Below, piece after piece: positions 1 to 64,000 of a DNA stretch of 64,000 bases; within the stretch, counting starts at the first letter, position 1; each line of letters begins with the position of its first letter. The stretch is from an uncultured Lutibacter sp. (GTDB lineage Bacteria; Bacteroidota; Bacteroidia; Flavobacteriales; Flavobacteriaceae), in the NCBI RefSeq assembly GCF_947493565.1, contig NZ_CANLRG010000001.1, positions 186,001 through 250,000 of the forward strand, written 5' to 3'. The notes under the pieces are model-generated. The model searched no databases. It was not told the DNA's origin and saw only the letters and a list, made by a program, of their open reading frames with translations. Both the position numbers and the translations under genes were made by a program.

Positions 1-17
1 GGATTGCGAGTTATTTC

Positions 18-47
18 ACAGTCCCTTCCTTTTACGGAAAGGACTGT
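18..47. repeat. Imperfect inverted repeat (12-bp arms)
   Basis: Arms at 18-29 (acagtcccttcc) and 36-47 (ggaaaggactgt) pair with one G-T position around a 6-base loop. Neither side has a convincing T-tract, so it may be a weak terminator for genes on either side or an element-end structure. Confidence 0.4.
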
Positions 48-123
48 TGTATTTGGATAGTATTTCCTTAATACAAAAGCATAAATATTTAACCCATAAT
101 GTGTCTTATTCAAGATATTTTCT

Positions 124-423
124 CTACTTATTTCCATCACATTTGAATTTTGGGTTGTAATAATTGTTTAGCAACAATTCTTCTATATCTGTAACTTTAT
201 AGTAGAATTTACCTTGTATCTTACTGTATGGTATTGTGCCATTTGAACGAAATGTTTGTAATGTTCTTTTGCTAATATGAAGCGTTTGCATTACATCTTG
301 ATTGTCAATCCACGCATCTTTTAGCAATTGAGATTGTGAAGCTCTCAATAACTCTATACGTGCTTTTAAGTCCTTAATTTCTTGGGATAAAGCCAAGATT
401 AAATCGATTATTTCAGCCATCAC
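124..423 (-). CDS. Small helix-turn-helix (excisionase/MerR-like) protein of the mobile element
   Basis: Residues 1-30 form a leucine-rich, probably coiled-coil helix. The second half carries an HTH_17/excisionase-type fold (WIDNQDVMQTLHISKRTL followed by GTIPYSKIQGKFYY), a pattern typical of small DNA-binding proteins next to integrases in Bacteroidota elements. The family usually acts as excision factor or local regulator. Two ATG codons occur in tandem (start at 423 or 420). The start overlaps the stop region of the upstream HTH gene, so the two are translationally coupled. The specific role is inferred; the DNA-binding call is fairly safe. Confidence 0.7.
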   Translation of the reverse strand: MMAEIIDLILALSQEIKDLKARIELLRASQSQLLKDAWIDNQDVMQTLHISKRTLQTFRSNGTIPYSKIQGKFYYKVTDIEELLLNNYYNPKFKCDGNK

Positions 424-719
424 TAAATCTTTCCTTTTTTGATTAGATAATCAGCTGCTTGTTGCTCGATTTCATCTTGTGAATCCATCCGATTACGCAA
501 TAACCATTGGTCTAATTCCTGTCGTTGGAAATAGATTTTTTTGCCATTCGGTTTGTAATGTGGAATAGCTGCCGTACTTGTTAGTTTATACAAGTGCGAT
601 TGTGATAGTTCTAAATACTTACAAGTTTCATTGAAATTCAATACTTGCTTTTGCAATCTTTGTTGTTCTTGTAACAACTTTTCGATGCTTTCTAATTTTT
701 CGATGATGTTAATGTCCAT
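423..719 (-). CDS. Helix-turn-helix domain protein (excisionase family)
   Basis: 98 residues with a short N-terminal amphipathic helix rich in Leu and Gln, then an HTH_17-type domain: FNETCKYLELSQSHLYKLT, then a wing ending IPHYKPNGKKIYF and a DQWLLRNR helix. This layout is the common excisionase-like DNA-binding protein of Bacteroidota integrative elements. It is paralogous in architecture to the gene at 124-423, with which it overlaps. A 155-base gap with no recognisable gene separates it from the unknown gene at 875. Probable role: directionality factor or regulator of the element. Confidence 0.72.
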   Translation of the reverse strand: MDINIIEKLESIEKLLQEQQRLQKQVLNFNETCKYLELSQSHLYKLTSTAAIPHYKPNGKKIYFQRQELDQWLLRNRMDSQDEIEQQAADYLIKKGKI

Positions 720-841
720 CTCTATTTTGTTTTAAATAAATGAGGACATCAGGCCTAATGTCATTCTTGATTTTCAAGAACAAGACAAAGGTTGGAAATC
801 GGCTATTCGATTTTAGTAAGAGTGTAAAGCAAGGGTAAGAT

Positions 842-872
842 AACAGTAAGATTTCTTACTAATCTTACTGTT
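842..872. repeat. Perfect 11-bp inverted repeat with loop
   Basis: Arms aacagtaagat (842-852) and atcttactgtt (862-872) surround a 9-base loop, and an additional gtaagat copy sits just left (835-841). On the plus strand the right arm is followed by TTTTTT, as in a terminator, but no plus-strand gene precedes it. It lies directly after the stop of the gene at 875-1825 and could be a protein-binding site or a transcript-end structure. Confidence 0.45.
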
Positions 873-874
873 TT

Positions 875-1825
875 TTATTGCAGTTGTTGGATAATATTGT
901 CTATTTCTTCCTTTTCTTTTGGGTTGTGAACTTTGTTTTTGTGAAGATTATTTGCTTTTAATTGCGTTCCTGTTTTGGTGATAAATTTACCTGAACGTTC
1001 AATAGAAGTTGGATTGAATCCTGTAAAGAATGGTTTGAGAACATCCACAATATAGCTAAACTGTGTTGTTTCACATTGAATATAAATTTGTGTATTTACT
1101 TCTGTAAAATCTTTAGCTATTAATAGGCTATATAACTGTTGTACTGTAGTTCTATTGTCAAGCATATCAACTCTTAATTGAAAATCGTTTAATACTTTCA
1201 ATAGTCCAGAGGTGTCTTTATTTTTATAACCAAACGAGGTTTTTGGCTTGCGTTTCGATTTTGAAGTTTTTTTAACTGCAACCTTTTTAGAAATATCTAC
1301 TTTTTCAAATAGGGATGCATCAAATTCAATATCATTAAAATACTTTTCGGCTACTTCCTTAATTGTAAATTGAGGTGTTTCTGAATACTGTTCGTATTGT
1401 TCCTGTAGTTCAGCATATAAGTGGATTGCTGATGTTTTTAAATAATTAATGATATAATCGTTATCACTACTTAAATCTGTTGTGATACCTCGCTTTTTAA
1501 TATAACTGGCAATATCTTTTAGGTACTTATCAAATTTGTTATAAAGGATAGCAAAATTGTATTTATTTTCGGGATTGGTCGCATCTTTTGGGAAGTGATT
1601 TTTGAATGCTGATAATTCAGCTTTTACTTCATTTGAAATCAATTTATTGTAATATCCCTTTTTACTATTTAAAGGTCTTTTAAAGTTTACTTTAAAAACC
1701 GTACTTATTACTTTCGGTAGTTCCTTTAATTCAGAATTTAGGACGTCAAATTCTCTTTCCGACCTATTATCCCTGTGTAAACCGTTGGTTATTGAAACCA
1801 ATTTTGAAAATACACTTCCACTCAT
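875..1825 (-). CDS. Unknown protein of the mobile element
   Basis: 316 residues with no motif I can name. It is hydrophilic with no signal peptide or membrane segment. It has a Lys/Ser/Thr-rich linker (residues about 181-198, KKVAVKKTSKSKRKPKTSFG) between an N-terminal helical half and a C-terminal domain of about 110 residues. The stop of the HTH-side gap and the start at 1825 overlap the integrase stop region, so it is probably co-transcribed with the integrase. Proteins of this kind are often carried beside integrases in Bacteroidota elements, but I cannot assign a function. Confidence 0.7.
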   Translation of the reverse strand: MSGSVFSKLVSITNGLHRDNRSEREFDVLNSELKELPKVISTVFKVNFKRPLNSKKGYYNKLISNEVKAELSAFKNHFPKDATNPENKYNFAILYNKFDKYLKDIASYIKKRGITTDLSSDNDYIINYLKTSAIHLYAELQEQYEQYSETPQFTIKEVAEKYFNDIEFDASLFEKVDISKKVAVKKTSKSKRKPKTSFGYKNKDTSGLLKVLNDFQLRVDMLDNRTTVQQLYSLLIAKDFTEVNTQIYIQCETTQFSYIVDVLKPFFTGFNPTSIERSGKFITKTGTQLKANNLHKNKVHNPKEKEEIDNIIQQLQ

Positions 1826-2919
1826 TATAAATCTAGTTTAATACGGTTAGCAGCTTCTTTCTTTTTGTTGTCGATAACCTTTGCATAAATTTGAGTTGTT
1901 TTTAACTCTTTGTGTCCTAAAAGTTTTGAAACTGTGTAAATATCAGTTCCTAAAGTTAGTTGTAGGGTAGCATAGGTATGACGAGCGCAATGGAACGTAA
2001 TTTTTTTAGTTATTCCTGCATTCATCATCCATTGTTGCAGTTTTAAATTAGTCCAGGCACTATAATACAAATTACCGAATACTTTTTCGTTTGGTTTACC
2101 TTCTTCTCCTAATAATTCTCTTGCTTGTTCTGAAATAGGTAGTGTTTCTGCACCTTTAGTTTTCTTTTGTCTAAACCTAATATAATAACCCATTTCATTA
2201 GAATGCTGAATTTCTGACCAAAGTAATTTTTCAATATCAGACCAACGTAAACCTGTTAAAGCTGAAAAGATAAAAGCCTTTTTTAATAAAGGTAATTCAC
2301 ATTCTGTATTTACCGCTTTTTGTAATTCTTCGAGTGTTAAAAATTCTCGTTGAGGTTCTCCTTGCTTGAAATATTCAACACCATTTGCAGGGTTTACTTT
2401 TAAAATACCATCTTTAACCGCTTGTTTTAACGCTGCGCAAAATTTACCGAAGTATGAATATTTAGAGTTTTGAGAGAGTTTTTTACCAGCTCTTGCCATT
2501 GCATCTTTATCTAAATAATCTTTGAATTTTTGTACAAATATTTTATCAACTTCTTGAAAACTAATATCTGTTTTACAAAAGGTTTTTAAATGCTTTAGCA
2601 TACTATTCCAATTGCCATAATTTCCAGAGCTCGTGTTTTTCTTTTCAGCCAATGTTGTAACATAAGTAATAAAACTACCTTTTAACTTCTCTATATCTTG
2701 AAATCCATAAATACCATTCTGAACTTCTAATTGCCTTTGCGCACAAATGGTTTCAGCCAATTTTTTAGTTTTTTTATTTAAATCTCTTTCCGTTTTGTTT
2801 TTAGGATTTGGATTTAAATATAATCGTAGGTATTCTGATTTACGACTACCTTTATGATAGTAATCTAAATACAAGCTAATTTTGTTATTCTTTTGGCGTT
2901 CTCTTAAAGTTACTTTCAT
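1825..2919 (-). CDS. Tyrosine-type site-specific recombinase (integrase)
   Basis: 364 residues with the three-part integrase layout. An N-terminal arm-binding domain occupies about 1-80. A SAM-like core-binding domain follows (about 82-185). The C-terminal catalytic domain has Arg225 (TGLRWSD), a Lys in the beta-hairpin (about 254), His310-x-x-Arg313 (HCARHTY), His336 (LLGHKEL) and the nucleophile Tyr345 (TTQIYAK). All catalytic residues are present, so the enzyme is probably active. It catalyses integration and excision of the element, most plausibly at the mnmE 3' end 0.7 kb away. It overlaps the start of the 316-residue unknown gene. Confidence 0.93.
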   Translation of the reverse strand: MKVTLRERQKNNKISLYLDYYHKGSRKSEYLRLYLNPNPKNKTERDLNKKTKKLAETICAQRQLEVQNGIYGFQDIEKLKGSFITYVTTLAEKKNTSSGNYGNWNSMLKHLKTFCKTDISFQEVDKIFVQKFKDYLDKDAMARAGKKLSQNSKYSYFGKFCAALKQAVKDGILKVNPANGVEYFKQGEPQREFLTLEELQKAVNTECELPLLKKAFIFSALTGLRWSDIEKLLWSEIQHSNEMGYYIRFRQKKTKGAETLPISEQARELLGEEGKPNEKVFGNLYYSAWTNLKLQQWMMNAGITKKITFHCARHTYATLQLTLGTDIYTVSKLLGHKELKTTQIYAKVIDNKKKEAANRIKLDL

Positions 2920-3015
2920 CTGTTTATTTTTTATTGTTTTAATTAGGTCAGATGGAATTCGCCAATAATTATCTCGGTGGGAATCAAGATTTGTTATGGC
3001 TTATTTCATAGGCTA

Positions 3016-3381
3016 TTAATTAAAAAGGTTTTCTATTTGCCATCTGGCTACAATTCGTTTTCTACCAAAAGGAACTGCTTTTAAACGTCCTTGTTGAATC
3101 ATTCTTTGAACAGTCCATCTACTAACACCAATTAGTTGAGATACTTCCGTAACACTTAAAAAATCTTTATTGTTTACTGCATTTGGATTGATAACTTGAA
3201 CAACTTCTTTTGGTTGTTGCATATCCTTTGTAAGTATAGCTTGAATCTTTTCTTCACGTTTACGTGCTTTATATGCTCTTTTAGCACAGGTATCACTACA
3301 GTATTTTGTTACTGTTGTTCTTGCGGTAAATGCATTACCGCAGTATTTGCAATTTTTTGGAATGTATAAATTACTACTCAT
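3016..3381 (-). CDS. Zinc-finger plus helix-turn-helix DNA-binding protein
   Basis: An N-terminal four-cysteine zinc site (CKYCGNAF, then YCSDTC) is followed by a basic helix and a C-terminal excisionase-type HTH (LSVTEVSQLIGVSRWTVQRMIQQGRL, wing AVPFGRKRIVARWQ). The reading frame stays open to an ATG at 3435. The 18 extra residues look unlike the family, and the zinc domain fits a start at 3381 (Met-Ser-Ser-Asn), so I chose that. It lies between the integrase and the mnmE junction, a position typical of element regulators or excision factors. Confidence 0.75.
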   Translation of the reverse strand: MSSNLYIPKNCKYCGNAFTARTTVTKYCSDTCAKRAYKARKREEKIQAILTKDMQQPKEVVQVINPNAVNNKDFLSVTEVSQLIGVSRWTVQRMIQQGRLKAVPFGRKRIVARWQIENLFN

Positions 3382-3598
3382 AAATGGTGCTTTATGTAGC
3401 GTTATGGTGCAACGTGGGGCAATATGGTGCATCAATTCGCCAATCTTTTAGCCAACAGATTTGGGCAACAAATCCGTATTTAAGGCAACAGATATACAAC
3501 AAATTTAGTTTAAAAAGAGCAAAAAAGCAACAAAAAAAGGAAATTAAAAATATGTAACTATATGAAAAATAAGTAGATAACAAGAAAAGAAAGTGTGG

Positions 3599-3616
3599 TT
3601 ACTTCCCGATACAAAA
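3599..3616. other. Putative attachment site: last codons of mnmE
   Basis: The final 18 bases of mnmE (minus strand TTTTGTATCGGGAAGTAA, encoding Phe-Cys-Ile-Gly-Lys-stop) match the recalled 18-bp SGI1 attB/direct-repeat sequence at about 16 positions, because the MnmE C-terminus is conserved. With an integrase-bearing element immediately adjacent, this is the likely crossover region. The second copy of the repeat was not found as an exact match in the window. Confidence 0.5.
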
Positions 3617-5014
3617 GTTAGCAAAGATGTTTCCTAAAAGGTCATCGGTAGTTACTTCTCCTGTGATTTCACCTAAATGAAATAATGCTTGTCGAATATC
3701 AATGGCAAATAAATCGGTGCTAATATTTGATTCTATTCCTTTTTGAACTTCTTTTATTGAACTATAAGCATTAGTAAGTGCTTCAAAATGACGTGAATTA
3801 CTGACAATAGTTTCATTGTTGCTTAAAGCACCTTTATTGGCTAATTGAGTTAGGGTAGAGGTAAGTTCATAAATACCGGTTTTTTCTTTTGCTGATAAAA
3901 ATAGGATGTCATTGTTTTTAAATACCTTTTTCACCTCATTTTTTAGGGTGTTATTTATAGTATCTGCCTTATTTGCAATAATTAAAATATGTTTATTAGG
4001 GTGTTTTTCTTTTAGCTTATTAACTTCACTAAAACTATTATTAATTAATGTTTTTTTGTGTTTAACCTTTTCTAAATCAAATAAATAGATAACTAATTGA
4101 GCTTGTTCAATTTTTTCAAAAGTTTTTTGAATTCCAATATTTTCAACAAAATCTTCGGTGTTTCTAATTCCTGCGGTATCTATAAATCTATAGGCAACAC
4201 CATCAATCGTAATTTCATCTTCAATGGCATCTCTTGTGGTTCCTTCTATGTGGCTTACAATAGCTTTTTCTTCATTTAGTAACGCATTAAGTAAGGTTGA
4301 TTTTCCCACATTGGGTTCTCCAACAATGGCAACTGGAATTCCATTTTTTAGTACATTCCCTAAAGCAAAAGAATCTATTAAACGCTTTAAAACCGCACTA
4401 ATTTTATCAATTAAATTCTTGAACTCAGTTCTATCTGCAAATTCAACGTCTTCTTCAGAAAAATCTAATTCTAGTTCTATTAAACTTGCAAAATTGAGTA
4501 GTTGTTGGCGTAGGTTTTCAATTTCTGTACTAAATCCACCACGCATTTGCTGTAAGGCAACTTGGTGTGATGCTGCTGAATTGGATGAAATTAAATCGGC
4601 AACAGCTTCAGCCTGACTTAAATCCATTTTTCCATTTAAAAAAGCACGTAAGGTAAATTCTCCTGGGTTGGCGTTTCGTACACCATTTTTTATAAAAAGC
4701 TGTAGTATTTCTTGCTGAATGTAAACAGAGCCATGGCAATTAATTTCTACCACATTTTCACCTGTATATGAGTTAGGATTTTTAAATACAGAAACCAATA
4801 CTTCATCAATAATTCGGTTTTTATTTACAATATTACCCAAATGAATGGTATGTGTTTTAACTTGTGTTAAATCTTTTTTACCAAACTTAGATTTAAAATG
4901 GTTGTTTACAATTTCAATTGCATTTTTTCCTGACAGTCTTAAAACTGCAATAGCACCAACACCTGATGAAGTTGCTAAAGCTATAATAGTATCATTTGTA
5001 ACAGCGTTATCCAT
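3599..5014 (-). CDS. mnmE: tRNA uridine-5-carboxymethylaminomethyl modification GTPase MnmE
   Basis: 471 residues, the normal family length. It has the N-terminal tetrahydrofolate-binding domain (DTIIALATSSGVGAIAVLRLSG), a helical domain, and an inserted G domain with P-loop GEPNVGKST, switch region EGTTRD, DTAG and NKAD. The conserved C-terminal FCIGK contains the catalytic Cys. With MnmG it installs the cmnm5 group on wobble U34 of several tRNAs. A good TAnnTTTG box (minus strand, 5020-5027) lies only 6 bases before the ATG, which would give an almost leaderless mRNA. The 3' end is intact although a mobile element adjoins it. Confidence 0.97.
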   Translation of the reverse strand: MDNAVTNDTIIALATSSGVGAIAVLRLSGKNAIEIVNNHFKSKFGKKDLTQVKTHTIHLGNIVNKNRIIDEVLVSVFKNPNSYTGENVVEINCHGSVYIQQEILQLFIKNGVRNANPGEFTLRAFLNGKMDLSQAEAVADLISSNSAASHQVALQQMRGGFSTEIENLRQQLLNFASLIELELDFSEEDVEFADRTEFKNLIDKISAVLKRLIDSFALGNVLKNGIPVAIVGEPNVGKSTLLNALLNEEKAIVSHIEGTTRDAIEDEITIDGVAYRFIDTAGIRNTEDFVENIGIQKTFEKIEQAQLVIYLFDLEKVKHKKTLINNSFSEVNKLKEKHPNKHILIIANKADTINNTLKNEVKKVFKNNDILFLSAKEKTGIYELTSTLTQLANKGALSNNETIVSNSRHFEALTNAYSSIKEVQKGIESNISTDLFAIDIRQALFHLGEITGEVTTDDLLGNIFANFCIGK

Positions 5015-5076
5015 AAATACAAAAATACAGTATTTTAAAATGTGTTAAAAATTATTTTAAATGCAATCTATATATT

Positions 5077-5520
5077 TTATTCGTAAATAGCTCTTTTTAT
5101 AAAGTCTTCAAAATCTTCATAAAATTCTTCAAATTGATGCATGTTTTTATAAAAAAATTCATATGCAGCTTGCCAAGTATTTTTATTATGAATGTTAAAA
5201 ATTTGATTATGAGCTACATAAATTCGATGTATTATTTTACCATTTTCTAATTGGTATTGTTTATCAAAAATAATAGATGGTAAATATTGTTCTTTTAATA
5301 CACTTTTTAAATCTACGAGTTGTTCGTATAAAAGCTCATTTTTGATGGGGTCATAAGATTCAATATCTAAACACACTAAAGCTTGTTTTTTATCAGCTAC
5401 AAATTTAAAACTAAACCCTTTAATTTTCGTATTGTATAACAGCCACTTTCTTGGAAACGATTTTCCAAAATTGGTCCAAAATTCTTTTCTTAATTGAGCG
5501 GCTTCTTCTTTACTAAACAT
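5077..5520 (-). CDS. DUF4268 domain-containing protein
   Basis: 147 residues, soluble, with no signal peptide. The opening (FSKEEAAQLRKEFWTNFGKSFPRKWLLYNTKIKG) and the KFVADKKQALVCLDIE strand are typical of DUF4268, a domain found both alone in Bacteroidota and fused to nuclease-like proteins elsewhere. The function is unknown. The stop of miaE and the start of this gene meet at 5520, so they are co-transcribed and probably coupled. The link to tRNA modification genes on both sides is only positional. Confidence 0.8.
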   Translation of the reverse strand: MFSKEEAAQLRKEFWTNFGKSFPRKWLLYNTKIKGFSFKFVADKKQALVCLDIESYDPIKNELLYEQLVDLKSVLKEQYLPSIIFDKQYQLENGKIIHRIYVAHNQIFNIHNKNTWQAAYEFFYKNMHQFEEFYEDFEDFIKRAIYE

Positions 5521-6101
5521 TAACCGTGAATGGTTTCTTGGGTTCCTAAATTTTTCATTAATTCAGCCTCATATTCTAACAAATCATTCCATTTTTTATC
5601 AACTTCTTTACGAACTCCAAACTTACGTGCGAAATTTAAAAATAACGTATAATGATTGGCTTCTGAGGCCATTAAATCACGATAAAACTTCGCTAATTCT
5701 TGGTCTTCTATTCCTTCAGAAAGCAATCTAAATCGTTCGCAACTTCTAGCTTCAATTAACGCTGCATACAATAATCTATGAACCAATTGTGTAGTTCTGC
5801 TTCCACCTTTTGGAAAGAATTTTAATAGGTTGTTTACATAACTGTCTTTCCTATCTTGCCCAAGCTTAATTCCTCTATTTAACAACTTTTCATGAACCAT
5901 TTTAAAATGACTCATTTCTTCTTTTACTAAAGAAACCATTTCTGAAACTAATTCAGAGTATTCAGGAAAACTCATAATTAATGAATTGGCAGTTGAGGCG
6001 GCTTTTAATTCACAATGTGCATGGTCAATTAAAATTTCATCAATATTTTTTTCTGCGATATTAACCCATCTTGGGTCAGTTGGAAGTTTCAATCCTAACA
6101 T
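5520..6101 (-). CDS. miaE: tRNA-(ms2io6A37) hydroxylase MiaE
   Basis: 193 residues with the ferritin-like four-helix fold of MiaE: a His-rich first helix (DEILIDHAHCELKAASTA), the KEEMSHFKMVHEKL helix with Glu and His ligands, the RSCERFRLLSEG helix and SEANHYTLFLNFA. These supply the carboxylate/His ligands for a diiron centre. The enzyme hydroxylates the isopentenyl side chain of ms2i6A at position 37 of tRNAs that read U-starting codons, and it needs O2. It overlaps its neighbours by one base on each side, so the genes form a tight operon with DUF4268 and the antiporter remnant. Confidence 0.92.
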   Translation of the reverse strand: MLGLKLPTDPRWVNIAEKNIDEILIDHAHCELKAASTANSLIMSFPEYSELVSEMVSLVKEEMSHFKMVHEKLLNRGIKLGQDRKDSYVNNLLKFFPKGGSRTTQLVHRLLYAALIEARSCERFRLLSEGIEDQELAKFYRDLMASEANHYTLFLNFARKFGVRKEVDKKWNDLLEYEAELMKNLGTQETIHG

Positions 6102-6715
6102 TATGTATCAAATTTAAATTTAAGTTTTTCTAAGCTAGTTATAGTACCAACTAGTGTGATGATATTGCCTAATCTTAAGCGAGTATAACCGAGTGATACT
6201 AAGAGTTGACTTTTTCTTTTTACCGAGAGCACTAACACATCAGGTGAAAGTCGTAAATTTCTTAAGCGTATACCGTGGATGTCTTCATTTCTTATTTCAA
6301 GTTCCATAGAATCTTGTCCATCATCCAGTATCGCAACTGCAACTTTATGAGTATATTCCATTTGCTTCATAAATGGAATATAACTTGCAATGGAATAAAT
6401 GACTGTTGAACTCATAAAAAAAGTGATGAAAAGCTGACCAATAGTCATCCATTTGATACTTTTAACACGACTTCTTAATTCATTTAAAAAATTTAAGCAT
6501 TCTAAATAAGCTGGTGTAATAAAATTTAAAAAAGAAGGACCAGTAATAATTCCTGTAATTATTAATCCAGTAATTAACGGAAATTTTATTTTTTGAAAAA
6601 CTTTAGCAATTTGGTTTGCTGCAATGAAAACAATAAAAAAAACAATTAAAAATGTGATTAATAATTTTAAATCTAAATTATAATAATCTATGTTAAGAAA
6701 GAAATTTATAAACAT
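6101..6715 (-). pseudogene. Internally deleted Na+/H+ antiporter (CPA2) remnant with TrkA-C domain
   Basis: 204 residues against roughly 600 or more for full-length relatives. The N-terminus (about 1-70) looks like the first two membrane helices of a CPA2 exchanger (KIKFPLITGLIITGIITGPS). The segment ELRSRVKSIKWMTIGQ with one further helix matches a region that normally follows an additional helix. After residue about 117 it jumps to a C-terminal RCK_C/TrkA-C-type domain (HGIRLRNLRLSPDVLVLSVKRK to the end). The rest of the transport core and the nucleotide-binding region appear to be missing, yet the frame is open. I read it as a gene decayed by in-frame deletions; a functional mini-protein cannot be excluded. 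Family assignment is from memory of the consensus. Confidence 0.55.
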
Positions 6716-6717
6716 TA

Positions 6718-8406
6718 TTATAGGTCTAGGTCAAAGGTTTTTTTGAGTAATTCTATTGCCTCATTTTTTTCTTTTAATTTTTGATATTTTTCTTGAGGTG
6801 TGTAGGCGTATTTTTTAGCTTCTTCTTCATTAACTTCAATAATAATATCAACTTTAAAGTTGTTCAGCTTTTCACGTAAATATTTCATTACATTAGGCTT
6901 ATCTCTCTCAAATTGATCTTTCATTAATAAGTTTGGAAGCTTATAATGTATATTATTTCCTTTGCTTGATGGAATGCTAGCACTCATTATAGATGCTAAA
7001 CTTTTTTTTCCTCTTTTAATTAAATTTTTTTTATAATTATCCCAAAATTTTACAAGACTTTGGTTGGTGAATGCATCAGTAGGTAAACCTTCAACCTCTT
7101 CAAATTCAACATCAAGTTTTGAAATTTCATTTTTACGATGAACACTATTTAATGATAGTGCAGAACGCCTACGATTATTGGTAATTAAAATAGGTTTAGG
7201 TTGTTCTTTTTTAGGGCTTTGTACAGCAATTTCTGTACTTGTTTTTTTAACTTCAGTTATATTTTTTGAAGCCTTTTTAGGCTTAATAACCTTGTTTTTT
7301 TGAAAATGTAATGCGGCTATGATGTAGGGCTTGTCATTTTTTTTTTCTCCATCAAAAGTGATAGAGGCTAATTGCATTAAAGTAAGTTCAACCAATAACC
7401 GTTGATTTTTACTGCTTTTATATTTTAAGTCGCAATTATTGGCTACATCTATGGCTTGAAGTAAAAAACGTAAGTCTGCCTTTTCAGATTGACTTAGGTA
7501 TTTTTTTTTAGCATTGTCTCCAACTTCTAACAAATCAATGGTAATTTTATCTTTAGCTACTAATAAATCTCTAAAATGAGAAGCTAAACCACTTATAAAA
7601 TGATGCCCATCAAATCCTTTCGATAAAATATTGTTTAAATGAATCAATACTTTTGGAATATCATTTGCAAGAAGTAAATCGGTAGTTTTAAAATATTCAT
7701 CGTAGTCTAAAACATTTAGATTTTCGGTTACAGCTTTTCTAGTTAATTGATTACCAGAAAAACTTACCACTCTATCAAAAATAGATAAGGCATCACGCAT
7801 GGCTCCATCTGCCTTTTGTGCAATAATATGCAGGGCATCGTCTTCTGCAGTAATTTGTTCTACTTTAGCTATTTTTTCTAAATATTTTTTAGCATCTAAA
7901 ACTCCAATTCTTTTAAAATCAAATATTTGACAACGAGATAGAATGGTTGGAATTATTTTGTGTTTTTCAGTAGTAGCTAATATAAAAATAGCATGTTTTG
8001 GAGGTTCTTCAAGCGTTTTTAAGAAAGCATTAAATGCAGAAGCAGATAACATATGAACCTCATCAATAATATATACTTTGTATTTTCCAGTTTGAGGAGG
8101 AATTCTAACTTGATCGGTTAAATTTCTTATATCGTCTACAGAATTGTTAGATGCAGCATCTAATTCAAAAATATTAAAAGCAAAATCTTCATTTGTTTGT
8201 TCAGAAGTTTCTTGATTGATTTTTTTTGCTAATATTCTGGCACATGTTGTTTTACCTACACCTCTAGGTCCTGTAAATAATAACGCCTGTGCTAAATGAT
8301 TATTTTTTATAGCGTTTTCAAGCGTGTTTGTAATGGCTTGTTGCCCAACGACTTCCTCAAAAGTTTGAGGTCTGTATTTTCGAGCTGATACTATAAAATG
8401 TTCCAT
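6718..8406 (-). CDS. dnaX: DNA polymerase III subunit gamma/tau
   Basis: Clamp-loader ATPase. Numbered from the upstream Met at 8430, it starts MEHFIVSARKYRPQTFEEVVGQ, so I place the true start at 8406 rather than 8430. Walker A GPRGVGKTT, Walker B IIDEVH, sensor 1 TTEKHKIIPTILSRCQ and the arginine-finger region are present. The four-cysteine zinc module that normally sits between Walker A and the DAASN motif is missing, replaced by about 20 ordinary residues; I recall this from other flavobacteria. The C-terminal part (after about residue 365) is Lys-rich and corresponds to tau-type domains III-V. It is followed after 2 bases by the antiporter remnant. Confidence 0.96.
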   Translation of the reverse strand: MEHFIVSARKYRPQTFEEVVGQQAITNTLENAIKNNHLAQALLFTGPRGVGKTTCARILAKKINQETSEQTNEDFAFNIFELDAASNNSVDDIRNLTDQVRIPPQTGKYKVYIIDEVHMLSASAFNAFLKTLEEPPKHAIFILATTEKHKIIPTILSRCQIFDFKRIGVLDAKKYLEKIAKVEQITAEDDALHIIAQKADGAMRDALSIFDRVVSFSGNQLTRKAVTENLNVLDYDEYFKTTDLLLANDIPKVLIHLNNILSKGFDGHHFISGLASHFRDLLVAKDKITIDLLEVGDNAKKKYLSQSEKADLRFLLQAIDVANNCDLKYKSSKNQRLLVELTLMQLASITFDGEKKNDKPYIIAALHFQKNKVIKPKKASKNITEVKKTSTEIAVQSPKKEQPKPILITNNRRRSALSLNSVHRKNEISKLDVEFEEVEGLPTDAFTNQSLVKFWDNYKKNLIKRGKKSLASIMSASIPSSKGNNIHYKLPNLLMKDQFERDKPNVMKYLREKLNNFKVDIIIEVNEEEAKKYAYTPQEKYQKLKEKNEAIELLKKTFDLDL

Positions 8407-8427
8407 TAATTTTAATATGAATTTATG

Positions 8428-8435
8428 CAAAAATA
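8428..8435 (-). promoter_or_regulatory. Putative -7 box of the dnaX promoter
   Basis: The minus strand reads TATTTTTG, an exact match to the Bacteroidota -7 consensus TAnnTTTG, 22 bases upstream of the dnaX ATG. No clear -33 TTTG was seen, and the box overlaps the base of the upstream gene's terminator hairpin. Confidence 0.4.
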
Positions 8436-8477
8436 AAAAAACCTAAGTTGAATACCACCATATGATGTAGGTTTTTT
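8436..8477 (-). terminator. Rho-independent terminator after the acyl-CoA ligase gene
   Basis: Arms aaaaaaccta (8436-8445) and taggtttttt (8468-8477) give a 10-bp stem with a long 22-base loop, followed on the minus strand by an A/T tract. It lies between the stop at 8496 and the dnaX start; the long loop lowers confidence. Confidence 0.5.
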
Positions 8478-8495
8478 AAACTTTTAATTGAATAC

Positions 8496-10286
8496 TTATT
8501 CTCTTGGATTTTCAGAATAAATTTTATTATATAAATACAAATATTTTTTTATGATTTCATCGCGTTTAGGTTTCATAGTAGGAGTTAGCAAGCCATTATC
8601 AATTCCCCAAACATCAGGAGTTAATTCAAACTTCTTTATTTTCTCCCACTTTCCAAATCCTTTATTCCCCTTTTTAATTTCTTTTTCAATTCTTTCAATA
8701 ATGTGAGGGTTTTCAATTAAGTCTTGGTTGCTACCTGAAATTGGTTCATGGTGAATTCTTGCCCATTCACGTAAAAATTCAAATGAGGGTTGGATAATTG
8801 CAGCGGGTAGTTTTTGTCCTTCTCCAATAACTAAAACCTGTTCAATGAAACGAGATTCTTTTATGGAATTTTCTAATAATGCCGGAACAATATACTTACC
8901 TCCAGAAGTTTTGAAAATTTCTTTTTTGCGACCAGTAATTTTTAGGAAACCATCTTGGTCAACTTCTCCTTTATCTCCAGTATGAAAATATTCACCCGTC
9001 ATTACACTGGCTGTTTTTTCTTCATCTTTATAATACCCCATCATTACATTAGGGCCTTTAACTAAAATTTCACCATCGTCAGCAATTTTAACTTCAACAT
9101 TGTCAATTGTTTTTCCAACAGTTCCAATTTTCATCATATGATCTTTTAGCATGTTTACAGAAATTACCGGAGATGTTTCGGTTAAGCCATACCCTTCCAT
9201 AATTGGCATTCCAGCGGCAGAAAATACTTTTGCTAAACGAGGTTGAAGCGCAGCACTACCAGATACCATAGTTTCAATATTTCCTCCTAAGGCTTCTCTC
9301 CATTTGCTAAAGATTAATTTATCTGCAATTGCTAATTTTTTGTGGTACCACCAACCATTTTTGTTGTAAGGTTCCCATTTTAAGCCTAAGTCTACAGCCC
9401 AAAAAAACAAAGCTTTTTTAATACCTTTTAGTTCTGATCCTTTGTTTATAATACCGTCATAAACTTTTTCTAACAGGCGAGGCACTACAGTCATAAAGTT
9501 TGGCTTTACTTCTTTTAAGTTGTCTCCAATTTTATCGATAGCTTCCGCAAAATAAATAGAGCATCCAGAATATTGATATAAATACAATAACATTCTTTCA
9601 AAAATATGACAAACAGGTAAAAAGCTTAAGGCTTTAAAGTCTCCAATTTTTAATGGTAAACGTGGCATACTATCAAGTACGTTACTTACTATATTGCTAT
9701 GCGAAAGCATAACTCCTTTTGGCCTTCCTGTAGTACCTGATGTATAAATAATTGTGGCTAAGTCTTCGGTTTTTACACTATCCATTATTTTTTGTACTTC
9801 AGGTTGTAAAGTTTCATCTTTACCTAATTCAATTATTTCTTCCCAGTTTTTACATTTATCAACGTGTTCAAATGAATAGATTTCTTTGAGTGTTGCCACT
9901 TTCTTTTTTACTTTTGAAACCTTTTTAAATAACTCTTCATCAGAAATAAAACAAAGTGTTACTTCAGCATGATTAAAAATATATTCAAAATCATCCTTTG
10001 TAATAGTTGGATAAATAGGAACTCCAATTGCTCCAATTTGTAAAATTCCAATATCTAAAATATTCCACTCTGTTCTATTGGTTGTTGAAGCTACCGCAAT
10101 TTTATCACCAGGTTTTATCCCTAATTTTAAAAGACCTCTACTTACAGCATTGGCTTTATCAATATATTCTTTAGTTGAAGTTGCAGCCCATTCACCATTA
10201 TATTTAGTGTTGAAAGCATTTTTAAGGTTGAATGTTTCTAATTGATATTGAGGAAAATCGAATATTCTGGTAACTTTTATTGACAT
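8496..10286 (-). CDS. Long-chain fatty-acid-CoA ligase (AMP-binding), copy 1
   Basis: 596 residues of the ANL superfamily, long-chain acyl-CoA synthetase branch. The AMP/ATP-binding loop is TIIYTSGTTGRPKGVMLSH (from about residue 178). The adenylate motif GYGLTETSPVIS and the hinge motif YFHTGDKGEVDQDGFLKITGRKKEIFKTSGGKY are also present. It activates fatty acids to acyl-CoA via an acyl-adenylate, in the cytosol or at the inner membrane. It is adjacent to a close paralogue at 10369-12144 on the same strand (82-base gap), probably a tandem duplication. Chain-length preference cannot be read from sequence. Confidence 0.92.
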   Translation of the reverse strand: MSIKVTRIFDFPQYQLETFNLKNAFNTKYNGEWAATSTKEYIDKANAVSRGLLKLGIKPGDKIAVASTTNRTEWNILDIGILQIGAIGVPIYPTITKDDFEYIFNHAEVTLCFISDEELFKKVSKVKKKVATLKEIYSFEHVDKCKNWEEIIELGKDETLQPEVQKIMDSVKTEDLATIIYTSGTTGRPKGVMLSHSNIVSNVLDSMPRLPLKIGDFKALSFLPVCHIFERMLLYLYQYSGCSIYFAEAIDKIGDNLKEVKPNFMTVVPRLLEKVYDGIINKGSELKGIKKALFFWAVDLGLKWEPYNKNGWWYHKKLAIADKLIFSKWREALGGNIETMVSGSAALQPRLAKVFSAAGMPIMEGYGLTETSPVISVNMLKDHMMKIGTVGKTIDNVEVKIADDGEILVKGPNVMMGYYKDEEKTASVMTGEYFHTGDKGEVDQDGFLKITGRKKEIFKTSGGKYIVPALLENSIKESRFIEQVLVIGEGQKLPAAIIQPSFEFLREWARIHHEPISGSNQDLIENPHIIERIEKEIKKGNKGFGKWEKIKKFELTPDVWGIDNGLLTPTMKPKRDEIIKKYLYLYNKIYSENPRE

Positions 10287-10368
10287 GGTATAGTTTTGGT
10301 TAAGTGTAATATCGCAAATTATAAAAATAATATGAATTTACAAGTTTGGAATTTGGAATAGTTTAAAA

Positions 10369-12144
10369 TTATTTTTTGTATATTTTGCCAAATAAATTTT
10401 TGTATTTTGATTTTATAGAGCGGCGTTTAATTTTCATAGTAGGGGTGAGTAACCCGTTTTCTACAGACCAAATTTCAGAAGTTAATTCAAAAGCTTTTAT
10501 TTGTTCCCATTGCCCAAAAGTTTCATTTGCTTTATCAATTTCTTTTTGAATGCGTTTTTTTACTCTTTTTTTTGAGATGATTGCCTTAAAAGATCCGTCA
10601 GTTTTAATTTTCTTTCGTTTCACCCATTCAACTAAAAATTCAAAATGAGGTTGAATGATTACTGCAGGCATTTTTTCATTTTCTCCAATAACCATAGCCT
10701 GTTCAATAAAACGAGATTCTTTAAGTTTACCTTCTAAAACAGCAGGAGCAATGTATTTTCCACCAGAGGTTTTAAACATTTCTTTTTTTCTGTCTGTTAT
10801 TTTTAAAAAACCTTCAGAATCCAATTCACCAATATCACCTGTATGCAAATAATTATTAATAATAGTTTGTTTTGTAAGTTGTTCATTTTTATAATATCCC
10901 ATCATTACATTTGAGCCTTTTACTAAAATTTCTCCATCACTAGCAATTTTTATTGAAATGCCTTCTAGGGCTTTTCCCACCGTACCAATTTTAAATTTTC
11001 GATGTCTAAAATCATTGATGGAAATTCCGGGAGAAGTCTCTGTCATGCCATAACCTTCAAAAACTGGAATACCTGCTGCGGTAAAAATTTTAATGAGTAT
11101 GGGTTGAAGTGGTGCGCTACCTGAAACTAAAAATTTGATATTTCCTCCCAATGCTGCTCTCCATTTGCTAAAAACAATTTTTTTAGCAATGTTAAGCTGA
11201 AAATGATACCACCAACCATTTTTATGGTAAGGTTCATAGTGTTTTCCTAAATCTAACGCCCAATAGAACATTAATTTTTTGAGACCTTTTAAATCGCTTC
11301 CCTTGTCTACAATTTTATCATAAATTTTTTCTAATAATCTTGGAACAACAGGGATAAAGTGGGGTTGTACTTCTTTTAAATTATCTCCTAATTTATCTAC
11401 GGATTCTGCAAAATAAATTTCAAAACCCATATATTGGTAATAGTATAAAGCAAATCTTTCAAAAATATGGCAAACAGGTAAGTAGCTTAGTACTTTATAG
11501 TTACTAGGTTCTAAATCTAGCGCTTTAGCACTTACAATTGTATTTTCAACAATGTTTTGGTGTGATAGCATAACACCTTTTGGAACACCAGTAGTACCAG
11601 AGGTGTATATAATTGTTGCCAAATCTTTAGGTTGGACTTTAGCTTTTAAATCATCTACCTCATGTTGATTGCTAGTGGATTTTCCTAAATTTAAAAGGGA
11701 TTTCCAACTTGGTACATCTGAAATTTCATCAAAAGAATAAATATTTTTTAATTGAGTATGTTCTTTTATTTGATCTACTTTTTTTGCCAATTCTTCATCT
11801 GATACAAAACACAATACAGCATCTGAATGGTTGATGATAAATTTATAATCTTTAGAAGATATTGTAGGGTATAAAGGAACGTTTACCGCACCAATTTGAA
11901 GCACAGCAATGTCTAAAATACTCCATTCAATTCTATTGTTTGAAGTTACAACAGCAATTTTATCATTAGGTTGTACACCTAATTTTAATAACGCTCTACT
12001 TATAGTATTAGCTTGTTCTAAATAATTTTTAGTTGAACAGCTTACCCACTGTTCTCCAATTTTTGTATTGAAGCATTTAGCATTAGGATTGACATTTAGT
12101 TGCTGATAAGCAAAATCAAATAATCGAGATATTTCAGTAGGCAT
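10369..12144 (-). CDS. Long-chain fatty-acid-CoA ligase (AMP-binding), copy 2
   Basis: 591 residues, colinear with the gene at 8496-10286 over the whole length, including the P-loop TIIYTSGTTGVPKGVMLSH, GYGMTETSPGIS and DRKKEMFKTSGGKYIAPA. Conserved blocks such as WYHKNGWW-type Trp-rich stretches (PYHKNGWWYHFQL) are shared by both, so they are duplicates that have diverged considerably. Differences concentrate in the N-terminal third and the region after residue 500, suggesting different acyl substrates. Same reaction as copy 1. The locus has no other beta-oxidation gene. Confidence 0.91.
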   Translation of the reverse strand: MPTEISRLFDFAYQQLNVNPNAKCFNTKIGEQWVSCSTKNYLEQANTISRALLKLGVQPNDKIAVVTSNNRIEWSILDIAVLQIGAVNVPLYPTISSKDYKFIINHSDAVLCFVSDEELAKKVDQIKEHTQLKNIYSFDEISDVPSWKSLLNLGKSTSNQHEVDDLKAKVQPKDLATIIYTSGTTGVPKGVMLSHQNIVENTIVSAKALDLEPSNYKVLSYLPVCHIFERFALYYYQYMGFEIYFAESVDKLGDNLKEVQPHFIPVVPRLLEKIYDKIVDKGSDLKGLKKLMFYWALDLGKHYEPYHKNGWWYHFQLNIAKKIVFSKWRAALGGNIKFLVSGSAPLQPILIKIFTAAGIPVFEGYGMTETSPGISINDFRHRKFKIGTVGKALEGISIKIASDGEILVKGSNVMMGYYKNEQLTKQTIINNYLHTGDIGELDSEGFLKITDRKKEMFKTSGGKYIAPAVLEGKLKESRFIEQAMVIGENEKMPAVIIQPHFEFLVEWVKRKKIKTDGSFKAIISKKRVKKRIQKEIDKANETFGQWEQIKAFELTSEIWSVENGLLTPTMKIKRRSIKSKYKNLFGKIYKK

Positions 12145-12170
12145 AGGTTAATTTTACATAGATGCAAAAT

Positions 12171-12206
12171 AGAAATAAAAAAGGATTTCACAAAAATGAA
12201 ATCCTT
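12171..12206 (-). terminator. Terminator of the minus-strand sulfatase/glycosidase operon
   Basis: Perfect 10-bp stem aaggatttca (12181-12190) / tgaaatcctt (12197-12206) with a 6-base loop. On the minus strand the stem is followed by TTTTTTATTTC. It lies 23 bases after the stop of the GH123 gene at 12229 and marks the end of the long minus-strand transcript. Confidence 0.75.
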
Positions 12207-12228
12207 AGTTATAATTTTAAATTGGTTT

Positions 12229-13995
12229 TTATAGTTTTGAAAGACGTGTTAAGGTACTTTTTCCTTCTAGAATTAAATGATCGAGGTGAGGGGGTTTTGT
12301 AGTAATGTTAAATTTTTCAACCATTTTGTTTAATTCTTTTAATTCTTCAATTTTGTTATTTTCGCTTAGGTATTGTCTAAGAATTCTAATTTTTTCAGCA
12401 TCTTCAATTCCTTCTCTTAAAGTTTCAAAACGAATAGAACTACGTGCATCTGGATACACCAAATAGGTATCTCCTGCAGGCCAAGTTCTAAATCTTGAGT
12501 CTTGCAAAGGATTTTCTACCCAACTGTTATAAGCCCATCTTAAAAACCCATCAAAACCTGCTGCTATAGAGTACCATCCAATAAAAACTCCTTCTGAAGG
12601 ATCGGAAAATGTAAATACATTTGGAAACTTGTCTGAACAACAAACATAATGTGTGCTTATATATCCATTTTGTTTACGAAGTTGTAAATCTTCTTCATCG
12701 ATAGTTGCTCCAAAGGCAACTGACAAATCTTTTAACTGATTTGGATATAATTTGTAGCTTTTATGATTGTCTGCAAACGAAGCTCCAAATTCTGGTGCAT
12801 AGGTGTTAAGTAAGTTAAACATGGCTTTCATTTCATCTGGTTTACGTTCATCCATAGCCATACGGGTAATAGTATTCCACCCTTTTGTTTTTAAATGTAC
12901 TTTAAATTTAGTTAAAAAAGGAATCCATAATTGTTCATATTCTTTTGAGCCTGGAGGAGCTTTAACTTTTAGTTCTTGGTTGGTTTCCTCATCAAAATAG
13001 TAAAACTCATTTCCCCAAGGAACCATAGAATAACAACTGATTTGATTTTTAATACCAAGGTTCATCATAAATTCAACCCAGGTATCAAAAATTGTAAAAT
13101 CATATTCCCAAGTACCGTCAGCTTTCTTTATCCATTTAATCATACTATCAAAAGGATCAAAAGTTTGTCCTCCCCAAGGACGTTTGTTGAGTGAAACTGT
13201 AATTACTTTTTGCCCTGCATCAGCCAGTTCCTTCATTAAAGGGGTAAGTAATTCCCAATGCTTTTTTGACCATGGCTCAACTTGGTGATAGCGAGCAACA
13301 GCATAGGGGTTTTGCCATAGATCTAAATGAAATTTCCATGCTGTTGGAGGAGGTAATGTTTTGGGTAGAACATTGAATGATAAAGTAAAAGATTGCGTTT
13401 TTTGACCTTCTATTAGTAGTTTTAATGTGCTTACATAAGTGCCTTGAGTTGCATTTTCAGGAATATTTATGGTAATCCAAAGGGGTCTTGTTTCAAATTG
13501 TTTAACAGCATAAGAACTAACGGTATCAAGCGCATCTGCAACAAGAGAAGCTTTAAAATCTTCAGGTTTTCTATAACCACATCCTTGTGCAAATTCATCT
13601 GTAATTACATACTTAACAAAGCGAGATTGGGCAATGGATGAAGGTAGTTTTTCTCCAGTTTCCGATTTAAAATCTGAAATTTCAGCAACTACTTTTGTGA
13701 TAGAATCTTTACTCCAAAGAGCTAATTGTAAAGAAGCACGTTCGCCTTTCCAAACATTTGTAGTCCAGTTTTTTTCAATTGGAATTTTAGGTAAATCACT
13801 TTTTACAAATCGTTTTGATATGGGTACTATAGAAGCATGCAAACCATTTTCAATAACATTCCAATTTTCAAGAGAGTTTGGGGCAGGGTCTAAAGGTTCT
13901 AGATACGTAGCACTTATTTGAAGTGGTTTCTTTTGTTGACATCCAATTATTATAACACTAACAATGATAAAGAAAAGTAAATTTAAATGTTTCAT
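12229..13995 (-). CDS. GH123-type beta-N-acetylgalactosaminidase, lipoprotein
   Basis: 588 residues. A lipoprotein signal ends at Cys19 (VIIIGCQQ). An N-terminal beta-sandwich (about 40-210) precedes a TIM-barrel (DUF4091/GH123 type) with LDLWQNP, KVITVSLNKRPWGG and the catalytic pair Asp382-Glu383 in MAMDERKPDEM. GH123 enzymes remove terminal beta-linked GalNAc by substrate-assisted catalysis, with the adjacent Asp orienting the N-acetyl group. It is the last gene of the minus-strand operon and overlaps the preceding sulfatase by 4 bases. It is the best hint that the substrate of this locus contains GalNAc. The GH123 call rests on motif recognition; a neighbouring DUF4091 family is the alternative. 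Confidence 0.8.
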   Translation of the reverse strand: MKHLNLLFFIIVSVIIIGCQQKKPLQISATYLEPLDPAPNSLENWNVIENGLHASIVPISKRFVKSDLPKIPIEKNWTTNVWKGERASLQLALWSKDSITKVVAEISDFKSETGEKLPSSIAQSRFVKYVITDEFAQGCGYRKPEDFKASLVADALDTVSSYAVKQFETRPLWITINIPENATQGTYVSTLKLLIEGQKTQSFTLSFNVLPKTLPPPTAWKFHLDLWQNPYAVARYHQVEPWSKKHWELLTPLMKELADAGQKVITVSLNKRPWGGQTFDPFDSMIKWIKKADGTWEYDFTIFDTWVEFMMNLGIKNQISCYSMVPWGNEFYYFDEETNQELKVKAPPGSKEYEQLWIPFLTKFKVHLKTKGWNTITRMAMDERKPDEMKAMFNLLNTYAPEFGASFADNHKSYKLYPNQLKDLSVAFGATIDEEDLQLRKQNGYISTHYVCCSDKFPNVFTFSDPSEGVFIGWYSIAAGFDGFLRWAYNSWVENPLQDSRFRTWPAGDTYLVYPDARSSIRFETLREGIEDAEKIRILRQYLSENNKIEELKELNKMVEKFNITTKPPHLDHLILEGKSTLTRLSKL

Positions 13996-15575
13996 TTATT
14001 TAATTTTTGTAGAACAATTGTATTATCAGGCCAAGGCACATTATTTCCTGTTTTAGTGTAGCTAGGCATTTGTGCATTTACACTTCTTAAGTAATTTCCT
14101 AAGAGCTTAGCTAATTCTACTGTTTTATGGTTATTTTTATAGGCTAAATTGGTAGTTTCACCAATATCATTTTTAATATTAAAAAGCTCAAATTGTTGGT
14201 TTATATGATAATAAATTAGTTTCCAGTCGTCTTTTCTTACAGTACTGCTAGCTCCAATACCGGGTCCTGTTGGCCCCCAATTATTAGGGTAATGCCAAAA
14301 TAAAGCTCTAGAGTTTGTATTTAAATTATTTCCTTTTAAAATAGGAGTAAAACTCTGACCATCAACTTTCTGTATGGTTTGATAATTTGAAATATGTGCC
14401 ATTTCCAAAATAGTAGGGAAAAAGTCTTCTATAATTACGAAACTATTTGTGGTAGAATTTTCTTTGGTTACGCCAGGCCATTTTACAAGCATGGGTTCTC
14501 TAATTCCACCTTCGTGAACAGCTCCTTTTCCACTTGACAATGGTTTATTATGTGTATGCTTAGTACCACCTCTTGCAACGGCACTTAAGCCTCCATTATC
14601 AGACATAAATAAGATGATGGTATTATTGGCAATTCCTTTTTTATCTAAATAATCCATAAGATCACCTAAACTTTTATCCATTCCCTCTATTAATGAAGCA
14701 TATTTAGCTTCAGTAGGATGTAAGCCTTGAGCTAGATATTTTGACTCATATCTTGGGTCTCCTTGTAGAGGGGTGTGTACGGCATAATGAGACATATATA
14801 AATAAAAGGGTTTTTTTTGGTTTACTGCTTTATCAACAGCATTTATAGCTTCAATGGTTAGTACTTCAGTTAAAAAAATATCTTTTCCGTGGTATTTTTC
14901 TAAACCTGGAACATCCCAAATTTTTTCTTTACTACGCTTATTTTTAAAGCTGTCTGTTCCATAATAACTTCCTGGTTGTCCAGCAGCGTGTCCTCCTATA
15001 TTTATATCAAATCCTAGGGTTAAAGGATTGGCACTAGGAGTACCAATAGCTCCAAAATGAGCTTTTCCTACATGGATAGTTTTGTACCCTTTATTTTTTA
15101 ATAATTGTGGCAAAGGTGTTATATGAACAGAACGTTCGATAGAGTCGCTTGGTTGTGCTCCATTTAAATTCCAAAGAGGCATTTGTAATTCTTTAGGAGG
15201 GGCCACCATAGAAACTCCTCGTTTGAATGTCCAATTAGTCACTCGATGTCTAGCGGCATTCATCCCTGAAATTAAACTCACCCTAGTTGGCGTACAAACG
15301 GGTGTGGCGTAGGCTTGAGTAAATTTCATTCCCTCACTAGCTAAGCGTTCCATATTGGGAGTGTGATACGTTTTGTTGAAATTGGTTTTTTCTTTCCAGA
15401 AAGGGACAGAGGTATCTTGCCATCCCATATCATCAACCATAAATAAAATAATATTGGGTTGAGTAGTTGCTGTTTTTTTAAACTTATTGAAGCTACTTTT
15501 ACAAGCTATAAATATATTTGAAAATAGTAGTACGAGTATAAGATAAAAGTATTTAGAATAAATTTTCAAAATCAC
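13992..15575 (-). CDS. S1-family sulfatase, lipoprotein
   Basis: 527 residues, with a lipoprotein signal ending at Cys25 (FIAC). Alkaline-phosphatase-fold sulfatase: metal-binding NIILFMVDDMGW, formylglycine motif CTPTR at Cys94, VGKAHFG (Lys/His pair) and a SDNGG metal motif. It needs conversion of Cys94 to formylglycine by a maturase that is not encoded in the window. It hydrolyses a sulfate ester on a carbohydrate; the position and sugar are not readable. It sits between the GH20 at 15585 and the GH123, with a 4-base overlap to the latter and a 9-base gap to the former, consistent with successive desulfation and trimming of one glycan. Confidence 0.92.
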   Translation of the reverse strand: MILKIYSKYFYLILVLLFSNIFIACKSSFNKFKKTATTQPNIILFMVDDMGWQDTSVPFWKEKTNFNKTYHTPNMERLASEGMKFTQAYATPVCTPTRVSLISGMNAARHRVTNWTFKRGVSMVAPPKELQMPLWNLNGAQPSDSIERSVHITPLPQLLKNKGYKTIHVGKAHFGAIGTPSANPLTLGFDINIGGHAAGQPGSYYGTDSFKNKRSKEKIWDVPGLEKYHGKDIFLTEVLTIEAINAVDKAVNQKKPFYLYMSHYAVHTPLQGDPRYESKYLAQGLHPTEAKYASLIEGMDKSLGDLMDYLDKKGIANNTIILFMSDNGGLSAVARGGTKHTHNKPLSSGKGAVHEGGIREPMLVKWPGVTKENSTTNSFVIIEDFFPTILEMAHISNYQTIQKVDGQSFTPILKGNNLNTNSRALFWHYPNNWGPTGPGIGASSTVRKDDWKLIYYHINQQFELFNIKNDIGETTNLAYKNNHKTVELAKLLGNYLRSVNAQMPSYTKTGNNVPWPDNTIVLQKLNK

Positions 15576-15584
15576 CAGTATTTT

Positions 15585-17876
15585 TTAATAGGCTATAACT
15601 GAGCCTTCTAATTTTTTTTGCGCTTGAGTTGGACTTTTGTACCAAACAGTTAATTCGTTACCACCACTAGCTTCGTGAAAATATATACTTATTGGATGCC
15701 ATCCTTTTTTTAAGGCGATCATTCCATCCTTTAGTATGGCTGCGTGGTTGCCACCATTGTTTACTACTAACTTGTTGTGAAGGTAAAGTAAGCTGCCATC
15801 ATCTGATTTTGTAGAAAATTGATACAAACCATCTTCTTCAGCTTTAAAATAACCTTTAAAAACCATCGATACTTGGTCTTTAGTTTCATACCCGGTTAAA
15901 TCAATTTTTTGTGTGGTTTTCCAAATTGGTTGAGTTGGCAATTTTACTTCTTCAACTACATTAAATTTATTTAAAGCAATCCATTGTTGGATATTTCCTA
16001 TTTTAGGCTCAATTTTTAAAGGCTCTTTATAGGTTTGCTTTTCAATAATTGCAGTTTTAACTTCACTAGCGTTGTTTCCTCTGTAAGCAATTGTTTTTAT
16101 AGTTGTATTTTTTGAAATAGTTAAAGGAGCTGTATATTTTAAAGAATTTTTAGTTGGTTGTGTACCATCTAAAGTATAATAAATATCCATACCACTTAAT
16201 GGGGTAGTTAAGGTTATTTTAGCTTCATCTAAAAATGCAATTTTATCAGCTAAACCTTCTACAGTAGGAATGTAATATTGTATATCTAAAAAATCTAATC
16301 TTTGATAATGATTTAATAGTTTTTGTTGAAAATCATCATAATTTTTATTGGACTTTGAGCTCCAGGCAGTTTCTGACAAAGCCAAAATTCTTGGAAAAGT
16401 TTGGTATTGCAATCTTTTAAAATTTGGAATTCTCTCGGACCATAAATTGGCTTGTACTCCTAGTACATGGGCTTCTTGCTCTTTGGTAAAATCTTCAGGA
16501 ACAGGTTCGTAATTATAAACTTTGTCAATTGGAGTTGCTTCATTAGTAAAGTCGAAATAATATTCAAAATCAGGACAAATAATCATATTAGAACCATTAT
16601 TTGCAGCTATGTATCTTGCTTTTGGAGCCCAGTTTCTCCACCACATTATTGTAGCATCGCTAGATAAGCCTCCATCTACAATTTCATCCCAACCTATTAA
16701 TTTTTTTCCTTTTGAATGTAAAAATTGTTCTATATCCTTATTGAAAAAAGACTGTAGTTCATGTTCATTTTTTAGCTTATTTTTTTGAATGGCTCTTTGG
16801 CAGTTTGGACATTTTTTCCATGAGTCAATATTTACTTCATCACCACCAATGTGTATATATTTTGAAGGAAATAACGCTGCAACTTCACTTAAAATATCTT
16901 TGGCAAATTGATACGAGGTTTCTTTCCCTAAACAGGCAGGTATTGAAAAGTGATTGCCCCAACCAGCTTTGCCTGTACAAGATAAATAAGGGTAATTATC
17001 GATAGCAGCTTTAAAATGACCAGGCATATCAATTTCAGGAATCACTTCTATATTTCTATCAGAAGCATAGCTAATAATTTCTTTGATTTGATTTTGAGTA
17101 AAAAAGCCTCCGTACATTTTTTGCCCATTTATTTCATGATAATGTTGTTCATCAATAGTAAATGAAGGGTTTATTTTGGCTAATTCTTTACATTCTTTAT
17201 CATGAGAACTTTCAATTCTCCAAGCGCCTTTTTGGGTTAATAATGGGTATTTTTTTATTTCAATTCTCCAGCCTTGGTCATCGGTTAAATGCATATGATA
17301 GGTATTCATTTTATACATTGCCATATAGTCTAAAAAAGTTTTTACATTTTCTAAACTAAAAAAATGACGACTGAAATCCATATGCATTCCTCTCCAAGAA
17401 AAACGAGGGCTGTCTTGGATAGTTACGCAAGGAACCAACCATTCTACATCCATAGGTTGTTTGCTTTCAATTTCAGCAGGAAGCAATTGTCTAAGCGTTT
17501 GTATTCCATAAAAATAACCTGCAGCATCATTAGCACTAATTACAATTTTGGAAGGAGAAACTTTTAAGGTGTAAGCTTCTGGTTCTAAACTTTCTACTTT
17601 TTTAAAAGTAATAGAAGCAGCTGAATTGGATTTTTTAACTGTAAAATTAAAGCCAGCCGCCTGTTTAAATAAATCGTTTAAATACGTAGCAGCCATTAGT
17701 TGATTATCCTCTTCAATTGAAATTTGAGTTGTGGAAGTGAATAAAAAAGATTCGTCTTCTAAAATTAGGTTTGTAGGCTCTGGTATAACTGAAATTTCAG
17801 AGTTTTGGAATGTTTTATTTTTTTGGGTACAACTAAAAATAGTTGAAATTAGGAGTAAAAAAAGTAGATTTTTCAT
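15585..17876 (-). CDS. GH20 beta-hexosaminidase with CHB_HEX_C and PA14 domains, lipoprotein
   Basis: 763 residues. The lipoprotein signal ends at Cys16 (IFSC). GH20b alpha/beta domain at about 28-150, then the GH20 barrel with HLTDDQGWR (about 196-204) and the catalytic pair Asp346-Glu347 in HIGGDEVNID. A chitobiase C-terminal-type domain follows (YTLDGTQPTKNS, about 555-615). The C-terminus is a PA14-like carbohydrate-binding domain (GYFKAEEDGLYQFSTKSDDGS to the end). It removes terminal beta-GlcNAc or beta-GalNAc by the substrate-assisted mechanism. The extra domains suggest contact with a polymer or cell surface. Gaps of 9 and 30 bases place it in the operon. Confidence 0.93.
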   Translation of the reverse strand: MKNLLFLLLISTIFSCTQKNKTFQNSEISVIPEPTNLILEDESFLFTSTTQISIEEDNQLMAATYLNDLFKQAAGFNFTVKKSNSAASITFKKVESLEPEAYTLKVSPSKIVISANDAAGYFYGIQTLRQLLPAEIESKQPMDVEWLVPCVTIQDSPRFSWRGMHMDFSRHFFSLENVKTFLDYMAMYKMNTYHMHLTDDQGWRIEIKKYPLLTQKGAWRIESSHDKECKELAKINPSFTIDEQHYHEINGQKMYGGFFTQNQIKEIISYASDRNIEVIPEIDMPGHFKAAIDNYPYLSCTGKAGWGNHFSIPACLGKETSYQFAKDILSEVAALFPSKYIHIGGDEVNIDSWKKCPNCQRAIQKNKLKNEHELQSFFNKDIEQFLHSKGKKLIGWDEIVDGGLSSDATIMWWRNWAPKARYIAANNGSNMIICPDFEYYFDFTNEATPIDKVYNYEPVPEDFTKEQEAHVLGVQANLWSERIPNFKRLQYQTFPRILALSETAWSSKSNKNYDDFQQKLLNHYQRLDFLDIQYYIPTVEGLADKIAFLDEAKITLTTPLSGMDIYYTLDGTQPTKNSLKYTAPLTISKNTTIKTIAYRGNNASEVKTAIIEKQTYKEPLKIEPKIGNIQQWIALNKFNVVEEVKLPTQPIWKTTQKIDLTGYETKDQVSMVFKGYFKAEEDGLYQFSTKSDDGSLLYLHNKLVVNNGGNHAAILKDGMIALKKGWHPISIYFHEASGGNELTVWYKSPTQAQKKLEGSVIAY

Positions 17877-17906
17877 AATTTATTTTAGGAATGAATTATA
17901 TTTTAA

Positions 17907-19508
17907 TTAAAGTTTATTAGCATAGTTAATCCCTTTATTTTTCCAATGTTGCTGCAATAATTTTAAGGCTTGTTTAAAAGTTTCAAAATTTTTAGCAGTT
18001 GTATTGGTCCATCCAACTTCAGCAAAAGCAGCAATTCTAGGGAAGGTTTGGTATGCTACATCATTGTTAGTTGGTGTCCATTCACTCCACATTTGACAGC
18101 CTAAGCCATAAATGTTTTTGTGGTATTTTTCTTCTAACCCTTCAGGAATAGGGTTAAAGTTATAAGCTTTTTGTAAACTAATTGATTTGTAACTGTAATC
18201 TAAATACGTGTTGCTATGTAAAGAATTTACAATACCATAACCTTTTTCTGCAGCTTCGGTAGCCAATTCTAAATTTCCTTTCCAAAAGTGAACCACTACA
18301 TTTTGCGCTAAAGATGTTTCAGCTTCTTTGTCGTGTTTTTTTTCTTCAAATCCTTTATGAATATTTTTTCCCATAATTTCATTCCACCCCATCATTCTTC
18401 TTCCTTTACTTTCAATAAATTTGGAGATATTATTTGTGAAATAAATTTGTAAATCGGCTGGTGTTTTCAAGCCTTTTTCTTTCATGTATTTTTGTACATG
18501 CTCGGCTTCTTCCCATACTTTATAACCAACTTCATCTCCTCCAATATGAATTACTTCTGATGGAAATAATTCAAATAATTCATTTAAAACATTTTTGATA
18601 AATTGTTGTACTTTTGGTTTGGTAACATCGTAATTGTCATAATGGCGACCAAATTTAACTGGAACTTCAATTTTTTTACCTAATGTACCCAACCAAGGAT
18701 AAGCTGCAATTGCTGCGCTAGAATGTCCAGGCATTTCAAATTCGGGAACTATAGTAATATGTTTAGCAGCCGCATAGGCAACAATTTCCTTTATTTCTTC
18801 TTGTGTGTAATAGCCACTATGTGTTTTTCCAGAAGTTTTACCGCTTCCCCAAGTTTCAATTTCTGAATCAGCTCTTGTAGCTCCAATTTCGGTAAGTTTA
18901 GGATATTTCTTTATTTCAATTCTCCAGCCAGCGTCATCGGTTAAGTGCCAATGAAAAATATTCATTTTTAATAAAGCCATTTCATCTAAGATTAATTTTA
19001 CAAAATCTTTTCCATGAAAATAACGAGATTCATCTAACATATATGCTCTCCAACCAAATTTTGGTGCATCTTCAATTTTTAATACTGGAAGTTTTATTGG
19101 AAGCTCTATGGTTTGTTGTTGAAGCAAAAATTGTTGTATCGTTTGAAATCCATAAAAAATACCTGTAAGTGAACCACCTGTAATAAGTATTTGATTTTTA
19201 GTAATGGACAATTGGTATGCTTCTTTAGCAAGATTATTAGCTAATTTTAGTACAATATTATTTTTATTTTTTTGTTGCGTATTTCCAATAGCTAATTTTA
19301 AGTGATAGCGATTGAATATAAAACTTTGAAACTGTTTTGCGGTTTCTAGAGTAGCTTCCGAAGCTACAATTTGAGTGTTTTTATGAATTTCAAAAAATCC
19401 ATTAAATATTTCTATTTGATTGGGTTTTGGAATGATATGAAACTCTGTTTGTTGTGCCATAGTTGGCAACCAAAATGTTAGAATTAAGAGAACTACTTTA
19501 ATTTTCAT
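17907..19508 (-). CDS. GH20 beta-hexosaminidase, secreted
   Basis: 533 residues with a Sec signal peptide (about 1-19, ending TMAQQ). GH20b domain, then the catalytic barrel with HWHLTDDAGWR and Asp325-Glu326 (HIGGDEVGY). No accessory domains, unlike the other two GH20 enzymes, so it is likely a periplasmic exo-hexosaminidase acting on short products. An internal HGFEEKKHDKEAE loop (about 391-405) is Lys/Glu-rich. Separated by 14 and 30 bases from its neighbours. Whether it prefers GlcNAc or GalNAc is unclear. Confidence 0.93.
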   Translation of the reverse strand: MKIKVVLLILTFWLPTMAQQTEFHIIPKPNQIEIFNGFFEIHKNTQIVASEATLETAKQFQSFIFNRYHLKLAIGNTQQKNKNNIVLKLANNLAKEAYQLSITKNQILITGGSLTGIFYGFQTIQQFLLQQQTIELPIKLPVLKIEDAPKFGWRAYMLDESRYFHGKDFVKLILDEMALLKMNIFHWHLTDDAGWRIEIKKYPKLTEIGATRADSEIETWGSGKTSGKTHSGYYTQEEIKEIVAYAAAKHITIVPEFEMPGHSSAAIAAYPWLGTLGKKIEVPVKFGRHYDNYDVTKPKVQQFIKNVLNELFELFPSEVIHIGGDEVGYKVWEEAEHVQKYMKEKGLKTPADLQIYFTNNISKFIESKGRRMMGWNEIMGKNIHKGFEEKKHDKEAETSLAQNVVVHFWKGNLELATEAAEKGYGIVNSLHSNTYLDYSYKSISLQKAYNFNPIPEGLEEKYHKNIYGLGCQMWSEWTPTNNDVAYQTFPRIAAFAEVGWTNTTAKNFETFKQALKLLQQHWKNKGINYANKL

Positions 19509-19522
19509 GGGTTCTGTATTTT

Positions 19523-21004
19523 TTATTGATTGGTTTCGTTAATTTCGGTTCTCCAAGCTTGATGAATATTTTTTAATTCATTCATAATTTTTGGATACTG
19601 TTTTGCCAAATTGGTAGTTTCGCCTGGGTCGTTTTCTAAATTGTATAAATACGTTCCATACTCCATTTCAACCATTTCGTATTCAGAATTGCTTTTGGCT
19701 TTGTCACTGGCAGTTCTTAATTTCCATGAGCCTTTTCTTACTGCTGTTTGGGCATTATTATCCCATACTAAAAACTCGTGTTGTAACTTATTATTAGTTC
19801 CGTTTAATACATCATACATGTTAATTCCATCAATATTAGAAGGAATGTCAATACCTGTTGCTGCACAAATAGTTGGTAAAATATCCATAGCACTTACAAC
19901 ATTATTTAATGTTTTTCCTTTTTGAAAATTTTGTGGATATGTAATTATTAGTGGAACTCGAATACCTCCCTCATATAAAGTATATTTTGAACCTTTAAAT
20001 GGGGCGTTATTTGCATAAATAGGAGTGGAGCCTCCATTGTCGCTTATAAAAATTAGGATAGTATTTTCTAATAAATGCTCCTCTTTTAAATAGCTAGTTA
20101 TTTTCCCAATTTCAGTATCTAAATAATCTAACTGACCTAAGTATAAAGCTCTACCTTCAGGATTGTTTGGGTATCGTGCTTTTTGATACCAATCGTAATA
20201 TTCTTCTTTAGCAGGATCCCAATCTTCTAAGCCTTTTAATCCCTTTTTTTCTAAATATTCTTTAGGAAGTTGATGTGTAAAGTTATGAACTGCATTGAAA
20301 GATACTTGTAAAAAGAACGGATTGTTTTTGTTTTTATGAATAAAATTTCGAGCCTTTACTCCAAAGATTTCTGTTGAAAATCCAATGGTATCAAACTTAG
20401 ACTTATTTTTCCAAAAAGCTTGTTGCCTTAAACTTTGTCCTTTTTTATGATGTTCTTCCTTAACTTTTTGAAAAGCCGTTTCTATTGAGTCTGTATGATT
20501 TAAATAATGTTTACGGGCAGAAGTATTTCCAAAATAATAGTCAAACCCATGATTTAAAGGGAAGCTTCTATTATCAGTCTGATAGTCATTAGAACCATAA
20601 TGAACTTTTCCTACATAACCAGTAGCATAGTTTTTTTGTTTCAATAGTTCTGGAATGGTTTTATAATTGTTATTATGAATACCTTTTCCTCCGTACCAAA
20701 AAGTTCCCCAGCGATGTTGATAACTTCCGGTGATTAATCCACCTCTTGAAGGGCTACAAATGGATGAAGTAGCGTATGCATTGTTAAAATATACCCCATT
20801 TTTAGCAAGTTCATCAATATTGGGTGTTTTTACATCTGTGGCTAAACCAGTATGACTCATATCAGCAAAGCCTAAATCGTCCACAACTATTAGAACAATA
20901 TTAGGTGATTTATTCACTAAATTGGTTTCTCTTTTTTTTTCACTACATGAGCTACATAAAATGCAGAAAACAAAACTTAAAACAAGGAGGTAATATTTCA
21001 TCAT
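19523..21004 (-). CDS. S1-family sulfatase, lipoprotein
   Basis: 493 residues; lipoprotein signal ending at Cys20 (ILCSSC). Motifs: NIVLIVVDDLGFADM, formylglycine CSPSR at Cys83, GKVHYGSND, IFISDNGGSTP and APFKGSKYTLYEGGIRVPL. The region WYGGKGIHNNNYKTIPELL is distinctive for this copy. The start shares base 21004 with the stop of the next sulfatase upstream, so they are coupled. Substrate position unknown. Confidence 0.92.
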   Translation of the reverse strand: MMKYYLLVLSFVFCILCSSCSEKKRETNLVNKSPNIVLIVVDDLGFADMSHTGLATDVKTPNIDELAKNGVYFNNAYATSSICSPSRGGLITGSYQHRWGTFWYGGKGIHNNNYKTIPELLKQKNYATGYVGKVHYGSNDYQTDNRSFPLNHGFDYYFGNTSARKHYLNHTDSIETAFQKVKEEHHKKGQSLRQQAFWKNKSKFDTIGFSTEIFGVKARNFIHKNKNNPFFLQVSFNAVHNFTHQLPKEYLEKKGLKGLEDWDPAKEEYYDWYQKARYPNNPEGRALYLGQLDYLDTEIGKITSYLKEEHLLENTILIFISDNGGSTPIYANNAPFKGSKYTLYEGGIRVPLIITYPQNFQKGKTLNNVVSAMDILPTICAATGIDIPSNIDGINMYDVLNGTNNKLQHEFLVWDNNAQTAVRKGSWKLRTASDKAKSNSEYEMVEMEYGTYLYNLENDPGETTNLAKQYPKIMNELKNIHQAWRTEINETNQ

Positions 21005-22506
21005 TAATTTTTGGTTTTAGGATTATGATAATCAGCACCTTTTTCACTTTTTTCACAAGATTTAACCCAATCAAATAGTTCTTTTTTTAATTGGTTGGCT
21101 ATTTTAGGGTATTTATTAATAATGTTATTTTTTTCTTTGGGGTCATTTATAAGATGGTACATTTCGAAAGCCTTATCCTTCCCATTTCTAATTAGCTTAT
21201 AAGTATCATTTACCCATGACATTTTATCTGGGTATTGGAATCCTATGCCAGAATATCTTTCTTTTTGATTTCCATAAATGGCATTGGTTAAATCAATTCC
21301 ATCAATAGGATAGGTACTCTTATTTTTTATATTTAACATAGCCAAAATTGTAGGAAAATAATCACTAGTTACCGAAGCTATATTGGTGGTTTTTCCTGAA
21401 GGTATTTGTTGAGGCCAAATACAAAATGAAGGAACTAACAAACCGCCTTCATATAAATCTCTTTTTTTCCCTCTGTAGATTCCAGCAGTAGCTGGAGTGT
21501 TTACTTCAGGACCATTATCTGAAGCAAACCAAATCATTGTATTATTTGCTGCTTTTTGTTTTTTTAAAAAATCATAGAGTCTCCCAATTTGAGTATCCAT
21601 TGCGGTGATACTTCCATAATACAATTGTTCTTGATGGGTATATTTAGAATATATATCTCTATTTTTTTTATCAGTTACCACTGGTAAATGTGGGGTATGT
21701 ATCCAAATTACTGTAAAAAAAGGAGTGTTGCTTTTTATGGCTTTAGCTATAAAAGGAATGGCTTTATCCATGATAATTTTAGTGTTTTCTCCTTCAATAT
21801 CTTTTACTAATGCTTTTTCGTCTTTACCTGTCCAATAGGATGTACCGTAATTTTTGGTTTTTTTATTTTCTATTGCAGACCAACCATATCTCCAACTTTC
21901 ACCTTGCTTTTCATCAAAAATTTCAGGATACACTAAAGGATCAAAAGTTGGTATTTTAGATTCGGTTACAAAATACTCATCAAACCCATGCATATCTGGG
22001 GTAGAGTAGTGTTTATAATTATCAGGTTTTCCTCTGTTGGCATCTTTTTCTTTTGTTGTAAGTGTTCCTAAATGCCATTTCCCAAAAATTCCTGTTTGAT
22101 ATCCTTCATCTTTTAAAATCTCAGATAGTGTAATTTCCTCTTTTTTTAATTTTCCTGTATTTGCAGTATAAATACCTTGTCTATAAGGATTTCTACCAGT
22201 TAAGCAACTTGCTCTTGTAGGTGAACAAACTGGAGCAGCCGCATAAAATCGTTTAAAAGTAATGCCATTATTTGCGAGTTGATCTAAGTTAGGGGTTTTA
22301 ATGATTTTATTTCCGTTAAAACCTACATCTCCCCAACCTAAATCATCTGCCATAATTAAGATAATATTTGGTCTGTCAGTTGTTTTGATTTTGTTTTGTG
22401 AAAAAATAAAGTTAACGGATCCTATATACAAACAAAATAGTAAAATACGTTTAGTATTTTTTAGCTTATTGTGTATTTTAAACGAAGTAATCATATTGCT
22501 AGTCAT
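21004..22506 (-). CDS. S1-family sulfatase, secreted
   Basis: 500 residues. A long N-terminal lead precedes a Sec signal (RILLFCLYIGSVNFIFSQ, about 20-37); a start at Met5 is also possible. Motifs: NIILIMADDLGWGDVG, formylglycine CSPTR at Cys94, GKWHLGTL, IWFASDNGPEVNTPAT and RGKKRDLYEGGLLVP. It follows the widest gap in the operon (133 bases), which holds a 14-bp perfect palindrome, so a second promoter may start here. Confidence 0.92.
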   Translation of the reverse strand: MTSNMITSFKIHNKLKNTKRILLFCLYIGSVNFIFSQNKIKTTDRPNIILIMADDLGWGDVGFNGNKIIKTPNLDQLANNGITFKRFYAAAPVCSPTRASCLTGRNPYRQGIYTANTGKLKKEEITLSEILKDEGYQTGIFGKWHLGTLTTKEKDANRGKPDNYKHYSTPDMHGFDEYFVTESKIPTFDPLVYPEIFDEKQGESWRYGWSAIENKKTKNYGTSYWTGKDEKALVKDIEGENTKIIMDKAIPFIAKAIKSNTPFFTVIWIHTPHLPVVTDKKNRDIYSKYTHQEQLYYGSITAMDTQIGRLYDFLKKQKAANNTMIWFASDNGPEVNTPATAGIYRGKKRDLYEGGLLVPSFCIWPQQIPSGKTTNIASVTSDYFPTILAMLNIKNKSTYPIDGIDLTNAIYGNQKERYSGIGFQYPDKMSWVNDTYKLIRNGKDKAFEMYHLINDPKEKNNIINKYPKIANQLKKELFDWVKSCEKSEKGADYHNPKTKN

Positions 22507-22548
22507 TTTTAAGCTATCACTTTTTTGCCTTTTAGTTACTCAAAATAA

Positions 22549-22562
22549 TGTGTTCGAACACA
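22549..22562. promoter_or_regulatory. 14-bp perfect palindrome in the internal operon gap
   Basis: TGTGTTCGAACACA lies 43-56 bases upstream of the sulfatase start at 22506, in the only sizeable gap of the minus-strand operon. Its place and symmetry suit an operator for a dimeric regulator. No regulator gene is in the window, and no second copy was found. Confidence 0.35.
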
Positions 22563-22639
22563 CAAATATAGTTTGAATTCAGATGTTATCAAAAGTATTA
22601 CAGTAATTTCTATAGTATTATTATTAATTTTTAATTGTT

Positions 22640-24202
22640 CTAATAGGTGTTTAGGAGTTCATTTATTATAGGGTAATTATCATCAGTATCGCCATAAGCT
22701 TTTCGTTGCTTTACCAATTCTAATTTCATATCTTTAATAATCTCAGCATAATTAGGGTTTTGGTATTGATTATGATTTTCATGTGGATCATTTGCTAAAT
22801 CATAAAATTCCCAAGTTGGAGCTGTGGTTTCATTGGAAGAACCAGTCATATCTAATGCTTGACCATAGAAAAACGCCAATTTGTACTGTTCATTTCTAAT
22901 TCCAAAATGACCCGGTCTTACTGGATAGTGTTGCCAATAACGGTAGTAGGCTGATTTTCTCCAATTGTTAGGAGTGTTCCCTTTTAAATTTTCTCTAAAA
23001 CTTCTTCCTTGAATAGAGGCAGGAATTTTGACTCCTGCATAGTCAGCCATTAATGCTGGAAAATCAATATTTAAAATAAGATCATCAATTCTTTTACCGC
23101 CTTTTAGTTCTTTCGGATATCTAATTACAAAAGGCATTCTAAGAGATTCTTCATAAATTAAACGTTTGTCAAAAAAGCCATGTTCTCCTAAAAAGTATCC
23201 TTGATCGGCAGTATAAATAACCACCGTGTTTTCTGCCAATCCCGAATTTTCTAAATAGTCCAATAGCTTTCCAATATTATCATCAATAGCTGCACCAGAT
23301 CTCATAAAATCCTTGACAAGTTTTTGATAAATATGTTTTCTAGCAGTGATGGAATCCATTCCTTTAACTGAAAATGGAAGTTCAGGATATTTACACCACC
23401 AACTATCTGGATCAGCTGAAGCTGTTTCCCATCGTAACCCCAAATTTTCTAGAGTTTGACCCTCAAAGGTTCTTTCAGAATTTTTTGAATAAAAATCTAG
23501 TAAGTTAGCTGGTTCTGGAATTTCAATATCTTTAAATAAATCTTTAAATCTTTCAGGAAAATCAAAAGGTTCATGAGTTGCTTTAAAATGAGTCATTAAC
23601 ATAAAAGGTTTGCTATGATCTCTTTGCTCTAACCATTTGATTGATAAATTTGTAATTACATCAGTTGAAAAGCCTTTATGGATATCCCATTCTTCAGCAG
23701 GTTTGTAAAAGTTTTCTGAAGTTCTTAAAATAGGATCCCAATACCTGCCTTGATCGTGTAAAATATTGTAATAATCAAAGCCGCTAGGTTCTTTTTTTAA
23801 ATGCCATTTTCCAATAATTGCTGTTTGGTATCCATTTTTTTGTAGCACTTTAGCAATGTTTAAACTATCAGGGTTTAACGCATCATTTAATGTGTATACC
23901 CCATTTTTATGACTATATTGTCCAGTTAAAATGGTTGCTCTGCTAGGTACGCATATAGAGTTGGTACAAAAGGCATTATTTAAAACCACACCTTCATTAG
24001 CTAATTGTGTGATATTTGGAGTTTTTACATAATCTTTTAAAACACCACCATAAATACCCCAAGCTTGAGAAGTATGATCATCAGACATTATAAATACGAT
24101 ATTTGGTGGTACATTAACAACTTCTTTTTTTTCAGGGGTACAACTTATAAAAAGTAGAAGTAGTAAATTTATAAAAGTAATGTAGTTAGTTTTTAGACTC
24201 AT
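22640..24202 (-). CDS. S1-family sulfatase, N-acetylglucosamine-6-sulfatase-like, lipoprotein
   Basis: 520 residues; lipoprotein signal ending at Cys21 (LLLFISC). Motifs: NIVFIMSDDHTSQAWG, formylglycine CVPSR at Cys84, GKWHLKKEPSGFDYY and TADQGYFLGEHGFFDKRLIYEESLRMP. SDDH in place of DDxG and the DQG-FLGEHG-FDKR block are shared with the sulfatase at 34620 and are what I associate with subfamily S1_11 (GlcNAc-6-O-sulfatases of mucin and glycosaminoglycan degraders). It overlaps the upstream sulfatase by 17 bases. Subfamily is an inference from memory. Confidence 0.9.
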   Translation of the reverse strand: MSLKTNYITFINLLLLLFISCTPEKKEVVNVPPNIVFIMSDDHTSQAWGIYGGVLKDYVKTPNITQLANEGVVLNNAFCTNSICVPSRATILTGQYSHKNGVYTLNDALNPDSLNIAKVLQKNGYQTAIIGKWHLKKEPSGFDYYNILHDQGRYWDPILRTSENFYKPAEEWDIHKGFSTDVITNLSIKWLEQRDHSKPFMLMTHFKATHEPFDFPERFKDLFKDIEIPEPANLLDFYSKNSERTFEGQTLENLGLRWETASADPDSWWCKYPELPFSVKGMDSITARKHIYQKLVKDFMRSGAAIDDNIGKLLDYLENSGLAENTVVIYTADQGYFLGEHGFFDKRLIYEESLRMPFVIRYPKELKGGKRIDDLILNIDFPALMADYAGVKIPASIQGRSFRENLKGNTPNNWRKSAYYRYWQHYPVRPGHFGIRNEQYKLAFFYGQALDMTGSSNETTAPTWEFYDLANDPHENHNQYQNPNYAEIIKDMKLELVKQRKAYGDTDDNYPIINELLNTY

Positions 24203-25598
24203 TTTGATGTTCGTTTTTATAAGTTGGATTTAATTTAGTAGGAATGGGTGCTTTTGTTTGTATCCTTAAATCATTTAATAAGATTAATAATTTCTTTACT
24301 TTTTTGGTATGGCTTTCTAGTAAATTATGATTTTCAGAAATATCATCCTTTAAATTGTAAAGTTCAATTTCGTTATTTTCATAATAGTAATGCAACTTCC
24401 ATTTTCCATATCTTATGGTAGAACCTGGTCTTGTTCTAAAATAAGGATCTCTTCCTGTGTCATTATTAAAACCTTTTTCGGCTTGTAAATAAATCGGAAA
24501 ATGCCAAAATAAAGGGCGTTTTTTAAAGGTTCCTTTATTAAATAAGATAGGAGTTAAGCTTTGACCATCTTGTGGTTGGGTTTTAGGGGCTTTGGTGTTT
24601 GTAATTTCTAAAAATGTTGGATAAAAATCAATATTATTAACTGGAGTTTCGGAAATTGTATTTGGTTTAATTTTAGCTTCCCAATTAATGATAAGTGGAA
24701 CACGAACTCCTCCTTCATAATAAGAGCCCTTCCCATGTTTTAAAGGGGTTTGTTTGGAAACTGAGTACAAGCCGCCATTGTCTGATGTAACAATAATAAG
24801 TGTTTTTTGAGTTAGATTTAAATTTTTGAGAGCGCTCATTAATTTACCAATATTGCTATCCATCGCTTCAACCATTGCAGCGTAAGTTGGATTGAAATGA
24901 TTTTTAGTTGGCTTCTTTTGGTTGTATTTATCAATGAGCTCTTTTTTCCCCTGAATTGGTGTGTGAACTGTATAGTAAGTTAAATACAAAAAAAAAGGAG
25001 CGTTTTTGTTTTTATTGATAAATGTTATGGCTTCATTGGTTAACCTATCCGTTAAATACTCACCAATAGGTCCATCTTTTAGATTCGGGTTTTTGTAAGG
25101 ACTAAAGTAGGTTTGAGGATGTCCAGCATGAGTTCCTCCAACATTATAATCAAAACCTTGTGTTTTTGGAGTTTTACCTAAATGCCATTTACCAATAGAA
25201 GCGGTTGTATATCCTGATTTTTTTAAAGCTTCAGCAATAGTTATTATAGAATCATGAAGTACAGTGGTATTTTTAATTGGAATTAATTTACGATGTTTAC
25301 TTTTTCCTCTATCAGAATTATTCACGGTATAAATTCCATGTCTTGGGCTGTACATGCCTGAAAGTAATCCAGCTCTACTGGGAGCACAATTTGCAGCTGA
25401 AGCATACGCATTGGTAAACCTTATGCCTTTAGCAGCGAGTTTATCTATATTAGGGGTTTCATAATATGTACTTCCATAACATGAGAGATCTGTCCATCCT
25501 AAATCATCAATATTGATATATACAATATTAGGTTTATTTTGGTTATATCCTATCGTTGAAATGAAAAGACATAAACTTATAAAAATATTTTTAATCAT
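24186..25598 (-). CDS. S1-family sulfatase, secreted
   Basis: 470 residues, the shortest sulfatase here, with a Sec signal (about 1-20, STIGYNQ). Motifs: NIVYINIDDLGWTDLSCYGS, formylglycine CAPSR at Cys71, GIYTVNNSDRGKSKHRKLIP, GKWHLGKTPKTQGFDYN and TSDNGG. The GIYTV-Rg-rkLIP block resembles subfamily S1_16 (4-O-sulfatases on Gal/GalNAc), stated with low certainty. Its stop overlaps the next gene by 17 bases and its start shares a base with the previous stop: tight coupling. Confidence 0.91.
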   Translation of the reverse strand: MIKNIFISLCLFISTIGYNQNKPNIVYINIDDLGWTDLSCYGSTYYETPNIDKLAAKGIRFTNAYASAANCAPSRAGLLSGMYSPRHGIYTVNNSDRGKSKHRKLIPIKNTTVLHDSIITIAEALKKSGYTTASIGKWHLGKTPKTQGFDYNVGGTHAGHPQTYFSPYKNPNLKDGPIGEYLTDRLTNEAITFINKNKNAPFFLYLTYYTVHTPIQGKKELIDKYNQKKPTKNHFNPTYAAMVEAMDSNIGKLMSALKNLNLTQKTLIIVTSDNGGLYSVSKQTPLKHGKGSYYEGGVRVPLIINWEAKIKPNTISETPVNNIDFYPTFLEITNTKAPKTQPQDGQSLTPILFNKGTFKKRPLFWHFPIYLQAEKGFNNDTGRDPYFRTRPGSTIRYGKWKLHYYYENNEIELYNLKDDISENHNLLESHTKKVKKLLILLNDLRIQTKAPIPTKLNPTYKNEHQNESKN

Positions 25599-27445
25599 TA
25601 CTTTATGATTAATTCGTCAATAAAAAACCAAGCAGGGTTTCCAGCTCCAGTATGCCAATCTGGACAAACTCCAATACCTTTTATGGTTATTTTTACAAAC
25701 CTACTTTTTTGAGAGGTACTTAAAGAGGCATAGTCGATACTATTTTGTTGTTTGGTTTGTTTAATTTTTACAGATTTTAAATTCTTAAATTTTTTACCAT
25801 CTTCAGAAAAACTAACTTCAAATTCTTGGGGAGGAAAAATCCAATTACCAGCAGAAGAAAGATAATTGATACCTACTTCAGAAATAGGTTCAGAATTTTT
25901 TAAATCAATGATGAGTTCTACATCTTTTCCTTCAACACCAATCCACTGACCAGTGCTAAAATCAGCATATCCAAATTTACCATCTATTAAAACTTCAATA
26001 TTTTGATAGTTGGCATTTAATTTACTTTGGGTAGTAATTAATTTATGGACTGCTATATGACTGACTGTTTTTATCTTTTTAGGAATGTCTTTTTCGTTTC
26101 CATGTTCCCAAGCAATATATTCTTGAATAAGTTCTTTCACTTTTTCTGGATATTTTTTAGCCAAATTTTCCATTTCAGAAAGGTCCATTTTTAAGTTGGT
26201 TAAAAACAAGGCATCATTTTCAAAATCCAAGGTTCCTTTATGTGAAGTGTCTTTCGGATTTCCAATCAGTTTCCAATTTCCTTTTCTAACAACCCATTGA
26301 TTTCCATATTTCCAAAAAGCACTGGTTCTAGGGGAGTTTGTGGCTGGATTTTTAATCATTTGGGAAAGATCCATTCCGTCAATATCTTTTAAAGGAGTTG
26401 TAAATCCACATAGGCTAGCAAGTGTTGGCATCCAATCAAGATTCATTAAAAATTGATGGTTTACGGTATTTTTAGGAAGGTGATTTTTCCATTGAATAAT
26501 GGTAGGAAGTCTAATTCCACCTTCAAAAAGACTACTTTTTGCACCTCTGTAAGGCCCAGAATTTCCTCCACCATTAAATGCTCTTACTTCCGTTGAATAA
26601 CCATTATCTGACTGATAAATAATAATGGTGTTTTCCAAAAGATTTAATGTTTCCAATTTGTCAACTAAAAAACCAATTCTTTCATCAATGGTAGATATAA
26701 ATGCGGCATAATCTCCTCTAGGTTTAGGAGTATTTTTATAAAATTCTCTCCACTTTTCAGTTGGTTGGTATGGATAATGAGGCATGTTTATGGCATAATA
26801 CAAGAAAAATGGTTGATCTTTTTGATTTTCCACAAAATTAATTGCTTTTTCAGAAGCTAAATCTGGAAAATAAGTACCATCATAAAAAACTTCTTTGCCA
26901 TTTTCATATAAGTCATGCACATTAGGACCTTCCCAATAAAAATAATGAGAATAATTGTCAATACAACCTCTTAAATGCCCAAAAGAATAATCAAAACCTT
27001 GTTTGTTAGGACTGCTAGCTTCATCCATTCCTAAATGCCATTTTCCTATATGACCAGTAGCATATCCATTGTCTTTAAATAGTTCAGCCATGGTATATTG
27101 TTCTGCAGGCAACCCTTTGGAATTTGGAGTTGCTGAAGTATTTCCAGAAACACCTGCATTTTGAGGATACTTTCCTGTTAACATAGCCGCTCTAGAAGGT
27201 GCACATACAGGAGCAGCAACATACCCTTGGGTGAAGCGTGTTCCTTCTTTAGCTAGTTGGTCTATATTTGGTGAATAAATATCTTTTGCCCCATAACTTC
27301 CTAAATCTACAGCACCTTGATCGTCTGTATAAATAATAATTACATTGGGTTTTGTTTTAGACTGTGCATTTAGGTTGAGGTTATAAACCAGCACAATTCC
27401 TAAAATTAAAATTTTAATGCTCGTATAAAAGTAATGGGTATTCAT
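25598..27445 (-). CDS. S1-family sulfatase with C-terminal discoidin-like domain, secreted
   Basis: 615 residues. Sec signal about 1-28 (NLNLNAQ). Motifs: NVIIIYTDDQGAVDLGSYG, formylglycine CAPSR at Cys81, GKWHLGMDEASSPN and IIYQSDNGYSTEVRAFNGGGNSG. After the sulfatase domain (to about 460) comes a beta-rich tail with LIDGKFGYADFSTGQWIGVEG, EVSFSEDGKKF and RFVKITIKGIGVCPDWH, which I read as a truncated discoidin (F5/8 type C) carbohydrate-binding module. The GH20 at 36330 ends in a similar tail, linking the two arms of the locus. Confidence 0.91.
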   Translation of the reverse strand: MNTHYFYTSIKILILGIVLVYNLNLNAQSKTKPNVIIIYTDDQGAVDLGSYGAKDIYSPNIDQLAKEGTRFTQGYVAAPVCAPSRAAMLTGKYPQNAGVSGNTSATPNSKGLPAEQYTMAELFKDNGYATGHIGKWHLGMDEASSPNKQGFDYSFGHLRGCIDNYSHYFYWEGPNVHDLYENGKEVFYDGTYFPDLASEKAINFVENQKDQPFFLYYAINMPHYPYQPTEKWREFYKNTPKPRGDYAAFISTIDERIGFLVDKLETLNLLENTIIIYQSDNGYSTEVRAFNGGGNSGPYRGAKSSLFEGGIRLPTIIQWKNHLPKNTVNHQFLMNLDWMPTLASLCGFTTPLKDIDGMDLSQMIKNPATNSPRTSAFWKYGNQWVVRKGNWKLIGNPKDTSHKGTLDFENDALFLTNLKMDLSEMENLAKKYPEKVKELIQEYIAWEHGNEKDIPKKIKTVSHIAVHKLITTQSKLNANYQNIEVLIDGKFGYADFSTGQWIGVEGKDVELIIDLKNSEPISEVGINYLSSAGNWIFPPQEFEVSFSEDGKKFKNLKSVKIKQTKQQNSIDYASLSTSQKSRFVKITIKGIGVCPDWHTGAGNPAWFFIDELIIK

Positions 27446-27446
27446 G

Positions 27447-29000
27447 CTAAGGTGTTTTTGGTAAAAAAGAAGTTTTTGTATCGTTATTTTGTGGTTTTCC
27501 TATAGTACTTCTTCCTTTTTCAATATAGCTTTTCATGAGTAAGGTAAGTTTTTTGACCATAGCAGGGTGTTCTTTTGCAATATTAACGGTCTCAGAAATA
27601 TCTTTTTCTAAATTGTATAGTTGATAGTTTGGCAATTTCATTTCTTCAGCTTCTTTTGGAGTGGGATAAGACCAACCTCCAGAACCAGCACTAAAAACTA
27701 ACTTCCATTTTCCTTGTCTAATGGAAAACATTCCTTCAATAGAATGATGCACAGTTGCTTCTCTAATAGGTGTATCATAAGGTGCACTCAATAAAGCGGG
27801 TAGTATGTTATAACTATCTTCGGCTTCATTATCAGCTAATTTTTCATCAACTATAGCAGCTGCTGTTGCCATTAAGTCTGTGAGGCATATAATTTCATTT
27901 GAAGAAGTTCCTTTTTTAATTTTAGCAGGCCATTTTGCAATAAAAGGAATACGATGACCTCCTTCGTAAATATCTGCTTTATATCCTCTAAAATTTTTAC
28001 TTGGGGTGTGTCCAAAACGGAGTTGTTCTTTAGTATCAGCTGCTGGAGCAAAGCCATTATCACTTGTAAAAATAATTAAAGTGTTTTCAGAAATACCTAA
28101 TTCTTTAACGGTGTTTTCTAGTTGTTTTACCACATCATCAACCATTAAAACAAAGTCGCCATAATCACCAGCTTCACTTTTTCCCTTAAATTTAGCGGAG
28201 GGTAAAATTGGAGTATGGGGTGCAGGCAAAGGAAAATACAAAAAGAAAGGGTTATTATTTTGAGTGCTTTCTTGAATATATGTGATTGCTTTATTTGTTA
28301 AATGAGGAAGTACGTCTTGGTGTTTAAAATCGTTTCCGATAGGGCCTTTTCTCCAAAAACCTTTTCCGGTAGTAGCCTCAATAGTGTCAATTTTTGTAGC
28401 TGTAATTTTATGATTTTCTATATAGAAGTATGGAGGAATGTCTAAAGAAGCACTAATTCCATAAAATAGATCAAAACCTACATCATTTGGAGTACTTTTT
28501 AAAGGTTGCTTAAAATTTACTGAACCGTCTATGTTTTTTGCCCATTCTAAACCTAAATGCCATTTTCCAATACAAGCTGTTTGATAGCCTTTCTTTTTTA
28601 AAATACTGGCTACAGTAGCTCTATCTTTTTTTATTAATGGCTCATCATAACTCCAAAGAACTCCTTTTTTCATCCAAGTTCTCCAAGCATACCTTCCAGT
28701 TAAAATACCATATCTTGTTGGTGAACAAACAGCTGAGTTGCTATGTGCATCTGTAAATGAAATTCCTTCGGCAGCTAACTGATCGATATTAGGAGTTTTT
28801 ATTTTGGAAGCTTCATTTAAATGAGAAATATCACCATACCCAAGATCATCAGCTAAAATATAAATGATATTTGGGAGTTTATGTTGTTGACTAAAAACGG
28901 TATGAGGATTGGTAAAGATAAATGTCAACAACCAAAAGAACATATAGTTTTTATAAAAAGTAGAAGTTTTGTGTGCATATATACAAGCTATAAATCTCAC
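27447..29000 (-). CDS. S1-family sulfatase (6-O-sulfatase-like), secreted; first gene of the operon
   Basis: 517 residues. The frame opens at 29000, but a typical Sec signal (MFFWLLTFIFTNPHTVFSQ) begins at Met20, position 28943, a plausible true start. Motifs: NIIYILADDLGYGDISHL, formylglycine CSPTR at Cys92, GRYAWRTWMKKGVLW, GKWHLGLEWA and TSDNGFAPAAD. The YGILTGRYAWRT block recalls subfamily S1_15 (Gal/GalNAc-6-sulfatases); this is inference. It is the promoter-proximal gene of the minus-strand operon. Confidence 0.91.
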   Translation of the reverse strand: MRFIACIYAHKTSTFYKNYMFFWLLTFIFTNPHTVFSQQHKLPNIIYILADDLGYGDISHLNEASKIKTPNIDQLAAEGISFTDAHSNSAVCSPTRYGILTGRYAWRTWMKKGVLWSYDEPLIKKDRATVASILKKKGYQTACIGKWHLGLEWAKNIDGSVNFKQPLKSTPNDVGFDLFYGISASLDIPPYFYIENHKITATKIDTIEATTGKGFWRKGPIGNDFKHQDVLPHLTNKAITYIQESTQNNNPFFLYFPLPAPHTPILPSAKFKGKSEAGDYGDFVLMVDDVVKQLENTVKELGISENTLIIFTSDNGFAPAADTKEQLRFGHTPSKNFRGYKADIYEGGHRIPFIAKWPAKIKKGTSSNEIICLTDLMATAAAIVDEKLADNEAEDSYNILPALLSAPYDTPIREATVHHSIEGMFSIRQGKWKLVFSAGSGGWSYPTPKEAEEMKLPNYQLYNLEKDISETVNIAKEHPAMVKKLTLLMKSYIEKGRSTIGKPQNNDTKTSFLPKTP

Positions 29001-29245
29001 GTATAATTATTTTAAAAATTAAAAAACAGTTAAATTTAAAAATTTACTTAGGGTTTTACTATATTTTTAGACGAAGGTTCTAAGTTTACATACTAATGTT
29101 CAATTTTGGTTTTAGCTTAAATAATTATTTTGTTAAGATGTTCTTTAAAATCTGTCATTTAATTGAAAATTGACGCTCTTTATCTAAATTAATATTGATA
29201 TCAATAGAATTCATTTAATTTTAAAGCTATATAAATTAATAAATT
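29001..29245. promoter_or_regulatory. Divergent promoter region of the sulfatase locus, with a 14-bp palindrome
   Basis: 245 bases without a gene between the two divergent arms. A perfect palindrome TATTGATATCAATA at 29193-29206 lies 40 bases before the fucosidase ATG and could be an operator. Near-consensus -7 boxes on the plus strand are CAATTTTG (29101-29108) and TTATTTTG (29124-29131), each off by one. No good minus-strand box was seen. The region must drive both transcripts. Confidence 0.5.
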
Positions 29246-33000
<3,755 letters not shown>

Positions 33001-33088
33001 TAATTGTAAATAACACATTTAATGTAAAATGGTTTATTTTTACAACTAATATAAAGCAAAATTATAGGTCATTTAAATTTAACAATCA

Positions 33089-34642
33089 ATGCAAAGCCTT
33101 CAAAAAATAGTATTTATCCTAATTTTAGCACTTAATTTTAATTCGTGTAAAGAGTTACCTAACAAAGATGAAGTTAAGAACCCCAATATTATATACATTT
33201 TAGCAGATGATTTAGGCTATGGTGAATTGGGTGTTTATGGACAAGAAAAAATTCAAACTCCAAATATAGATGCTTTGGCCTCTAGTGGTATGATATTTAC
33301 GCAACATTATGCAGGTGCCCCAGTTTGTGCACCTTCAAGGTATATGTTGTTAACTGGTAAACATGCTGGACATGCGCGTATTAGAGGGAATGATGAATGG
33401 GCAGAGCGTGGTGATGTTTGGAATTATAAAAAAACAGTAGAAGATCCAAATTTAGAAGGGCAGCGTCCAATTTTAAACAGTACAACAACTTTAGGAAAGG
33501 TATTGCAAAAAGCAGGCTATAAAACTGCAGTGGTTGGAAAATGGGGACTAGGAGCTCCATTAACGGAAGGGATACCTACTAAAAGTGGTTTCGACTTTTT
33601 TTATGGGTATAATTGCCAACGTCAAGCACATCAATTATATCCAAAACATTTATGGAAAAATGAAGAAAAAGTTTGGTTAGCAAACGAGTTGATTGCTCCA
33701 AATACCAAATTAGATAAGGGAGCTGATATCATGGCTTCTGAAAGTTATCAAAAATATGAACAACATGAATATGCTCCAGCATTAATGCAACAAGAGGTTC
33801 TTCAATTTATTGAAGAAAACAAAGAGCAGCCATTTTTTATGTACTATGCTTCTCCTTTACCTCATTTACCGTTGCAAGTACCTCATCAATATGTAGATAA
33901 ATACGTAAAACTGTTTGGAGAGGAAGCACCATATGTGGGCGATAAAGGTTATTTTCCAACAAGATATCCAAATGCCACTTATGCTGGAATGATTACTTAT
34001 TTAGATGACCAAGTTGGAGAAATCGTTCAAAAGTTAAAGGATTTGGATTTGTATGAAAATACCATTATTGTATTTACAAGCGATAATGGACCCACATACA
34101 CAGGGGGAGTAGATGCTGAATATTTTAATAGTGCCAAACCTTTCTCAAATGAATATGGAAGAACCAAAGGGTTTACTTATGAAGGAGGAATTAGAGTTCC
34201 AATGATTGCAAGTTGGCCTGGAAAAATTAAGGCAGGAAGCACCACCAATCATGTATCGGCTTTTTGGGATGTATTACCAACTTTTGGTAGCTTAGTAAAT
34301 GCTGAGTTACCTAAGGATATTGATGGAATTAGTTTTTTACCAACTTTATTAGAAAAAGGAGATCAACCAACTCATCAATTTTTATATTGGGAATTTCCAA
34401 GCTATCAAGGTCAGCAAGCTGTAAGAATGGGAGATTGGAAAGGAATTCGTAAAAATATTTTTAAAGGAAATATGGACATTGAGTTGTACAATTTAAAAGA
34501 AGATCCAACTGAAGCTATAAATGTGGCTGATGAATATCCGGAAATTGTAGAGAAAATTACGACTATTATGAAAGAAGAACATACTCCTGCAGATATAGAA
34601 AAATTTAAAATTAAAGAACTTGGAGATGAAATTTCAAAATAA
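33089..34642 (+). CDS. S1-family sulfatase (arylsulfatase A-like), lipoprotein
   Basis: 517 residues; lipoprotein signal ending at Cys20 (LNFNSC). Motifs: NIIYILADDLGYGELGVYG, formylglycine CAPSR at Cys80, YMLLTGKHAGHARIRGN, and VGKWGLGAP where most relatives have GKWHLG, plus FTSDNGPTYTGG. The Gly in place of the His after GKW occurs in other sulfatases of this branch and need not abolish activity. The 88-base leader contains a small inverted repeat (TGTAAAA 33023-33029 / TTTTACA 33038-33044). It overlaps the next sulfatase by 23 bases. Confidence 0.91.
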   Translation: MQSLQKIVFILILALNFNSCKELPNKDEVKNPNIIYILADDLGYGELGVYGQEKIQTPNIDALASSGMIFTQHYAGAPVCAPSRYMLLTGKHAGHARIRGNDEWAERGDVWNYKKTVEDPNLEGQRPILNSTTTLGKVLQKAGYKTAVVGKWGLGAPLTEGIPTKSGFDFFYGYNCQRQAHQLYPKHLWKNEEKVWLANELIAPNTKLDKGADIMASESYQKYEQHEYAPALMQQEVLQFIEENKEQPFFMYYASPLPHLPLQVPHQYVDKYVKLFGEEAPYVGDKGYFPTRYPNATYAGMITYLDDQVGEIVQKLKDLDLYENTIIVFTSDNGPTYTGGVDAEYFNSAKPFSNEYGRTKGFTYEGGIRVPMIASWPGKIKAGSTTNHVSAFWDVLPTFGSLVNAELPKDIDGISFLPTLLEKGDQPTHQFLYWEFPSYQGQQAVRMGDWKGIRKNIFKGNMDIELYNLKEDPTEAINVADEYPEIVEKITTIMKEEHTPADIEKFKIKELGDEISK

Positions 34643-36269
34643 GAAGCAATCTAGATATTTTAACAAAATTTCACTTTTTCTAGGTGTTTTTAGCTGTGTG
34701 CTAACTTTGAGTAGTTGTCAACAGTCTAAAGGCAAAGTAACTAAAGCAATTGTTGAAGTTAAACAGCCAAATATTGTTTTTATTATGAGTGATGACCATG
34801 CATATCAAGCAATAAGCGCTTATGGTCATGGATTGAATCATACACCTAATATTGATAGAATTGCAACAGAAGGAGTCATTTTCAATCAAGGATTTGTGAC
34901 TAATTCTATATGTGCTCCAAGCAGAGCAGTAATGCTTACTGGAAAACACAGTCATATCAATGGTAAAGTAGATAACATATTACCTTATAATTGGGATCAA
35001 GATAATTTTGCCAAGCAGCTTCAAAAATCAGGATATCAAACAGCTTTGGTCGGAAAAATTCATTTAAAAGGCTTACCACAAGGTTTTGATTATTCAAATG
35101 TTTTGCCAGGGCAAGGAGAATACTACAACCCAGATTTTATTGAAAATGGGGTTCGAAAACAATACCAAGGATATGTGACTAAGGTAACGACTAATATTGC
35201 GTTAGATTGGTTACAAAACAAACGTAAAAAAGACGCCCCTTTTTTGCTCTTGTATCATCAAAAAGCACCGCATAGAACTTGGATGCCAGAAGAAAAGTAT
35301 TTCACTTTATTTGAGGATAAAGAGTTTGAACTTCCAGCGAACTTTTATGATGATTATTCGGGTAGATTGGCAGCCTCTAAACATGAAATGGGAATTTATA
35401 AAGATATGGATGTGGTGTACGATTTAAAAATGTTAGATGTAGAAGGAGCGTTAAAAACAAGGTACAGAAAAGCGTTTGAAAATCAGTATAATAGAATGGA
35501 TTCGCTTCAAAAAAAGGTTTGGGATGCATATTATACACCTATCATAAAAGATTTTAAAGAAAAAAAATATCAAGGAAAAGACTTAGCCAAGTGGAAGTTC
35601 AATAGGTATATAAAAGATTACCTACGCACCATACAATCTGTAGATGATGGGGTGGGTGAAATTTTAGAATATCTTGATGCACAAGGGCTTTCAGAAAATA
35701 CCATAGTAGTTTACACTTCAGATCAAGGTTTTTATTTAGGAGAGCATGGGTGGTTCGACAAACGTTTTATGTATGAAGAGTCTTTTAGAACTCCCATACT
35801 TATGAAATATCCTAAAGAAATAAAACCAGGAACTACCATTGATAAATTAGTTCAAAATTTAGATTTTGCACCTACTTTTTTAGACTACGCTGGTGTTGAA
35901 ATACCTAAAGATGTCCAAGGAGAATCGTTTAGAAAATTGGTGAATGGAGAAGTAAGTGAATGGAGAGATGCGATTTATTATACCTATTATGAATTTCCAG
36001 GAGAACATCATGTAAAGCGGCATTACGGAATTAGAACAGCTCGTTATAAACTCATTCATTTTTATTATGATATAGATGCTTGGGAATTGTATGATTTGGA
36101 AAAAGACCCTTCAGAAATGAAAAATCTATACAATAACCCATCGTATGCAAAAGTTCAGAAGAAAATGCATCAACAGCTAAAAGAACTCAGGTTAAAATAT
36201 GGTGACAGTGATGCTTTAACCCAAACAAATTTAACTAGATATCTCAAAGCTAAAGGACTTCAAAAATAA
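34620..36269 (+). CDS. S1-family sulfatase, N-acetylglucosamine-6-sulfatase-like, lipoprotein
   Basis: 549 residues. Lipoprotein signal ending at Cys33 (LTLSSC). A start at Met3 (34626) is equally likely. Motifs: NIVFIMSDDHAYQAISAYG, formylglycine CAPSR at Cys98, GKIHLKGLPQGFDY and TSDQGFYLGEHGWFDKRFMYEESFR. It is closely similar in plan to the sulfatase at 22640 (SDDH, GEHG-FDKR), so the two are paralogues of the putative S1_11 type on opposite arms of the locus. An insert (about 255-310) with many charged residues distinguishes it. It overlaps the previous gene by 23 bases. Confidence 0.91.
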   Translation: MEMKFQNKKQSRYFNKISLFLGVFSCVLTLSSCQQSKGKVTKAIVEVKQPNIVFIMSDDHAYQAISAYGHGLNHTPNIDRIATEGVIFNQGFVTNSICAPSRAVMLTGKHSHINGKVDNILPYNWDQDNFAKQLQKSGYQTALVGKIHLKGLPQGFDYSNVLPGQGEYYNPDFIENGVRKQYQGYVTKVTTNIALDWLQNKRKKDAPFLLLYHQKAPHRTWMPEEKYFTLFEDKEFELPANFYDDYSGRLAASKHEMGIYKDMDVVYDLKMLDVEGALKTRYRKAFENQYNRMDSLQKKVWDAYYTPIIKDFKEKKYQGKDLAKWKFNRYIKDYLRTIQSVDDGVGEILEYLDAQGLSENTIVVYTSDQGFYLGEHGWFDKRFMYEESFRTPILMKYPKEIKPGTTIDKLVQNLDFAPTFLDYAGVEIPKDVQGESFRKLVNGEVSEWRDAIYYTYYEFPGEHHVKRHYGIRTARYKLIHFYYDIDAWELYDLEKDPSEMKNLYNNPSYAKVQKKMHQQLKELRLKYGDSDALTQTNLTRYLKAKGLQK

Positions 36270-36289
36270 CTATTTGAATAATAGTTATT
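36265..36289. repeat. AT-rich inverted repeat after the sulfatase gene
   Basis: Arms aataactatt (36265-36274) and aatagttatt (36280-36289) pair perfectly around a 5-base loop and include the stop codon of the preceding gene. No T-tract follows, so it is a weak terminator at best, perhaps an RNA processing or stabilising site before the GH20 gene. Confidence 0.4.
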
Positions 36290-36329
36290 TGTACAAATTA
36301 AAAACTTCCATTTAAAAGTATAAGCTCCA

Positions 36330-38615
36330 ATGAACATCTCTAAAATTATTGTATTAGCAGCAGTATTAATTACTATTTCTTGTCAGCAAGAACCACCAAA
36401 ACGTCTTGGAATTATTCCAGAACCAGCTCATATTCAATATCAAGATGGGTATTTTGAAATCAATGAGCAAACAGTTATAGTAATTGATGAATCTGAAGAT
36501 GCTAAAAGCATAGCTAATGAACTGATTACTTTTTTAAAAAATCAATTTTCTTTAAGTATAGAAGTTTCAACTACAGCTCAAAACAATGCTATTTTTCTAA
36601 CAAAAGTAGGTGAGCAAGTACAAGAAGGAGCTTATGATTTAACGGTTTCAAAAAAAGGAATTGCAATTCGAGCTGGAACTTATCAAGGAATTTTTTACGG
36701 AGTTCAAACTATAAAGCAACTATTAAGTCCTAAAAATAGCATTCAAAAACCAATACTTTCTTTAGTAACCATAAAAGATGCTCCCGAATTTAAATGGAGA
36801 GGAATGATGCTAGATGTATCAAGACATTTTTTACCAAAAGATTCAGTTAAACAGGTGATAGATATTTTAGCAATGCATAAAATGAATAAATTTCACTGGC
36901 ATTTAGTTGATGGTATTGGATGGCGCATACAAATTGATAAGTATCCAATGTTAACTCAAAAAGGCGCTTGGAGAAAAGTAAAAGAAAATAGAAAACCTTG
37001 GGAAGAATTTGAAGTTTGTGAGCAAAATTTTGATGGAGAGGTATATGGCGGTTATTATACCAAAGAAGATATTAAAGAGATTGTAGCTTATGCGGCTGAA
37101 CGTTATATTGAAGTAATTCCAGAAATTGAAATGCCAGGTCATTCGGAAGCTGCCTTACAATGTTATCCAGAGTTTATGTGCAAGGGAGTTGAAGCTACAG
37201 GTGTGTATTGTGCTGGTAACGATGGTGCTTTTACTTTTTTACAAAATATCATAACAGAGGTGGTTGAATTATTCCCTAGTCAATATTTACATATTGGAGG
37301 AGATGAAGTAGGTAAAGAAGGTTGGTTGCAATGTAGCGATTGTAAACAACGTATGGCAACAGAAAACTTAAAAAATGCTGATGAATTGCAAAGTTATTTT
37401 GTTAAAAGAATGGAGCAGTTTATTCATTCAAAAAATAAAAAATTAATAGGCTGGGATGAAATTTTAGAAGGTGGTTTGCCTGAAAGAGCTACCGTAATGT
37501 CTTGGCGTGGAGTTAAAGGTGGAATTGAAGCAGCTAATGAGGGGCACGATGTAGTAATGTCGCCAGGTTCACCTTGTTATTTTGACCACAGTCAAGGGAG
37601 TAGCGAGTTTGAACCACCATCTTGGGGTGGGTATAACAATCTTTTAAAAGTGTATGAGTTTCATCCTATTCCAAATGAAATTGCAGCAGATAAAAAGCAT
37701 CATATTTTAGGAGGACAAGCAAACCTTTGGACAGAGCAAATTGCTTCATTAAACCATATTCAATATATGATTTTACCTCGAATTAGTGCACTTTCTGAAG
37801 CTTTGTGGACTCCTTCAACTCAAAAAAATAAAGAAAAATTTATAGACAAACTCGATGTTCAATTTGATAGGTTTCAAGAATTAGGTTATGAGTATGCAAC
37901 AAGTTCATTAACACCTAATTACCAAGTGAGCTATGATAAAACTACCCAACAATTTAATTTAAGATTAGCCAATGAACTCAATCGTTATGAAATTAGATAT
38001 ACTTTAGATGGTTCTGAACCAACATTAAATTCAACCGTATATACTAAGCCTATTCGTTATACTTCACCTATCCATTTACATGCGGTATGTTTTAGAAATG
38101 GAGAACAAACAGGGTATCCGTTGATAAAAATGTTTTCTACCAGTTTTAGTGATCAATGTACTATCACCTATACAAATGCGTATAATGATGCGTATAGTGG
38201 AGGTGGTGCTGAAGCCTTGTTCGATCAAAAATTTGCCATTTCTAGAGGTGATGATCCTCATTGGCAAGGATTTAAAAAAGATGACTTTGAGGTTACCATT
38301 GATTTAGGAAGTGTAAGTGAACTTTCTTATATAGGCTTAAATTTCTTTCAACACATAGGTTCAACTTCGGTTATGTTGCCAACTAATGTTTCTATAGCAA
38401 TTTCAAAAGATGGGAAAAATTATCTTCCAGTACTTAATTCAGCCATTGAAACTATAGAAAAAAGAGATCCTTTTATTAAAAGAATAGAAACTAATTTTGA
38501 AAAACAAAAGGTAGGATTTATAAAAATAGTCGCTAAAAACAGAGGAACACTTCCAGAATGGCATATAAGAAAAGGAGCTGCTTGGATTTTTGTTGATGAA
38601 CTATCTATCAAATAA
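36330..38615 (+). CDS. GH20 beta-hexosaminidase with CHB_HEX_C and discoidin-like domains, lipoprotein
   Basis: 761 residues. Lipoprotein signal ending at Cys18 (LITISC). GH20b domain about 25-140. The barrel has the catalytic pair Asp325-Glu326 (HIGGDEVGKEGW), but the usual H-x-T-D-D-Q-G-W motif reads HLVDGIGWR. A chitobiase-C module follows (RYTLDGSEPTLNSTVY, about 550-605). The discoidin-like tail (about 620-761; FDQKFAISRGDDPHWQGF, DFEVTIDLGSVSEL, WIFVDELSIK) resembles the tail of the sulfatase at 25598. Cys-rich positions (about 284-294, 338, 341) may form disulfides. Last gene of the plus-strand arm. Confidence 0.92.
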   Translation: MNISKIIVLAAVLITISCQQEPPKRLGIIPEPAHIQYQDGYFEINEQTVIVIDESEDAKSIANELITFLKNQFSLSIEVSTTAQNNAIFLTKVGEQVQEGAYDLTVSKKGIAIRAGTYQGIFYGVQTIKQLLSPKNSIQKPILSLVTIKDAPEFKWRGMMLDVSRHFLPKDSVKQVIDILAMHKMNKFHWHLVDGIGWRIQIDKYPMLTQKGAWRKVKENRKPWEEFEVCEQNFDGEVYGGYYTKEDIKEIVAYAAERYIEVIPEIEMPGHSEAALQCYPEFMCKGVEATGVYCAGNDGAFTFLQNIITEVVELFPSQYLHIGGDEVGKEGWLQCSDCKQRMATENLKNADELQSYFVKRMEQFIHSKNKKLIGWDEILEGGLPERATVMSWRGVKGGIEAANEGHDVVMSPGSPCYFDHSQGSSEFEPPSWGGYNNLLKVYEFHPIPNEIAADKKHHILGGQANLWTEQIASLNHIQYMILPRISALSEALWTPSTQKNKEKFIDKLDVQFDRFQELGYEYATSSLTPNYQVSYDKTTQQFNLRLANELNRYEIRYTLDGSEPTLNSTVYTKPIRYTSPIHLHAVCFRNGEQTGYPLIKMFSTSFSDQCTITYTNAYNDAYSGGGAEALFDQKFAISRGDDPHWQGFKKDDFEVTIDLGSVSELSYIGLNFFQHIGSTSVMLPTNVSIAISKDGKNYLPVLNSAIETIEKRDPFIKRIETNFEKQKVGFIKIVAKNRGTLPEWHIRKGAAWIFVDELSIK

Positions 38616-38714
38616 ACAACTATGGTAAACACCTTAAAATTAAGTTTTTAAAAGAAGGTGACTTATTTAAATAATCTTGTGTATATTTAGTCAATTCTAA
38701 AAAAACACATAAAT

Positions 38715-41582
38715 ATGCTTCAAAAGAATTTAAAAAATTTAATTTTTACGCTATTCTTGTTGCCTTTTTTAATGACTTCATGTAAAAAAGAAGACACAAA
38801 AATTGCTAGTAATGAAACTCAATTTTCAATAGATTTTGAAAAATATGAGTTAGAAAATGGTCTAGATGTAGTTTTACATCAAGATAAAAGTGATCCAATT
38901 GTATCGGTAGCCATACAATATGGAGTAGGTTCTAATAGGGAAAAAACTGGAAGAACTGGTTTTGCTCACTTGTTTGAGCACATGTTATTTCAAGAATCTG
39001 AAAATGTACCTCAAGATCAATTTTTTAAAAAAATTCAAGATTTAGGAGGAACACTTAATGGAGGTACTTGGAAAGATGGTACTATTTACTATGAAGTGGT
39101 ACCAAACAATGCTTTAGAAACCGTACTATGGTTAGAAAGCGATAGAATGGGATATTTAATCAATACCGTTACAGAATCTGCTTTTTACAACCAACAAGAA
39201 GTGGTTCAAAACGAAAAAAGACAACGTGTAGATAACAATCCATATGGTCATACAAGTTGGGTATTGGATAAAAATTTATACCCAAAAGGACATCCTTATA
39301 GTTGGCAAGTAATTGGTGAATTAGAAGATTTACAAAATGCTACCGTTGCTGATGTAAAAGAATTTTACGACAAGTTTTATGGGCCAAATAATGCAACTTT
39401 AGTTTTAGCCGGAGATTTTGAATTGGAAGATGCTAAAGCTTTGATTGAAAAATATTTTGGAGAAATTAAAAAAAGACAAGAAGTAACACCATTACCTGCG
39501 CAACCAATTACTATTTCAGAAACCAAGCGTTTGTATCATGAAGATAATTTTGCTTCAGCTCCACAATTAAATATTGTATGGCCAACAACTCAACAATATG
39601 TAGATGATGCGTATGCTTTAGACTTTTTAGCGGAACTACTTTCAAGTGGAAAAAAAGCACCATTGTACAAAGTTTTAGTTAAAGAAAAAGAATTGACCTC
39701 TAGAACTACTGCATATAATAGAGCCCAAGAATTGGCTGGAGAATTTCATATTTCAATTACTGCCAACAATGGTAAAAGCTTAAAAGATGTAGAAGCTGGT
39801 ATTTTTGAGGCATTTGAGCTATTTGAAAAAGAAGGCATTCAAGATAAAGATATTGAACGTATCAAAGCTGGTTTAGAAACTAGTTTTTATAATGGAATTA
39901 GCAGTGTTTTAGGAAAATCATTTCAATTGGCACAATACAACGTATTTGCAGGAACTCCTAAATTTATTGAACAAGACATTGAAAATATTAAAAAGGTAAC
40001 CAAAGAAGATGTGATGCGTGTGTATGAAACCTATCTTAAAGGAAAACCTTTTGTAATGACGAGTTTTGTACCTAAGGGACAGTTAGATTTAGTTGCTGAT
40101 AATTCTGTAAAAGCTGAAGTGGTTGAAGAAGAAATAAAAGAAAATGTCACTAAAACGGTTGTAGATAAAAACGATGAGGTGGTAAAAACACCTTCAAAAA
40201 TTGATCGTTCTGTAGCTCCAGCACAAGGAGAATCCCCTAAACTAAGTATCCCACAAAGCTGGACTGCGGAATTAGCAAATGGAATACAAGTTTATGGTAT
40301 TGAACAAAATGAAATTCCGTTGGTTAACTTTAGCTTGGTTATAGAAGGTGGTCATTTATTAGATGCTATCGAAAAAAATGGAGTAGCAAATTTAATGACT
40401 GATATTATGATGGAAGGTACAGTTAACAAAACACCTGAAGAATTGGAAGAGGCCATAGAATTATTAGGAGCCAATATCAATATGTACACCACCAACGAAT
40501 CTATAGTTATTAGAGGAAATACTTTAGTGAGAAACTTACCAAAAACAATGGAGTTGATCAAAGAAATTTTATTAGAACCACGTTGGGATGAAGAAGAATT
40601 TGCTCGTATAAAAACAAGTACCATCAATCAAATTACACGTTCAAATTCAAACCCAAATCAGGTGGCAAATCGTGTGTTTAACAAATCGTTGTATGGTAAA
40701 GATCATATATTTAGTTATCCTGCAATTGGTACAGTAGCTTCTGTTGAAGCCATTACTATTGATGATTTAAAAGATTTTTACACTAAAAATTTCAGTCCAT
40801 CAATTAGCAAGTTTCATATGGTTGGTAACATCACCAAAGAAAAAACCTTAGAAGTATTAAAAGGCTTAGAAAATGATTGGCAAGCCAAAGAGGTTGAAAT
40901 ACCAACGTATCCAATAGCAAATACACGTGATAAATCTTCCTTATTTTTTGTTGACATTCCAAACGCCAAACAGTCTGTAATCAATATTGGTTATATTGCA
41001 TTGCCAAGAACGGATAAAGATTTTTATCCAGTAGAAGTGATGAATTATAAATTAGGCGGTTCTTTTTCTGGAAATGTGAATTTAGTACTACGTGAAGAAA
41101 AAGGCTATACTTATGGAGCCCGTACTAGTTTTAGTGGGTCTAAAATACCTGGAACATTTTCAGCTTCCTCAAGTGTTAGAACCAATACTACAGGAGAGTC
41201 TGTTCAAATTTTTAAAGATGAAATAGCAACATACAAAGAAGGAATTAGTGCTGAAGATTTGGAATTCACTAAAAATGCGTTGATCAAATCCAATGCACGT
41301 CGTTTTGAAACTCAAGGATCTTTATTAGGAATGTTACAAGAAATGAGTACATATAATTTACCAGCAAATTATATTGAAAATGAAGAAAGTATTATTAATA
41401 ATATGACCTTAGAACAGCATAAAAAATTAGCCAATAAATATTTAGATGAATCTAAAATGTTGTATTTAGTGGTTGGTGATGCTGCTACTCAATTTGCACA
41501 ATTCAAGTCTATGGGCTTTGATGAAGTAAAATTAGTTTCAAAAGAAGGAGAAGAAGTGCCTTTAGAAACGGTTAAACAATAA
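38715..41582 (+). CDS. M16 family zinc metallopeptidase, lipoprotein
   Basis: 955 residues with a lipoprotein signal ending at Cys23 (FLMTSC). The inverted zinc motif HLFEHMLF (H-x-x-E-H) lies at about residue 86, with a distal Glu in EVVQNEKRQR. The second half (after about 510) is an M16_C-type repeat without the zinc motif (NGVANLMTDIMMEGT), as usual for fused two-repeat M16 proteins. It probably degrades peptides in the periplasm. A Lys/Glu/Val-rich linker (about 465-500) joins the halves. It is preceded by a TATATTTA box (38692-38699) and followed by a strong terminator, so it is likely a single-gene unit unrelated to the sulfatase locus. Confidence 0.93.
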   Translation: MLQKNLKNLIFTLFLLPFLMTSCKKEDTKIASNETQFSIDFEKYELENGLDVVLHQDKSDPIVSVAIQYGVGSNREKTGRTGFAHLFEHMLFQESENVPQDQFFKKIQDLGGTLNGGTWKDGTIYYEVVPNNALETVLWLESDRMGYLINTVTESAFYNQQEVVQNEKRQRVDNNPYGHTSWVLDKNLYPKGHPYSWQVIGELEDLQNATVADVKEFYDKFYGPNNATLVLAGDFELEDAKALIEKYFGEIKKRQEVTPLPAQPITISETKRLYHEDNFASAPQLNIVWPTTQQYVDDAYALDFLAELLSSGKKAPLYKVLVKEKELTSRTTAYNRAQELAGEFHISITANNGKSLKDVEAGIFEAFELFEKEGIQDKDIERIKAGLETSFYNGISSVLGKSFQLAQYNVFAGTPKFIEQDIENIKKVTKEDVMRVYETYLKGKPFVMTSFVPKGQLDLVADNSVKAEVVEEEIKENVTKTVVDKNDEVVKTPSKIDRSVAPAQGESPKLSIPQSWTAELANGIQVYGIEQNEIPLVNFSLVIEGGHLLDAIEKNGVANLMTDIMMEGTVNKTPEELEEAIELLGANINMYTTNESIVIRGNTLVRNLPKTMELIKEILLEPRWDEEEFARIKTSTINQITRSNSNPNQVANRVFNKSLYGKDHIFSYPAIGTVASVEAITIDDLKDFYTKNFSPSISKFHMVGNITKEKTLEVLKGLENDWQAKEVEIPTYPIANTRDKSSLFFVDIPNAKQSVINIGYIALPRTDKDFYPVEVMNYKLGGSFSGNVNLVLREEKGYTYGARTSFSGSKIPGTFSASSSVRTNTTGESVQIFKDEIATYKEGISAEDLEFTKNALIKSNARRFETQGSLLGMLQEMSTYNLPANYIENEESIINNMTLEQHKKLANKYLDESKMLYLVVGDAATQFAQFKSMGFDEVKLVSKEGEEVPLETVKQ

Positions 41583-41600
41583 AAAATTTGAATGATATAA

Positions 41601-41629
41601 AAAGGGATGCTTTTGGCATCCCTTTTTTT
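41601..41629 (+). terminator. Rho-independent terminator after the M16 peptidase gene
   Basis: Arms aaagggatgc (41601-41610) and gcatcccttt (41616-41625) around a 5-base loop, followed by a run of T. Confidence 0.85.
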
Positions 41630-41787
41630 GTCTTCAATTTTAAATAAAAGCATCAAAAAAACATACGTTTTTAAAAAAATGATATTTTTTTCCTTTTTTT
41701 GAAAAGAAGCTGTTTTTTCATAGAATACATTTTCAAACGTTTTAGTGAAGCCTTGAAAACACTAGACTTAAAAGGCTTAATTATTCA

Positions 41788-41830
41788 ATGATTTTTGTCA
41801 TATTTTACCTATTTAATTGGACTAATTTTG
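41788..41830 (+). promoter_or_regulatory. Putative pflB promoter with an FNR/CRP-like half-site pair
   Basis: TAATTTTG at 41823-41830 matches the Bacteroidota -7 consensus exactly, 45 bases before the pflB ATG. ATGATTTTTGTCAT at 41788-41801 has the TGA-N6-TCA symmetry of CRP/FNR sites. It is centred about 40 bases before the predicted start site, where class II activators bind. Oxygen-responsive control of pflB fits the enzyme's chemistry, but the site is inferred from one match. The rest of the 293-base gap shows no gene. Confidence 0.35.
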
Positions 41831-41875
41831 TACCAGAATTCAAGAAAATTAGGATTAAAATTTAAATTAAAATAT

Positions 41876-44101
41876 ATGAAAATTAAGAAATTTAATGAAG
41901 GTGTTTGGAATGAATTTATTAATTTAAGAGACTTTGTTGCCAAAAATATTTCACCCTATCATGGAACGCATCACTTTTTAGTTGGGCCGAGTGAAAAAAC
42001 TCAACAATTATGGGAAGCTTGTAAACAAGGAACCAAAGAGGAAAGAGAGCGTAATGGCGTGCGTTCAGTAGATACCGAAGTTATTTCTGGAATCAATGCT
42101 TTTGAAGCTGGATATATTGATCAAAAAAATGAAGTAATTGTTGGTTTACAAACCAATGAGCTTTTAAAAAGAGCGATGAAACCATTTGGCGGCTTTAAAG
42201 TAGTTCAAAAAGCACTTTCTGAACATGGATTAAAACCAAGCGACCATCTTTCAGAATTGTTTACAAAATACGTAAAAACACATAACGATGGTGTTTTTGA
42301 TGCCTATACCGATGAAATTAAAAAGTACCGTTCATTAGGTTTTTTAACAGGCTTGCCAGATAATTATGCCAGAGGAAGAATTATTGGAGATTACCGTCGC
42401 ATTGCATTGTATGGGATTGATAGATTGATTGCCGCTAAAAAACAAGATTTAGCGACTATTGTAGGGCCAATGAGTGACAAGGTTATTCGTTTGCGTGAAG
42501 AGGTTTCTGAGCAAATTAAAGCGTTAAAAGAAATGGTGGAAATGGGGAAATCTTATCACTTAGATTTATCCAGACCTGCTGAAAACGCTCGTGAAGCTGT
42601 TCAATGGACATACATGGCTTATTTAGCTGCGGTGAAAGAGCAAGATGGAGCAGCCATGTCTTTAGGAAATGTGTCTTCTTTTTTAGATATTTTTATAGAA
42701 AGAGATTTAGAAGCTGGGCTGATTACAGAAGTGGAAGCACAAGAATACATCGATCAATTTGTGATGAAACTTCGTATGGTACGTCATTTACGTATGGAAG
42801 CCTATGATGAAATTTTTGCTGGTGATCCAACGTGGGTAACTGAAGCTATCGGAGGAATGTTGGCTGATGGTAGAACCAAAGTAACCAAAACTTCATTCCG
42901 TTTTTTAAATACCTTATATAATTTAGGGCCTTCACCAGAACCAAATATCACCATTTTATGGTCTGAACATTTACCTCAAAACTTTAAAAACTACTGTGCA
43001 AAAGTAGCCATAGATACTTCATCTATTCAATTTGAGAACGATGACCTAATGCTTAAAAGTCGTGGGTCTGATGATTATGGCATTGCTTGTTGTGTTTCTT
43101 ACCAAGAACTTGGAAAATCTATTCAGTTTTTTGGCGCACGTACCAATTTGGCAAAAACGTTATTATTAGCTTTAAATGGTGGTCGTTGTGAATTTACAGG
43201 TACCCCAATTGTAGAAGGAATACCTGAATATACCGACGAATATTTAGATTTTAATAAAGTGATGGCTAATTTTAGAATTGCGATGAAGCAAGTAGCTAGA
43301 GTGTATAACGATTCTATGAATATTATCCACTATATGCACGATAAATACTATTACGAAAAAGCTCAAATGTCTTTAATAGATACCAACCCAAGTATCAATA
43401 TAGCGTATGGTATTGCTGGTTTATCTATTGTAGCAGATTCGTTGTCAGCCATCAAATATGCCAAAGTAAAACCGATAAGAAATGAGCAAGGTTTGACTGT
43501 TGATTTTGAAATTGAAGGGGAGTTTCCTATGTATGGTAATGACGATGATCGTGTAGATTTATTAGCAAGTGGTGCGGTTGCAGAATTTAATAATGAGTTA
43601 AAAAAATTACCAGTGTATAAAGATGCCGAAGTTACCATGTCGGTTTTAACCATTACTTCTAACGTTTCTTATGGTAAAAAAACTGGAGCAACCCCTGATG
43701 GTAGAGCTAAAGGAGTACCTTTTGCTCCAGGAGCAAACCCAATGCATGGGCGCGATTGTAACGGAGCTATTGCTTCTTTAAATTCAGTATCTAAAATTAA
43801 TTATGTCGACTCTAAAGATGGAATTTCAAATACCTTTTCAATTGTACCAAAATCATTAGGTGCTACTGAAGAAGAACAAATTGAAAATTTGGCGACTACT
43901 TTAGATGGATATTTTTATAGAAACGCTCAGCATTTAAATGTGAATGTATTAAATAAAGAAATGTTGTTAGATGCCATGGAAAACCCTGATGAATATCCTC
44001 AATTAACCATTCGTGTTTCTGGTTATGCGGTTAATTTTGTTCGTTTAACCAAAGAACAACAATTAGAAGTGATTACACGCTCGTTCCACGAATCTTTGTA
44101 A
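41876..44101 (+). CDS. pflB: Pyruvate formate-lyase (formate C-acetyltransferase)
   Basis: 741 residues from the ATG at 41876, which aligns with the E. coli PflB start; an upstream ATG at 41795 adds 27 unrelated residues. The active-site cysteine pair is in DYGIACCVS and the glycyl-radical loop is RVSGYAVNF near the C-terminus. Long blocks match E. coli PflB closely ([37 protein letters not shown]). It converts pyruvate and CoA into acetyl-CoA and formate under anoxia. The activating enzyme pflA and a formate/oxalate-type transporter follow in the same direction, making a complete fermentation module. The radical form is destroyed by O2. Confidence 0.97.
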
Positions 44102-44120
44102 CCAACCCCAATTAATATTT

Positions 44121-44154
44121 CTATTGAAGGGCTATGTACATAGCCCTTCAATAG
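44121..44154 (+). repeat. 34-bp perfect palindrome between pflB and pflA
   Basis: Left arm CTATTGAAGGGCTATGT is followed immediately by its exact reverse complement, so the whole 34 bases are self-complementary. In RNA it would form a hairpin of up to 15 bp with a 4-base loop. It starts 19 bases after the pflB stop and covers the only TTG start available for pflA. It lacks a T-tract, which suggests an RNA-stability or attenuation element rather than a terminator. Confidence 0.9.
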
Positions 44155-44921
44155 CCACAAAAAAGAAAATTATCAAAACAACAGCAAACATATTAAGAGT
44201 TCATTCTATAGAGTCTTTTGGTACTCATGACGGACCAGGAATACGGTTGGTAATTTTTTTGCAAGGGTGTAAACTGAAATGTTTGTATTGCCATAATCCT
44301 GATACCATTGAAACCTCAGGAGGTATGGAATATACCATTGAACAACTTGTTGAAATTGCTTTAAAAATGAAACCTTACTTTGGAAAAAAAGGAGGCGTAA
44401 CGGTTTCAGGTGGAGAGCCTTTATTGCAAGCCAAAGAACTCATCCCATTTTTTAAACGATTAAAAGAAGAAGGTATTCATACCAATATTGACACCAATGG
44501 TAGAATATTAAATAGTTATGCCAAACAATTGTTAGATGATTATACAGATTTAGTCATGCTAGATATTAAGCATATGACTGAAGAAGGCTATGTAGCTTTA
44601 ACAGGGAAGAGTTGTAAAGAAACCACTTTCAATTTTGCAGCTTATAGAGAAGCTTCAGGTAAACCAATGTGGTTGCGCTATGTGTTAATTCCTGAAATTA
44701 CCCATAAGCCCGAATTATTGCATGCCATGGGAAAGTATTTTAAAAACTATACGACCATTGAGAAAATTGAATTACAACCTTATCATAAATTGGGAATTCA
44801 TAAATGGGAAGCTTTAGGTTGGGAATATCAATTAAAAGATGCACGTGAAAATACTCCTGATGAATTACAAGCTGCGGTTGCCATTTTACAAAACTATTTT
44901 AAAGAAGTAAAAACAAATTAA
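44124..44921 (+). CDS. pflA: Pyruvate formate-lyase activating enzyme (radical SAM)
   Basis: The family-like sequence begins at ILRVHSIESFGTHDGPGIR (from 44190). Radical-SAM cysteines are in CKLKCLYCHN (C-x3-C-x2-C), then the GGVTVSGGEPLLQ motif. It generates the glycyl radical of PflB using SAM and a 4Fe-4S cluster. No in-frame ATG or GTG exists between the pflB stop and the conserved region. The frame can open only at the TTG at 44124, inside the palindrome, or at a rare codon (ATT 44169, ATA 44190). The start is therefore uncertain and may rely on coupling to pflB. Confidence 0.93.
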   Translation: MKGYVHSPSIATKKKIIKTTANILRVHSIESFGTHDGPGIRLVIFLQGCKLKCLYCHNPDTIETSGGMEYTIEQLVEIALKMKPYFGKKGGVTVSGGEPLLQAKELIPFFKRLKEEGIHTNIDTNGRILNSYAKQLLDDYTDLVMLDIKHMTEEGYVALTGKSCKETTFNFAAYREASGKPMWLRYVLIPEITHKPELLHAMGKYFKNYTTIEKIELQPYHKLGIHKWEALGWEYQLKDARENTPDELQAAVAILQNYFKEVKTN

Positions 44922-44943
44922 AAGGAAATATCCTATCTAAATA

Positions 44944-46209
44944 ATGAACACACAACACTTAAAAAACAGATGGCTCATAGCTGCTTCAGCAGTAGGAATA
45001 CAAGTTTCCATCGGTTCTGTATATGCTTATTCGGTAATGACCAATCCTGTAAAAGATATTTTTGAAGTAGAAGGAAGCGCTATCAAATGGGCTTTTAAGC
45101 TAGCCATTTTAATGCTAGGCTTTTCTGCGGCCTTTTTAGGAAAATGGGTAGAAAAAGTGGGTCCCAAACGAAGTGGAACTACCGCAGGAATTTTATACGG
45201 AATTGGAATTGTGACTACTGGTATAGCAATTCATATCGGCTCTTTACCGCTATTTTATATAGGTTATGGAGTTATTGGGGGTATTGGATTGGGCTTAGGT
45301 TATATTTCGCCTATAAGTACCTTGGTAAAATGGTTTCCTGATAAAAAAGGATTGGCTACAGGGATGGCAATTATGGGATTTGGATTTTCAGCATTAATTT
45401 TTGGGCCTTTCATGCAATACCTTTTTAATACAGTAGGTGTTGCTAATGCTTTTTATGTATTGGGAAGTATTTTTATGGTATTAATTGTGGGATCTGCAAG
45501 GTATATGCAACAACCCCCTAAAGAGTATATTCCAGAAGGTTATCATCCTGAAAACAACACCTTGAAACAGCAAGATCTTGAAAATATAAGTGCCAAAGAA
45601 GCCATCAAAAAACCTAGATTTTACTATTTATGGTTGATGATGTTTATCAATATTGCTTGTGGAATTGCATTGATTTCTTCTGCAAGTCCTATTCTGCAAG
45701 AAAAATTAAACTATTCCCCTATGGAAGCCGCTGCTATGGTTGGATTTATAGGGATTTTTAACGGTTTAGGTCGACTTTTTTGGTCTAGTTTATCAGATTA
45801 TTTAGGGCGTATTACCATTTATATCTTATTTTTTGCTTTTCAAATAGTGGCATTTTATCTGTTACCAGCACTTGCGTATGAACTTTTATTTTTAGCTACC
45901 TTATTTACCATCATTTCAATGTATGGTGGTGGTTTTGCCATGTTACCAGCTTTTATTAGTGATTTATTTGGGACAAAAGAATTAGGAGCCATTCAAGGAT
46001 TGATTTTAACAGCTTGGGGATTGGCAGGTGTTGTAGGACCTACCATTTATGATGTTGTAAAAGAAAAAACAGGTTCGTTAGATGCTACCTTATATGTATT
46101 TGCTAGCTTATTTATAGTGGCATTAATTGTGGCTATAGTCATGAAATTTTCTATCACCAAGGCACATAAAAATAAAACAAATTCTTTAAAATTAGCGACT
46201 GCTTCTTAG
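44944..46209 (+). CDS. MFS transporter, oxalate/formate antiporter (OFA) family
   Basis: 421 residues with about 12 membrane segments. The start (LKNRWLIAASAVGIQVSIGSVYAYSVMTNPVKD) and the GIGLGLGYISPISTLVKWFPDKKGLATGMA block are typical of OxlT-like OFA transporters. The central loop (about 200-225) is cytoplasmic. Members move oxalate, formate, lactate or related monocarboxylates. Placed 22 bases after pflA, it most plausibly exports formate or another fermentation acid; that substrate is inferred from context only. Confidence 0.88.
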   Translation: MNTQHLKNRWLIAASAVGIQVSIGSVYAYSVMTNPVKDIFEVEGSAIKWAFKLAILMLGFSAAFLGKWVEKVGPKRSGTTAGILYGIGIVTTGIAIHIGSLPLFYIGYGVIGGIGLGLGYISPISTLVKWFPDKKGLATGMAIMGFGFSALIFGPFMQYLFNTVGVANAFYVLGSIFMVLIVGSARYMQQPPKEYIPEGYHPENNTLKQQDLENISAKEAIKKPRFYYLWLMMFINIACGIALISSASPILQEKLNYSPMEAAAMVGFIGIFNGLGRLFWSSLSDYLGRITIYILFFAFQIVAFYLLPALAYELLFLATLFTIISMYGGGFAMLPAFISDLFGTKELGAIQGLILTAWGLAGVVGPTIYDVVKEKTGSLDATLYVFASLFIVALIVAIVMKFSITKAHKNKTNSLKLATAS

Positions 46210-46230
46210 GTATAAAACCAACAAGCATAA

Positions 46231-46264
46231 AAAACCTCTTTTAAATTTAAAAGAGGTTTTTTTT
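46231..46264. terminator. Bidirectional terminator between the MFS gene and purL
   Basis: Arms aaaacctctttt (46231-46242) and aaaagaggtttt (46249-46260) form a 12-bp stem, with T-rich tails on both strands. It lies between convergent genes and can serve both. Confidence 0.85.
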
Positions 46265-46281
46265 ATGGAATTGAATAGTGA

Positions 46282-49200
46282 TTATTTTTTAGTCAACCAT
46301 TTTCTTGCATTTACAAAAGCTTCTAGCCAAGGAGAAACTTCATCTGTTCTTTCGCTTGGGTAATACGCCCAATTCCATTGGAAAATAGAACGTTCAATAT
46401 GTGGCATCATTACCAAATGTCTTCCATCTTTACTACTCATCATCGCTACATTATAATCAGATCCATTAGGGTTGGCAGGATATGTGTCATAGCCATATTT
46501 TGCAACAATATGGTAGTCATTTTCTTCCATAGGCAAATTAAATTTACCTTCTCCGTGAGAAATCCAAACTCCTAAAGTGCTTCCTGCTAAACTAGATAAC
46601 ATTACCGAGTTGTTTTCTTGAATGTTTACCGAGGTAAAATTACTTTCGTGTTTATGTGAATCGTTGTGAAGCATTTTACCATGCACTTTGTGTTCTGGAT
46701 TGATAACTTCTAATTCCATAAATAATTGACAACCATTACAAATACCAACGGATAGCGTATCTTCACGTTTAAAGAAGTTATCTAAAGCTGTTTTGGCTTT
46801 TTCATTGTATAAAAATGCTCCAGCCCACCCTTTGGCAGAGCCTAGTACATCTGAGTTGGAGAAACCACCAACAGCACCAATAAATTGAATGTCCTCTAAA
46901 GTTTCTCTACCACTAATTAAGTCGGTCATATGTACATCCTTTACATCAAAACCAGCCAAATACATGGCATGTGCCATTTCACGCTCACTATTACTTCCTT
47001 TTTCACGAATAATCGCTGCTTTTGGTCGTGGTTTTGTAGGGTCTATTACTGGAAGTTTTCCTGTAAAATGATTGGGTAATTTAAAAGTTAAAGGTTGTAC
47101 CTTATAATTGTTAAAACGTTCTTTTGCCAAATCATTTGCAGTTTGCTTACGATCTAATAAGTACGAAGTTTCATACCAAACATCACGCAATTCAGGAATA
47201 TTAAATTCTATTAGTTTTCCGTTGTTTGTAATTTTTACAGATTCGCTTCTAACCGCATTTCCTAATTCAAAAAATTCTACCTGGTTTTCAGTGAGTATGG
47301 AAGCAATATCTTCTGAATCACTTTGAAAAATGATACCGCTATTTTCGGCAAACAACGCTTTTACAGTATCAGCTTCACCTAAAGAAGAAATATCAATGTT
47401 TAAACCTATTTGCTCTTGTGCAAAACACAGCTCTAATAAGGTAGTAAGCATTCCACCAGCAGAAATATCGTGTCCGGCTAAAATTTTACCTTCTTTAATA
47501 AGTTGTTGTACGGTATTAAAAGCATTTTTAAATTTGGTTGCATCTTTTATGGTTGGCGTTTCTGTTCCAATTTTATTTTGAATTTGAGCAAAAGAAGAGC
47601 CCCCTAATTTAAAGCAATCGTTAGATAAGTTGATGTAATATATTTTATTTAAACCTCTTTTTTGAAGTACGGGTTCTACTACTTTAGAAATATCATTACA
47701 ATGTGCAGCAGCCGAAATAACTACTGTCCCAGGAGAAATAACTTCTTCATTAGGATATTTTTGTTTCATAGAAAGAGAATCTTTTCCAGTAGGTACATTG
47801 ATGCCTAATTCAATGGCAAATTCTGAAACCGCTTTTACTGCTTGGTACAAACGGGCATCTTCACCTTCATTTTTACAAGGCCACATCCAGTTTGCTGATA
47901 AAGAAACCGATGCTAAATTATCTTGTAACGGCGCCCAAATAATGTTAGTTAAGGCTTCTGCAATGGCATTTTTACTTCCAGCAGCAGGATTGATAAGAGC
48001 ACTCACAGGCGCATGTCCAATAGAAGTAGCAACTCCTTCTTTTCCTTGATAATCTAATGCCATTACCCCCACATTATTTAACGGCAGTTGTAAAGGACCT
48101 GCACATTGTTGTTTGGCTACTTTACCACCTACACAACGATCTACTTTATTGGTTAACCAATCTTTACAAGCAACCGCTTCTAACTGCAAAACTTGTTTGA
48201 TATAGTTGGGAATGTTTTGTTCAGAATAGGGAACTTCCGCATAGTTTCTTTTTAAGGAAGTGTCTGTCATAATCGTTTTAGGAGAACTTCCAAACATGTC
48301 GGTCAACGCTAAATCCATAGGTTTATCGCCTTTGGTTTTAGATTCAAACGTAAAACGTTGATTGTTGGTAACTTCACCTACTTCATAATAAGGAGAACGT
48401 TCTCTTTCCGCCACACGTTTTAAAGTTTCGGCATCATTTTTACCAATTACCAATCCCATGCGTTCTTGAGATTCATTTCCTATAATTTCTTTTGCAGATA
48501 GGGTAGGATCGCCAACAGGTAATTGATCTAAGTCAATCAATCCTCCGGTTTCTTCTACCAATTCAGACAAGCAGTTTAAATGACCTCCAGCGCCGTGGTC
48601 ATGAATAGAAACAATAGGATTGATATCGCTTTCTACCATTCCACGTATGGCATTGGCAGCTCTTTTTTGCATTTCAGGATTGGAACGTTGTACAGCATTT
48701 AATTCAATACCGCTTTCAAACTCTCCTGTATCAGCAGAAGACACTGCTGCACCTCCCATACCAATGCGATAATTTTCACCTCCTAAAATTACAATTTTAT
48801 CACTTTCCTTAGGGGTATCTTTAATGGCTTGTTCTGCTTTTCCATAGCCAATACCACCCGCCTGCATAATCACTTTATCAAAGCCTAATTTACGAGCATC
48901 TTCTTCGTGTTCAAAGGTCAATACAGAACCCGTAATTAAAGGTTGTCCGAATTTATTTCCAAAATCAGAAGCTCCATTAGAGGCTTTGATTAAAATATCC
49001 ATAGGAGTTTGGTACAACCACGCTCTTTCTTTCATTCCTTGTTCCCAAGGACGGTTTTCGTTTAAACGAGAATAAGAAGTCATATACACTGCGGTACCCG
49101 CCAAAGGTAACGAGCCTTTTCCACCTGCCAATCGATCTCTAATTTCTCCACCTGACCCTGTAGCAGCTCCATTAAAAGGTTCTACTGTAGTAGGGAAGTT

Positions 49201-49944
49201 GTGCGTTTCTGCTTTTAGTGAAATGACTGTATTGAACTCCTTTTTTTCATAAAAATCTGGTTTGTCAGCTGATTTTGGAGCAAATTGTTCTACGGTAGGC
49301 CCTTTTACAAATGCCACATTGTCTTTATATGCAGATACGATGCTATTAGGATTGGTTTCCGATGTTTTTTTAATCAGCTTAAATAAGGAGGTTGGCATTG
49401 CTTCGCCATCGATGATAAAAGTTCCGTTAAATATTTTATGACGACAGTGTTCAGAGTTTACTTGAGAAAATCCAAATACCTCAGAGTCGGTTAGTTTTCT
49501 ACCAATTCTATTGCTCAATTCATTTAAATACTCAATTTCTTCTTCATTTAAAGCCAAACCTTCTTGAATGTTGTAGGCGGCAATGTCTTCAATTTCTATA
49601 ATTGGTGCTGGATCTATATCAATATCAAAAGTAGTTTGATTTAAGATTTGGTACTTTTGAAAAATCATAGGATCAAATTCCTCTTGTGCATTGGAAGCAT
49701 TGAATTCTTCTATTCTTAGAATGCCTTCAATTCCCATATTTTGTGTAATTTCAACAGCATTGGTACTCCAAGGCGTAATCATAGCGGCACGAGGACCAAT
49801 AAAAAAAGCATCGATAGATGCCTCTGTTAGTTTTTCTTGGTTTCCAAAAAGCCAGTTTAATTTTAAAGTGTCTTCTTGCGAAAGTTCTTTTGACGTTTGC
49901 ACAGCATAAATTTTGCTGTTTTTGTTTCCAAAGAAATGAATCAT
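46282..49944 (-). CDS. purL: Phosphoribosylformylglycinamidine synthase, single-chain
   Basis: 1220 residues, the large fused PurL. An N-terminal PurS-like domain is followed by the FGAM synthase core with two AIRS-type repeats (SEHCRHKIF, KAETHNFPTTVEPFNGAATGSGG, VSIHDHGAGG) and a C-terminal class I glutamine amidotransferase (KAAIIREKGSNSE; nucleophile Cys in VGICNGCQLF; His and Glu near the end). It converts FGAR, glutamine and ATP to FGAM in purine synthesis. Length and domain order match proteobacterial and Bacteroidota enzymes. It is transcribed away from the polysaccharide locus. Confidence 0.97.
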   Translation of the reverse strand: MIHFFGNKNSKIYAVQTSKELSQEDTLKLNWLFGNQEKLTEASIDAFFIGPRAAMITPWSTNAVEITQNMGIEGILRIEEFNASNAQEEFDPMIFQKYQILNQTTFDIDIDPAPIIEIEDIAAYNIQEGLALNEEEIEYLNELSNRIGRKLTDSEVFGFSQVNSEHCRHKIFNGTFIIDGEAMPTSLFKLIKKTSETNPNSIVSAYKDNVAFVKGPTVEQFAPKSADKPDFYEKKEFNTVISLKAETHNFPTTVEPFNGAATGSGGEIRDRLAGGKGSLPLAGTAVYMTSYSRLNENRPWEQGMKERAWLYQTPMDILIKASNGASDFGNKFGQPLITGSVLTFEHEEDARKLGFDKVIMQAGGIGYGKAEQAIKDTPKESDKIVILGGENYRIGMGGAAVSSADTGEFESGIELNAVQRSNPEMQKRAANAIRGMVESDINPIVSIHDHGAGGHLNCLSELVEETGGLIDLDQLPVGDPTLSAKEIIGNESQERMGLVIGKNDAETLKRVAERERSPYYEVGEVTNNQRFTFESKTKGDKPMDLALTDMFGSSPKTIMTDTSLKRNYAEVPYSEQNIPNYIKQVLQLEAVACKDWLTNKVDRCVGGKVAKQQCAGPLQLPLNNVGVMALDYQGKEGVATSIGHAPVSALINPAAGSKNAIAEALTNIIWAPLQDNLASVSLSANWMWPCKNEGEDARLYQAVKAVSEFAIELGINVPTGKDSLSMKQKYPNEEVISPGTVVISAAAHCNDISKVVEPVLQKRGLNKIYYINLSNDCFKLGGSSFAQIQNKIGTETPTIKDATKFKNAFNTVQQLIKEGKILAGHDISAGGMLTTLLELCFAQEQIGLNIDISSLGEADTVKALFAENSGIIFQSDSEDIASILTENQVEFFELGNAVRSESVKITNNGKLIEFNIPELRDVWYETSYLLDRKQTANDLAKERFNNYKVQPLTFKLPNHFTGKLPVIDPTKPRPKAAIIREKGSNSEREMAHAMYLAGFDVKDVHMTDLISGRETLEDIQFIGAVGGFSNSDVLGSAKGWAGAFLYNEKAKTALDNFFKREDTLSVGICNGCQLFMELEVINPEHKVHGKMLHNDSHKHESNFTSVNIQENNSVMLSSLAGSTLGVWISHGEGKFNLPMEENDYHIVAKYGYDTYPANPNGSDYNVAMMSSKDGRHLVMMPHIERSIFQWNWAYYPSERTDEVSPWLEAFVNARKWLTKK

Positions 49945-49977
49945 ATATCGATTTTTTTAGAGAAATGTTAGAAAATG

Positions 49978-49985
49978 CAAATTTA
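49978..49985 (-). promoter_or_regulatory. Putative -7 box of the purL promoter
   Basis: The minus strand reads TAAATTTG (consensus TAnnTTTG), ending 33 bases upstream of the purL ATG. No clear -33 element is visible. A purine regulator site was not recognised. Confidence 0.45.
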
Positions 49986-50019
49986 ATTAAATTATTAGAA
50001 TTAACACTTTTATTTTTGA

Positions 50020-50153
50020 GTTTGCTTCGTTGTGCTCGGAACGTCTTTACGAGGAATTGCAAATGACGAAGTAAACTGTTACTACTGATTGACAGTTTGC
50101 TTCGCTACGCTCGGGTTTGCTTCGCTACGCTCGCAATGACGTTCGCAATGACT
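50020..50153. repeat. Dispersed repeat cluster R1 (TTGCTTCGCT family)
   Basis: A chain of GTTTGCTTCGCTACGCTCGG-type units with one inverted variant unit whose stem arms are TTTAC (50046-50050) and GTAAA (50071-50075). It ends with CGCAATGACGTTCGCAATGAC. It fills most of the 303-base gap between purL and cysQ; a possible promoter and leader follow at 50186. It is the leftmost occurrence of this family in the window. Confidence 0.85.
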
Positions 50154-50185
50154 GACGGAGTTCCTTTTATCTTCATGGAGAATGC

Positions 50186-50199
50186 CTTATATTTACCAA
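50186..50199 (+). promoter_or_regulatory. Putative promoter motif upstream of cysQ
   Basis: CTTATATTTACCAA (TATATTTA resembles TAnnTTTG with one change) lies 48 bases before the cysQ ATG. A 13-of-14 match (CCTATATTTACCAA) precedes the exporter permease at 54659, suggesting shared promoters within the locus. Confidence 0.35.
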
Positions 50200-50246
50200 A
50201 TCTAAAAAAAAGACAAGAAAGCTCAAAAAAATCATCCTCAAAATAT

Positions 50247-51035
50247 ATGAAAGAACTCCTACAAATAGCTATCAAAGCAGCAATTGCAGCAGGTGCAGAA
50301 ATTATGAATGTATATGCTGGAAAGATAGCTGTTACCTTAAAATCGGATAGTTCTCCTTTAACCATTGCTGATGAGCAAGCCAATACCATTATCAATAGCT
50401 ATTTAAAAACTACACCATTTCCTATTATCAGCGAAGAAAATAAACAAGTATCGTACGCTACAAGAAAACAATGGGAATGCTGTTGGATGGTAGATCCTTT
50501 GGATGGTACCAAAGAATTTATTAAAAGAAATGGTGAGTTTACCGTAAATATTGCGTTGATTGAACAGGGAAAACCCGTGCTTGGAGTTATTTATGTGCCA
50601 GTGACTAAAACTTTATATTATGCCATTGTTTCAGATACTAAAGCCTATAAAATTGAGTTAAGTAAGCATCAGTTTACAAACCAACTGTTTCAAGATTGTA
50701 TGGAAATCCACCCTCAAACTACTAATAATTCAATACTTACTATTGTGGGAAGTCGTTCTCATCACAGTAAAGAAACGTCAGATTTTATTCAAAGCTTAAA
50801 AGCTCAGGGTAAAGAAATTAACCTTATTTCAAAAGGGAGTTCCTTAAAATTTTGTGAAGTTGCTGAGGGAAATGCCAACATATATCCTAGATTTGCACCC
50901 ACCATGGAATGGGATACTGCAGCAGGACATGCAATATGCAGTGCAGTGGGTTTAAAAGTAATGCAACAGCAGCAAGCTGAAGAATTGCACTACAATAAAA
51001 AAACATTGTTGAATCCCTATTTTATAGTTCAATAA
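50247..51035 (+). CDS. cysQ: 3'(2'),5'-bisphosphate nucleotidase CysQ
   Basis: 262 residues from the ATG at 50247 (MKELLQIAIKAAIAAG). The frame is open further upstream only because it reads through repeat DNA, so the longer version is rejected. Inositol-monophosphatase fold with Mg ligands in ISEEN, the DPLDGTKEFI motif and WDTAAGHAI near the end. It converts PAP, the by-product of sulfotransferases and PAPS reductase, into AMP, relieving product inhibition. It is the first gene of cysQ-cysC-cysD-cysN, which makes and recycles PAPS for the sulfotransferases downstream. Confidence 0.93.
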   Translation: MKELLQIAIKAAIAAGAEIMNVYAGKIAVTLKSDSSPLTIADEQANTIINSYLKTTPFPIISEENKQVSYATRKQWECCWMVDPLDGTKEFIKRNGEFTVNIALIEQGKPVLGVIYVPVTKTLYYAIVSDTKAYKIELSKHQFTNQLFQDCMEIHPQTTNNSILTIVGSRSHHSKETSDFIQSLKAQGKEINLISKGSSLKFCEVAEGNANIYPRFAPTMEWDTAAGHAICSAVGLKVMQQQQAEELHYNKKTLLNPYFIVQ

Positions 51036-51038
51036 ACA

Positions 51039-51623
51039 ATGAAACATATAAAAAAACAAGATTATACCATTAATAGGCAAGACAGAGCGCAAATAAATCA
51101 ACACCGCTCTTGTTTAATTTGGTTTACCGGTTTATCGGGTTCAGGAAAATCTACCATAGCCAATTTATTAGAAAAAGAATTGTACCAACAACACATACAT
51201 ACCTATAGTTTAGATGGTGATAATTTACGCAGGGGGTTGAACAAAGATTTGACTTTTTCAAAAGAAGATCGTGAAGAAAATTTAAGACGAACCGCAGAAG
51301 TTGCCAAATTGTTTGTAGATGCTGGTGTGGTAGTTATTGCAGCGTTTATAAGCCCATATACTAAAATTAGAGAAGAAATTAAAAACATTGTTGGAAGCGA
51401 GCATTATATTGAAGTGTTTGTAAATACCCCTTTAGAGGTTTGTGAACAACGCGATGTAAAAGGTTTGTATAAAAAAGCACGTGCAGGTGAAATTAAAAAT
51501 TTTACGGGGATTAGTGCACCTTTTGAAAATCCCACTCATCCAACAATAGAAATTAAAACGGTTGAAGAAAGTCCACAGCAGGCTGTTGCCAAAATTTTAG
51601 AAGTTTTAAAATCAAAATTATAA
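51039..51623 (+). CDS. cysC: Adenylylsulfate (APS) kinase
   Basis: 194 residues with P-loop GLSGSGKST at about 33-41, DGDNLRRGLNKDLTFSKEDREENLRR (APS-binding region) and the lid segment RDVKGLYKKARAGEIKNFTGI. It phosphorylates APS at the 3' position to PAPS, the sulfate donor. Stand-alone CysC, not fused to CysN. It starts 3 bases after the cysQ stop and is followed after 8 bases by cysD, so one operon. Confidence 0.96.
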   Translation: MKHIKKQDYTINRQDRAQINQHRSCLIWFTGLSGSGKSTIANLLEKELYQQHIHTYSLDGDNLRRGLNKDLTFSKEDREENLRRTAEVAKLFVDAGVVVIAAFISPYTKIREEIKNIVGSEHYIEVFVNTPLEVCEQRDVKGLYKKARAGEIKNFTGISAPFENPTHPTIEIKTVEESPQQAVAKILEVLKSKL

Positions 51624-51631
51624 GTAAAACG

Positions 51632-52537
51632 ATGTCTAAATACTATCAAAATTATATAGATGAACTAGAATCTGAAGCCATTTTTGTGTTGAGAGAAGTG
51701 TTTGCGGAGTTTCAAAACCCTGCAATTTTATTTTCAGGAGGCAAAGATTCTATTGTACTCACTCATTTGGCAAAAAAAGCTTTTTACCCAAGTAAAATTC
51801 CTTTTTCATTATTGCATATAGATACCGGACATAATTTTCCTGAAACCATTAAATTTAGAGATTATTTAGCCGCTAAATTAGATGTAAATTTAATTGTAGG
51901 AAGCGTTCAAGAAGCTATAAATGAAGGACGCGTAGTGGAAGAAAAAGGGCACCAAGCCACTCGAAATTTATTGCAAATTACTACTTTGTTAGATGCTATA
52001 GAAACGCATCAAATAGATGGTGCTATTGGTGGCGGCAGACGTGACGAAGAAAAAGCGAGAGCTAAAGAACGTTTTTTTTCACATAGAGATGATTTTGGGC
52101 AGTGGACTCCTAAAAATCAACGTCCGGAGTTGTGGAATTTATTCAATGCAAAAATGCATTATGGAGAACATTTTAGAATATTTCCTATTAGCAATTGGAC
52201 AGAAATGGATGTTTGGCATTATATTTTACGTGAAGGTATTGAAATTCCTTCCTTGTATTTTGCTCATGAACGAGAGGTGGTATGGAGAAATAATAGTTGG
52301 ATTCCAGTATCGGAATTTTTAATTCCCCTTAAAAATGAAAAAGTAGTTACCAAAAAAGTACGTTTTAGAACCTTAGGAGATATTACCATTAGTGGTGGTA
52401 TTGAAAGTGAAGCGAATAATATAGCAAAAATTGTAAAAGAAGTTGCTGCCATGCGAGAAACAGAACGAGGAAATAGAGCCGATGACAAACGCTCTGAAAC
52501 TGCGATGGAAGATCGTAAAAAGGAGGGGTATTTTTAG
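51632..52537 (+). CDS. cysD: Sulfate adenylyltransferase subunit 2
   Basis: 301 residues, full length, with the ATP-pyrophosphatase motif LFSGGKDSIV, HIDTGHNFPETI, GGGRRDEEKARAKER and the conserved C-terminal GDITISGGIESEA...ERGNRADDK region. With CysN it makes APS from sulfate and ATP. It ends at a 240-base repeat-filled gap (R2) before cysN. Confidence 0.97.
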   Translation: MSKYYQNYIDELESEAIFVLREVFAEFQNPAILFSGGKDSIVLTHLAKKAFYPSKIPFSLLHIDTGHNFPETIKFRDYLAAKLDVNLIVGSVQEAINEGRVVEEKGHQATRNLLQITTLLDAIETHQIDGAIGGGRRDEEKARAKERFFSHRDDFGQWTPKNQRPELWNLFNAKMHYGEHFRIFPISNWTEMDVWHYILREGIEIPSLYFAHEREVVWRNNSWIPVSEFLIPLKNEKVVTKKVRFRTLGDITISGGIESEANNIAKIVKEVAAMRETERGNRADDKRSETAMEDRKKEGYF

Positions 52538-52550
52538 CTTGTGTAAGGGG

Positions 52551-52757
52551 TTGCTTCGCTTCGCTCGGGTTTGCGTCGCTGTGCTCGGGTTTGCTTCGCT
52601 GCGCTCGCAATGACGTGGGGAACGTCTTTACGAGGAGTTGAAAACGACGAAGTAAACTGTTAGTGCCGAGTTAGAGATTGCTTCGCTACGCTCGCAATGA
52701 CGGTTCGCAATGACTGGCAGATTGCTTCGCTTCGCTCGCAATGACGTTCGCAATGAC
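52551..52757. repeat. Dispersed repeat cluster R2 between cysD and cysN
   Basis: Tandem TTGCTTCGCTTCGCTCGGG-type units, an inverted variant with stem arms TTTAC (52627-52631) and GTAAA (52652-52656), then ATTGCTTCGC...CGCAATGACG units. The whole cysD-cysN gap is repeat, leaving about 20 bases of leader before cysN. Confidence 0.88.
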
Positions 52758-52777
52758 GTAAATAAAAAAAATAAAAC

Positions 52778-54034
52778 ATGCAAATAGATAAAAATCAATT
52801 ATTACGTTTTACCACTGCAGGAAGTGTAGATGATGGAAAAAGCACCTTAATAGGTCGCTTGTTATACGATTCTAAATCCATTTTTGAAGACCAATTAAGC
52901 AATGTAGCCGCCATTAGTAAAAAGAAAGGTTTTGAACATTTAGATTTGGCATTGTTTACCGATGGATTACGCGACGAGCGTGAACAAGGTATTACCATTG
53001 ATGTAGCATATCGTTATTTTACCACACCTAAACGAAAATTTATCATTGCCGATACTCCTGGTCATATTCAATATACTCGTAATATGGTTACAGGTGCTTC
53101 TACCGCCAATGTAGCTATTGTGTTAATTGATGCTAGAAAAGGGGTGATTGAACAAACTAAAAGACATTCTTATATTGCTTCATTATTACAAATTTCTCAT
53201 ATTATTGTATGTGTTAATAAAATGGATTTGGTAAACTATAGCGAGGAAGTTTTTACCAATATTGTACAAGATTATGAAGAAATTTCATCTAAAATGATGA
53301 TTAAAGATGTACGGTATATTCCAATTAGTGCATTAAAAGGAGATAATGTAGTTATACGTTCACAGCAGATGCCTTGGTATCAAAATGCGCCTTTGTTACA
53401 TACCTTAGAAACCATTCATATCAGTAGCGACACCAATAAGGTAGATGCTCGTTTTCCAGTGCAAACTGTATTGCGTCCGCAAAGCAATGATTTTCCAGAT
53501 TTTAGAGGGTATGCAGGCAAAATAGCTGGAGGTATTTTTAGAACAGGAGATCAAGTTACAGTTTATCCATCAGGCTTATCATCTACCATTAAAACCATCA
53601 ATCAATACGATGAATTGCTAGAAGAAGCTTTTGTAGATATGTCGGTGGTATTTACTTTGGAAGATGAAATTGATATTAGTAGAGGCGATATGTTGGTGAA
53701 ATCGAATAATGTTCCTAAAGTAACACAAGACCTTACAGCGATGCTTTGTTGGTTGCATCATCAACCCGCCAAACCCAAAGCTAAATATATCATAAAACAT
53801 ACTACTAACGAACAGAAAGCCATTATTAAAAACGTGTATTATAAGGTAGATATTGATACGCTAAAGCGCAATGAAGAAGCTAAAGAAATTGAGATGAATA
53901 CCATTTGCAAAGTTCAACTAAGAACTACCTTACCGTTGATTATTGATAGCTATTCTAAAAACCGAACCACAGGTAGTTTTATTTTAATTGATGCGGCTAC
54001 CAATGAAACTGTAGCTGCTGGGATGGTGGTGTAG
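52778..54034 (+). CDS. cysN: Sulfate adenylyltransferase subunit 1 (GTPase)
   Basis: 418 residues, an EF-Tu-like GTPase. G1 GSVDDGKSTLIGRLLYDSK, DGLRDEREQGITIDVAYRYF, G3 DTPGHIQYTRNM and G4 NKMD are present, followed by two beta-barrel domains. GTP hydrolysis drives APS formation by CysD. It lacks a fused APS kinase domain, consistent with separate cysC. No cysH, cysI or cysJ lies nearby, so the module looks dedicated to PAPS supply rather than sulfate reduction; those genes may lie elsewhere. Confidence 0.97.
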   Translation: MQIDKNQLLRFTTAGSVDDGKSTLIGRLLYDSKSIFEDQLSNVAAISKKKGFEHLDLALFTDGLRDEREQGITIDVAYRYFTTPKRKFIIADTPGHIQYTRNMVTGASTANVAIVLIDARKGVIEQTKRHSYIASLLQISHIIVCVNKMDLVNYSEEVFTNIVQDYEEISSKMMIKDVRYIPISALKGDNVVIRSQQMPWYQNAPLLHTLETIHISSDTNKVDARFPVQTVLRPQSNDFPDFRGYAGKIAGGIFRTGDQVTVYPSGLSSTIKTINQYDELLEEAFVDMSVVFTLEDEIDISRGDMLVKSNNVPKVTQDLTAMLCWLHHQPAKPKAKYIIKHTTNEQKAIIKNVYYKVDIDTLKRNEEAKEIEMNTICKVQLRTTLPLIIDSYSKNRTTGSFILIDAATNETVAAGMVV

Positions 54035-54039
54035 TGACA

Positions 54040-54131
54040 GATTGCTTCGCTGCGCTCGGGTTTGCTTCGCTGCGTTCGCAATGACGTTCGCAATGACAAG
54101 TGACAGATTGCTTCGCTTCGCTCGCAATGAC
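54040..54131. repeat. Dispersed repeat cluster R3 between cysN and the GIY-YIG gene
   Basis: Contains a canonical unit with stem arms ATTGC (54107-54111) and GCAAT (54124-54128), preceded by tandem units ending CGCAATGACGTTCGCAATGAC. It begins 6 bases after the cysN stop and ends 20 bases before the GIY-YIG start. Confidence 0.88.
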
Positions 54132-54151
54132 TAAATTACTATCTTTAAACT

Positions 54152-54439
54152 ATGAAAAAGGGCTATGTTTACTTAATCACCAATAAAAATAATACGGTAA
54201 TTTATACAGGGGTTACTAGTAATTTACAAAAGCGGATACAACAACATAAAACAAAGTTTTATAAAGGTTTTACTGCAAGATATAATTGTAATAAATTGGT
54301 TTATTTTGAAGTGTTTGATGATATCAAACAAGCAATTTTAAGAGAAAAACAATTGAAGGCTGGGAGTCGTGCTAAAAAAGAACAGTTGATTGCTTTAAAA
54401 AATCCAAGTTGGGAGGATTTATTTGAGGGGGATTGGTAG
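54152..54439 (+). CDS. Single-domain GIY-YIG nuclease (repeat-flanked copy 1)
   Basis: 95 residues forming just one GIY-YIG domain: YVYLITNK (GIY position), VIYTGVTSNLQKRIQQHK (YIG position with the catalytic Arg) and the Glu in LREKQLK. This is the small UPF0213/UvrC-N-like class whose biological role is largely undefined. It lies within R3 and R4 of the TTGCTTCGCT repeat family and interrupts a polysaccharide operon to which it has no obvious functional tie. A related but distinct copy at 63030 is likewise surrounded by repeats of another family. Confidence 0.9.
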   Translation: MKKGYVYLITNKNNTVIYTGVTSNLQKRIQQHKTKFYKGFTARYNCNKLVYFEVFDDIKQAILREKQLKAGSRAKKEQLIALKNPSWEDLFEGDW

Positions 54440-54628
54440 ATTGCTTCGCTGCGCTCGGGTTTGCTTCACTGCGTTCGGGTTTGCTTCACTGCGTTCGGGT
54501 TTGCTTCACTGCGTTCGGGTTTGCTTCGCTTCGCTCGGGTTTGCTTCGCTTCGCTCGGGTTTGCTTCACTGCGTTCGCAATGACTGACAGATTGCTTCGC
54601 TTCGCTCGCAATGACGGTTCGTAATGAC
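54439..54628. repeat. Repeat cluster R4: seven 20-bp tandem units plus a terminal hairpin unit
   Basis: From 54441 to 54580 the sequence is seven in-register 20-bp units (TTGCTTCACTGCGTTCGGGT and variants), then a canonical ATTGC...GCAAT unit and GACGGTTCGTAATGAC. The array begins at the stop of the GIY-YIG gene. It fills more than half of the 354-base gap before the exporter permease. The remaining about 165 bases hold a promoter-like motif at 54659 and no gene. Confidence 0.92.
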
Positions 54629-54658
54629 AAAAAACTACTTCCATTTCCATTAAAAAGT

Positions 54659-54672
54659 CCTATATTTACCAA
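54659..54672 (+). promoter_or_regulatory. Putative promoter motif upstream of the exporter permease
   Basis: CCTATATTTACCAA matches the motif before cysQ (50186-50199) at 13 of 14 positions. It lies 121 bases before the permease ATG, implying a long leader. Confidence 0.3.
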
Positions 54673-54793
54673 CAAAATCAACCAAAATTCAAGCACGTCC
54701 TAAAAAGCTATTATTGAAACATTTGTTAAAAATTACAACAACAAAATAACTGTACATACGTTTCAAAAAGCAGGATAGGAGATTTATTTTTAA

Positions 54794-55639
54794 ATGGCAT
54801 TAGAAACCAAGATATATCAAAAGGAAAATAACACCAATATTGCAAAGCTGTTAAAAGACAGTATTAAAGATATTTACAACTCTCGGTTTTTATCTAAACA
54901 GTTGGCAGTACGTGATATTAAAGCGCAATATCGCCAATCGTTTTTAGGCATTATATGGGCGTTTATTACCCCTTTAACCACCGCTTTTGTTTGGATTTTT
55001 TTAAACCTTACAGGTACTATTCGCTTAACAGATACCGGAATTCCTTATCCAGTATATGCGTTTTCAGGTACTTTGTTATGGTCTATTATTAAAGAAGCGA
55101 TAGATGCTCCTATGAGCAGTACTACAGCAGCCAAGGGGTTGTTATCCAAAATAAACTTTCCTAAAGAAGCCTTATTAGTATCTGGTATTTACAAATTATT
55201 GTTTAACAGTTTGGTAAAAATTATCATATTATTGGTATTTTTAGTGGTGTTTGGTGTGGGATTTCATAGCAGTTTGTTATTATTTCCTTTTGCATTTTTA
55301 GGTGCTATTTTATTTGGAACTACTATAGGTTTATTTATTACCCCTATAGGTATGTTGTATAACGATATTAAAAAAATAATCAGTTTGGGATTGGGCTTTT
55401 TAATGTATGCCACCCCAGTAGTATATGCCATTCCAAAAGAGGGATTGATGAAAACCTTAATGGAACTCAATCCGTTTACCCCCATTATTAGTACCACAAG
55501 AGCGTTTATAGTTGGACAAAGTCCGGAGTATTTAGCGTATTATGGGTGGGTATTGGCGGTTTGTATTCCTTTGTTGGTAGTGGGTTTGCTATTGTATAGA
55601 ATTTCCATTCCTATACTGGTGGAGCGGATGAGTGCTTAA
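54794..55639 (+). CDS. ABC-2 type polysaccharide export permease (Wzm/TagG-like)
   Basis: 281 residues with about six membrane segments. The N-terminal region LAVRDIKAQYRQSFLGIIWAFITPL is the hallmark of Wzm/TagG/KpsM permeases. The C-terminal part has FLMYATPVVYAIPKEG and LNPFTPIISTTRAFI. It forms the inner-membrane channel that moves lipid-linked polysaccharide to the periplasm, driven by the ATPase encoded at 55874. Only repeat DNA separates the two genes. Confidence 0.93.
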   Translation: MALETKIYQKENNTNIAKLLKDSIKDIYNSRFLSKQLAVRDIKAQYRQSFLGIIWAFITPLTTAFVWIFLNLTGTIRLTDTGIPYPVYAFSGTLLWSIIKEAIDAPMSSTTAAKGLLSKINFPKEALLVSGIYKLLFNSLVKIIILLVFLVVFGVGFHSSLLLFPFAFLGAILFGTTIGLFITPIGMLYNDIKKIISLGLGFLMYATPVVYAIPKEGLMKTLMELNPFTPIISTTRAFIVGQSPEYLAYYGWVLAVCIPLLVVGLLLYRISIPILVERMSA

Positions 55640-55641
55640 AA

Positions 55642-55860
55642 AGTCGTCCTTGCGAGGAGTCGCAGACGACGAAGCAAGCTTTTGCTGTGGAGTAACAGAT
55701 TGCTTCGCTTCGCTCGGGTTTGCTTCACTGCGTTCGCAATGACGGCTCGCAATGACGTATGGAACGTCTTTACGAGGAGGGTACGACGAAGTAAACTGTT
55801 GAGATTGCTTCACTGCGTTCGGGTTTGCTTCGCGTTGCTCGCAATGACGTTCGCAATGAC
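55642..55860. repeat. Dispersed repeat cluster R5 between permease and ATPase genes
   Basis: Includes two inverted units with different stem arms: CTTGC (55649-55653) / GCAAG (55674-55678) and TTTAC (55769-55773) / GTAAA (55791-55795). Forward ATTGC/GCAAT-type and tandem TTTGCTTCACTGCGTTCG units are also present. It starts 3 bases after the permease stop and ends 13 bases before the ATPase start. Confidence 0.9.
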
Positions 55861-55873
55861 TAAAATAAAAAGT

Positions 55874-57082
55874 ATGAAAGAAAACGAGGTATTGGTAAAA
55901 GTAGAACACCTGTCTAAAAAGTTTTGTAAAGACCTTAAAACCAGCTTATGGTATGGGGTAAAAGACTTGTATAGCAATGTGTTGGGCAATACGCAGCCTC
56001 GAAACCTGCGTCCTAAAGAGTTTTGGGCGGTAAAAGATATTAATTTTGAGCTGCGCCGAGGTGAGTGTTTAGGACTGATAGGGCACAATGGCGCTGGAAA
56101 AAGTACCTTATTAAAAATATTAAACGGACTCATTAACCCCGATGAAGGTAAAGTAACTATCAAAGGGCGTGTAGGGGCTTTAATAGAGCTAGGTGCTGGT
56201 TTTAACCCTATACTGTCTGGGAGAGAAAATATTTACAACAATGGTGCTATTTTAGGTTTTACCCGTAAAGAAATTGATACCAAAGTAGAAGCTATTATAG
56301 ACTTTGCCGAAATACGCGAGTTTATTGATATGCCGGTACAAAATTACAGCAGCGGTATGAAAGTGCGCTTGGGCTTTGCCGTTGCCGCACAACTAGAACC
56401 TGATGTATTGTTAATTGATGAAGTATTGGCTGTGGGAGATTTAGGGTTTGTACTTAAATGCTATAAAACTATTGATAAAATATTGCCCCGTACTGCTATT
56501 ATTTTTGTAAGCCACAGTATGCCTATGGTATCACGTATTTGTAATCAAATAATATTATTAGATAATGGCACAACTAAATTTCAAGATAAAGATGTAAGTA
56601 AAGCTATAGATTTATACTATACGCGTTTTGTTCAAAATGAAAGTAATCTTTTATTTACAGATGAAACTTTAGAATTAAATGAGGTAAAATTATTAGACTG
56701 TAATAAAAATAGTGATAACCTTTATCAATTAAATTGGTTAGATGATTTAAAAATATATTTTAGATTTAAATTAAAAAAGTCAATTAAAAATATTCCAATT
56801 TTTGCTATTGTAATTTTAGATAAAGAACAAAGACCTGCGGCTTATTTAGATTTAAACAATGACTTTTCTAATTTAGAAATTAAAAATAACTTTATTGAAT
56901 TTGTAGTAAAACACAATAAAGTTCAATTTTCAAAAGGGGTATATTCTGTTGATATAGTTGTAAAAAGGGAAAAAACCAAGAATGTATATTTGAGACAAAA
57001 TAATATTCTATCATTTCAAATAAAACATGATTTAGATATTTTCCCTCCGTTTTTATTAACTTCTGATTTTCAAAAAGTTTAA
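55874..57082 (+). CDS. ABC polysaccharide exporter ATPase (Wzt-like)
   Basis: 402 residues from the ATG at 55874 (MKENEVLVKVEHLSKKF). The frame extends upstream only through repeat sequence, so I exclude that part. Walker A GHNGAGKST, signature YSSGMKVRLGFA, Walker B LLIDEVLAVGD and the H-loop SHS. The roughly 150-residue C-terminal extension (after LDNGTTKFQDKDVSKA) matches the Wzt class, in which it is a beta-sandwich that recognises the non-reducing end of the glycan. This suggests the chain carries a terminal cap that the exporter reads. Starting near 56570 the sequence becomes more AT-rich. Confidence 0.93.
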   Translation: MKENEVLVKVEHLSKKFCKDLKTSLWYGVKDLYSNVLGNTQPRNLRPKEFWAVKDINFELRRGECLGLIGHNGAGKSTLLKILNGLINPDEGKVTIKGRVGALIELGAGFNPILSGRENIYNNGAILGFTRKEIDTKVEAIIDFAEIREFIDMPVQNYSSGMKVRLGFAVAAQLEPDVLLIDEVLAVGDLGFVLKCYKTIDKILPRTAIIFVSHSMPMVSRICNQIILLDNGTTKFQDKDVSKAIDLYYTRFVQNESNLLFTDETLELNEVKLLDCNKNSDNLYQLNWLDDLKIYFRFKLKKSIKNIPIFAIVILDKEQRPAAYLDLNNDFSNLEIKNNFIEFVVKHNKVQFSKGVYSVDIVVKREKTKNVYLRQNNILSFQIKHDLDIFPPFLLTSDFQKV

Positions 57083-57089
57083 TCCAAAC

Positions 57090-57926
57090 ATGTATAATTA
57101 TTTTAAATTTATGCTCAAAAAATCAAAAAAATTCATAAAAAAGATTTTTTTTAAGGATGTTATTGTTGCACAACAAAACACTAATGATAAAATGTTTCCT
57201 GTTGATTTAATTCCGATAACTGATACCAGAGATGAAGATGTTTTTGTAGTTGGTTTTCCAAAATCTGGCAATACTTTAATGCAACACATAATAACGCACT
57301 TAGTTTATGGCATAAATAAAGAAGGTAGTAGAAGTATGGTTAATTTTATTGTTCCAGATATATATACAAATACACATTATTTTAGATTTAATGATGTTTG
57401 TTTCTTTAAATCTCATAACTTACCTGAAAAACGTTATAAAAAAGTTATTTATATTATGAGAGACGGCAGGGAAGCTTTATTATCTTATTATCATATGATG
57501 AAAAATATGGGAAAAGAAGTTTCTTTGGAAGACTTGTATATGGGTAAAGTAGATATTTTTGGGGGCACTTGGCAAAAACATATTTTAAGTTGGGAAAAAA
57601 ATCCATTTAATGCTGATATTTTATGGATTAAGTTTGAAGATTTGAAAAACAATAAATTAAAAGAATTAAAACGCATTTGTAATTTTTTAAATATTACTAG
57701 AACAGATATTGAATTGAATGAAGTAGTAAAATTAACATCAATAGGACATATGAAAGAATTGGAAAAAAGGGAGGACTGGACAAGTATGAAAAAGGGAAAA
57801 TTCTTAGATGGTATGAATTTTATAAGAAAAGGCAATTTAGATACTTTCAAAAAAGAAGTTCCAGATGATTTAATAAATATATTTGAAATTTCAAATTCTA
57901 TAAGTTTAAAAAAATATTATAAATAA
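57090..57926 (+). CDS. PAPS-dependent sulfotransferase 1
   Basis: 278 residues. The 5'-phosphosulfate loop is FPKSGNT (residues 56-62), after a beta strand VFVVG. The 3'-phosphate motif is MRDGREALLSYY (about 123-134), and GTW followed by HILSWEK supports the Sulfotransfer_1 fold. The N-terminal 20 residues are Lys-rich with no signal or membrane helix, so the enzyme is cytoplasmic. It would transfer sulfate from PAPS to a sugar hydroxyl of the repeat unit before export. Followed after 10 bases by a second, dissimilar sulfotransferase. Confidence 0.85.
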   Translation: MYNYFKFMLKKSKKFIKKIFFKDVIVAQQNTNDKMFPVDLIPITDTRDEDVFVVGFPKSGNTLMQHIITHLVYGINKEGSRSMVNFIVPDIYTNTHYFRFNDVCFFKSHNLPEKRYKKVIYIMRDGREALLSYYHMMKNMGKEVSLEDLYMGKVDIFGGTWQKHILSWEKNPFNADILWIKFEDLKNNKLKELKRICNFLNITRTDIELNEVVKLTSIGHMKELEKREDWTSMKKGKFLDGMNFIRKGNLDTFKKEVPDDLINIFEISNSISLKKYYK

Positions 57927-57936
57927 GATAAAATTA

Positions 57937-58785
57937 ATGACTTACTTTTATTTCGGAATTCATAAAGCGGCATCAACTTGGTTAATTCAAATTTTGTATG
58001 ATTTATCTGATTTACTGAATATAAATCATAAACATTATCATAGTGCAAAAATGTTTAATCACAATATTGAAAATGAAATTGCAATAAATAATTTAGATTT
58101 CTTTTCTTATACAAATGCTGAATATAATTCTGTTAAAAAATTGAATAGGTCATTTAAGGGGTTTCACGTTATTCGTGACCCTAGAGATATTGTTGTTTCA
58201 TCTTATTTTTCGCATCTAAAAACACATTCTGATTATATGTGGCCAGAATTAAATGAATACAGGGCTGAGCTAAAATCATTAAATTTTGAGGAGGGAATAC
58301 AAGCAACTATGAGACATTTAGATGATATGATGATTGACGGCGAGCCTGTTAAGATTTTTGATAGTCTTAATAATTGGAATTATGATAATGAAAATATATT
58401 TGAAACTCGTTTTGAGGACCTAACGAAAAATCCATACATTTTTTTACCTAAAATATTTATTTTTTTAGGATTATTAGATAAAAGAAGTACTTTACCACAT
58501 ACTTTAACTAAAAAAGAGATTTTAAATGAGTTAATTTTCAATATTAATAGTAATAAAAAAAGAGATTTAAATTTTGGGTTATTAATGAGTTTAATTTATA
58601 AGCACGATTTTTACTTTAAAACAAAAGGAAGGTTTAAAGGCGAATTAAATGAAAATAGTCACTATAGAAAAGGAGAAGTTGGAGATTGGCAAAATTATTT
58701 TACAAAAAAGAATATAAATTATTTTAAAGATAATTACGGAGAATTATTAATTAAACTAGGTTATGAAAATAATAACAATTGGTAA
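57937..58785 (+). CDS. PAPS-dependent sulfotransferase 2
   Basis: 282 residues. The PAPS-binding loop is HKAASTW (9-14 region), and the 3'-phosphate motif is VIRDPRDIVVSSYFSH (about 78-93). The C-terminus has FKGELNENSHYRKGEVGDWQNYF, matching the common RKGxxGDWKxxF element of the fold that contacts the 3'-phosphate. Sequence differs strongly from the neighbouring sulfotransferase, so two hydroxyl positions or two sugars are likely sulfated. Cytoplasmic; AT-rich gene. Confidence 0.87.
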   Translation: MTYFYFGIHKAASTWLIQILYDLSDLLNINHKHYHSAKMFNHNIENEIAINNLDFFSYTNAEYNSVKKLNRSFKGFHVIRDPRDIVVSSYFSHLKTHSDYMWPELNEYRAELKSLNFEEGIQATMRHLDDMMIDGEPVKIFDSLNNWNYDNENIFETRFEDLTKNPYIFLPKIFIFLGLLDKRSTLPHTLTKKEILNELIFNINSNKKRDLNFGLLMSLIYKHDFYFKTKGRFKGELNENSHYRKGEVGDWQNYFTKKNINYFKDNYGELLIKLGYENNNNW

Positions 58786-58814
58786 TTTAATTTTGAAAAA
58801 TTAATTTAAATTAA

Positions 58815-59708
58815 ATGAAAATATTAATAATTGGTTCAAAAGGTTTTATTGGCAGTCATTGTGTAGATTATTTTAAATCTAAAAATAATGATGTTTGGCA
58901 AGCAGATATCAACAAATCAAATGACAAAAATTATTACCAAATTACCTCTCATAATTCTGATTTTTCTATAATATTTAAAGAAAATAAATTTGATTATTGC
59001 ATCAACGCTTCAGGTTCAGCCAACGTTGGCTTTTCATTTAAAAACCCATCAAAAGATTTTGAGCTTAATGTAGTAAATGTTCAAAAAATATTAGTTGCAA
59101 TTCGCGATTTTAATAATAGTTGTAAATTTATAAATTTTTCAAGTGCTGCAGTTTACGGTAATCCTCAGGTTTTACCCATTACAGAGGATAGCCCTTGTAA
59201 ACCTTTTTCACCTTATGGATTTCACAAATTACAAAGCGAATTATTACTAAAAGAATATTATAAGTTTTTTGGATTGAATACTTGCAGTTTGCGTGTTTTT
59301 TCAGCTTATGGTCCTAGATTAAAAAAACAACTGTTTTGGGATTTATATGAAAAATCAAAAAAAAATAATAATGTTTACCTCTACGGCACTGGAAATGAGA
59401 CAAGAGATTTTATTTATATTGATGATTTATTACAAATAATTGATTTAGTAATCCAGCACGCAAAGTTTCAAGGTTCAACTTATAATGTAGCTAATAATAT
59501 TGAAATTACAATTTCAAATGCGGCACAAATTTTTATAAATGAATTTTATCCCAGTAAAAAATTACTATTTAATGGAGAAACTAAATTGGGAGACCCAAAT
59601 AATTGGTTAGCGGATATATCAAAATTGAAAGCGATTGGATATAAGCAAAATATTAGTATTGAACAAGGATTAAAGAAATATGTAGCATGGTTAAGAGAAA
59701 ACGAATAG
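58815..59708 (+). CDS. NAD-dependent sugar epimerase/dehydratase (SDR)
   Basis: 297 residues. The Rossmann loop is GSKGFIGSH (7-15) and the catalytic Tyr134-x3-Lys138 is in SPYGFHKLQSE, with Ser upstream in NFSSAAVYG and the DFIYIDDLL strand. It modifies a nucleotide sugar (epimerase, dehydratase or reductase); the exact reaction is not evident. It overlaps the following glycosyltransferase by 22 bases. AT-rich. Confidence 0.88.
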   Translation: MKILIIGSKGFIGSHCVDYFKSKNNDVWQADINKSNDKNYYQITSHNSDFSIIFKENKFDYCINASGSANVGFSFKNPSKDFELNVVNVQKILVAIRDFNNSCKFINFSSAAVYGNPQVLPITEDSPCKPFSPYGFHKLQSELLLKEYYKFFGLNTCSLRVFSAYGPRLKKQLFWDLYEKSKKNNNVYLYGTGNETRDFIYIDDLLQIIDLVIQHAKFQGSTYNVANNIEITISNAAQIFINEFYPSKKLLFNGETKLGDPNNWLADISKLKAIGYKQNISIEQGLKKYVAWLRENE

Positions 59709-60838
59709 GCTTAATTTTTTCATATAATGAGAATTGGATTGGCGGCACATATTATTTTTTAAACCTAATTCATGCATTAAACTTATTACAAGATAAAAAT
59801 AAACCAATAGTTAGTATTATTACAAACGATATTAGAGATTATAACTATTTAAAAAATGAAACAAATTATAAATATTTGCATTGTTATAATACTTATAAAC
59901 GTATTTCTCTTTTTAAAAGAATAGTAAATAAAGTACTAAAAAGTATAGGATATCCTTCTTTTTTTGAGACAAATAGTGAATTAAAAAAGTTGGATATGGT
60001 TTATAAGTACTACGCTGAAGAGTTTTTTATAGATTTTGAGAATTGTGTTTATTGGATTCCAGACTTTCAGGAAAAATATTTACCTCAATACTTTAAAAAG
60101 GAAGAAATTGATTCTCGTCAAAAATATTATGAATCAATTGCATCAAATAAAAAGTTTGTTTGCTTTAGCAGTAAAACATCTTTAAATCACTTTGAACTTT
60201 TATTCCCTAATTCAAATATTAAGAAATATGTAATTCAATTTGCGGTTACTCATCCAAATTATAAAAAATTAAATGATAAAAAAGTACTCAAAAAATACGA
60301 GATAAATGGTGATTTTTATTTTTCACCTAATCAGTTCTGGGAACATAAAAATCATATAGTAGTTTTAAAAGCAATTAAAATTTTAAAAAATAAAGGAATT
60401 AATATTCTAGTGGTATTTTCTGGGAAAGAAAATGATTATAGAAATAAAGACTATGTAATTAATTTGAAAAAATATATTCAAGAAAATCAATTAGAAAATT
60501 ATGTCAAATTCTTAGGATTTATACCTCGAGAAGATCAGTTACTAATTATGAAAAATGCTAAGGCTGTTATACAGCCTTCATATTTTGAAGGATGGAGTAC
60601 AGTTGTTGAAGATGTTAAAGCAGTTAATAATTTTATTTTATTGTCTAATATAGAGGTTCATCGAGAGCAGATGAATTCTAACTGTGATTTTTTTGAACCA
60701 AATAATGAAAATCAATTAGCTTTATTAATGGAAAAGTATATTATTTCAAGTCCAGAAATAAAAAAGATTGACTACAATATCAATAGGAAAAAGTTTTCTC
60801 AGGATTTTGTTGAACTAATAAATGAAGTCACAAGTTAA
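59687..60838 (+). CDS. Glycosyltransferase, GT-B fold (GT1/GT4-like)
   Basis: 383 residues. N-terminal Rossmann-like domain (RIGLIFSYNENWIGGTYYFLNLI). The C-terminal nucleotide-sugar domain contains NQFWEHKNHIVVLKAI, VKFLGFIPREDQLLIMKNAKAVIQPSYFEGWSTVVEDVKA, where the E-x7-E-type motif is partly replaced by FEGWSTVVED. Retaining transferase adding a sugar to the repeat unit at the inner membrane. The start at 59687 overlaps the epimerase stop; the stop overlaps the next frame. Confidence 0.87.
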   Translation: MVKRKRIGLIFSYNENWIGGTYYFLNLIHALNLLQDKNKPIVSIITNDIRDYNYLKNETNYKYLHCYNTYKRISLFKRIVNKVLKSIGYPSFFETNSELKKLDMVYKYYAEEFFIDFENCVYWIPDFQEKYLPQYFKKEEIDSRQKYYESIASNKKFVCFSSKTSLNHFELLFPNSNIKKYVIQFAVTHPNYKKLNDKKVLKKYEINGDFYFSPNQFWEHKNHIVVLKAIKILKNKGINILVVFSGKENDYRNKDYVINLKKYIQENQLENYVKFLGFIPREDQLLIMKNAKAVIQPSYFEGWSTVVEDVKAVNNFILLSNIEVHREQMNSNCDFFEPNNENQLALLMEKYIISSPEIKKIDYNINRKKFSQDFVELINEVTS

Positions 60839-60851
60839 TATTTTGTTCATT

Positions 60852-61664
60852 ATGAATCATAATCCTTTAATATCCATAGTCATACCGACCTACAATTCCG
60901 CCAAAACCATAACTCAAACATTAGAAAGTATATTATTTCAAACATATGTAAATATTGAAGTTATAGTTGTTGATAGTTTGTCTAGTGATGCCACTTGTGA
61001 ACTAGTTAACGAGTTTAAATTAACACATTCAAATATTATTTTAATTTCAGAAAAAGATAAGGGAGTATATGATGCTATGAATAAGGGAATTAAATTGGCA
61101 AAAGGTGATTTTTTATATTTTATGGGTAGTGATGATGTATTTTATAATAAAAATACTTTAGCTAATATTTTTGTTGTAGATAATATAAAATATGACGTAA
61201 TCTACGGAAATGTAGAATTTAAATTCAGTAAGAAAATTTATTCTGGTGAGTCAAGTTTAGTAAAACTTATTAATCAACAGATAAGTATTTGTCATCAAGC
61301 AATATTTTATAGTAAAAAAACCTTTAAACTTGTTGGAAATTACAATCTAAAATATTTTATACATGCTGATTATGATTTTAATATTAGGTGTTTCCAAAAT
61401 AGAGAATTAAAAATTAAATATATTGAAATAATTGTAGCAATTTTTAATGAAACTGGTTTAAGCGGGACAAAATCTAATGCTGACGGTTTTCATACAGAAT
61501 TAACAATATTTAATGAAGCACATAAATATAATATAATAGAGTTATATGCTGAAAATCAAAAGTTAAAAAAGACCTTAAAAAGAGTTACAAGTTCTAAACC
61601 ATATAGACTTGGCACTTTTATTTTAAAGCCACTAAAAAAAATAAAAAAAATACTATTTAAATAA
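60852..61664 (+). CDS. Family 2 glycosyltransferase (GT-A)
   Basis: 270 residues from the ATG at 60852 (MNHNPLISIVIPTYNSAKT). An upstream ATG at 60822 overlaps the previous gene and adds 10 residues. GT2 motifs: IPTYNSAKTI, VVDSLSSDAT, EKDKGVYDAMNKGI and the acceptor-side DDVFYN, with HADYDFNIRCF further on. Inverting transferase, cytoplasmic face. The C-terminal segment is basic (LKPLKKIKKILFK) and could touch the membrane. Ends the most AT-rich part of the locus. Confidence 0.88.
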   Translation: MNHNPLISIVIPTYNSAKTITQTLESILFQTYVNIEVIVVDSLSSDATCELVNEFKLTHSNIILISEKDKGVYDAMNKGIKLAKGDFLYFMGSDDVFYNKNTLANIFVVDNIKYDVIYGNVEFKFSKKIYSGESSLVKLINQQISICHQAIFYSKKTFKLVGNYNLKYFIHADYDFNIRCFQNRELKIKYIEIIVAIFNETGLSGTKSNADGFHTELTIFNEAHKYNIIELYAENQKLKKTLKRVTSSKPYRLGTFILKPLKKIKKILFK

Positions 61665-61687
61665 TAATTTAATAGTTTTATAAAATT

Positions 61688-62800
61688 ATGAAAACAGCAC
61701 TAATAACAGGTATTACCGGACAAGATGGGGCGTATTTAGCCGAATTTTTACTGCAAAAGGGCTATACCGTGCATGGTATTAAACGCAGAAGCTCTTTGTT
61801 TAATACAGAGCGTATAGACCATTTATACAAAGACCCACACGAGAAAGACGTTAAATTTAAACTGCATTTTGGCGATTTAACCGATGCCTTAAATTTAACA
61901 CGTATCATACAAGAAGTACAACCCAATGAAATTTACAATTTAGGCGCAATGTCGCACGTAAAAGTAAGTTTTGATACCCCAGAATATACTGCCAATGTAG
62001 ATGGGTTAGGAACCTTACGTATTTTAGAAGCCGTGCGCTTATTGGGTTTAACACATAAAACCAAAATATACCAGGCATCAACTTCAGAATTGTACGGTTT
62101 AATACAAGAAATGCCGCAAACAGAAAAAACACCATTTTATCCACGTTCACCTTACGCAGTAGCTAAAATGTATGCGTATTGGATTACGGTAAATTATAGA
62201 GAAGCCTATAATATGTATGCATGCAATGGTATTTTGTTCAATCATGAATCTCCTTTAAGAGGAGAAACTTTTGTAACTCGAAAAATTACGAGAGCTGCAA
62301 GCAGAATTGCTCTAGGTTTACAAGACACCGTATATTTAGGAAATTTAAATGCTAAAAGAGATTGGGGGCATGCCAAAGATTATGTTGAAGCCATGTGGTT
62401 AATGTTACAGCAAGATAAACCTGAAGATTATGTAATAGCAACGGGAGTTACAACTTCGGTTCGAGATTTTGTAAAACTAGCGTTTGCTGAAGTAGGAATT
62501 GAACTTGTTTTTGAAGGAAAAAATGAACAAGAAATTGGTAAAGTAGCTCAATGTACACATCCCAATTTTCAATTGCCAAAAGGAAAAGAAGTGGTAAAAA
62601 TTGATCCACGTTATTTTAGGCCAACAGAAGTTGATTTGTTAATTGGAGATGCTACCAAATGCAAGCAACAATTAAACTGGCAACCAAAATACAATTTACA
62701 AGGTTTGGTAAAAGAAATGATGGAATACGATGTAAAGCTATTTAAAAAAGATAAGTTTTTACAAAAAGGAGGATTTGATACGTTAAACACGTTTGAGTAG
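61688..62800 (+). CDS. gmd: GDP-mannose 4,6-dehydratase
   Basis: 370 residues, the normal length. NADP loop [33 protein letters not shown], catalytic STSELYG and YAVAK (Tyr/Lys), [19 protein letters not shown] and [15 protein letters not shown]. It converts GDP-D-mannose to GDP-4-keto-6-deoxymannose, the first step to GDP-L-fucose; the next enzyme, fcl, begins at 63569. Its base composition is less AT-rich than the preceding five genes. Confidence 0.97.
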
Positions 62801-62834
62801 TTTATATTAAACCTGAATACAGTTTCTTCAAATC

Positions 62835-62933
62835 GTCACTTCGAGTGATTTTCGAAGAAAATTGTATCGAGAAGAAATGAGAGTACAACCAGTTCTCGAT
62901 ACACCTTCGCTTTGCTTCGGCACTCGAACTGAC
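62835..62933. repeat. Second repeat family, head-to-head pair R6
   Basis: Outer arms GTCACTTCGAGTG (62835-62847) and CACTCGAACTGAC (62921-62933) pair with one mismatch. Inner arms TGTATCGAGAA (62863-62873) and TTCTCGATACA (62893-62903) pair perfectly. The two halves are inverted copies of one about 42-bp unit. Confidence 0.9.
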
Positions 62934-63029
62934 GCGTAATAGTAATTCAAAATCAAAGAGTTATCGAAATTTTAGGTGTGCTTCCGTAGTTAAATTGAAA
63001 ACAAAAATTGAAATGCAAAAATAATAGCT

Positions 63030-63317
63030 ATGAAAAAAAGTTACCTATACATTTTAAAATGTAAAGACAACACCTTTTATACCGGCGTTACTTCAAGTTT
63101 GGAAAAGCGAATGTTTGAGCATAATTCCGGTCTTCATACAAACAGTTATACATATAAACGAAGACCATTAGAATTGGTTTTTTATGCTGAATTTACAGAT
63201 ATCAGTATTGCTATAAATAAGGAAAAGCAAATTAAGAAGTGGTCAAAATCAAAAAAAGAAGCTTTAATTAATGGTGAATATGACAGTTTAATTAATTTAG
63301 CGAAGAAAAAGTTCTGA
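63030..63317 (+). CDS. Single-domain GIY-YIG nuclease (repeat-flanked copy 2)
   Basis: 95 residues, one GIY-YIG domain: YLYILKCK, TFYTGVTSSLEKRMFEHN (YIG with catalytic Arg) and INKEKQIKKWSKSKKEAL with the catalytic Glu. It is clearly homologous to, but well diverged from, the copy at 54152. It is enclosed by R6 on the left and R7/R8 on the right, a repeat family different from that around copy 1, and it separates gmd from fcl, which are normally adjacent. The role is unknown. Confidence 0.9.
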   Translation: MKKSYLYILKCKDNTFYTGVTSSLEKRMFEHNSGLHTNSYTYKRRPLELVFYAEFTDISIAINKEKQIKKWSKSKKEALINGEYDSLINLAKKKF

Positions 63318-63339
63318 TTTAAAAATTTTTCGTTGCTGG

Positions 63340-63380
63340 TTCTCGATACACCTTCGCTTTGCTTCGGCACTCGAACTGAC
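63340..63380. repeat. Second repeat family, single half-unit R7
   Basis: TTCTCGATACACC...GGCACTCGAACTGAC, identical over most of its length to the right half of R6, and followed by the same CGCGTAATGGTAAT-type tail (R6: CGCGTAATAGTAAT). It starts 23 bases after the GIY-YIG stop. Confidence 0.9.
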
Positions 63381-63424
63381 GCGTAATGGTAATAAAAAAA
63401 GCCTGCCCCGAGTTACATCGAGGG

Positions 63425-63523
63425 GTCACTTCGAGTGATTTTTGAAAAAAATTGTATCGAGAAGAAATGAGCGTAAAATCAGTTCTCGATACACCTTCGC
63501 GTTGCTTCGGCACTCGAACTGAC
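63425..63523. repeat. Second repeat family, head-to-head pair R8
   Basis: Same plan and almost the same sequence as R6: outer arms GTCACTTCGAGTG (63425-63437) and CACTCGAACTGAC (63511-63523), with inner arms TGTATCGAGAA and TTCTCGATACA. It ends 45 bases before the fcl start. Confidence 0.9.
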
Positions 63524-63568
63524 GTTATAACTTAAAAAAAGAACAACACAACACAAAAAACAAAAAAT

Positions 63569-64000
63569 ATGAACAAAACCGACAAAATTTATATAGCAGG
63601 CCATAAGGGTATGGTAGGATCGGCTATTGTTAGAAAACTACAACAAGAAGGTTATACCAATTTAGTGTTGAGAACCTCTAAAGAACTCGATTTAACCAAT
63701 CAACAGGCAGTCATAGATTTTTTTAAAGCAGAAAAACCTGAATACGTATTTTTAGCTGCTGCCAAAGTAGGAGGAATAGAAGCTAATAATACCTATAGAG
63801 CGCAATTTTTATATGAAAATTTACAAATACAAAGCAATGTAATACATCAAAGTTATGTATATAAAGTTAAAAAATTATTATTTTTAGCCTCCTCATGTAT
63901 TTATCCGAAATTAGCCCCGCAACCTATAAAAGAAACGCATTTATTAACAGGGGAACTTGAACCTACAAATGAACCCTATGCCATTGCAAAAATAGCAGGG
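63569..64000 (+). CDS. fcl: GDP-L-fucose synthase, N-terminal part (runs off the window)
   Basis: 144 codons are visible from the ATG at 63569, with no stop before the window edge. NADP loop [45 protein letters not shown] and [14 protein letters not shown], which contains the catalytic Tyr-x3-Lys, identify the epimerase/reductase that makes GDP-L-fucose from the Gmd product. Separated from gmd by the repeat/GIY-YIG insertion. Confidence 0.95.

Follow-up and report, generated by a model that had tools for sequence, protein, structure and literature searches.

The window, a 64,000-nucleotide stretch of an uncultured Lutibacter sp. genome, carries two small stand-alone GIY-YIG nuclease genes, which we call copy 1 and copy 2. 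The initial annotation described each as bracketed by its own repeat family, and the gene coordinates, the Pfam matches and the repeats all bear this out (Table 1). Both products matched PF01541 above its cut-off (copy 1, E 6.2e-19; copy 2, E 2.9e-16), and residues Y7, Y18, R28, H32 and E65 were invariant in 24/24 aligned proteins, which places them in the GIY-YIG superfamily, where the Y, Y, R and E residues have catalytic roles. No NCBIfam family scored above its cut-off. By sequence, the nearest solved structures to copy 2 were the UPF0213 proteins PDB 1zg2 (E 2.5e-11) and 1ywl (E 3.7e-11), and copy 1 matched 1zg2 at E 9.4e-7. The whole genome contains four PF01541 matches; those besides copies 1 and 2 belong to reading frames 609 and 465 aa long, leaving these two as the sole stand-alone GIY-YIG genes detected genome-wide. 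No pseudogene copies of GIY-YIG genes were found in the 120 kb of contig searched.

Table 1. Genes, repeats and gene interval considered here (positions in the window).
Feature	Position	Strand	Remarks
Family A repeats	50095..50152	-	start of cysQ-like frame
Family A repeats	52547..52757	-	between cysD-like and cysN-like genes
Family A repeats	54041..54131	-	upstream of copy 1; tagged form on minus strand GTCATTGCGAG...GAAGCAATCT
Copy 1	54152..54439	+	stand-alone GIY-YIG nuclease gene, 95 aa, intact, core Y/Y/R/H/E residues present
Family A repeats	54438..54628	-	downstream of copy 1; includes 20-nt tandem array, 6.8 copies
Family A repeats	55695..55861	-	between ABC permease and ATPase genes
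gmd-fcl interval	62801..63568	.	768 nt separating gmd (61688-62800) from fcl, which starts at 63569; only 6 nt long in sister species G047
Family B element	62835..62934	.	full palindromic pair, 100 nt, upstream of copy 2; GTCACTTCGAGTG...CACTCGAACTGAC
Copy 2	63030..63317	+	stand-alone GIY-YIG nuclease gene, 95 aa, intact, core Y/Y/R/H/E residues present
Family B half element	63340..63381	-	shortly downstream of copy 2
Family B element	63425..63524	.	second full palindromic pair

Family A encloses copy 1 tightly: the start codon lies 20 nt past the upstream repeats (which end at 54131), and the repeats restart at 54438, within the stop codon. Allowing at most one mismatch, the family A core has 27 occurrences across 3.1 Mb, of which 17 are exact, always within C1:236097-274123, and the reversed control pattern does not occur. 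The reverse complement, CGTCATTGCGAG...GCAAT, combines a CGTC/GTCA tag with a short stem opening with AT, as in CGTC REPs. A single unit is a weak hairpin, folding no better than shuffles (z +0.7). The repeat-rich part had been placed at 54040-63523, and repeats do lie there, but the further units at 50095-50152, 52547-52757 and 55695-55861 mean that the repeat-rich stretch begins before 54040.

The family B core was found three times in the genome, together with one poor match, all within C1:248893-267696 (reversed control, 0). Folded as a single strand with DNA parameters, the full element gave a strong z of -3.8, and the half units gave -0.6 and -1.5. The stem middles differ from one another yet remain self-complementary (mean 6.9 vs 4.3 for swapped halves; 0/2000 permutations), a covariation that supports a predicted hairpin. 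Because AG or AC, not AT, follows the tag, family B shares only the tag with CGTC REPs, which are defined by the tag plus an AT-opening stem. The two families had been described as unrelated; their arms do differ, but the GTCA tag is common to both, and they are therefore not wholly unrelated.

Both genes had also been said to split genes that normally adjoin. For copy 2 this is so: the gmd-fcl junction is filled in the window and empty in the sister species, and the gap measures -8 to 95 nt in 28/29 of the best other loci, the 29th holding an apparent acyltransferase gene. For copy 1 the claim finds no support: cysN does not adjoin the ABC permease in the two close orthologous loci read, and no clean empty site was seen for this copy in the relatives read.

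To follow the repeats across genomes we took the best 29 matches to each copy, own locus excluded, and a set of named copy-1 relatives, the best 80 of 387 found with the single window protein as query. Family A was present at least twice in 25/29 of the best copy-1 relatives (fewer than two copies in 4/29), and family B reached two copies in 0/29; among the named relatives (best 80 of 387), 75/80 had at least two family A copies, 5/80 had fewer, and family B appeared in 5/80. Conversely, 29/29 of the best copy-2 relatives had family B at least twice, and 3/29 had family A. Shuffled loci in each 29-set gave family A in 1/29 and family B in 3/29. Since the loci were not oriented to the gene strand, flank counts were made only for either side or for both sides. 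Within 200 nt on both sides, family B occurred in 29/29 of the best copy-2 relatives, and family A in 65/80 of the named copy-1 relatives (best 80 of 387), compared with 42/669 distant 200-nt bins. The agreement of protein clade with repeat family, which had been put forward as a check on the pairing, is far beyond chance.

We also asked whether each gene shares more of its flanks with the nearest protein in another genome than with the paralogs of that protein there. The full set comprised 149 genes less 4 duplicates, or 145, of which 79 were testable; because 58 loci had been chosen as relatives of copies 1 and 2, the comparison was rerun without these picked loci. In this unpicked sample (93 genes), the nearest protein elsewhere exceeded the paralogs in common flank 9-mers in 64/78 cases (9 fewer, 5 ties), and in 50/62 (9 fewer, 3 ties) where there were no common neighbour genes. 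At least six 9-mers were common to 86/101 pairs with at least 60% identity and no common neighbour, against 222/2681 dissimilar pairs. With the picked relatives included, the corresponding counts were 66/79 overall and 52/62 without common neighbours, and at least six flank 9-mers were shared by 91% of 766 similar pairs without common neighbours vs 9.2% of 5432 dissimilar pairs. The pairing of protein and repeat thus survives both the paralog control and the loss of synteny, and it is natural to infer that each protein may recognise its own repeat.

Repeats of any family are moreover concentrated at the small GIY-YIG genes when these are compared with all other genes, whatever their size, on the same stretches, in keeping with the proximity that had been anticipated. 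We took 80 stretches, a selection among the listed places with small GIY-YIG genes; three (L068, L077 and L107) had no intact small GIY-YIG frame and were left out, and the remaining 77 plus the window made 78, with one gene per stretch in the 14-mer ranking. In intergenic DNA, repeated 14-mers covered 35% of the bases up to 150 nt from a small GIY-YIG gene and 4.4% of those at 4-8 kb, and the GIY-YIG gene outranked every other gene in 48/78 stretches (expected 7.2); against the link, in 19/78 no repeated 14-mer adjoined the tested gene. GTCA-tagged perfect-stem hairpins reached 1.53 per kb within 150 nt of the gene and 0.05 at 2-8 kb, with 0 to 0.56 per kb within 150 nt for six other hairpin tags. 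A perfect 7-bp GTCA hairpin lay within 300 nt of just 16/66 group I genes; the best control tag gave 6.

Several observations bear on whether the genes and repeats move. In G133, a 420-nt unit stands at two places 6.45 kb apart, 99% identical, and one Sphingobium site exists in three states: REP-gene-REP, REP alone, or neither. For the latter we read two of the seven gene-bearing records (L259 and L364) and all four two-piece gene-less ones (L360-L363); deletion of the gene from a unit would look the same. A Sinorhizobium site with a similar gap, considered as a gene-less allele, proved to have the gene too, with fewer repeats. The Shinella sites have a gap similar to the Sphingobium one. Against a strict pairing, in two relatives the permease-ATPase gap contains GTCA repeats, with no GIY-YIG gene within the 3.8-kb loci. 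Mobility of gene and repeats as one unit is supported, and the occurrence of gene-repeat pairs at unrelated places in other bacteria suggests small mobile units consisting of an enzyme and its target. Phage records queried with the G133 protein gave 5 matches of 34-36% identity, with no sign that these phages are the main carriers.

The closest parallel is Ssn, a group of GIY-YIG nucleases reportedly described in Nature Communications in 2025 as site-specific for single-stranded DNA, whose partner in Neisseria meningitidis is the NTS repeat. We take copies 1 and 2 to be members of the Ssn nuclease family, and the gonococcal homolog found in our search is presumably an Ssn ortholog. Copy 1 is 46% identical to this homolog over 94% of its length, a relationship expected of family members, and, like Ssn, each window gene encodes a small stand-alone GIY-YIG protein flanked by its cognate GTCA-tagged hairpin repeat. 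The repeat families differ, however, and cleavage is a feature of Ssn that is predicted for the window proteins.

A second parallel concerns the repeats. Di Nocera 2013 (PMC3733652) describes CGTC-tagged REPs, whose arms open with AT, as lacking associated transposase genes, and counts dRS3 of Neisseria among them. The CGTC/GTCA tag is common to these REPs and families A and B, and the AT-opening arms to family A. Whereas no dedicated transposase was found in that survey (PMC3733652), here GIY-YIG genes lie between such repeats: CGTC-type repeats flank GIY-YIG genes in Bacteroidota and in Neisseria, Shinella, Sphingobium, Sinorhizobium and Aeromonas records (named relatives, best 80 of 387). 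REP-RAYT pairs, as the same paper recounts (PMC3733652), are a known precedent for a repeat with a nuclease gene, and the layout is alike: one gene, its own hairpin family, paired inverted units, and both gene-bearing and repeat-only copies. RAYT, though, is an HUH tyrosine enzyme and the window proteins are GIY-YIG, so that they are not RAYTs or REPtrons.

We consider it probable that the nuclease gene and its cognate GTCA hairpins form a small mobile module that works in a RAYT/REP-like way with a different enzyme fold. Each stand-alone nuclease would recognise its own GTCA-tagged hairpin, perhaps at the constant base, and the module of gene and flanking repeats would have landed twice in this polysaccharide region. 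The protein would bind and cut its repeat, most likely as single-stranded DNA, which Ssn is said to cut; repair or recombination at the cut could then copy the unit into new sites and expand the repeats near it. The working analogue would be a REP element with its nuclease, GIY-YIG in place of HUH. Of the earlier idea that the proteins recognise or mobilise the repeats, the match of clade to family and the mobility of the unit are supported; mobilisation of repeats in trans stays hypothetical, and G061 has 400 family A copies without a stand-alone GIY-YIG gene. G259 likewise has 5 family A copies and no copy 1 match; the frames that match PF01541 there are 199 to 600 aa long.

More tentatively, and with somewhat less than an even chance in our estimation, CGTC-tagged REPs as a class may represent a mobile element in its non-autonomous form, the autonomous form being the one that encodes a GIY-YIG single-strand nuclease. 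The REP/REPtron way of life would then have been invented twice, independently, and the nuclease would be the partner that eluded the 2013 survey.

The strongest competitor, which we nevertheless think unlikely, is a host factor rather than a selfish one: the nuclease would cut its repeats in single-stranded DNA that enters the cell or becomes exposed, tuning natural transformation and recombination, as Ssn reportedly does in Neisseria, the repeats spreading by other means. The gonococcal homolog fits this, for it sits between dRS3-type repeats and is 60% identical to a Bacteroidota protein whose gene has this repeat core on its flanks, as do the repeats kept without the gene in G061 and the description, in PMC10745880, of repeats such as dRS3 as recombination hot spots. 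Yet a single host function does not account for the presence of the unit at unrelated sites, its absence at orthologous ones, or the several different gene-repeat pairs that some genomes hold, such as those of the G044 stretches.

Two further readings are each very improbable. Gene and repeats might have been imported with the polysaccharide locus, with no functional link: the family A and B cores of this genome lie in one chromosome region adjoining 20 kb of low G+C (0.26-0.28), so their local confinement may indeed reflect import with that region, but the pairing persists in unrelated neighbourhoods and against same-genome paralogs, contradicting this reading in the non-syntenic comparison, and relatives of the two copies retain their own families across genera. 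Equally hard to credit is that the repeats act in transcripts, as terminators or mRNA ends, with the nuclease linked at the RNA level; 28/29 family A tag ends lie on one strand in 120 kb of contig and the complete family B element has a good single-strand fold, but a single family A unit folds no better than shuffles, and elsewhere family A occupies both strands (G061 201/199, G255 20/22), with some genomes skewed (G392 1/8). Least credible of all is that a RAYT or other HUH transposase mobilises the repeats, with the GIY-YIG gene merely among them, for despite the REP-RAYT precedent Y1_Tnp (PF01797) had no match in this genome, G649, G061 or G397 (4/8 genomes searched have one), and CGTC repeats are not tied to transposase genes in the 2013 survey (PMC3733652).

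The mobile module that we favour links small GIY-YIG genes of a common type with bacterial repeats that are themselves a common class. The pairing names the repeat that each protein should read, which makes specificity directly testable on a large number of natural pairs. Such pairs, differing in their hairpins, would also offer a ready-made collection of sequence-specific single-strand nucleases. Should the mobile reading prove right, the question of how CGTC REPs spread would be answered.

The initial annotation proposed that the Lutibacter genome carries two small GIY-YIG genes, each with its own family of hairpin repeats, and this holds with the qualifiers given below: family A, with the motif GTCATTGCGAG...GAAGCAATCT on the minus strand, brackets copy 1, stopping 20 nt upstream of the start and restarting within the stop codon, and copy 2 is enclosed by family B elements. 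The two proteins are 44% identical across 81 residues. They are also the only stand-alone GIY-YIG genes, as had been claimed; the two further PF01541 matches in the genome lie inside frames of 609 and 465 aa, presumably UvrC and a DnaQ-type fusion. Genome-wide pattern searches placed all 27 family A cores (at most one mismatch) inside C1:236097-274123 and all seven two-arm family A matches inside C1:181226-274098, and the family B cores (three good matches and one poor) are likewise all on contig C1. Looser patterns in the surrounding 120 kb found 29 family A tag ends (C1:179681-281182), 28 of them on the strand opposite to operon transcription, and 16 family B tag ends. In other genomes, strand use of family A ranges from equal to skewed. 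One tandem family A array (L033) is 33 kb distant from copy 1.

Coordinates of GIY-YIG genes and repeat arrays (the window is G000:C1:186001-250000)
Feature	Location	Remarks
Copy 1, GIY-YIG gene, 95 aa	54152-54439 (window)	
Copy 2, GIY-YIG gene, 95 aa	63030-63317 (window)	
Tandem family A array, 31-32 nt period	G000:C1:273919-274161 (L033)	spans end of one glycosyltransferase-like frame to start of next
Family B array, 102-nt period, six successive copies	G000:C1:250564-251159 (L032)	just past the window's right end
tRNA-associated GIY-YIG genes	L051, L053, L069, L079, L080, L100, L110, L112, L113	near locus position 8000
Long-frame copy-2 matches	G088:C1:322553, G588:C1:653005, G628:C1:1832749, G476:C26:12543, G054:C4:563253	

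Protein clade predicts repeat family, which answers the question of whether protein subclades track the repeats: relatives of copy 1 go with family A and relatives of copy 2 with family B. Among the matches listed from a 395-genome sample of the phylum, 25 of 29 copy-1 relatives had two or more family A copies and none had family B, and among those listed from 299 genomes of the family, all 29 copy-2 relatives had family B and 3 had family A. The named copy-1 relatives (best 80 of 387) had family A within 300 nt in 78 cases, at least twice in 75, and family B at least twice in 5. Among them, two records with the titles Alphaproteobacteria (L308) and Methylomirabilis (L312) have family A on either side of the gene; both are metagenome bins, and their phylum labels should be read with caution.

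Such agreement could arise if each genome simply had a single repeat throughout. We therefore compared each gene's nearest protein in another genome with the other GIY-YIG genes of that second genome. In a sample unpicked for either copy, the nearest protein shared more flank 9-mers in 64 of 78 comparisons, fewer in 9 and the same number in 5; without common neighbour genes the counts were 50, 9 and 3 (n=62). Including the picked relatives gave 66, 8 and 5 (n=79), and 52, 7 and 3 (n=62) without common neighbours. At least 6 flank 9-mers were held in common by 86 of 101 unpicked protein pairs that were at least 60% identical and had no common neighbour, versus 222 of 2681 dissimilar pairs (with picked relatives, 91% of 766 similar pairs versus 9.2% of 5432). 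Because the pairing survives both the paralog control and the loss of common neighbours, gene and repeat move jointly into unrelated surroundings. The evidence for the pairing and its specificity is strong.

Repeats of any family are also enriched beside small GIY-YIG genes relative to other genes, as had been anticipated. We sampled 60 genomes of the family from 59 genera, all with PF01541 matches, and took 80 stretches around small GIY-YIG genes among the matches listed; 77 of these and the window were counted. Repeated 14-mers covered 35% of intergenic bases less than 150 nt from the gene, 31% at 150-300 nt, 11% at 1-2 kb and 4.4% at 4-8 kb. Of the 78 stretches, 55 had 28 or more repeated bases within 300 nt, and in 19 no repeated 14-mer bases adjoined the tested gene. 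The GIY-YIG gene outranked all other genes of its stretch in 48 of 78 (7.2 expected). Split by score to the window's proteins, the small genes form a window-like group I (n=66) and an unlike group II (n=25). Near group I genes, perfect-stem GTCA hairpins reach a density of 1.53 per kb within 150 nt versus 0.05 at 2-8 kb, with 0 to 0.56 per kb for six control tags near the genes; only 16 of the 66 have a perfect GTCA hairpin within 300 nt.

A second small GIY-YIG lineage, 74-132 aa in these loci, is located within tRNA genes or next to them, and at several of the loci part of the tRNA is duplicated. A tRNA within 100 nt was seen for 11 of 25 group II genes, compared with 1 of 66 in group I and 12 of 982 other ORFs of those stretches, and L112 has three tandem copies of a partial tRNA plus the gene; these genes look like a tiny tRNA-targeting element. 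Separately, among the matches listed, segments 48-53% identical to copy 2 lie within open frames of 417-874 aa, as fusions or else inserted in frame into other genes.

Across the 395 genomes, 35 had at least five family A copies, and a copy-1 match with E no higher than 1e-14 was present in 33 of these versus 124 of the 360 others (odds ratio 31; the p-value of 1.7e-12 is a guide only, as the genomes are related by descent). The exceptions, G061 and G259, carry repeats without the gene, so family A can persist without it, and perhaps multiply without it. G061, a single contig, has 400 family A pattern matches; the frames that hold its sole two PF01541 matches are 609 and 460 aa long, and the genome search found no stand-alone GIY-YIG gene and no match to the Y1_Tnp domain.

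Family B has constant ends (GTCA, TTCGAGTG, TATCGAGA) and a variable middle that is nevertheless self-complementary. With one element taken at each of 28 loci out of 30, a set that includes the window's, the mean stem was 6.9 versus 4.3 with halves swapped (0 of 2000 permutations), which supports a reading in which the folded hairpin is recognised at its base. A single family A unit makes only a weak hairpin. Read from its tag as CGTCATTGCGAGCG..., family A is a CGTC-tagged REP as PMC3733652 uses the term, and the main text of that paper makes no mention of GIY-YIG. The gonococcal homolog has CGTCATTCCCGCGCAGGCGGGAATC-type units to either side; each of the homologs from Shinella, Sphingobium, Sinorhizobium and Aeromonas records lies beside CGTC units of its own. 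In a Planktothrix agardhii plasmid (p1, L255), a copy-1 homolog with flanking repeats GTCATTCTGAG and GTCATCCTGAA sits between an MmeI-type restriction gene and DISARM drmA. A 2025 paper reportedly describes GIY-YIG proteins of this kind, the Ssn family, as single-strand nucleases that act on the repeats beside their genes. A literature search, mostly outside subscription journals and so a weak negative, found no paper on GIY-YIG with dRS3 or with repetitive extragenic palindromic.

Of the earlier proposal that the nuclease recognises or mobilises the repeats, a mobile gene-repeat unit is well supported, recognition is what we infer from the pairing, and the nuclease might also mobilise repeats in trans. 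The gap between gmd and fcl, which flank copy 2, is 768 nt in the window; in G047, a sister species with 85% identity in gmd, it measures 6 nt; among the matches listed it is -8 to 95 nt in 28 of 29 other loci, G047 included, and the remaining locus is filled by an apparent acyltransferase gene. In G133, a 420-nt gene-bearing unit whose right edge is the TGACAGA of a hairpin occurs at two places 6.45 kb apart, 99% identical. Separately, the ABC permease-ATPase gap, which contains family A repeats in the window, is occupied by different GTCA-tagged repeats in L341 (G696) and L342 (G688), two relatives with no GIY-YIG gene within the loci read; it is a spot where such repeats preferentially land. 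Small GIY-YIG genes stand at contig ends in several genomes (e.g. G018:C4, G027:C12, G042:C8, G038:C40, G012:C10), as would be expected if they lay inside assembly-breaking repeats.

One intergenic site in Sphingobium megaplasmids, represented by 11 records with both flanks, occurs in three states: a CGTCACCCCGGG hairpin, the gene and an inverted hairpin in 7 (two of them read); a lone CGTCACCCCGGG...CCCGGGGTGACG element in 2, one slightly decayed; and neither hairpin nor gene in 2. These three states are the ones predicted for a mobile unit that comes in one form with the gene and another made of repeats alone, although a unit that had lost its gene by deletion would leave the same picture.
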